A DNA stretch of 35,084 bases from an uncultured Saprospiraceae bacterium (lineage in GTDB: Bacteria; Bacteroidota; Bacteroidia; Chitinophagales; Saprospiraceae). The stretch covers positions 1-35,084 of the forward strand of contig CALDSS010000189.1 in NCBI GenBank assembly GCA_937924495.1, in the 5' to 3' direction. Positions 1 through 35,084 of the stretch are shown one piece after another. The notes under the pieces are model-generated. The model saw only the letters and a list, made by a program, of their open reading frames with translations. It was not told the origin of the DNA and made no database searches. Position 1 is the first letter of the stretch. Each line of letters opens with the position of its first letter. The position numbers and the translations under genes were made by a program.

Positions 1-72
1 GAAATAAAACTCTTAATTGATGAATATTCCAACTCAAAAAAAGAATTTCTTCCTAAAGAAACTCTAAAATAA
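1..72 (+). CDS. Possible 3' end of a CDS truncated by the left window edge (EIKLLIDEYSNSKKEFLPKETLK*)
   Basis: Open frame from base 1 to TAA at 70-72 with protein-like composition; only 23 codons visible. Confidence 0.35.
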   Translation, partial: EIKLLIDEYSNSKKEFLPKETLK

Positions 73-127
73 ATATGGATAGGTTTATTAAACTTCGCCT
101 TAAATTAAAGACGCTATTTTAATAGAT

Positions 128-340
128 TATGCGAATCAGGAGTTGAATTTTAATAGCACCTTGCTTCAGCAAGGTGATTAATTGAATAAATAGGTGGCTT
201 TAGCCGAAAATAAAACGAATGTTTGGCTAAAGCCACTCATTGCTACCATTTTTGCACCAAGCTAAAGGGTGGCGCTATGAATTTGATATTTGTACCCTTG
301 TAAGGTGATAAAAACTATTTCTCAACCCCTGATTGGCATA
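128..340. repeat. MITE/REP-like palindromic element with terminal inverted repeats and internal hairpins
   Basis: TATGCGAATCAGGAGTTGA (128-146) versus TCAACCCCTGATTGGCATA (322-340), inverted, 17/19 match. Internal perfect hairpins CACCTTGCT-tc-AGCAAGGTG (157-176) and GTGGCTTTAGCC/GGCTAAAGCCAC (194-236). Confidence 0.65.
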
Positions 341-513
341 GATTGTTATCCGGAGTTACTCCAAAATCAAGTTTACTAAACTTCGACTTTTCTCCTGTAC
401 ATTGAAAGGGAAATTTTTCGGTCATAGCCACAGTATTCTAATATGTTAGCAATTGATTTGACAACTTTATTCTATCCTAAACAAAAAATACATTCTATCA
501 AAAATATAATCCC

Positions 514-521
514 TAACTTTG
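514..521 (+). promoter_or_regulatory. Candidate Bacteroidota -7 element TAACTTTG
   Basis: Matches TAnnTTTG 17 nt before the ATG at 538; no clear -33 TTG. Confidence 0.4.
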
Positions 522-537
522 AAAAAATTCTACATTT

Positions 538-1248
538 ATGAAAAATATATTTACACTTTTATTAACCATTTTCTCATTTTCATTAATCGCACAAAGTCTT
601 ACTCTAAGTCAAGACACCGTTTATTTAAAGTTTGATGAAAAAATTGACTACGGTGATTTTTTCATAACGAACAATTCATCAAGTGAAATTGGCATTGATT
701 GCACTATCAAACCACAATGTTACCATTCTGATGATGATACAATGATTGCTATTTGCTTTGGTGCTTTATGTTTTTCGCCCGTCAATATGGAGACTACATT
801 CGGAGAATTGACCCAAGATGCACTCATAACGATTCCAGCTGGAGGGGTTGACAATACCTTCAAATTTGAACCTTTTTCAAATAATGCATTCGGTTCTAAC
901 TGGGAGGTGACTTTCTTTGATAGAAACAACCCAGATAATAAAGCAACATTGATTGTTTTCTTTTCTAATTGCCAATTATCAAATACAGAGGAGGCATTCG
1001 AAAAACTTGGATTTACCATGTTTCCAAACCCAGTTCAAAATCAATTGAATTTGGATTTTGTCTCTACCAATTCTGAAAAAAGACTGACGATTTACAATTT
1101 GATTGGACAGCTTATCAAGCAAGAAAACATCGGTTCAGGCCACTCTAATTTCTCAACTGATGTTTCCAACCTTTCAAATGGCAACTACTTTATTGAAATT
1201 GCTGATGATGCGGGGTTGAAATATGTCCAGAAATTTTCTAAAATTTAG
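538..1248 (+). CDS. T9SS type A sorting domain-containing secreted protein
   Basis: N-terminal signal peptide; C-terminal MFPNPVQNQLNLDF...GNYFIEIADDAGLKYVQKFSKI typical of a T9SS CTD. Confidence 0.85.
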   Translation: MKNIFTLLLTIFSFSLIAQSLTLSQDTVYLKFDEKIDYGDFFITNNSSSEIGIDCTIKPQCYHSDDDTMIAICFGALCFSPVNMETTFGELTQDALITIPAGGVDNTFKFEPFSNNAFGSNWEVTFFDRNNPDNKATLIVFFSNCQLSNTEEAFEKLGFTMFPNPVQNQLNLDFVSTNSEKRLTIYNLIGQLIKQENIGSGHSNFSTDVSNLSNGNYFIEIADDAGLKYVQKFSKI

Positions 1249-1271
1249 TTGAGAATAGCTTAAAATATACC

Positions 1272-1310
1272 AAAAAAGGGGTTGCAATTTGATTTGCAAC
1301 CCCTTTTTTT
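1272..1310. terminator. Bidirectional rho-independent terminator
   Basis: AAAAAAGGGGTTGCAA-tttgat-TTGCAACCCCTTTTTTT between convergent genes. Confidence 0.9.
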
Positions 1311-1323
1311 GATGAGATAAAAG

Positions 1324-2721
1324 TTATAAATGAATTACTTCTCCGTAAGCTGCTGCTGTAGCTTCCATAATCGCTTCACTTATTGTGGGATGAGGATGAA
1401 CGGATTTTAAAATCTCATGGCCTGTGGTTTCTAATTTTCGAGCGACAACCACCTCTGCTATCATTTCGGTCACATTATAACCAATCATGTGAGCGCCTAA
1501 CCATTCTCCATATTTGGCATCGAAAATAACCTTTACAAATCCTTCAGGTGCACCAGCCGCTTTTGCTTTTCCACTTGCCGTGAAAGGGAATTTTCCAACC
1601 TTAACTTCATACCCAGCTTCCTTTGCGGCTGCCTCTGTGTATCCAACAGAAGCAATTTCTGGACTACAGTAAGTGCATCCAGGAATATTATTATAATCTA
1701 TTGGCTCAACATGGTGTCCAGCAATTTTTTCTACACACAATATACCTTCCGCAGTAGCTACGTGAGCCAATGCCTGACCAGGAGTTACATCACCGATTGC
1801 AAAAACGCCCGCAACATTCGTTTGATAAAATTCATTGACTTGAATCAATCCTCGGTCCGTTTTTATTCCTAAAGTTTCCAAACCGATATTTTCAGTATTG
1901 GGCGTTACTCCGGTTGCGGAAAGCACCACATCACAGTCAATGACCTGCTCTTTACCATCCTTTCTACTCTTTACGGTCACTTTACAACCTTTACCTTTTG
2001 TATCAACTTTTTCTACAGAAGAATTAGCCAGAATATTCATTCCTTTTTTCTTATAGATTTTAGTCAACTCTTTGGAAACGTCTTTATCCTCTCGCGGCAC
2101 CAGACCTTGTTCCATATATTCCACTACGGTAACTTCAGTTCCAAGTGAATTATAAAAATAAGCAAACTCTACCCCAATGGCACCAGCCCCTACTACCACC
2201 ATTTTCTTAGGCTGTTTTGGCAATACCATCGCTTCACGATATCCAATTATCTTTTTTCCATCAATAGGAAGATTTGGTAATTGCTTTGCTCTTCCTCCAG
2301 TTGCAATGATAATATTGGTGGCAGAATATTCTGTTTTTTTGCCTTTATCATCAGTCACTTCTACCTTTTTGCCTCGTAGCAATTTCCCAGTTCCCATCAC
2401 CACATCAATTTTATTTTTTCGCATAAGAAATTGAACGCCTTTACTCATTCCTCCAGCTACATCACGGCTTCTATTAATAATTGCCCCAAAATCAGCTGTT
2501 GCCTTGCTGATTTTAATTCCATAATCAGCTGCATGTTGAGTGTATTCAAAAACTTGAGCAGACTTCAACAAAGCTTTGGTAGGAATACACCCCCAGTTTA
2601 AGCAAATACCCCCTAAGGATTCTTTTTCAATTATGGCTACTTTCATACCCAACTGAGATGCTCTAATGGCCGACGGATATCCTCCTGGGCCGCTTCCGAT
2701 AACTATTAAATCGTAATTCAT
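1324..2721 (-). CDS. lpdA: Dihydrolipoyl dehydrogenase
   Basis: GSGPGGYPSAIRASQLG FAD motif, redox-active GGICLNWGCIPTK, C-terminal HPHPTISEAIMEA. Confidence 0.97.
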   Translation of the reverse strand: MNYDLIVIGSGPGGYPSAIRASQLGMKVAIIEKESLGGICLNWGCIPTKALLKSAQVFEYTQHAADYGIKISKATADFGAIINRSRDVAGGMSKGVQFLMRKNKIDVVMGTGKLLRGKKVEVTDDKGKKTEYSATNIIIATGGRAKQLPNLPIDGKKIIGYREAMVLPKQPKKMVVVGAGAIGVEFAYFYNSLGTEVTVVEYMEQGLVPREDKDVSKELTKIYKKKGMNILANSSVEKVDTKGKGCKVTVKSRKDGKEQVIDCDVVLSATGVTPNTENIGLETLGIKTDRGLIQVNEFYQTNVAGVFAIGDVTPGQALAHVATAEGILCVEKIAGHHVEPIDYNNIPGCTYCSPEIASVGYTEAAAKEAGYEVKVGKFPFTASGKAKAAGAPEGFVKVIFDAKYGEWLGAHMIGYNVTEMIAEVVVARKLETTGHEILKSVHPHPTISEAIMEATAAAYGEVIHL

Positions 2722-2755
2722 TCTATCTTATTTTTGCATTTGTAGAAAAACGGCG

Positions 2756-2788
2756 CAAAGATAGAATTGTTGAGGAGAATCTATCAAA
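2756..2788 (-). promoter_or_regulatory. Promoter of lpdA (-7 TATCTTTG, -33 TTTG)
   Basis: On the minus strand TTTGATAGATTCTCCTCAACAATTCTATCTTTGCGCC; matches the Bacteroidota consensus with about 21-nt spacing. Confidence 0.65.
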
Positions 2789-2807
2789 CGATTATTTAAA
2801 GAATAAA

Positions 2808-2815
2808 TATATTTG
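2808..2815 (+). promoter_or_regulatory. Candidate -7 element TATATTTG
   Basis: Matches TAnnTTTG 25 nt upstream of the ATG at 2841. Confidence 0.4.
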
Positions 2816-2840
2816 CCCTGATTGATCAAACATATTTATT

Positions 2841-4073
2841 ATGAGAAAAATGGGGGCATTTATTTTTTTAGTTTTCACCTGCTTTTTAGCAAATGCACAA
2901 TGGAAAAAAGTAAAGTTTATTGACAAGCCTTTAACCACCATCTCTGCCACTCCTGAGGTCTCAACTATTTTTGTTGGAACCAGTACTGCTGAGATTGGAA
3001 GAAGTATTGATGGCGGTATTCGTTTTGAATTTAGGAAACTGGAATCAGAAGGCTACATCGAGGATTTTTTATTTGAAAATGAAAAGATTGGTTATGCTGC
3101 GGGTGGTTGTATGGTTGATACAATTGCTTGCGCTGCAAATACCATTTTCAAAACCACAGATGCAGGCACTACTTGGGATTACATCCACAAATCCGAGGGC
3201 ATTGGTAAGATAATTCATCTTCAAAAAACAGAGGATGGGAGACTTTTCGGCCTAAGTGAATTTGAAGGAATCTACTTTTCAGATGATGATAAAACGTTTC
3301 AAAAAGTAATTATTGATCCAACGCTAACAAAAGGTAGTTTCGTTAATTTTCAAATGTTTGAGAATGGAATTGGCTACATTTCCCATAATTTCAAGACTCG
3401 GAAAAGGCTATACAAAACACAAGACAATGGTGAAACTTGGTTTAATATTTTTGAATCAGAATTGCCAAATTTTACTGCCGAGTTCCATTTTGCAAATCCA
3501 GATTTAGGGTTTTTAAAAATGGCAAAAGGTGCATTTTTTAAAACCGAAGATGGTGGCTCGACTTGGACTCAAAATCAAGTGACGTCAGAGCTTCAGACTA
3601 TTAATCAAATAGAATTCTTAAGCGACCTCAAAGGATATTTCATTTCAAGAAATGGAGGAAGCCTCCGTGGAAATTTATTCAGAACTGAAGACGGAGGCTT
3701 GAGTTGGAATCAAGAACTTGGAATGGAAAAAACCTTTTGGTCTGACCTTCATTTAATCGACGAAAACCAAGCATTAGCCATCGTGGACAACAATAAAATT
3801 CTAAAGAGATTTTCTACTGAAACACTCGATAATAATACCATAAAAGCCTACCCGAACCCATTCAAAGAAGACTTGACTATTAGAATGGAATATTATTATA
3901 AAAATTACGTGCTCGAAATTTACGACTCTTTTTCAAGATTAGTGGCAAAGGAAAGGATGATTGATTTTGAGAATGTCTTGGATGGTAGTTTTTTCAAAAA
4001 CGGATATTACTATATGCGAATTTTGAAGGATGATTTAGAAATCGTTCATAGCCAAGGGTTTGTAAAAATGTAA
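2841..4073 (+). CDS. BNR/Asp-box beta-propeller secreted protein with T9SS sorting domain
   Basis: Repeated T-x-D-x-G-x-x-W motifs (TTDAGTTW, TQDNGETW, TEDGGSTW, TEDGGLSW); signal peptide; C-terminal YPNPFKEDLTIRMEY. Confidence 0.85.
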   Translation: MRKMGAFIFLVFTCFLANAQWKKVKFIDKPLTTISATPEVSTIFVGTSTAEIGRSIDGGIRFEFRKLESEGYIEDFLFENEKIGYAAGGCMVDTIACAANTIFKTTDAGTTWDYIHKSEGIGKIIHLQKTEDGRLFGLSEFEGIYFSDDDKTFQKVIIDPTLTKGSFVNFQMFENGIGYISHNFKTRKRLYKTQDNGETWFNIFESELPNFTAEFHFANPDLGFLKMAKGAFFKTEDGGSTWTQNQVTSELQTINQIEFLSDLKGYFISRNGGSLRGNLFRTEDGGLSWNQELGMEKTFWSDLHLIDENQALAIVDNNKILKRFSTETLDNNTIKAYPNPFKEDLTIRMEYYYKNYVLEIYDSFSRLVAKERMIDFENVLDGSFFKNGYYYMRILKDDLEIVHSQGFVKM

Positions 4074-4078
4074 TCTTA

Positions 4079-4152
4079 GGATTTCGAGAGATCGAGAATT
4101 CGGGATTTCGAGAAAAATCATTTATTTCTCGAAATCCCAATCTCCCGTAATC
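4079..4152. repeat. TCGAGA-rich imperfect palindromic repeat, copy A
   Basis: Perfect 14-bp stem GGGATTTCGAGAAA (4102-4115)/TTTCTCGAAATCCC (4125-4138); related to 26707-26782. Confidence 0.7.
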
Positions 4153-4158
4153 TTAAAG

Positions 4159-6045
4159 TTACTTTCTTTGCCCGTTCGTAAAATTCACTAACCGAGCCGT
4201 TGGATATTTGTCGATAACCGCATTATTCATAAAATAAACGGCAATTCTATCATTATTGAAATTTCCCAAAAGGTAAGAAAAAGAACCATCAGGTCTTTTT
4301 TCAATTGTCACAGAACCAAAATCAGAGAAAATCGGATGCTCTGCTGTCAATTCAGTAAATGAGTTTATTGCTTCCACCATAATTCCATTATAGTCTTGAG
4401 CTAATAGAAAATGCTCATACTTAAAATTGGAATTATTAGAAGGAATATTCGCTTCTTCAACAATTTGAGTTTCTCCATAAGTTGCTCCTCCTACTTGAGT
4501 TTGTCCAGTTGATTGAATTCCAGTCGAACCTTTTGAAGTCATTTCAACTTCCTCGTATGCATAAGCTGGCTCAGATTCAATTAAATCTGCTTCATCAAGC
4601 ATTGTTATCACTTTCTCAATTTTCTCAGATTCTGTAACTTGAGGTTGAACGGGAGTAGTTACTACCTCTGTAGTTACTTGAGTTGAAGGTTGAGGTATAG
4701 TTTGATTTGCAACAACAGGAGCAGTTTCTATCGTTGTATTAATTTCACGCTCTGCTGGCTGCGTAGTCTTTTTATACGTATCAATTTTAGATACATCCAC
4801 TACTCTATCAATTGAAACGAGTCCACCTGTAGTTTCTTGAATAGCAGTACCGTCCTCTCCTATTTTCACTACACCACTTCCAAAGCTTCCGACATTATCC
4901 AAAAATTTCTCCTCAGCGACTATCATTCTCAGACTTTTCCAAGCCATTTTTTGCGGCTTAAATCCAATGATCTTTAACTCCGTTCTTCTGTTTTGTTGAT
5001 GTCTTCTTTCAGAGCACTTCACCCCATTCTTACATCTATTCACAAGCTGCGTTTCTCCATAACCTTTTGATTTAATCCTTTCAGTTGAAATTCCACCAAC
5101 ACTTGTGATATATGAAACTGCAGCTGATGCTCTTTTATCGGAAAGATCCAAATTATATTTATCACCTCCTCTTGAATCCGTATGCGATCCCAATTCGACA
5201 ATAATATCAGGGTTGTCATTCATCAAGACAACTACCTTATCTAACTCTTCAGCCGCTTCGGGTCTAATGTCCCATTTATCCAAATCGTAGTAAATGTTGT
5301 CCACTGCGATTTTGGTATTCAAATCTGCTCTATCCATTTCAATATTGGCAAGCAGCGTTCCCATTTCAAAACCATGGGTCAACACATCTGTAACCCCTGG
5401 TCCAGCCTGTTTTACACCATCAATACAAACAATACATCCATTGATATTCACATAAGCCTCAATCCTTTTGGCCAAATACCCTTCCTTTCTCACCATGATT
5501 GTATAGTGATTTCCTTGCTCAAAGGTGTAGCTGAAAGCAGGGTCAGGATGGTTTTCTAAAACCAACTCTTCCTTATCTGTGGTGTTATTATAAATTTCAA
5601 TTAAAGAGCCTTGAATCGCATCTACCTGTTGGTCTGGATTAGTTCTTTTCTCGGCAAGAGTCGCCTCAAAGAGATACCCAGGTTTCCGCTGCATCTCTAA
5701 TTTAGTATAAACCTTCTGGCCTGGCTTTTCTACAACTGTAGAAATTTCAGTTTCGATGGTTTTAAAAATGTCTTTTTCACCTCGAATCAGATAAGTCTCC
5801 CCAGCAGGAAGTGTCAAAACAAATTTGCCAGTCGCATCCGAAAAAATGTCCGTGGCTACAAGAGATCTTATGGGGAGTTTTAAAGCAGTGATTTTGACTT
5901 CTCTCAAAAACCCTCGATTGTGCTCTTCGTAGGCATAACCTTCAACAACCACTTGTTGAGCAAAACCGATATTTAAAAACCCAAAGATTAAAATAACGAT
6001 AAATGTTGAAACAGTAAATTTCATAGTTAGTGTAAGTTTGTTCAA
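4159..6045 (-). CDS. OmpA family protein with N-terminal carboxypeptidase-regulatory-like domain and C-terminal SPOR-like region
   Basis: OmpA core IYYDLDKWDIRPEAAEELDKVV...ELGSHTDSRGGDKYNLDLSDKRA...GYGETQLVNRCKNGVKCSERRHQQNRRTE; signal peptide. Confidence 0.88.
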   Translation of the reverse strand: MNKLTLTMKFTVSTFIVILIFGFLNIGFAQQVVVEGYAYEEHNRGFLREVKITALKLPIRSLVATDIFSDATGKFVLTLPAGETYLIRGEKDIFKTIETEISTVVEKPGQKVYTKLEMQRKPGYLFEATLAEKRTNPDQQVDAIQGSLIEIYNNTTDKEELVLENHPDPAFSYTFEQGNHYTIMVRKEGYLAKRIEAYVNINGCIVCIDGVKQAGPGVTDVLTHGFEMGTLLANIEMDRADLNTKIAVDNIYYDLDKWDIRPEAAEELDKVVVLMNDNPDIIVELGSHTDSRGGDKYNLDLSDKRASAAVSYITSVGGISTERIKSKGYGETQLVNRCKNGVKCSERRHQQNRRTELKIIGFKPQKMAWKSLRMIVAEEKFLDNVGSFGSGVVKIGEDGTAIQETTGGLVSIDRVVDVSKIDTYKKTTQPAEREINTTIETAPVVANQTIPQPSTQVTTEVVTTPVQPQVTESEKIEKVITMLDEADLIESEPAYAYEEVEMTSKGSTGIQSTGQTQVGGATYGETQIVEEANIPSNNSNFKYEHFLLAQDYNGIMVEAINSFTELTAEHPIFSDFGSVTIEKRPDGSFSYLLGNFNNDRIAVYFMNNAVIDKYPTARLVNFTNGQRK

Positions 6046-6213
6046 CTTGGTTAAAAAAAATTATTTTAGTGATGGTTAAAAAATAACTTGTCAACTTCTG
6101 CTGATTCTTTTTCCTTTCTCTGCGTTACAAAAAATGTCACTTTACTCGTAGAACTCCATTTTTGTGCCTTGATAAAGAAAAAAATAATCTACCCGAAAAC
6201 AACAACTTTTTAT

Positions 6214-6993
6214 TTACCCATCACTGAACATTTCTGACTTTAAGGGGGGATATTGCATTTCTAACGATTCTAATTTGTCAACAATTGTTTGTGCTACAAT
6301 CAAATCTCTATACCATCTCTCATCTACCGGTACAATTGTCCAAGGAATTTTAGACTTATTTAAAATGTAATTATAACATTTTCGGTATTTATCCCAGTGT
6401 TCTCGCTCTTCCCAGTCTCCGTCATTGTGCTTCCAGTGTTTTTCTGGGTCTTCTATCCTTTCTCGCAATTCAAGCACTTGTTGCTCTTTAGAAAGGTGCA
6501 AATAAAATTTCAAAACAAGGGTGTTATTGTCAAATTGCAATAAATCTTCAAAGGCATTGATGGCAGCCATTCGTTTTTTTACGTGCGCCTCAGTAATCCA
6601 ACCATGTACTCTTTGTATCAAAATATCTTCGTAATGAGAACGATTGAAAACCTGAATCATCCCTTTTCCTGGACATTGTTTATGAACGCGCCACAAAAAA
6701 TCATGAGCAAACTCTTCATCAGATGGCTTTTTAAAAGAATGCACTTTAATTCCATTGGCTGGAACCTCTGCGAATACTTTTTTGACAGCACCATCTTTAC
6801 CACTTGCATCCATACCCTGAAAGATGACCAAAAGGCTATGCTTCCCTTGCCCCATCATTAGGCGCTGCAATTCGCCAATTCTCTCCGCTAACTTTTTTGT
6901 TTTTGCCTGTGCTTTTTTCTTGGTAAGACCTTTGGGAGGACGAGTTGAAATGGTGGATAAATCTATCATCGAGCAGTTTGTGTTAATAATCAA
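6214..6993 (-). CDS. PPK2 family polyphosphate kinase/phosphotransferase
   Basis: Walker A GMDASGKDGAVKKVF, NRSHYEDILIQRVH, WTIVPVDERWYRDLIV are PPK2 hallmarks. Confidence 0.92.
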   Translation of the reverse strand: MIINTNCSMIDLSTISTRPPKGLTKKKAQAKTKKLAERIGELQRLMMGQGKHSLLVIFQGMDASGKDGAVKKVFAEVPANGIKVHSFKKPSDEEFAHDFLWRVHKQCPGKGMIQVFNRSHYEDILIQRVHGWITEAHVKKRMAAINAFEDLLQFDNNTLVLKFYLHLSKEQQVLELRERIEDPEKHWKHNDGDWEEREHWDKYRKCYNYILNKSKIPWTIVPVDERWYRDLIVAQTIVDKLESLEMQYPPLKSEMFSDG

Positions 6994-7118
6994 CAGAGCA
7001 AATTTCGTAACTCTTTCGGAAAGGTAAAAGAATTTTAAAATTTATTAACTTTTTTAAAAGGTTGAGATTCAGATGATTGGATGGATTTAATTCAAAAATT
7101 TTCTATTTCAAAAAAAAC

Positions 7119-8048
7119 CTACCGATTCATCTTCCCCCTTTTTACCAAATACGACTGCAAAATCGGACGATACCCCGCATTGATATCAGCTTCTACAAAA
7201 TCGATTCTATATTGAAGGCATTTCATTTTGAGCTGGTCGGTAAACTTTTTCACTTGTTCCACATAATAGTCCTTCACCTGATTGGATTGTAATTTGACTT
7301 CCTCCCCAGATTCCATATCAACGAAAATATAAGGACGGTTTTCAAACTCAAATTCCAACTCTTTGGACTTATCGGTTACATGAAAAAGAACTACCTCGTG
7401 CTTGTTATGCTTTAAATGTTGTAGCGCAGAAAAAATCGCCTCATTATCTCCTCCATGTTCAAACATATCACTAAAAATCATGACCATTGAACGTTTATGA
7501 ATACTATCCGCAATTTGGTGGAGCGCATCCGCAGCAGAAGTCGTTTTGTTCTTTTCTGGATTGTTTATCAATTTATCCAAATAGGTCAACAACAACCGAT
7601 AATGAGATGTGCTCGATTTAGCTTTGGTGTGCTGTCTTACCTCACTATCAAAAATAGAAATGCCGAAGGCATCACGTTGTTTTTTCAACAAATTCATCAA
7701 AGCCGCTGCCGCTAACGAACTGAATTGCAGCTTGTTAGGAATTCCGCTTTTATTCAATTGTCCTTCTGGAAAATACATGGAAGAAGAAGCATCAATCACA
7801 ATCTGACATCTCAAATTCGTTTCTTCTTCGAATTTTTTGACAAACATTTTATCCGACCGAGCATATACTTTCCAGTCAATATCCTTGGTGCTTTCCCCTT
7901 GATTGTATAATCTATGCTCCGCAAATTCCACCGAAAAACCATGAAAAGGACTTTTGTGCAAACCAATAATAAATCCCTCAACCACTTGCTTGGCGAGCAA
8001 TTCCAAATTCCCTAAATCACGTACATCAAAATTATCAAGTAATCTCAT
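7119..8048 (-). CDS. DUF58 domain-containing protein (vWA-like)
   Basis: GLHKSPFHGFSVEFAEHRLYNQGESTKDIDWKVYARSDKMFVKKFEEE...IVIDASSSM pattern of DUF58. Confidence 0.9.
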   Translation of the reverse strand: MRLLDNFDVRDLGNLELLAKQVVEGFIIGLHKSPFHGFSVEFAEHRLYNQGESTKDIDWKVYARSDKMFVKKFEEETNLRCQIVIDASSSMYFPEGQLNKSGIPNKLQFSSLAAAALMNLLKKQRDAFGISIFDSEVRQHTKAKSSTSHYRLLLTYLDKLINNPEKNKTTSAADALHQIADSIHKRSMVMIFSDMFEHGGDNEAIFSALQHLKHNKHEVVLFHVTDKSKELEFEFENRPYIFVDMESGEEVKLQSNQVKDYYVEQVKKFTDQLKMKCLQYRIDFVEADINAGYRPILQSYLVKRGKMNR

Positions 8049-8142
8049 ATCGAAAATGAATAAATTATGGAATGACGAATGAAAAAATCAAATCATTGAT
8101 TACCAAAACGCAAATTAAGGATATCTGTTGCGAAAACAGAAA

Positions 8143-8170
8143 GCCCTTGCTTTATTCCTAAAGCAAGGGC
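8143..8170 (-). terminator. Terminator of trxA
   Basis: Perfect 11-bp stem GCCCTTGCTTT-attcct-AAAGCAAGGGC, followed on the minus strand by a T-rich tract. Confidence 0.8.
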
Positions 8171-8200
8171 AATTCCAAATTTCTTAATTGCTATTCTTTC

Positions 8201-8521
8201 TTAAGAAAGTGCAGCATCAATTTTCGCTTGTAAAGCAGCTTTTGTAGTCGCACCAACGTGTTTGTCAACTACTTCTCCATCCTTGATAATCAAAATAGTA
8301 GGAATGCTTCTCACTCCGTATTTGAAGGAAGTGTTAGGATTGTGGTCAACATTCACCTTTCCGATCAATGCCTTACCATCATATTCAGTTGATAGTTGCT
8401 CAATGATAGGAGTTATCATTCTACATGGACCGCACCATTCTGCCCAAAAGTCAACTACTTGAACTCCTTTGGCATCAAGGACTGTTTCTTGAAAATTTGT
8501 ATCCGTGAATTCGAATGCCAT
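8201..8521 (-). CDS. trxA: Thioredoxin
   Basis: VVDFWAEWCGPCRMITPIIEQLS; 106 aa; cis-Pro region SIPTILIIKDGE. Confidence 0.97.
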   Translation of the reverse strand: MAFEFTDTNFQETVLDAKGVQVVDFWAEWCGPCRMITPIIEQLSTEYDGKALIGKVNVDHNPNTSFKYGVRSIPTILIIKDGEVVDKHVGATTKAALQAKIDAALS

Positions 8522-8642
8522 AATTAATTTATTTTTTTGATTAAAGTATTCTGATGAAAACCCATCAGGGTTGAAAAAGTTTACGAAACTATGAATTAGG
8601 TATTAAATTATTAAAAATTGAGCCTATTCATATCTTCCAATA

Positions 8643-9203
8643 TTATAACGTAACAATCTGTAAAATAGTTAAAAGTTCTTCTTGGGTTAAAAATTGTTCG
8701 TACAATAAATTGATACCATCTATCTCATTTTGAATCAAAACTGCCGGAATATCTCCTTTCCAATCTGATTGATTAGTCAAAATTGAAATATCTTCTAAAT
8801 AGAAAGCAGGAGCCGCTAAATTATGACGACGCAAGTACAAACTCATCTGCTCATGACTTATATCTTTATCGGCAATGAAAAGGTGAACCAATTCAAAGGT
8901 ATCTTCAAATTTAGCGTGCATTAATTCCAGTTTCTGAGTTTGGTTCAGCCACTTGCCATCTGCTGTTTTATTTATATTAAAAACGATAGTTCTCCCCCCT
9001 TCTAAATATTGATCTAATTTATCTTTTTGGAATATTTTCAAGGTTTCACCCTCTGCATCATGCAGTTTCTTCAACTCCTTTTTGGAATATTCAACCGAGC
9101 TTTCTTCGATTTGATGAGGTGCTATCTCCTTGTCTATCAGTGATTTAGGCTCTCCACAACCAAAAATCAAACTAACAAAAAAGACCATTTGTAGTTTTTT
9201 CAT
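8643..9203 (-). CDS. Hypothetical lipoprotein
   Basis: Lipobox-like SLIFGC at the N-terminus; coherent coding ORF upstream of trxA on the same strand. Confidence 0.7.
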   Translation of the reverse strand: MKKLQMVFFVSLIFGCGEPKSLIDKEIAPHQIEESSVEYSKKELKKLHDAEGETLKIFQKDKLDQYLEGGRTIVFNINKTADGKWLNQTQKLELMHAKFEDTFELVHLFIADKDISHEQMSLYLRRHNLAAPAFYLEDISILTNQSDWKGDIPAVLIQNEIDGINLLYEQFLTQEELLTILQIVTL

Positions 9204-9269
9204 AAAAGAGATAGTTCCAAAAATATGCCTGAAAACTATTCCTGTTAACTTTAACCCAAATTTAGTAAA

Positions 9270-10115
9270 ATGAGGTTTTTAATAATTTTTGGAATATTCT
9301 TCTTTTCGAGTGCCCTTTTTGGTCAGGGTGTTCTCAACAATTTAGGCAATGGGAAAGCCGCAGGTTTGAATGGAATGAACACCACGTTTGAAGGTATTTA
9401 TTCACTTTCAGGCAATCAAGCAGGTATTGCTTTTGAAGAAAAATTTTCCGCTTTTGCTTTCGCAGAACAACGATTTTTGCTTCAAGAATTGACAGGAGTG
9501 AATGCCGGTGCTCTTCTTCCTACCCAATCAGGAAACTTCGGAGTTTCTATTGGGTATTTTGGATTTCAAAATCTAAGTGAACAAAAAGTAGGGCTCGCCT
9601 ATGGAAGAAAACTTTTACAAAATCTTTCAATCGGTGGTCAGTTAGACTTTTATAATTTCCAAACTGGAGATTTTGGAAGCGCTTCTACTTTTACTTTTGA
9701 ATTTGGAATGCAATATCTTTTCAATGAACAATTAACCATTGGCATTCATACACTCAATCCAATCAGAGCCAATTTGAATGAAGAAGAACCCTTGACTTCA
9801 AACTTTAAGTTAGGACTAAAATATTCTGCCTCCAGAAATGTAAAACTATTTACTGAACTGGAAAAAGATTTGAATTTTGATCAAGTTTTCAAAGCTGGAT
9901 TAATTTATTCTCCTATAAAAAGTCTTGAATTTAGAACGGCAATTGCGACCAACCAAACCACCTTTTCTTTTGGATTGGGTTATAAAATGAAAAATGGAAT
10001 CGGTATCGATCTGGCGACCAATTACCATCAGATACTGGGTTTTACTCCTTCGGCGGGGTTTGTCTATCAGGTAAACCGTCCACCAACAACCGAGCGTGAC
10101 CGTCAAAATTTATAA
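9270..10115 (+). CDS. Outer-membrane beta-barrel-like (PorQ/PorV-like) hypothetical protein
   Basis: Signal peptide; NGMNTTFEGIYSLSGNQAGIA and alternating amphipathic strands typical of PorV/PorQ-like barrels. Confidence 0.7.
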   Translation: MRFLIIFGIFFFSSALFGQGVLNNLGNGKAAGLNGMNTTFEGIYSLSGNQAGIAFEEKFSAFAFAEQRFLLQELTGVNAGALLPTQSGNFGVSIGYFGFQNLSEQKVGLAYGRKLLQNLSIGGQLDFYNFQTGDFGSASTFTFEFGMQYLFNEQLTIGIHTLNPIRANLNEEEPLTSNFKLGLKYSASRNVKLFTELEKDLNFDQVFKAGLIYSPIKSLEFRTAIATNQTTFSFGLGYKMKNGIGIDLATNYHQILGFTPSAGFVYQVNRPPTTERDRQNL

Positions 10116-11433
10116 GTGTTTTTATCCCATCTGGGGTAAGGTAAACATTTAATATGCGAACGGTTCCGAGCTTGGCATCGAGATTAATACCATTTGGCAA
10201 ACCAGGCGCATCTAATTGATTTTGGATTATGGTTTTCATCTCCGTAATATTATGATTGATTTGCTCTTCAACACTGGCCTGAATCATAGATTTTATTTTT
10301 TTCTTGAAAATCAAACCCACTCCTTTCATTAAAATATTACTGGTTTTCAAGTCAATTTTAAGGTCATCTAAAATTACGCTGTCTCGCGCTGGATCATACT
10401 TTGGTTCCCCTTTTCCAAATACTTTTCCATTATAAGCCCCACTCAACTCTGTTTCTACTACTAAATTATTTCCTTGACCAAAAAGGTTAAACCCTTCAAC
10501 CTTCACTTGATTTTTACCCGTTCCGAAAGTTTCTCCCAGTAAATTCATTTTTGCAATTTTCTCTGCTTCCTCAAAAGGGACGAAAGAAATAATATTCATC
10601 TCCAATTTTTGATTGGAAGAATCTGCCCAGGAGAATTTTGGCAACTCTTTTTCGTAAGACAACTGCCCTCCATTGGAACTGATAACGACCGAAGGAGACA
10701 TTAAAATCTGTAATTGGGTTTTTAAAGTATCCGATGAAGTTTTGACCAGCGGCAACAAATTTATGTCCGCAGGCCTTAAAAGTACCCAGGTGTTGAATTC
10801 TTTAGAGGCCTGAATTGGTTTTTTCATTTCTCCCCAAACAGAGGCTATCATTTTTTTTAAATCTAAATTCGTATCTATTTGGTTATCAATGGTTTGTACC
10901 AGTTGTTTTTGCATCTGACCAATGATTATATCGGCAACACCTTCAATTGGTATTTTTATAAAACCTGCTTTTAGAACTGGTTTTTTTATCCAATTGTGAT
11001 GCAGCAAATCCGTGGTTGTAGAAATATCCCAATCTGGACTTATTGAATATTCTGAACGAAAATCCATTTCGATTTCTCCATCTGCCGAAACTTTTCCAAG
11101 CCCTAAGCTTTTGCTTATTTTCAACGAAAGTGGAATTTTAAAATCAATAGCGGACTGGCTGATATCTACTTTAATTTCCCCAGCCTTGTATGCTTTAACA
11201 TCAAAGTCAGCACTACTCACAGCCGAGTTGAATAATGTATCTGGAATATTTTTATTAAGCGCCTTTTCTACTTTTGGCAAGTCGAGTTCCACGTCAATAA
11301 AAAACATAGATGGTTCCTTTTCTACTTCAAAAGGATTGTAGTATTCCATTGGGACAGCTAACTTTTGTGTCTTACAAGAAAGGAGGAGCAAGGTAAGAAG
11401 AACTGCTATACTCCAAAGAGATTGATGGTTCAT
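10042..11433 (-). CDS. DUF4403 family lipoprotein
   Basis: Start refined to MNHQSLWSIAVLLTLLLLSCKTQ (lipobox); pattern resembles DUF4403 proteins. Confidence 0.8.
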   Translation of the reverse strand: MNHQSLWSIAVLLTLLLLSCKTQKLAVPMEYYNPFEVEKEPSMFFIDVELDLPKVEKALNKNIPDTLFNSAVSSADFDVKAYKAGEIKVDISQSAIDFKIPLSLKISKSLGLGKVSADGEIEMDFRSEYSISPDWDISTTTDLLHHNWIKKPVLKAGFIKIPIEGVADIIIGQMQKQLVQTIDNQIDTNLDLKKMIASVWGEMKKPIQASKEFNTWVLLRPADINLLPLVKTSSDTLKTQLQILMSPSVVISSNGGQLSYEKELPKFSWADSSNQKLEMNIISFVPFEEAEKIAKMNLLGETFGTGKNQVKVEGFNLFGQGNNLVVETELSGAYNGKVFGKGEPKYDPARDSVILDDLKIDLKTSNILMKGVGLIFKKKIKSMIQASVEEQINHNITEMKTIIQNQLDAPGLPNGINLDAKLGTVRILNVYLTPDGIKTLINFDGHARLLVDGLPDRQTPPKE

Positions 11434-11510
11434 TCTCAAAATGAAATTCAGGGATATTGAGTTTTCAATCCCAAAATAATAAAAAAACAATTACGCAGAT
11501 TAATGATACC

Positions 11511-12449
11511 TTATTGAATTATGGTGGTTGTATCTCGATTAGTACTAATTCCACTAAAGATACCAGGACTGCTTGAAGGATTGGAAAAATCTATTACGTC
11601 ACCATTAGAAAAAGGATTATCAGAATCAGCTTTGTTATGGTAGGAAACTAAGTAATCGTAATAATCTTTACCAATCGTATGTAACTCCGTAATTACTTGA
11701 CCATAACTTGACTTATCTCTTAAATAGTCTAACACTCCTGGTTCAAATTGAACTCTATAAATTAGCTCTCTCGAACCGCCCACAAATGACCGATCGGTTA
11801 ATAAAATTCGTCGTTCATCAAAATATTGAATACCTGGGTCGCGTGGACTAAATTTTTTTACTTTCATTGGCTCAGAGTCAAAAGGATCAATGATTCCATT
11901 ATTATCCAAATCTAACTTTGCAACATGAAGAAAATTGATAATGAAATAGTTTTCTTCTAAAGGATTAGTATCCTCAACTGTAGCGGTGAGATGCATGGTT
12001 TCACTAATAAAATTTAGACTAACCCCACCAATATCATCTCTTTGAGTCGAAGTTACGTTAGAAGGGAGCGGAGCACTTCCGGTCCAGGTAGAAGTTCTAA
12101 AACCAGGTGCTTGGGCTTTTACAGTATAGGTTTTTCCTGCTTCTGCAATAAGATGGATTGATCTGTAGCAAGGAACGTTAGTTGTGTCATTGTGGTACTC
12201 AAGCGTCTCTAACAGTTCATTTTCATTAGAGTAAATTTCTACTGTTGCATTATCAAGGTATAAAATATCCTTTTGTTGGGGGTTTAGTTTGTACAAAACC
12301 ACTCTAAAATGTTCTCCTTCATCAAATAAAGCATCCATTGCCAAACTAGGTGCAAGACCTGTGGGTTCCAACTCATCAGTAGGTATAGAACAACTCAATA
12401 TTCCTAAGAGGAGAAATAAAAAAGTATGGTGGTAGGTTATTTTCTTCAT
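11511..12449 (-). CDS. DUF4249 family lipoprotein
   Basis: Lipobox GILSCSIP; directly downstream of a TonB receptor as is usual for DUF4249 proteins. Confidence 0.85.
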   Translation of the reverse strand: MKKITYHHTFLFLLLGILSCSIPTDELEPTGLAPSLAMDALFDEGEHFRVVLYKLNPQQKDILYLDNATVEIYSNENELLETLEYHNDTTNVPCYRSIHLIAEAGKTYTVKAQAPGFRTSTWTGSAPLPSNVTSTQRDDIGGVSLNFISETMHLTATVEDTNPLEENYFIINFLHVAKLDLDNNGIIDPFDSEPMKVKKFSPRDPGIQYFDERRILLTDRSFVGGSRELIYRVQFEPGVLDYLRDKSSYGQVITELHTIGKDYYDYLVSYHNKADSDNPFSNGDVIDFSNPSSSPGIFSGISTNRDTTTIIQ

Positions 12450-12484
12450 ATTGATAACGTCTTGGGCATTGCAAATCTACAAAT

Positions 12485-15157
12485 TTAAAATTGAACGGAA
12501 TAACTAAAAGCCGGTAAAAGTGGAAGAATAAATCGCTTATGAATTATTTCGTCAATTTCTCCTTGTTCATTTTCATCTCTTCTTAATTCATAAAAAATCG
12601 CATTTTTTCGTAAGTAAATATTATGAACACTAAATTTAATTTGCTGTTCACCAATCGTGCCAATCCATCGATAATCGCCTCCTAAATCCAATTTGTGGTA
12701 AAAAGGCATTCGTGCACCATTTCTAGTATCAAACCTTCGTATATTGATTGGCGGGAAATTTACAGGCGTAATAATAAAGTCACCAATTGGCTGAGTTATG
12801 GCCAATCCAGTACCAAAAGAGAAGGCGGCAGACAGGGTTAATTTCTTATTTATTTTACCCACTGCAAGCACATTGGCCGAGTGCCTTCTATCATATCTAT
12901 AGGGGAATTCAGCACCATTAAAATTTAATTCTTCAAATTCCCTTGTTGACCTTGCGTAGGTATAATTAATATCGGTTTGCAGCCAACCTTCCCATTTTTT
13001 AGAATAATTCCACTCCATACCATAGGCCAAGCCTTTTCCAACGGTAGTAACGTCCTCCCAATCATTGGCATTAAATCTATAAACCAAAACATCTTTTACG
13101 TCAATCAAATTCCACATTTTTTTATAATAGGCAGATATCCCAAATTGGGCGCCTGTTTTAAGTTTAAAAGATTGCCAATACGAAACTTGATAACTCCTTT
13201 GCGGCCTAATTGATTTTGTAGAGGTAACCCAAATATCTTCGGGCAATCCAATAGTATAGGGGGAGAGCAAATGCAAAAACTGAGTCATTGACTCAAAATT
13301 CACCCCAGTAGCGGCCTCTTCATTTGCCTGCCAACTCACTCCTATTCGAGGTTCAAAAGCCAAATAACTGGTATCCTCTACATGATATTGAGTGCCAAAA
13401 CCGCCAATTCTAAACTTTCCTTTTTTCAAAAAATTTTGGTCATAGCCAAAATAGGCACTAATCTGGCTGGATTGAATTTCTCCCTGTTCCCAAAGGGTAT
13501 CCAACGCACGCTGAAAAGTATCTCGGTCAATATTTACATCTACATTATCAGAAAAAATATCGACTATGCCCGGTTGAAATTTAAATTGTTTTGCCTGAAT
13601 ACCAAAGCGAGTGGTTGCATCCGAATTATGATAATAATCAAAATCCAATTTAACCGTTCTGTCTTCAATATTAGAATTGAATTGTTGTCTATTGCTCTGA
13701 ATTTCTATGATTTCCTCATTCTTTCGAATAATTACATCTCTGTCTTCCTTTGTCTCATTAGCAAACTTGCTGTAAGTCATTGTGAAATTTGAAAATAGCT
13801 TTTTTGTCAATGACCTATTCCATCTAAATGAGCCAATATTATTACCCCACCGTTGATTATAGCTTCTATCAAACTGCGCCTTAAACAAAACCGATGTATC
13901 CGCACTAAAGATATCCTCGCCAACATCATCTCGAAAAATATCGGCTCCTGAATAAAAACTTAAATGGAAACGATTTTTAGAATTTGGCGAGTAATTGATT
14001 TTAGAATTTATATCGTAAAACCAATAATTTATCGTTCCATTTATTCCATCTACGCTTCTTTGACTTGCATAATATGCTCGTGTATAAAGCCCTGTCAGTG
14101 AGGCACGTCCACTAATAAAATAGCTCGCTTTATTTTTGATAATAGGCCCTTCTGAAGAAAATTTAGTCGATAGCAATCCAATTTCAAATTTATTTTCATT
14201 CTCCAGTTTATTTCCATCTTTTGTTCTAACATCGATAATTGAGGAAAGCCTACCTCCATACCTCGAAGGAAACCCGTGCGAATAAAAACGAATATTTTGA
14301 ACAGCATTGTGGTCAAAAATGGAATAAATACCCCAAGTATGTGCAGGATTATAGACAGGAGCATCATCCAATAATATTAGATTTTGGTCAGCTCCTCCTC
14401 CTCGCACATGCGTCCCGCCTATTCCCTCCGCCCCAGTCTGCACACCAGGCTGAAAATTTATCACTCTCATCAAATCTGTTTCTCCTCCGAGCGCAGGCAT
14501 AAGCTCCAAAGCCATTTTATCAATCTCTGTAATTGGTTCTATATAATCAGGAGAATATCGCTTCCCAGTGATAGTGACAGACCCTAATTCCGTTTTAGAT
14601 GGAGTCAGTTGAATCGTAATTATTTTACCATCCTGAAGTGTCTGTTTTACAACATAGTCCTCATAACCAAGATATTGGATTCTTAGACTTTGGATACCAC
14701 TTGGAATTGATAAACTAAAAAATCCAAATCGGTTAGAACTCGTGCCTTGCAAGTAATTATCCTCTGGAAAAATATTGGCTCCAATCAAGCGCTCACCTGT
14801 CGTAGAATCTTCAATGTATCCATAAATGGTTTGGCGTTTTTTGAATTTAATAGTCAGGTCTTTGTAAATAACCACCTGCTTTCCAATTTCTTTAAAAGCT
14901 AAATCTGTATTATTTAAAATTTTAGTTAAAACAGTCTTTAATGGTACTTGGTCTTTTTTATAGCTCACTTTCCTTTTAAGGTTAGAAAGTTCTGGACTGT
15001 AAGAAATTATAATATCAGGATGTTTTTTCAGAGTTTCCAAGGCATTTTCTATTGACACCGCTTCAAAATCAGCATCAACAACGACTTCCAAGGGAGATTG
15101 ACCAAAGAGCCAACCTGAAAAGCAAAAGGCCAAAATGAGTCCGACATTTTTTTTCAT
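12485..15157 (-). CDS. TonB-dependent receptor with N-terminal STN (secretin/TonB short N-terminal) and carboxypeptidase-like domains
   Basis: STN-like region near residues 30-105; GYIEDSTTGERLIGANIFPEDNYLQGTSSNRFGFFSLSIP; plug RVINFQPGVQTGAEGIGGTHVRGGGADQNLILLDDAPVYNPAH. Start refined to MKKNVGLILAF. Confidence 0.93.
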   Translation of the reverse strand: MKKNVGLILAFCFSGWLFGQSPLEVVVDADFEAVSIENALETLKKHPDIIISYSPELSNLKRKVSYKKDQVPLKTVLTKILNNTDLAFKEIGKQVVIYKDLTIKFKKRQTIYGYIEDSTTGERLIGANIFPEDNYLQGTSSNRFGFFSLSIPSGIQSLRIQYLGYEDYVVKQTLQDGKIITIQLTPSKTELGSVTITGKRYSPDYIEPITEIDKMALELMPALGGETDLMRVINFQPGVQTGAEGIGGTHVRGGGADQNLILLDDAPVYNPAHTWGIYSIFDHNAVQNIRFYSHGFPSRYGGRLSSIIDVRTKDGNKLENENKFEIGLLSTKFSSEGPIIKNKASYFISGRASLTGLYTRAYYASQRSVDGINGTINYWFYDINSKINYSPNSKNRFHLSFYSGADIFRDDVGEDIFSADTSVLFKAQFDRSYNQRWGNNIGSFRWNRSLTKKLFSNFTMTYSKFANETKEDRDVIIRKNEEIIEIQSNRQQFNSNIEDRTVKLDFDYYHNSDATTRFGIQAKQFKFQPGIVDIFSDNVDVNIDRDTFQRALDTLWEQGEIQSSQISAYFGYDQNFLKKGKFRIGGFGTQYHVEDTSYLAFEPRIGVSWQANEEAATGVNFESMTQFLHLLSPYTIGLPEDIWVTSTKSIRPQRSYQVSYWQSFKLKTGAQFGISAYYKKMWNLIDVKDVLVYRFNANDWEDVTTVGKGLAYGMEWNYSKKWEGWLQTDINYTYARSTREFEELNFNGAEFPYRYDRRHSANVLAVGKINKKLTLSAAFSFGTGLAITQPIGDFIITPVNFPPINIRRFDTRNGARMPFYHKLDLGGDYRWIGTIGEQQIKFSVHNIYLRKNAIFYELRRDENEQGEIDEIIHKRFILPLLPAFSYSVQF

Positions 15158-15304
15158 AGAAAAAGAGGTGATTTCTGGGAACAAATGACGTAATTCGCGC
15201 CGTCTTTCCCAATTTACAATAATTTTCTATTAATTATTTCCTGTGAACGTAATTTGACAATTTTCTTGTAATTGTCGGCGTATGCTTTTTTCAAAAGTCA
15301 AAAA

Positions 15305-16615
15305 ATGAACAAATTAAAATTCAATTTAGCTGGAGCAAAGTCCTTTTTAAAAGAAGGAGAATTGGAAATGTTGGAACCCTACGTGGCCCAGGCCAACAAA
15401 TTATTACTTTCAAAAAAAGGCCCTGGAAATGATTATTTAGGTTGGGTTGATTTGCCAACAAAATATGACAAAACGGAATTCCAAGCGATCAAAAAAGCAG
15501 CGGAAGACATTCGTCAAAAAGCAGAAGTTTTGATTGTGATTGGAATCGGAGGCTCCTATCTTGGAGCAAAAGCTGCAATTGATTTCCTCAGCCATAGTTT
15601 TTACAACAACCTTCCGAAAGAGAAAAGAAATGGACCAGAAATCTATTTCGCTGGAACCAATATTTCTTCGACCTATCATGCCCACTTGATGGAGTTGGTC
15701 GGCAAAAGAGATTTTTGCATCAACATGATTTCCAAATCTGGCACAACCACTGAACCGGCCATTGCTTTCCGTTTTTTCAAAAAGAAATTGGAAGATAAAT
15801 ACGGAAAAGCAGAAGCCAAGAAAAGAATTTTTGCCACAACGGATAAAAATAAAGGCGCACTAAAAACACTCGCTAAAAAAGAGGGCTATCAGACTTTTGT
15901 AGTGCCTGATGATGTGGGTGGAAGATTTTCTGTTTTGACAGCAGTAGGTTTGCTTCCAATCGCTTGCTCAGGTGCAGATATTGATGAGTTGATGAAAGGA
16001 GCAAAAGATGCCATTAAAGATTTTAAAAAGCCTTTCGGCGAAAATGCATGTCATCAATATGTGGCTGCAAGAAATGCCCTTCATCGCAGTGGAAAAGATA
16101 TTGAAATGTTGGTCAATTACGAACCACGTTGCACCAATATTGCTGAATGGTGGAAGCAACTCTACGGAGAAAGTGAGGGCAAAGACGGCAAAGGAATCTT
16201 CCCTGCCTCAGCTAATTTTACAGCTGATTTACATTCAATGGGACAATATATTCAGGATGGCAAAAGGCATTTATTTGAAACGATTTTGACCATTAAAAAA
16301 CCTGAGAAAAGTTTAAAAATCAAGGAGGAGGATTTAAACCTTGATGGTTTGAATTACCTTGCTGGCAAGACCATGGATTTCGTCAATAAAAAAGCAAAGG
16401 AAGGTACTATTATGGCTCATATTGATGGCGGCGTTCCGAATTTAGAAATTGAATTACCAGCCGCAACTCCTTATCATTTGGGTTACTTATTTTACTTTTT
16501 TGAAAAGGCTTGCGCCGTGAGTGGCTATCTATTGGGCGTCAATCCATTTGACCAGCCCGGTGTCGAAGCCTACAAAAGAAATATGTTTAAACTCCTTGGA
16601 AAACCGGGGTATTAA
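15305..16615 (+). CDS. pgi: Glucose-6-phosphate isomerase
   Basis: [58 protein letters not shown]; start refined to [14 protein letters not shown]. Confidence 0.96.
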
Positions 16616-16722
16616 AAGTTCAAATTCAAGACTCAAGGACAAGTTCGAGGACTTAAAAATGAATCTTGATTTTGATAAAGATTTTGGAATTTCAACTCCA
16701 TCCCTTTCTCCTTAACAAAGGG

Positions 16723-16745
16723 AGAGGCTGTTCCAAAAACCGATT
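16723..16745. repeat. Direct repeat copy 1 AGAGGCTGTTCCAAAAACCGATT
   Basis: 21/23 identical to 17521-17543. Confidence 0.6.
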
Positions 16746-16753
16746 GTAATTGG

Positions 16754-16783
16754 GCAGCGAGCTAGTCTCGCTGCTTTTTTTTT
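16754..16783 (+). terminator. Rho-independent terminator
   Basis: GCAGCGAG-ctagt-CTCGCTGC followed by TTTTTTTTT. Confidence 0.9.
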
Positions 16784-16801
16784 ATCTTCGATTCAAAAAA
16801 C

Positions 16802-17176
16802 ATGAAAGAAATTTTAGATGAGGATTTCAATAAAAATGAAGAGCTTGATAAAGATGAATTAACTTCAAATATTTCATTAAGAACCTTTATTTATCTAATA
16901 TTTATGCTCGTTGGAGGTGCTATTTTTCATGCAGCCTTTGTAAATTCTGAGCTGCCAATTATTGCATTGGTATATACCAGTGTTGGCTTTATGATTCTCT
17001 GTACTGTTTTAAGTTTAATTCTTGAGGTTTTTCGAGATTTCTCCAGGAAAAGAAAAGAAGCAAAAACTGGTAAGTTTACTAAACAAGATCCATTATGGTT
17101 TAAAACTATCGAAGGAGGGTTCTCAATTTGGATACTTCTGATGAGTCTGAACATTTTGGGACAAGTTTTTAATTAA
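16802..17176 (+). CDS. Small two-to-three-TM hypothetical membrane protein
   Basis: Hydrophobic segments LRTFIYLIFMLVGGAIFHAAFV, IIALVYTSVGFMILCTVLSLIL, GFSIWILLMSLNILG; good ATG context. Confidence 0.7.
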   Translation: MKEILDEDFNKNEELDKDELTSNISLRTFIYLIFMLVGGAIFHAAFVNSELPIIALVYTSVGFMILCTVLSLILEVFRDFSRKRKEAKTGKFTKQDPLWFKTIEGGFSIWILLMSLNILGQVFN

Positions 17177-17196
17177 GATTATAAAATTTCAATTCT

Positions 17197-17493
17197 ATGT
17201 CAGGAGGAAATTGGAAAGATATGTTTTCGGGAATTCAAAAAGGTGATTATGAATTGGTTGCTTTTCATTTGCGTTCAGGTGTTGATCCTAACTATCAGCA
17301 TCCTGAATTTATGACCACTTTTTTGTTGGAAGCGATTCGGAAAGAGCAATTTGAAATTGCGGAATTGCTATTGAAAAATGGAGCAGATCCAAATGCCAAA
17401 GAAATTTGGGGAGAGGACGATCCCCTTTCTCTTGCACAATCCAACGGCAATCAAAAAATAGTGGAATTGATAAATAGTTTTCTAAACCAATAA
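17197..17493 (+). CDS. Short ankyrin-repeat protein
   Basis: FEIAELLLKNGADPNAKEIWGEDDPLSLAQSNGNQKIVELI fits the ankyrin repeat consensus. Confidence 0.85.
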   Translation: MSGGNWKDMFSGIQKGDYELVAFHLRSGVDPNYQHPEFMTTFLLEAIRKEQFEIAELLLKNGADPNAKEIWGEDDPLSLAQSNGNQKIVELINSFLNQ

Positions 17494-17520
17494 AAAATGC
17501 CCCTCCCCGCCGCAGCAGGA

Positions 17521-17543
17521 AGAGGCTATCCCAAAAACCGATT
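17521..17543. repeat. Direct repeat copy 2 AGAGGCTATCCCAAAAACCGATT
   Basis: 21/23 identical to 16723-16745. Confidence 0.6.
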
Positions 17544-17576
17544 ACTTCTTCACAATTGGTTTGAGAAAAAGTGGAT

Positions 17577-20500
17577 TTAGAATTTTATCATTCGACCAAC
17601 ATGGGTTTGGTTTCCCCAAATCAGTTGGTACAAAAACAGGCCATTCGCTGGCAAAACATCGGCTGGGATGGTTATGGTAGATTTTCCCTTAGTGTAAGTA
17701 TTTGTAATTTGAGTGATATATTTTCCTTTTGTATCAAAGATTTTTAGTTGAACTTCAGCGGCTGACGGCAATTCTATTTCAATATGCGTTTCGGTTGAAA
17801 ATGGATTTGGGAAATTAGGTGTTGCTGAAAATTCAAGAACTTTTTCATTTGAGAATTCGAGATTGACATTCAAATATTCATCCTCCAAACCGTAGGCTTC
17901 CGCAAGTAATTTTTCTTCGGAAATACTAAAATGATTTTCTAATTCACCGTTTGATTTCGGTTTCAAAACAAGAGTAAAAAGAATGGCTTCACCTGATAGT
18001 TCTGGGTTTATCCAGGAGGTCTGAATGAAGCCATCTGTCACACTATTAAATCCAAAATTATTTTTTGTCAATAAACCATATTCGATTTTTATAAATTCAA
18101 AAATTTCTTTTTCAAAGTAAAAACCAAATTGTAATCCAGCAATTTCCCCAACCTCATTTGTGGTGATTGGAATTTCGATAATTTCTCCTTTTTTGAAAAT
18201 TTGATTCTTTGCCTTGAGTGTAAAAGCTCCTTTGAACTTTCTATCCTCAATTAAATTGATATTATTCGGATTGACATCCAAAGTCACATCACCCACCTTG
18301 ATAGCAATAAAATCTGCATCAAGCACTTCATTGGTCAAATTGTTATAATTGATTGCTTCTGGAAAAGGAGTTTGCCATGGATTGAGCGGATTATTGAAAA
18401 TATGATTTTTGGAAACGAAACGCCAAGCAGTGTTTCCATTTGGAAATTTATCTGCCACCCTCAATACCATTTTACGCAACGCCACTACGTCCAGCGTAGA
18501 AACTGAATTACTCAAATTTGCATCAGCTGCAATAATTTTATAAGGTGAATTGAGCAGTTGAACATTCAGAACATGCTTCTGTACCAATATCAAATCAAAA
18601 GTAGAGATGCCAACATTATGCACATCATCGCGCATTGGAGTAACCGTAAAATCATCTCCTAATGTTAGATTATCAAATTGATAATGTCCATCATTTGTGG
18701 TCATCATCATCTGGGTTAAATCTCCACTGAGCGCCATTTGCACCTTGCTGACCGTTCTTCCATTTTCCATTTCAATTACACCACTCAATTTGGATTTGCT
18801 TCCTGAGCAATTATTGAAATTGTCTTGAATTTCCACCCAAGTGGTACAATAATCCCAGTTATTTTGATTGTCGCTGCTCACCTCTCCTACCCATAACTGT
18901 ACAAACTCAAGCATGCCGCTACTTGCACACGTGAATTGAATAGAATCAAAAATCGGTGGGCTGGAAACATGGTCATCTTCAGTAATAAATCCATCTCCAT
19001 TGGTATCCGTAATTCGGTTGAGACCAAACTTTATCGGATTACAATAATCATAACTGCTTGCATTAAAATCACTTGCCCAAAGCGCTGCAATTCCATTTCC
19101 ACTCAGGTCGATAGAAAGACCAGAATGACAAACAGGAGTAGGTGCTTTGCAATCTATAATTTCAAAAGTAAAATTGATTCGAGAGGTATTTCCACAATCA
19201 TCAGATACATTAAATTCGACAGCATGGACGCCCAAAGGATGACGACCAATTAGCGAGTCATTTCCCGTAAGGTCAAAAGTGCCATCACTAAATAAGTCTA
19301 ATTTCCAGCGAACAGAAATAGCATCAGGCGTACAAAATTCCATGACCTCAGGCATCAAACGAACCATGCCTGAACAATTTACCTCATCCAATTCTCCTCC
19401 ACAAAATTCGAGATTGGAGGGAGCAGTCAAGTCAGGGGCATGGCTATCAAAAACTTTGATGTGTTGAGTATATTCATAAAACCCAGTTGAGATTTGGGAA
19501 ACATTTCCATCTCGATAGAGCAAATTTCCATCGGAGGTTAGAAAGAATCCATCAAAAAGTCCATCATTGTTCAAATCTTGACGAGCAAGAATTGTGGGCT
19601 GACTGACGCCATCATATTCGCACCAATTGACAATTCTAAAGGTTCTAAAAATGGTTCGGCAAGAGCCATCATTTGTAGCGAAAAATTCCAAATCTTCTTT
19701 GTTGATGGCTAAGATATCGCAGCCATTTTCAGCGAATGCAAGGGTATCTGGAGTTGGAGCAGTACAATCAATTGAATAATCATCTGGGAAAGAAATTTCA
19801 TAATCGATTTTGGACTGAACCATAATTTGTTGGCGGCAATTTCCCAAAGAGGTATTGCCATGAATATCATCAGATTTGAAATTTCGGGTGATTCTTCCCA
19901 CTCCACAATTATCTAAAACAACTGTTGGAGCCAATTCTCGAATGGAAGCTTCACAATTATCTGTCGCAATTGGAAATCCAAAATTTTGGTTTAAAACCGT
20001 TGAATCAGAATAGTCTAAATTATCAGGAATGAGATCACAAGATGTCCACACATCAGCAGGTGCAATACATTTTGGTCGAACATTATCGTAAATTATAACA
20101 TGTACTTCACATTCATTGGCATGAGGTAATAAAGTGTCTAATTCTACCATTCCTGCGCCTGGGTTCACATCATAAACTCGAACCACAACATCAACTGTAT
20201 CACCAATATCCGTACAACAAAAGTTTATTCGATCATTAAAATAATCTTCGTCAGATTCATAACCACTACAGGGTTCTAATCTTTTAATTTTAAAATAAAC
20301 TCGTCCACAATTATCACGGCTTGCCACATCAAAATTATCGGCTGGTAAAGTAGTGGTCACCCCATTGTTCAAACTGACTACTGTAAACTCTCGACAGATG
20401 GCCACAGGCGGTATTCCATCAATTACTTTGATTTGAATGGTAGTGTCTCGAACATTGCCACAATTATCTGATGCAGAGTAGGTTACATCATGATATCCAC

Positions 20501-22022
20501 GTTCAAGATAAGGCGAAGGAATATCAAAACCAATAAGGTTTCCATTGGCATCCAAAATCGGTAGGCCCTCTCCTACCGATGTAAATACACGAATCATATT
20601 AATTCCTGAACATTGGTCGAAAACCAATGGTATATCTAATCTTCCTTCAGCTGCGCAAACTGGATTACTTCCATTTACATACTGATTGGAAACTAATTCA
20701 TTATCGAAATTTTGAAATATAATAGTGGGTGGTGTTTTGTCCTCCACTTTTATGATTTGAATATCTTGAATTATTTCATTTGTACAATCATTCAGCAAAG
20801 TCCAAGTTCTTAATATTTTGAAAGTATTGGTTTTATCAACTCCCGGACAAGCTTCTATTTTTTCATCGGAATAAGTCACGTTGTAGGGACAATCTGTTCC
20901 TTTTACATTGGGAATACCAGAACCCGTCAATTGCAAAATATCAGCATCTTCCAATCCTTCAATTTGTGTGTTTGCATTTGGCCCCGTTGGGTAATTCACT
21001 ATTTGAATCGTATCATGAATGTGCTGAGAACTATCAATAAAAGTCAAAAAAGCAGGTTCGTAATTAATGGATAAATTACAAACTGCGGTTTGATTATCAG
21101 TCTCGGCTGTTGGTGTATTTAGTGTGTTGAAAATCGGATCACCAATAATTGGAGTTGACAGATTTTCCAAAACATTAGGTAAAAGATCGGTGAGTGGATT
21201 ATCAAAAGTATCATCGAACGATGGATTCAGAGGCACATCCAAATCTTCACCATCTGTCCATGAAGAAAATGCATCTTTTCCAGGAAAATCGTCCTCTGCA
21301 TCAAGCATTGGATTGTTGAGACATTCATGCAAAGAGGTAGCAGAAATAATATTTGGAAAAAGGGCAAATTGTTCGCAAGTCCAAGTTACATCTTCAGGAA
21401 AGGTCGGAGTTGCTTGTCCAATTTCAATTATCTGATCACAAGTGCCTGAAATATTTCCATAAAAATCTATCGCTCGGTAGGTTCTTGTAATTATAGAAGT
21501 TCCGCAATTGTCCAGTTGCTTCTGTTCTTGGACAAATATTATAGTTGGATTGGAATCACATGCATCGGTCGCTAACGGCAAATTCACCTGATCGGGGTCA
21601 TTGAGACAGGTCAAGATATGAGTAGAACCACAATCAATTTGAGGGCCAATTTTATCTTGAACCGTAATCGAACTCCAACATTGATTCCCAGAAGAAATCT
21701 CAATCACCTTCACATCAATCACTTGACCAATATGATTTCCATTTGCAACGGGTGAAGAAGGCAAAGTCTGACCATTAATTTTTAAAACTACCTCAAAGTC
21801 ATCATAATTTGGATAGGTTCCTTCCAAAATCATATCTGGAAAAATAGGCGCCTCACAGGCAGTATTTAATGAAAGTGCAAGTCCATTATTACAGGCAAGA
21901 GAATTGCTCTCTGGCCAGCAAGTAGCTTCAGAGGAATTTCCAATGAAATTACTAAAACAAACTTGATAGAAGACTATATTGGTAAGCACCAAAATGGTCC
22001 ATTTAATTTTGAATACGTTCAT
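17577..22022 (-). CDS. Giant secreted HYR-like repeat protein with dockerin-like and cohesin-like segments and a T9SS type A sorting domain
   Basis: Repeated DNCG/DxxxPxxxC segments; dockerin-like AADANLSNSVSTLDVVALRKMVL; C-terminal NFPNPFSTETHIEIELPS...FLYQLIWGNQTHVGRMIKF. Start refined to MNVFKIKWTILVLTNIVFYQVCFS. Confidence 0.88.
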   Translation of the reverse strand: MNVFKIKWTILVLTNIVFYQVCFSNFIGNSSEATCWPESNSLACNNGLALSLNTACEAPIFPDMILEGTYPNYDDFEVVLKINGQTLPSSPVANGNHIGQVIDVKVIEISSGNQCWSSITVQDKIGPQIDCGSTHILTCLNDPDQVNLPLATDACDSNPTIIFVQEQKQLDNCGTSIITRTYRAIDFYGNISGTCDQIIEIGQATPTFPEDVTWTCEQFALFPNIISATSLHECLNNPMLDAEDDFPGKDAFSSWTDGEDLDVPLNPSFDDTFDNPLTDLLPNVLENLSTPIIGDPIFNTLNTPTAETDNQTAVCNLSINYEPAFLTFIDSSQHIHDTIQIVNYPTGPNANTQIEGLEDADILQLTGSGIPNVKGTDCPYNVTYSDEKIEACPGVDKTNTFKILRTWTLLNDCTNEIIQDIQIIKVEDKTPPTIIFQNFDNELVSNQYVNGSNPVCAAEGRLDIPLVFDQCSGINMIRVFTSVGEGLPILDANGNLIGFDIPSPYLERGYHDVTYSASDNCGNVRDTTIQIKVIDGIPPVAICREFTVVSLNNGVTTTLPADNFDVASRDNCGRVYFKIKRLEPCSGYESDEDYFNDRINFCCTDIGDTVDVVVRVYDVNPGAGMVELDTLLPHANECEVHVIIYDNVRPKCIAPADVWTSCDLIPDNLDYSDSTVLNQNFGFPIATDNCEASIRELAPTVVLDNCGVGRITRNFKSDDIHGNTSLGNCRQQIMVQSKIDYEISFPDDYSIDCTAPTPDTLAFAENGCDILAINKEDLEFFATNDGSCRTIFRTFRIVNWCEYDGVSQPTILARQDLNNDGLFDGFFLTSDGNLLYRDGNVSQISTGFYEYTQHIKVFDSHAPDLTAPSNLEFCGGELDEVNCSGMVRLMPEVMEFCTPDAISVRWKLDLFSDGTFDLTGNDSLIGRHPLGVHAVEFNVSDDCGNTSRINFTFEIIDCKAPTPVCHSGLSIDLSGNGIAALWASDFNASSYDYCNPIKFGLNRITDTNGDGFITEDDHVSSPPIFDSIQFTCASSGMLEFVQLWVGEVSSDNQNNWDYCTTWVEIQDNFNNCSGSKSKLSGVIEMENGRTVSKVQMALSGDLTQMMMTTNDGHYQFDNLTLGDDFTVTPMRDDVHNVGISTFDLILVQKHVLNVQLLNSPYKIIAADANLSNSVSTLDVVALRKMVLRVADKFPNGNTAWRFVSKNHIFNNPLNPWQTPFPEAINYNNLTNEVLDADFIAIKVGDVTLDVNPNNINLIEDRKFKGAFTLKAKNQIFKKGEIIEIPITTNEVGEIAGLQFGFYFEKEIFEFIKIEYGLLTKNNFGFNSVTDGFIQTSWINPELSGEAILFTLVLKPKSNGELENHFSISEEKLLAEAYGLEDEYLNVNLEFSNEKVLEFSATPNFPNPFSTETHIEIELPSAAEVQLKIFDTKGKYITQITNTYTKGKSTITIPADVLPANGLFLYQLIWGNQTHVGRMIKF

Positions 22023-22196
22023 GTAAATCGTTTTTGGGAACTTTCGCTCATGGCAAAAGCTTCCTAGGCCGAGCATAAGGCTCAACTCAATTGCTTGATC
22101 TCAATTAGAAATTCATTTAAGAACATCCAAAATCAAACATCTTTACAGAACGGTACGAAAGGGGAAAGAAGCAAAAAGATGAGGAAGAAATGACAA

Positions 22197-22224
22197 AGGC
22201 AGCGCCCGGGGAAGAGCACTGCCT
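22197..22224 (-). terminator. Terminator/attenuator-like hairpin in the minus-strand leader
   Basis: Minus-strand RNA AGGCAGUGCUC-UUCCCC-GGGCGCUGCCU, 11-bp stem with 2 G-U pairs, then UUGUCAUUUCUU. Confidence 0.55.
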
Positions 22225-22310
22225 CAACATTTTATCTTTTGATGTTACCAAATATGGTAAAAGCTTTTTGCATACGATTCTGGGATGTAAGTATATCGGT
22301 TTTATAATTA

Positions 22311-22344
22311 AGTAACGAAGACTTCCTAAAAAGTCTCCGCTACT
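22311..22344 (-). repeat. 14-bp hairpin with wobble pairs on the minus strand
   Basis: Minus RNA AGUAGCGGAGACUU-UUUAGG-AAGUCUUCGUUACU; all 14 positions pair with two G-U. Confidence 0.65.
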
Positions 22345-22455
22345 CTCTTTGTTCGATTCGGTTTACTTCAAATGATTTTGTTGTGGATTATAATTTGTTA
22401 GTATGTCCATAAAGGAAAATACATTTATTTGAAGTCCTTTATCCAAATCGTGCTA

Positions 22456-22463
22456 CAAAGGTA
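22456..22463 (-). promoter_or_regulatory. Candidate -7 element TACCTTTG
   Basis: Minus-strand ...GCTTCATGTACCTTTGTAGCACG; exact TAnnTTTG, no well-spaced -33 TTG. Confidence 0.5.
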
Positions 22464-22540
22464 CATGAAGCACAATCTTAAAGCCTACCCCAAATTGGGT
22501 ATTTAATCAATTAAAGGAAATTAAATTCTTTTGATTGAGC

Positions 22541-22592
22541 AAAAAAAAAGAGTATAAAAAACTGATTATCAGTTAATTACACTCTTTTTTTA
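22541..22592. terminator. Terminator downstream of the FKBP gene
   Basis: Imperfect stem AAAAAGAGTATAAAAAACTGAT/ATCAGTTAATTACACTCTTTTT with A and T tracts. Confidence 0.7.
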
Positions 22593-22616
22593 TCAAAAAT
22601 TATAATTGTTAAAATA

Positions 22617-23072
22617 TCATAAAACTTCTAATAATTCTACTTCAAATACCAAAACCTCATTATTTCCTATGACACTGCCAGGGGGTGGGTTATTGCCATA
22701 CGCCAAATCAGGAGGAATAATTAACAACCCTTTTCCACCTTCTTTAAACAATGGAATACCAATTGTCCACCCAGGAATGACTCCTTGCAAGTTGAAAGGA
22801 GTTACCTGAGCCGCAGGTGTTCCTTGGTTCGCATCAAAGGGAGTTCCATTCAATAATTCGCCTCGATAATGAACTTTTACATTATCCGTTTGAGATGGTC
22901 TTCGACCAGTACCCTCATTCTCAATAATGTAATAAAGACCTTCATCTGTAATCTGAACATCAAGGTCATTATCAGATACATATTGTTCAATTAATTCGAT
23001 CGGATCATCCTTTGAACAAGAGGATAGAATCGCAAAAGCAAACGCTAAAAAGAGTAATTTCTTCAAATTCAT
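22617..23072 (-). CDS. FKBP-type peptidyl-prolyl cis-trans isomerase (lipoprotein)
   Basis: VKVHYRGELLNGTPFDAN...VIPGWTIGIPLFKEGGKGLLIIPPDLAYG; lipobox ILSSCSK. Confidence 0.92.
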   Translation of the reverse strand: MNLKKLLFLAFAFAILSSCSKDDPIELIEQYVSDNDLDVQITDEGLYYIIENEGTGRRPSQTDNVKVHYRGELLNGTPFDANQGTPAAQVTPFNLQGVIPGWTIGIPLFKEGGKGLLIIPPDLAYGNNPPPGSVIGNNEVLVFEVELLEVL

Positions 23073-23203
23073 TATGTGTTTTTTATCTAAAAATAAATCA
23101 ATTTTTGTAAAGGTCGTCTGGGTCAAAATAGAACGTATTTGAATCCGTAAACGATGCCGAGCCAGTACATCGTGCGAATATTAATAATTTAAAATCGCCT
23201 ACG

Positions 23204-23824
23204 CTATAAATTTTCCTTAAACTCATCAAAAGTTTGCGTTTTATAATGCCCGCCTGCAACCCAACTCAATTCAGGTAAGATCCCATCTGGTTTTTTAAAC
23301 CCTGGAGAAATCGTAATTCTATCCAATTTCTCGTCTAAATATACAAAAGAAGGATATCCCAAACGGCCATCTAAAAGGGCAACTGCCAATCCATGTGCAC
23401 CTCTTCTTCCTGCTTTTGTAAACTCAAACTTAGTTCCTCTAAATTCAATAGGTTCTTTCTGTTCTGCATCAAATTTCACCGCATAAAAATCTTTAGAAAT
23501 AGCATTGATAACCTCTTTGTTTCTAAAGGTAGTGGCATCCATTCGTTTACACCAACCACACCAATCTGTGTACATATCTACAAAGATTTTTTTACCCTCT
23601 TTTTTATTTAAAGCCACGGCCTCTTCCCACGTAACCCAAGTAATTTCAGTTGCATTCATAGTTGCGTCTTCCGCGACTTTGGCAGTAACTTCTTCTTTTT
23701 GAGTTTCTTCTTGAGGTACAATGACTTTGTTATCGTAAACAATTCCTTCTGGTTTGCGATCACAGCTTGTAATCAGCAAAACAGTCAAACAAACCAATAC
23801 AAGAAAATTAATAGTATTTTTCAT
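23204..23824 (-). CDS. Thioredoxin-family lipoprotein (WCGWC)
   Basis: VTWEEAVALNKKEGKKIFVDMYTDWCGWCKRMDATTF; lipobox LLITSC. Confidence 0.9.
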   Translation of the reverse strand: MKNTINFLVLVCLTVLLITSCDRKPEGIVYDNKVIVPQEETQKEEVTAKVAEDATMNATEITWVTWEEAVALNKKEGKKIFVDMYTDWCGWCKRMDATTFRNKEVINAISKDFYAVKFDAEQKEPIEFRGTKFEFTKAGRRGAHGLAVALLDGRLGYPSFVYLDEKLDRITISPGFKKPDGILPELSWVAGGHYKTQTFDEFKENL

Positions 23825-23953
23825 CTTATAAATATTTTTCTAAATATGAGAAATAGAAAAACTATGCCGAAATAGTTTTTGCATCTTCGCGGCTTAAATT
23901 TAAAACAATCCTTTAAATCCGTTGTCTTCCATCTTGAATACAAATTCTTTTCT

Positions 23954-24523
23954 ATGAAAAAAGTTGTAGTAGCCGTAGGTGGCTCAAGTGGATCGATTTA
24001 CGCAAAGGTACTTTTTGACAGATTGTCTCAATTGAAAAGTCAATGGGAACGAATTGGAGTGGTTATGAGTGACAATGCCAAATTTAACTGGGAGTTGGAG
24101 CTAAAAAACAAAGAATACGAAAAATATAATTTCGAATTTTTCGATAAAAATGACTTTATGGCTCCTTTTGCTTCTGGTTCGGCAAAGTTTGAAACAATGA
24201 TTGTCTGTCCTTGCTCCATGGGATTGATGGGAAGAATTGCCACAGGCATATCAAATGATTTAGTGACGCGAGCAGCAGATGTGATTCTAAAAGAACGTCG
24301 AAGGCTGATTTTAGTCATCCGAGACACCCCATATTCGTTGATACACATTAACAATATGAAAACAATTACGGAGGCTGGAGGGATAATTTGTCCTGCAACT
24401 CCTTCGTTCTACAGTGGGCCAAATAACTTCGAGGAGTTAGCGGCCACAGTTGTAGATCGAGTGCTTGACTTGGCTGGTTTTGACCTGAATAGTTATAGAT
24501 GGGGAGAAAAACCAACCGAATAG
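23954..24523 (+). CDS. ubiX: UbiX family flavin prenyltransferase
   Basis: MKKVVVAVGGSSGSIYAKVLFDRL, CPCSMGLMGRIATGISNDLVTRAADVILKERRRLILVIRDTPYS. Confidence 0.92.
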   Translation: MKKVVVAVGGSSGSIYAKVLFDRLSQLKSQWERIGVVMSDNAKFNWELELKNKEYEKYNFEFFDKNDFMAPFASGSAKFETMIVCPCSMGLMGRIATGISNDLVTRAADVILKERRRLILVIRDTPYSLIHINNMKTITEAGGIICPATPSFYSGPNNFEELAATVVDRVLDLAGFDLNSYRWGEKPTE

Positions 24524-24592
24524 CATTCAAAATTCAATAAAAAAATATTTTAAATTATGTGAGTTTTAGAACTCACGGTAAACTATTTCTAA

Positions 24593-25255
24593 ATGAAAAA
24601 ATTATTCATACTATTAATTTCAATTACATTTTTAAACCTTAACATGACGGGACAAGATTTACAAAACGAAAAAGATAAGGTCAGTTACGCTTTTGGTCTT
24701 ATCATCGCCAACAACCTAAAAAGCCAAGGAGTAAAGGAAATCAATCCTGATGCAATGGCTAAAGGAATTCAGGCAGCATTAGCAGGAGATAATTCAGTAA
24801 TGGATGCAGGAGCAGCTAATCAAGTAGTGCAAGCCTATATGATGAAAGCGCAAGAATCTGCAGGTGCAGAAGCAAAAACTGAAGGAATTGCTTTTTTAGA
24901 AAAAAATAAAACTAAGGAGGGCATCCAAGTAACGGCAAGTGGACTTCAATACGAGGTTATTACAGCAGGTAAAGGAGCAATGCCAAAAGCAACGGATAAA
25001 GTAACAGTCCACTACGAAGGAACCTTAATTAGTGGAGAAGTTTTCGATAGTTCATACAAAAGAGGTGAGCCAACTTCTTTTCCGTTGAATGGCGTTATCA
25101 AAGGTTGGACAGAAGGTCTTCAATTGATGAAAACCGGTGCCAAATATAGATTCTACATTCCACAAGAATTGGCTTATGGCCCAAGAGGTGCTGGTGGTCA
25201 AATCAAACCTTATTCAACTTTGATTTTTGATGTTGAATTAATCAGTATCGACTAA
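24593..25255 (+). CDS. FKBP-type peptidyl-prolyl cis-trans isomerase (FklB/Mip-like)
   Basis: N-terminal dimerisation-like domain plus VTVHYEGTLISGEVFDSSYKRGEPTSFPLNGVIKGWTEGLQLM...IPQELAYGPRGAGGQIKPYSTLIFDVELI. Confidence 0.94.
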   Translation: MKKLFILLISITFLNLNMTGQDLQNEKDKVSYAFGLIIANNLKSQGVKEINPDAMAKGIQAALAGDNSVMDAGAANQVVQAYMMKAQESAGAEAKTEGIAFLEKNKTKEGIQVTASGLQYEVITAGKGAMPKATDKVTVHYEGTLISGEVFDSSYKRGEPTSFPLNGVIKGWTEGLQLMKTGAKYRFYIPQELAYGPRGAGGQIKPYSTLIFDVELISID

Positions 25256-25282
25256 TGAATTCAATTTCAAAGTAAATAATAC

Positions 25283-25316
25283 AAAAAGCTGCTCAATTCA
25301 TTTTGAGTAGCTTTTT
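25283..25316. terminator. Rho-independent terminator
   Basis: AAAAAGCTGCTCAA-ttcatt-TTGAGTAGCTTTTT. Confidence 0.88.
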
Positions 25317-25456
25317 TTATTCTCGGATGCACTCTTATCTTTCCGCTCTGTAAGCAGTTGGACAAATTGAATTGTAGAAAAATATGTGGATGATTTTTGT
25401 TCCAATTGCCTAATCGTTTCTCTGAGATATTCTTCAATGAAAAATAAACATACTCA

Positions 25457-26647
25457 ATGTACAAGAACGTAAAAAAACAACTTAAGGCTGAACTTAAGGA
25501 AATCAAAGATTCTGGTTTATATAAATCAGAAAGAGTCATTAAAACTCCTCAAGGAGCTGCCATCAAAACAGAGAATGGAAAGGAAGTACTTAACTTTTGT
25601 GCCAATAACTATTTAGGACTTTCGTCTAGTTCTAAAGTGACTCGTGCAGCAAAAAAGGCGATTACGGAACGTGGTTATGGGATGTCCTCCGTCCGATTTA
25701 TTTGCGGCACACAAGACATTCATAAAGAGTTAGAGCAGAAAACAGCCGATTTTCTCGGTATGGAAGATTGCATTCTTTATGCTGCTGCTTTCGATGCCAA
25801 TGGTGGACTTTTTGAACCAATTTTGAATGCGGAAGATGCTATTATTTCTGACCAGTTAAATCATGCTTCTATCATTGATGGTATCCGTTTGTGCAAAGCG
25901 AAAAGATATAGATACGCCAATAATGATATGAATGCCCTTGAGGAAGTTTTAAAACAATCTCAAGATGCACGAAGACGATTAATCTTTACTGACGGCGTAT
26001 TTTCTATGGATGGAAATATTGCTCAGTTGGATAAAATCTGTGATTTGGCGGATAAGTACGATGCCATGGTTGGAATAGATGAATGTCATTCTACTGGTTT
26101 TATGGGCAAAACAGGAAGAGGAACCCACGAATACAGAGATGTCATGGGAAGAATCGACATCATCACAGGCACGTACGGAAAAGCGCTTGGTGGAGCTTCA
26201 GGAGGTTTTACTGCTGCTCGAAAGGAAATAGTAGATATGCTTCGACAACGCTCACGTCCTTACTTGTTTTCAAATACCGTTGCTCCTTCGATTGTGGGTG
26301 CGTCTATTGCCGTTTTGGACATGTTGAGTAGTACCACAAAATTGAGGGATAAATTAGAAAGAAATACAAAGTACTTTAGGAAAGAAATGACAAATGCAGG
26401 TTTCGATATTTTACCGGGGGAGCACCCCATTGTTCCAATCATGCTTTATGATGCTGTTTTGTCGCAAAAATTTGCGGACGCACTGCTCAAAGAAGGGATT
26501 TATGTAATTGGATTCTTCTACCCCGTGGTGCCAAAAGATCAGGCACGAATTAGGGTACAACTATCTGCTGCTCACAGTCGCGAACATTTGAAAAATGCGG
26601 TTGCAGCATTTACTAAAGTTGGAAAAAAATTAGGTGTGATTAGTTAA
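25457..26647 (+). CDS. kbl: Glycine C-acetyltransferase (2-amino-3-ketobutyrate CoA ligase)
   Basis: [80 protein letters not shown]. Confidence 0.95.
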
Positions 26648-26706
26648 TCTTCATGGTTCTTGGACAAAAGTCGTGGAGCACAAAATCTAAAAAATTTTCA
26701 TCAAAG

Positions 26707-26782
26707 ATTTTCGAGATCGAGAAATCGAGATTTCGAGACGTGTTTTGTTCCCGAAATCTCGATCTCCCGATTTCTCGAATTC
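26707..26782. repeat. TCGAGA-rich imperfect palindromic repeat, copy B
   Basis: Perfect 12-bp stem ATCGAGATTTCG (26724-26735)/CGAAATCTCGAT (26752-26763) plus outer GAGAAATCGAGA and CCCGATTTCTCGAATTC. Confidence 0.7.
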
Positions 26783-26809
26783 ATTTTTAATAAGTTCTAC
26801 GGTATTTGT

Positions 26810-27094
26810 CTAAGAACCATCTTCATTAACCAAATCAACTAAGTCTTTTCCTGCTTTAAATTTTACTCTTGAACGTTCTCCTACTTTGACCTTTTCTAAT
26901 GTTTTAGGGTTGATAGCGGTGCGTGGAGGTCGAGTAGTTACACTGAAAGTTCCGAATCCCATTAGGGTAATTTTCTTTTTATCCTTCAGAGCATGGCTCA
27001 TGCAATTTAGAGAAGCGTTTAAAATTTCAGTGATTTCAGATTTCGAGTAATTCGTGTCTTCGCAAATTTGTGTAATCAGATCGGCTTTATTCAT
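26810..27094 (-). CDS. HU family DNA-binding protein
   Basis: MNKADLITQICEDTNYSKSEITEILNASLN...ITLMGFGTFSVTTRPPRTAINPKTLEKVKV. Confidence 0.95.
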   Translation of the reverse strand: MNKADLITQICEDTNYSKSEITEILNASLNCMSHALKDKKKITLMGFGTFSVTTRPPRTAINPKTLEKVKVGERSRVKFKAGKDLVDLVNEDGS

Positions 27095-27234
27095 TTCCTT
27101 GTTTGTTTAAGCATAAGGTATTTGGAACTAAGGTCAAAAATACGAACAAATAAAATTCTTTTTGATTTATTTAAAAAATTCGCAACACAAAATATTGTAA
27201 CTTGCGTTTTCGAATTAAATATAACTTACGTTTA

Positions 27235-27450
27235 ATGAAGTCATTAAAGAAAGCACTTTATTTATCATTTTTTTTATTGGTTACGGCGGGGTTCTTGACC
27301 ACTCAGCAATCTTGTAAGACAAAAGAAGGATGTCCTACAAATGAGTACACGTCAAAGACAGACAAAAAGGGCAACTTTAAAAGTGGACGTTCGAGCTCCA
27401 ATTTATTCCCAAAAAAAATGCGAAAAAGTGTAAAAAAGAAGAAAGGTTAA
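27235..27450 (+). CDS. Small basic secreted/lipoprotein-like hypothetical protein (71 aa)
   Basis: Signal-like MKSLKKALYLSFFLLVTAGFLTTQQSC followed by a highly basic tail ending KKMRKSVKKKKG; start refined. Confidence 0.65.
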   Translation: MKSLKKALYLSFFLLVTAGFLTTQQSCKTKEGCPTNEYTSKTDKKGNFKSGRSSSNLFPKKMRKSVKKKKG

Positions 27451-27486
27451 TCTCCTTTCAAGCCATTCAAAAATAAATCCTCCTTT

Positions 27487-28653
27487 ATGCAAATTGGTGT
27501 TTTAGGTTCTGGTGCTATGGGCGCTGGCATTGCTCAGGTTGCAGCTACTGCTGGCCATGATGTTATTTTATTTGATAAAAATCCAGCCGCGATTGAAAGA
27601 GCAAAAGAAAAATTGCTTAAAATTCTAAATCGATTGGTAGAAAAAGGGAGACTAACTGACCCTGAGGCAAAAGCGATTTTTGGAAGAATTTACTTTGTTG
27701 ATAATATTTATGCCTACAAGGATTGCGGATTAATAATTGAAGCAATCATCGAAAAATTAGAAATCAAAAAAGATGTTTTTGAACAGATCTCCGATGTGGT
27801 TTCAAAAGATTGCATTTTAGCATCCAATACCTCCTCTCTTTCTATAACTTCAATTGCTGGAGCAGTAGATCATCCTGAAAGATTCATTGGAATTCACTTC
27901 TTCAACCCTGCCCCTTTGATGAAATTGGTGGAAATTATTCCTGCCATGCAGACCTCAAAGGATACAACAAAAAGAGCAAAAGACCTTATTGATTCTTGGG
28001 GCAAATTAACAGTTCTGGTAAAAGATACTCCTGGATTTATAGTCAATCGCTTGGCTCGACCATTTTATGGCGAAGCCATTCGTATTTATGAGGAAGGCTT
28101 TGCTGATTTTGCTACTATTGATTGGGCAATGACCGAAATTGGAGGCTTCCGAATGGGGCCATTTACGCTCATGGATTTTATTGGAAATGATGTGAATTAT
28201 GCGGTCACAGAATCAGTATGGACATCCTTTTATCATGACCCTCGATACAAACCTTCGTTTACACAAAAACGACTTTCAGAAGCGGGTTGGTTAGGTAGAA
28301 AAACAGGAAAAGGATATTTTGATTATTCTGAAAATGCCGAAAAACAAAATCCTACAAAAGATAAAGTTTTGGGAGCGCAAATTCTATGGCGCATTTTGGT
28401 TATGCTAATCAATGAAGCAGCTGACGCGCTTTATTTAAAAATTGCCACAAAAGAAGACCTTGATTTAGCCATGGAAAAAGGGGTAAACTATCCGAAAGGA
28501 TTATTGAGATGGGCAGATGAAAAAGGAATCGTGCATTGTGTAGAAACCTTGGATAGGTTATTTGATGAATATCGTGAAGAACGATATCGATGCAGCCCTT
28601 TGCTTAGAAACATGGCAAGAGAAGGAAAGAAATTTTATTCTAATCCAGCTTGA
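27487..28653 (+). CDS. 3-hydroxyacyl-CoA (3-hydroxybutyryl-CoA) dehydrogenase
   Basis: GVLGSGAMGAGIAQVAATAGHDVILFDK, ASNTSSLSITSIA, HPERFIGIHFFNPAPLMKLVEII, GFIVNRLARPFYGEA. Confidence 0.95.
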   Translation: MQIGVLGSGAMGAGIAQVAATAGHDVILFDKNPAAIERAKEKLLKILNRLVEKGRLTDPEAKAIFGRIYFVDNIYAYKDCGLIIEAIIEKLEIKKDVFEQISDVVSKDCILASNTSSLSITSIAGAVDHPERFIGIHFFNPAPLMKLVEIIPAMQTSKDTTKRAKDLIDSWGKLTVLVKDTPGFIVNRLARPFYGEAIRIYEEGFADFATIDWAMTEIGGFRMGPFTLMDFIGNDVNYAVTESVWTSFYHDPRYKPSFTQKRLSEAGWLGRKTGKGYFDYSENAEKQNPTKDKVLGAQILWRILVMLINEAADALYLKIATKEDLDLAMEKGVNYPKGLLRWADEKGIVHCVETLDRLFDEYREERYRCSPLLRNMAREGKKFYSNPA

Positions 28654-28859
28654 TCATCTTTGTCCCCTTTTTCTTGCCCCCTTTCTAAAATTACGAAACT
28701 TAAGCCTATCATCGCGAATAGCAAGGCAGGTGTAATCAAATCTTCAGGCCAGGAAATATAAAAGAAACCCAATTCGCGAAATAGCCATAATGACATCAAT
28801 AAGATTATCAATGTTACAGAAATAAGATACCCCTTTCTGTAGTGTTTTGAAAAATTCAT
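28635..28859 (-). CDS. Small two-TM hypothetical membrane protein
   Basis: MNFSKHYRKGYLISVTLIILLMSLWLFRELGFFYISWPEDLITPALLFAMIGLSFVILERG; start could also be 28865. Confidence 0.6.
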   Translation of the reverse strand: MNFSKHYRKGYLISVTLIILLMSLWLFRELGFFYISWPEDLITPALLFAMIGLSFVILERGQEKGDKDDQAGLE

Positions 28860-28981
28860 GGTCATGAATGTAGTTTTATCATACTGGGGTTGCATGCAAA
28901 TTGCGGACTTTTTTGCAATTTTTCTAATCAAACAAGTTTCAATTCAATTCTCAATCATAGATTTACCCAAAAAATCGACAA

Positions 28982-29947
28982 ATGAGACATTTATTTAATG
29001 TAATCTTTTTAGGCTTTGCCCTTACCTCTCTTTTTGCTCAAGAATCTATCGATAGGAGTTTTGCTTTCCAAAATGACGCAGCAAAAAAATACTCATTATA
29101 CATTCCTTCGGGTTATGATGAGGCCGTCCCATCAAAGATGATTTTAGGACTTCATCCGCTAAATACCAGCAGATGGAACTCAACTTCTTGGAGAGATCAT
29201 CTTATTGATTTTGTCGAGACGAACAATTTATTATTGGTCTGTCCCGACGGTGGTGTTGATGGTAGAATTGACGACCCCATTGATACTGCCTTTACAACTG
29301 TGCTCTTGGATTCAATGGCGCTTTGGTATAATGTCAATCCTGAGAAAATCTTTGTAATGGGTTTTTCGTGGGGTGGTCGAACGACTTATTCCTATGGCCT
29401 ATCAAATGCCGAAAAGTTTGCTGGTTTTATGCCAATTGGAGCAGCGGCAGAAGCATTTTCTGGAAATGAATCTTGGTTTCAAAATGCGAAGGATAAACCA
29501 TTTTATATAATTCATGGAAGTACGGATTCACCAACCCGTAGATTCACTCCATTTGTATCAGCACTCAGAAACAATGAAGCATGTGTAGAGACAAATTTAT
29601 TGCAAGGTGTTGGCCATACCGTAGATTTTTCAAATCGTCTCCAAATCTTCACGGATGCTTTCAATTGGTTGGATAGTCAAGAATGTGGAACTTCTTCGAT
29701 TCAAAATATTCTTGATACTCAAATTAATATTTATCCGAATCCGACCTCCAATGGAAAAATGATGAAAATCGACTCTCCTTTTCCAATAAAAAATATTGAA
29801 ATTTTGGATATGAAAGGCGCGGTTCTTTATTCTATCGCCAATTCAAATCTATTTGAGATTGATTCTTCCAAAAGTACAAATGGCGTTTTAATGGTAAGAA
29901 TTACTACCGATGAAGGGACCCTTATCAAAAAGATAATTTCTCAATAG
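28982..29947 (+). CDS. Alpha/beta-hydrolase esterase (PHB-depolymerase/esterase-like) with T9SS sorting domain
   Basis: GLHPLNTSRW, nucleophile elbow GFSWGG, IIHGSTD, GVGHTVDF; C-terminal IYPNPTSNGKMM...LIKKIISQ. Confidence 0.85.
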   Translation: MRHLFNVIFLGFALTSLFAQESIDRSFAFQNDAAKKYSLYIPSGYDEAVPSKMILGLHPLNTSRWNSTSWRDHLIDFVETNNLLLVCPDGGVDGRIDDPIDTAFTTVLLDSMALWYNVNPEKIFVMGFSWGGRTTYSYGLSNAEKFAGFMPIGAAAEAFSGNESWFQNAKDKPFYIIHGSTDSPTRRFTPFVSALRNNEACVETNLLQGVGHTVDFSNRLQIFTDAFNWLDSQECGTSSIQNILDTQINIYPNPTSNGKMMKIDSPFPIKNIEILDMKGAVLYSIANSNLFEIDSSKSTNGVLMVRITTDEGTLIKKIISQ

Positions 29948-29970
29948 AAAAGACTATTTAATAAATTCAC

Positions 29971-30014
29971 AAAAGAGGTTTCACCTAAAATTTAGCAAGG
30001 TGAAACCTCTTTTT
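29971..30014. terminator. Rho-independent terminator
   Basis: AAAAGAGGTTTCACCT...AGGTGAAACCTCTTTT, 16-bp perfect stem. Confidence 0.92.
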
Positions 30015-30102
30015 CTTTTAAGAGTATTCATTAAATAATAGGAAAATTGAAGCAAAAATCCCTTTTGAAAAATTACCTTTAGCTCTTTAAAATTGTAAAA
30101 TT

Positions 30103-30804
30103 ATGGATAAAAGAGTCGCCAATGTTCAAGCCGCCTGTGAAGGCATTGAAAGCAATATGACTTTAATGCTCGGGGGTTTTGGGTTATGCGGAATCCCAGA
30201 AAATTGCATTGCTGAACTGGTTAAAAAGAATGTGAATGGTCTCACTTGTATTTCCAATAATGCAGGCGTTGATGATTTCGGTTTAGGGCTGCTTTTGCAG
30301 AAAAAGCAAATAAAAAAAATGATTTCTTCTTATGTGGGAGAAAATGATGAATTCGAACGCCAGATGCTTTCTGGTGAGTTGGAAGTGGATTTAATCCCAC
30401 AAGGTTCACTAGCAACGCGCTGCTACATGGGAGGAGCTGGTATCCCCGCTTTTTTCACTCCAGCTGGTTATGGAACCGAAGTCGGAGAAGGAAAAGAAGT
30501 TCGTTGGTTTGATGGTAAACCACACTTATTAGAAGCTGCTTTAACTGCTGATTTTGCAATTGTAAAGGCTTGGAAAGGAGACCATTTTGGTAATTTAATA
30601 TTCAAAGGTACTGCGAGAAATTTTAACCCAATGATGGCCATGGCAGGTAAAATCACTATTGCCGAAGTGGAAGAATTAGTAGAACCCGGAGAATTGGATC
30701 CTAATTTCATTCATACGCCCGGTGTATTCGTTCAGCGTATTTTTCAAGGTGAGAAATACGAAAAACGAATTGAGCAAAGAACCGTGCGTACTCGCCAATC
30801 TTAA
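30103..30804 (+). CDS. scoA: 3-oxoacid CoA-transferase subunit A
   Basis: [57 protein letters not shown]. Confidence 0.95.
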
Positions 30805-30830
30805 TTTTTGAATCTTTTAAAGGAATAATT

Positions 30831-31484
30831 ATGCTTAGTAAAGATCAAATAGCTCAAAGAATAGCAAAAGAGCTTCAGCAGAATTGGTATGTAAATTTGG
30901 GCATCGGTATCCCTACCCTAATTGCCAATCACGTACCCAAAGGAATTGATGTCATTTTTCAATCAGAAAATGGAATTTTAGGAATGGGGCCTTTCCCATT
31001 TGAAGGAGAAGAAGATGCAGATTTGATAAATGCAGGAAAACAAACTATCACAGCAATGCCGGGAGCAGTCATTTTTGATAGTGCCACAAGCTTTGCCATG
31101 ATTCGTGGCCAGCACATCAATCTTACTGTCTTGGGTGCAATGGAAGTTTCGGATAGCGGAGATATTGCCAATTGGAAAATACCAGGAAGAATGGTGAAAG
31201 GCATGGGAGGTGCAATGGATTTAGTTGCCTCAGCAGAAAATATCATTGTGGCAATGATGCATACCAACAAGAGAGGGCAATCAAAACTATTGAAACAATG
31301 TTCTCTTCCATTGACTGGTGTAAAATGTGTAAAAAAGATAGTTACAAATATGGCTGTCTTGGACGTAACCCCTCAGGGTTTCAAACTAATTGAACGAGCT
31401 CCGGGAGTTTCGGTAGAAGATATTCAAAACGCAACCGAAGGTCGATTGATTGTTGAAGAGGAAATCCCAGAAATGATATTTTAA
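30831..31484 (+). CDS. scoB: 3-oxoacid CoA-transferase subunit B
   Basis: VNLGIGIPTLIANHVP, FQSENGILGMGPFP, active-site region SENG, GGAMDLV. Confidence 0.95.
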   Translation: MLSKDQIAQRIAKELQQNWYVNLGIGIPTLIANHVPKGIDVIFQSENGILGMGPFPFEGEEDADLINAGKQTITAMPGAVIFDSATSFAMIRGQHINLTVLGAMEVSDSGDIANWKIPGRMVKGMGGAMDLVASAENIIVAMMHTNKRGQSKLLKQCSLPLTGVKCVKKIVTNMAVLDVTPQGFKLIERAPGVSVEDIQNATEGRLIVEEEIPEMIF

Positions 31485-31604
31485 TTTATTTGAATAGAAT
31501 CTTTAGGTATTTTTTGTCCTAATCTTAGAAAATTCAAATTTTCTTTTTGATACATTTTAATTAATCATATATTTACGTCCATTGAGAAAGCAAAAACGAA
31601 CACT

Positions 31605-32009
31605 ATGTGCAAAATTAAGTTGTTGTTCCCTCTTATTTTTTCATTCTTAATTGGAATGGATACCCTCCATGCTCAATACCAAACATCAGGCGTCAAAATT
31701 GAAGGCTCTTGGGACTTACATGTTGAAGGTAATGAGGAAAACTCCGTTTTAGTCATCGAACCACAAAATGGGCCAATTGCAATGGGAACTTTAGATGGTT
31801 CTCCTCTTATTATCAATAGACACGGAGATAATATCAACTTCGTATGTGACAGAAAAGAAAAAGGAAAAAGAATAAGGGTAAGGTTCATTGGGTCAATAAA
31901 AAACTCTAAAATTTCAGGAAAGATGTATTATCATCCTGGAAGATATGAAGGCGTTTATGTAGTCTGGAAAGCTTCAAAATTAGAGGAGTACACTTCAGAG
32001 AGAGATTAA
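31605..32009 (+). CDS. Secreted hypothetical protein (beta-rich)
   Basis: Signal peptide LLFPLIFSFLIGMDTLHAQ; GSWDLHVEGNEENSVLVIEPQ followed by strand-rich sequence. Confidence 0.65.
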   Translation: MCKIKLLFPLIFSFLIGMDTLHAQYQTSGVKIEGSWDLHVEGNEENSVLVIEPQNGPIAMGTLDGSPLIINRHGDNINFVCDRKEKGKRIRVRFIGSIKNSKISGKMYYHPGRYEGVYVVWKASKLEEYTSERD

Positions 32010-32030
32010 AAAACTTCATTTCAATGAAAT

Positions 32031-32068
32031 AAAAAAAGCGTTCTGAAAAATTTCAGAACGCTTTTTTT
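32031..32068. terminator. Bidirectional rho-independent terminator
   Basis: AAAAAAAGCGTTCTGAAAaaTTTCAGAACGCTTTTTTT between convergent genes. Confidence 0.95.
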
Positions 32069-32087
32069 ATTTCTAATTGATTGATTA

Positions 32088-33290
32088 TCAAGCCAATACC
32101 TCCGCTACAATGTCTGCTGCTTCTTGCAACAAAATGGCTGAACGAACTTCCAAGCCCGATTCATCAATTAATTTCTTAGCAATATCCGCATTGGTGCCTT
32201 GCAACCTTACAATAATTGGTACTGGAATATTTCCAATGTTTTTGTAGGCATCAACAACACCCTGCGCTACTCTATCGCAACGAACTATACCACCAAAAAT
32301 ATTTATTAGGATTGCTTTTACTTCTGGATCTCTTAAAATGATACGGAATGCTTTTTCAACTCTTTCTGCATCGGCCGTACCACCTACATCAAGGAAATTT
32401 GCTGGCTCACCTCCTGACAACTTGATAATATCCATGGTCGCCATTGCCAAACCTGCCCCGTTCACCATACATCCAACATTTCCGTCAAGGTTTACATAAT
32501 TCAACCCATGACTTTTTGCTTCTACTTCTACTGGATCCTCCTCGTCCGTATCTCTCATTGCTGCCAATTCAGGATGTCTGAAAAGCGCATTATCGTCTAA
32601 AGAAACTTTACAATCTACTGCAATCATATCATCATTCCCAGATAACATGGCTGGATTGATTTCAAATAAACTGGCATCTGAACCAACAAAAGCAGCATAT
32701 AACTTAGTAATGAATTTTGACATTTCTTTAAATGCTTTTCCACTCAAACCAAGGTTGAAAGCTACCTTTCTTGCCTGAAACGGCTGCAGACCCAAATGAG
32801 GATGTATCCACTCCTTGTGAACCAAATGTGGTGTTTTCTCTGCTACCTCTTCGATATTCATTCCACCTTCGGTAGAATAAATGATTACGTTGCATTTCTT
32901 CGCTCTATCCATCATGATAGAAACATAGAATTCCTTACATGATTCGAAGGTTGGAACATAGCTGTCTTCTGCAATCAATATTTTTCTTACCAGTTTTCCT
33001 TCTCCTTCCAATCCACCTGGCGTTTGAGGAGTTTTTAACATCATACCGAGAATATTGCCAGCATGTTCCTTTAATTCATCAATGTTTTTCGCCAATTTCA
33101 CTCCACCGCCTTTTCCTCTTCCTCCTGCATGGATTTGAGCTTTAACCACTACTACTCCACTTCCAGAGTCTTCTTTTACTTTTTCGTAAGCTGCAACTGC
33201 TTCCTCTAAGTTTGTAGCGATGATTCCTTTTTGAATGGCCACACCATAGCTGGCAAGCATTTCTTTACCTTGATATTCGTGTAAATTCAT
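32088..33290 (-). CDS. sucC: Succinyl-CoA ligase (ADP-forming) subunit beta
   Basis: MNLHEYQGKEMLASYGV, KAQIHAGGRGKGGGVKLA, GAGLAMATMDIIKLSGGEPANFLDVGG, INIFGGIVRCDRVAQGV. Confidence 0.97.
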   Translation of the reverse strand: MNLHEYQGKEMLASYGVAIQKGIIATNLEEAVAAYEKVKEDSGSGVVVVKAQIHAGGRGKGGGVKLAKNIDELKEHAGNILGMMLKTPQTPGGLEGEGKLVRKILIAEDSYVPTFESCKEFYVSIMMDRAKKCNVIIYSTEGGMNIEEVAEKTPHLVHKEWIHPHLGLQPFQARKVAFNLGLSGKAFKEMSKFITKLYAAFVGSDASLFEINPAMLSGNDDMIAVDCKVSLDDNALFRHPELAAMRDTDEEDPVEVEAKSHGLNYVNLDGNVGCMVNGAGLAMATMDIIKLSGGEPANFLDVGGTADAERVEKAFRIILRDPEVKAILINIFGGIVRCDRVAQGVVDAYKNIGNIPVPIIVRLQGTNADIAKKLIDESGLEVRSAILLQEAADIVAEVLA

Positions 33291-33334
33291 TTATCGTATT
33301 TATCAGATTAATTGCTTCTATTAAAAAATTCGGA

Positions 33335-33364
33335 CAAAAGTAAGTTTTCCTTGTGGTTAGACAA
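33335..33364 (-). promoter_or_regulatory. Promoter of sucC: -33 TTG, 19-nt spacer, -7 TACTTTTG
   Basis: Minus strand TTTTTTG-TCTAACCACAAGGAAAACT-TACTTTTG; near-textbook Bacteroidota promoter. Confidence 0.8.
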
Positions 33365-33399
33365 AAAAGCAATGGTATGGTTTTTTATTATTTTTAAAT

Positions 33400-33415
33400 A
33401 GAATCTTAAGATTCT
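33400..33415. promoter_or_regulatory. Perfect 16-bp palindrome AGAATCTTAAGATTCT, candidate operator
   Basis: Complete dyad symmetry 9 nt upstream of the TACATTTG box at 33425-33432. Confidence 0.45.
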
Positions 33416-33424
33416 TTATTTTTA

Positions 33425-33432
33425 TACATTTG
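33425..33432 (+). promoter_or_regulatory. Candidate -7 element TACATTTG
   Basis: Exact TAnnTTTG upstream of the ATG at 33494. Confidence 0.6.
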
Positions 33433-33493
33433 CGTTTTCAACAATATGAACCTAAGCGTCTAAACCTCGTAGAATTACATATAAATCATACAA

Positions 33494-34555
33494 ATGGGTG
33501 CAGTAATATTTTGGAGTCTTATATCAGTTATATTTTCTTTTTTATGTTCAATTTTGGAAGCAGTGCTTTTGAGTGTCACGCCAAACTTTATATCAAGTGA
33601 AGTAAGAAAAGGTACATCAACGGGACTTATGCTTCAAAAATATAAAGAAGATATTGACCGACCACTTTCAGCCATTTTGACCTTGAATACCATCGCTCAT
33701 ACTGTAGGTGCCATCATGGTAGGTGCTGCAGCGGGAGAAGCATTTGGTGAAAATTACGTAAACCTTGGATTCATGGAGGTCAGTTATGAAACCATCGTTG
33801 CGGTGGTCATGACTCTTATCATTTTATATGCTTCGGAAATTATTCCGAAAACAATTGGAGCAAATTTTTGGAAATCACTTGCCCCATTTACTGTTCAAAC
33901 TTTAAGAATTTTGATGTTCCTACTCTTCCCATTAGTTTGGGTGAGTAAATGGATAACCAAGTTTTTGAAAAAGCCACAGGTAAAAAGTGTTTTGAGCAGA
34001 CATGATTTTGCAGCAATTGTAGAAGAAGGCAGCGTGGGCGGAAGTTTAGATGAGAGTGAGGCAAAAATTATTAAAAATCTTCTTCAATTCGAAAAACAAA
34101 CTGTGCGGGACATCATGACTCCAAAAACCGTTGCTTTTATGGGGAATCAGGATGAAACTATTGAAGAGTTTTATAAAGCCAATCAACCAATTCGGTATTC
34201 ACGAATTCCAATTTTTGGTGAAACAAGAGATGATATTATCGGTTTGGTTTTGAAGGATGAGATCCTCAAAAAAATTGCAGATGGTGGTGGCGAGGGAACG
34301 TTGAGCTCCATTAAAAGAAATGCAAATTTCACCCAAGATGACAAACCACTTCCTGCTTTGTTTCAAGAGTTAACAAAAGAAAAAAACCACCTTTTTGTGG
34401 TAACTGACAATTTTGGAGCAGTCGTTGGTCTGGTTTCAATGGAGGATTTATTTGAAACTTTACTGGGGCAAGAAATTGTTGATGAATTTGATAAAGTGGA
34501 AGACCTTCAAAAATTAGCTGAAAAGAAATGGGAGGCAAAAAAAAACGGTAATTAG
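33494..34555 (+). CDS. CNNM/CorC-HlyC-like transporter with DUF21 transmembrane and CBS domains
   Basis: N-terminal TM region; ASEIIPKTIGANFWKSLAP; DESEAKIIKNLLQFEKQTVRDIMTPKTVAF; CBS-like VVTDNFGAVVGLVSMEDLFETLLGQEIVDEFD. Confidence 0.93.
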   Translation: MGAVIFWSLISVIFSFLCSILEAVLLSVTPNFISSEVRKGTSTGLMLQKYKEDIDRPLSAILTLNTIAHTVGAIMVGAAAGEAFGENYVNLGFMEVSYETIVAVVMTLIILYASEIIPKTIGANFWKSLAPFTVQTLRILMFLLFPLVWVSKWITKFLKKPQVKSVLSRHDFAAIVEEGSVGGSLDESEAKIIKNLLQFEKQTVRDIMTPKTVAFMGNQDETIEEFYKANQPIRYSRIPIFGETRDDIIGLVLKDEILKKIADGGGEGTLSSIKRNANFTQDDKPLPALFQELTKEKNHLFVVTDNFGAVVGLVSMEDLFETLLGQEIVDEFDKVEDLQKLAEKKWEAKKNGN

Positions 34556-34583
34556 TGAAAATTTCATCTTGGATTTGAATAAA

Positions 34584-34618
34584 ACAATCCTCAAACCCAT
34601 TGCGGGTTTGGGGATTGT
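34584..34618. terminator. Rho-independent terminator-like hairpin
   Basis: CAATCCtCAAACCC-attgc-GGGTTTGgGGATTG; 14-bp stem with one mismatch, next to TTGATTTT. Confidence 0.8.
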
Positions 34619-34619
34619 T

Positions 34620-34897
34620 GATTTTAAGGGACTTTGTCAGTATATCCAGAAATTGCCCTATGGAAGAAATGCAAGCCGTTATCGGCCCGAACTGGTTCTA
34701 ACACAGAAAAAGGGAACATGTAGTTCAAAGACGTTCTAATTGAAAAGTGCATTCAGCCAGAAGATGTAGCTGAATTTAAGGTAGAATTTCATCAATCTTT
34801 TTTAAAAGAGTGGGTAAAAAAAGAAAAACTCAGCATTAACTTTGATGAGGTTTGGAAAATACGAGAAAAATATATCCGCAGACTTGAGGGAAAATAA
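34620..34897 (+). pseudogene. Decayed gene: N-terminal fragment, internal deletion/frameshift, C-terminal fragment
   Basis: DFKGLCQYIQKLPYGRNASRYRPELVLTQKKGTCSSK then stop; a second frame gives FKDVLIEKCIQPEDVAEFKVEFHQSFLKEWVKKEKLSINFDEVWKIREKYIRRLEGK*. No start codon in the first frame. Confidence 0.6.
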
Positions 34898-35084
34898 AAA
34901 AGTGCGTTCCTATGTGAGCTGTCTCAAAAAACCTCCTTCAAAAATAAATTTTGTCGTTAGATAAATGGCTATTGATATTGCATTCTAAATTCATAAGCTA
35001 TTGAATAAAAAGTTAATGAATCCTTTCTGTTCTAACAAGGGGATATTTGTCTTTAACTTTCGCAACCCTTGTTACCAAAATTAG

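Follow-up and report, generated by a model that had tools for sequence, protein, structure and literature searches.

What is the role of the approximately 440 nt, without a convincing gene, that separate a hairpin at 22543-22591 from the gene for a 1481-aa secreted protein in the window, that is, the whole 35,084-nucleotide stretch of Saprospiraceae DNA that was analysed? This gene (17577..22022, minus strand) encodes a product with a C-terminal T9SS sorting tail, for which the Pfam family Por_Secre_tail gives an E value of 2.5e-5, just under the family cut-off. Over a long stretch, the protein shares 33% identity with the product of G000:C198, which is another predicted target of the small RNAs (sRNAs) described below.

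On its other side, the interval is preceded by an FKBP-type lipoprotein gene (22617-23072, minus strand). The hairpin at 22543-22591, located 3´ of the FKBP gene, is bidirectional, with an A-tract and a T-tract, and is probably an ordinary terminator; similar sequences are found at G000:C88, C36, C107 and C24. No ORF of at least 60 aa lies wholly within 22090-22600, in agreement with the sequence-only reading, which had described a long stretch without a convincing ORF before the ATG at 22022. The possibility that the plus strand is coding was also rejected, with no ORF of note in the interval.

Promoter, fold and conservation of the leader

The sequence-only reading had placed an exact TAnnTTTG box at 22456-22463, about 430 nt before the ATG. 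The box, TACCTTTG, is indeed a Bacteroidota-type -7 promoter box on the minus strand, located 434 nt before the start codon, and TAnCTTTG occupies this position in three homologues (L063 among them). A palindrome with a 7-2-7 shape, TACCCAATTTGGGGTA (22486..22501, minus strand), lies 22 bp before the -7 box and is predicted to act as an operator; its shape presumably resembles the sites of NarL/LuxR-type regulators. A TACC-N8-GGTA palindrome is present exactly 22 bp before the -7 box in all four leaders known. Furthermore, the composite pattern TACCN7GGGTAN22TAnnTTTG has 14 exact matches in six genomes of the same genus, most of them preceding leaders of 200-500 nt in genes that start like those of exported proteins. 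Judged by these matches, the promoter (TACC-N7-GGGTA, 22 bp, TAnnTTTG) would be regulon-like and common to surface-protein genes.

The transcript expected from this promoter is strongly structured. The 279-nt minus-strand segment has a minimum free energy of -73.4 kcal/mol, compared with -46.9 ± 4.2 for dinucleotide shuffles (z -6.3; 0 of 200 shuffles as low), and the whole 441-nt leader gives a z of -6.4 against shuffles of the same kind. Its first domain, P1-P2 (22354..22450, minus strand), consists of the stems P1 (22450-22443/22361-22354) and P2 (22435-22427/22373-22365), both paired in the four leaders, and encloses an exposed loop. Downstream, the three hairpins proposed at 22311-22344, 22245-22260 and 22197-22224 were all found in place, as were the G–U pairs that form in the two long hairpins only on the minus strand, two in each. 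P4 (22311..22344) is a 14-bp hairpin with 14/14 pairs, the small hairpin spans 22260-22245, and P6 (22224-22197, 11/11 pairs) is followed by a U-run to give a terminator-like element at 22185..22224, all on the minus strand. The last hairpin had been described as terminator-like; the hairpin itself is strong, but its U-run (UUUGUCAUUUCUU) is weak. The sister leaders L087, L094 and L080 have clear, stronger terminators at the equivalent place.

A DNA search identified the interval in two genomes of the genus, G003 and G004, where it is flanked by the same pair of genes. Their leaders are 68-69% identical to that of the window, hold long invariant blocks and are conserved down to the ATG. This conservation is more than expected by chance, since the neighbouring FKBP proteins are just 61-63% identical. 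P6 retains 11/11 pairs in the three sequences, with compensatory changes from G–C to A–U and from C–G to U–A, while P4 shows one compensatory change, from A–U to G–C. The G004 leader (L003, at G004:C293) holds an insertion of about 170 nt just after P6, bordered by TCTTTTA and GCTTTTCTTCC; its long inverted-repeat arms make it look like a MITE.

A covariance model built from the first 146 nt of the leader (R1) detected a divergent copy in a further genome, G001 (33 bits, E 0.002). In this genome, a divergent peroxiredoxin-like gene lies upstream, and the gene on the downstream side once more begins like that of an exported protein, in this case a lamin-tail protein. The leader element thus travels with the downstream gene, as G001 has another upstream gene but keeps a secreted one downstream, and a tie to the FKBP gene is rejected. 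P1 and P2 are formed in G001 by 7/8 and 10/10 pairs despite largely different stem sequences, so that both stems are paired in all four sequences with at most one mismatched end pair. Since P1 is identical in three of the four leaders, the covariation rests mainly on G001. The minimum free energy structure of the G001 leader independently gives the same architecture (P1, P2, an extra hairpin and an open loop), and its P4 is followed by six T (TTTTTT), as in an intrinsic terminator. Exact 18-mer matches beyond the two relatives are presumed to be chance, and those rescored with R1 were at best marginal.

Between P4 and the start codon, several further elements can be distinguished on the minus strand. 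The block ACTTACATCCCAGAATCGTATGC (22270..22292) is exact in three genomes of the genus and weakly resembles the second half of the core complementary to the sRNAs (AUCCCAUGAAC). Two other genera contain sequences close to the invariant 23-mer, but both lie in or against coding genes and were discarded as chance. A putative short ORF, MQKAFTIFGNIKR*, read from the sequence at 22232..22273, overlaps the small hairpin at 22245-22260; it has counterparts in G003 (MHKAFTINCGINKR*) and G004 (MHKAFTIFCGINKR*), is absent in G001, and possibly encodes a leader peptide. The rest of the leader (22023..22184) includes the conserved TTCGTACCGTTCTG and AATTGAGATCAAGCAATTGAG.

Rfam searches of the window at gathering score gave no matches, with riboswitch, leader, tmRNA, RNase P, SRP and 6S models included, and the best sub-threshold matches obtained at permissive thresholds look like chance, in line with the earlier remark that the RNA resembled none of tmRNA, RNase P RNA or SRP RNA. 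Taken with the promoter-like region, the covarying stems and the homologous leader in the G001 context, the proposal of a minus-strand structured RNA tied to the downstream gene has held. Its structure stands, but not the limits given to it (22185-22463), as conservation reaches the ATG on one side and the palindrome at 22486-22501 on the other. The interval is thus well supported as a real element, the first part of an approximately 430-nt 5´ mRNA leader of the 17577-22022 gene.

The exposed loop and its motif

The unpaired loop is the most informative part of the leader, and it was overlooked by the sequence-only reading. It contains ACAAAUUAUAAUC (22386-22398), the longest stretch invariant across all four leaders. 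The mean unpaired probability is 0.74 in the loop, compared with 0.41 for the leader; across the four leaders, the predicted values are 0.68-0.82 in the loop and 0.38-0.44 overall. The predicted sRNA target, UACUAACAAAUUAUAAUCC, occupies 22385..22403 (minus strand) around this invariant core.

The 13-mer of the loop is strongly over-represented in the genus, with 48 matches as opposed to 2 for the reversed control, and across Saprospiraceae ACAAATTATAATC is about ten times as frequent as its own reversed control. Two classes of site can be distinguished. Class 1 sites either precede the ATG of a long ORF by at most 30 nt, and at least 15 of these ORFs begin like exported proteins, or lie within leaders like that of the window, including sister leaders that share the palindrome promoter. 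The site is also present 5´ of the ATG in G000:C198, the paralogue of the window protein, and in G000:C89, which encodes a lamin-tail protein like that of G001. The site in the window differs from the clearest mRNA targets in lying about 360 nt from the ATG, with no adjacent start codon. Class 2 sites are intergenic and lie in a 30-nt conserved core beside a GC-rich hairpin, often in tandem.

Putative small-RNA genes and their predicted pairing

The strand opposite the class 2 motif carries, in order, promoter-like boxes, the seed AUGUUCAUGGGAUUAUAAUUUGU, a hairpin and a T-run. A strict terminator follows the seed at 55 of 83 sites, while the other direction gives 5 of 83 and shuffled sequences 0.5, and promoter-like boxes precede the seed at 14 of 76 (0.3 when shuffled); several sites have a conserved start box some 70-80 nt upstream of the seed. 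The terminator stem covaries, with seven pairs changed on both sides. From this arrangement, the class 2 sites are likely to be multicopy sRNA genes. The view that the tandem intergenic copies act as decoys in the manner of CsrB was dropped, as the polarity of the terminators makes the other strand the likely transcript. A mobile repeat or REP element behind the copies is likewise not favoured, given that they carry covarying terminators and that the tandem locus recurs in five genomes of the same genus.

With a covariance model of these loci (R2), 47 of the 61 Saprospiraceae genomes yield 1-8 copies each and the 89 genomes of other Bacteroidia yield none; exact matching of a 16-mer to 217 genomes gave a consistent distribution. 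Fifteen loci, seven of them with clear sRNA genes, had no Rfam match up to an E of 1, FopS included, and literature searches on the loop motif and on Saprospiraceae riboswitches returned nothing relevant. The sRNAs would therefore form a previously undescribed family, confined to Saprospiraceae in the genomes sampled. The window's own genome has three R2 copies (two in C93 and one in C107) and two seed variants (C29 and C75).

Tandem arrays of 2-4 units, mostly with a pitch of 100-190 nt, are seen at L139 (G097:C6), L173, L200 and L171. Copies also sit at the contig ends of G103, G097 and G124, so that the arrays may exceed their assembled length. A putative second sRNA type, with the seed CGUUUUUUUCUUGAGAUUAUAAUUUGU, is present in L111, L164, L166, L119, L116 and L099 and matches ATGAAAAAAACGAAT starts (MKKTN-type). 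In addition, the window's genome encodes an RRM-1 domain protein (L223, G000:C48:3042-3251), a candidate sRNA partner by analogy with RbpB.

The second unit of C93 (G000:C93) is complementary to 22403-22385 of the leader over 19 nt without a mismatch, while the longest perfect complement reaches at most 13 nt in 300 shuffled leaders and 12 nt in 460 other tiles of the window. The 19-nt match and the search are not independent, however, as it was the leader's own 13-mer that led to the sRNA genes. Longest perfect complementarity was used here in place of gapped duplex energies, which, computed with no accessibility term, did not separate the window site from shuffles. Targeting of the leader loop by the sRNAs is a strong prediction from these matches, and Saprospiraceae probably control surface-protein genes through a shared sRNA network.

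Proposed mechanism, alternatives and known systems

The reading that we consider probable is that a FopS-like network of sRNAs acting in trans targets the structured, attenuator-like leader of the secreted-protein gene. Transcription would start just after the -7 box, at the promoter common to the surface-protein regulon, and the first 100 nt or so would fold as the P1-P2 stem, displaying the unpaired loop. The sRNAs (at least the two of C93 and that of C107), with the seed GUUCAUGGGAUUAUAAUUUGU and an intrinsic terminator, would then form a duplex of up to 19 nt with this loop. Where the site of a target mRNA overlaps the start-codon region, pairing would block ribosomes, while in the window leader it would most likely remodel P1-P2 and thereby alter termination at P4/P6, or else affect leader stability. 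That the sRNAs change the folding of the leader and its termination has a somewhat less than even chance of being the actual effect, the alternatives being RNA stability or a leader-peptide effect; it is favoured because the sister leaders have clear terminators and P4 in G001 is followed by six T. The conservation and structure of the leader, the sRNA genes and their complementarity to it come from the computations, and from these we infer that both RNAs are made and paired in the cell, as well as the direction of the effect, the outcome of which would be premature termination or a translation block.

A long conserved leader with a strong fold, terminator-like hairpins, an invariant loop and a short ORF kept in three genomes could also act with no sRNA at all, as a self-contained attenuator or riboswitch in which a small molecule, or translation of a leader peptide, is sensed and P4/P6 termination is switched accordingly, with the loop as the ligand-binding part. 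This is unlikely, since the loop sequence recurs family-wide at start codons and, as a reverse-complement seed, in terminator-bearing sRNA genes, and no Rfam riboswitch or leader matches. Slightly less likely still is that ACAAAUUAUAAUC serves as a translation enhancer bound by a protein or the ribosome (for example, ribosomal protein S1 or an RRM protein), the opposite-strand seed RNAs being secondary or acting otherwise. Bacteroidota are not known to rely on Shine-Dalgarno sequences, the motif lies from a few to 30 nt before the ATG in many genes, and its conserved core has roughly the length that a ribosome covers, all of which would suit an enhancer. However, the intergenic copies have their terminator on the opposite strand, making the complement the likely product, and the window site stands far from the main ATG with no start codon beside it. 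The conserved 13-mer could nevertheless be kept partly as a translation-enhancing sequence.

The least probable alternative, to which we give little credence, is a free-standing RNA of about 250 nt ending at P6 and independent of the downstream gene. The strongest structure is indeed bracketed by the promoter box and the terminator-like hairpin, and the insertion in G004 falls just after P6. Nevertheless, a leader is favoured because three genomes show conservation as far as the ATG, and in G001 the element stays with a downstream secreted gene while the upstream gene changes.

The sRNA-targeted leader can be compared with systems already described. It has been reported that, in Bacteroides, FopS sRNAs block translation at start codons, together with the RRM-1 protein RbpB (PMC11697453). 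Like the loci described here, FopS/GibS are multicopy paralogous sRNAs with an unpaired conserved seed and an intrinsic terminator, the seed being complementary to start-codon regions of outer-surface-protein mRNAs (a predicted pairing in our case), in a genome that encodes an RRM-1 protein (PMC11697453). The Saprospiraceae family differs in its seed (AUGUUCAUGGGAUUAUAAUUUGU), in the lack of a match to the Rfam FopS model and in its restriction to Saprospiraceae among the genomes sampled. It also differs in its tandem arrays, in having T9SS-type and other exported proteins as targets rather than SusC, and in a predicted target site that lies in a structured leader, well away from the ATG.

In the plasmids pT181 and pIP501, an antisense RNA controls transcription attenuation. 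There, as is predicted here, the loop to which the small RNA binds belongs to a long leader with terminator-like hairpins; unlike those RNAs, the sRNAs of the present case would act in trans from multiple copies at other loci, and attenuation is a proposal. CsrA/CsrB-type systems use decoys, in which a short motif is common to mRNA start regions and noncoding RNAs. One short motif likewise occurs here in many mRNA start regions and multicopy noncoding loci, but these loci make the complement of the motif, pointing to base pairing instead of decoys.

RNA regulation in Saprospiraceae is apparently undescribed, and little is known about the control of T9SS cargo in Bacteroidota after transcription. 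The recurring seed, matched to a recurring mRNA site, provides a directly testable list of targets across dozens of genera. This would point either to more than one origin, within the phylum, of FopS-like control of surface proteins by multicopy sRNAs, or to a mechanism that predates Bacteroides and extends beyond that genus. If it acts as proposed, the folded leader would be an unusual case of trans-acting sRNAs directed to a dedicated long leader and not to a start codon. More tentatively, a Saprospiraceae-wide regulon may exist, in which one recurring seed, encoded in tandem arrays, and a shared site on a start codon or folded leader would coordinate the T9SS surface proteome, with the leader described here as an sRNA-gated transcription attenuator.
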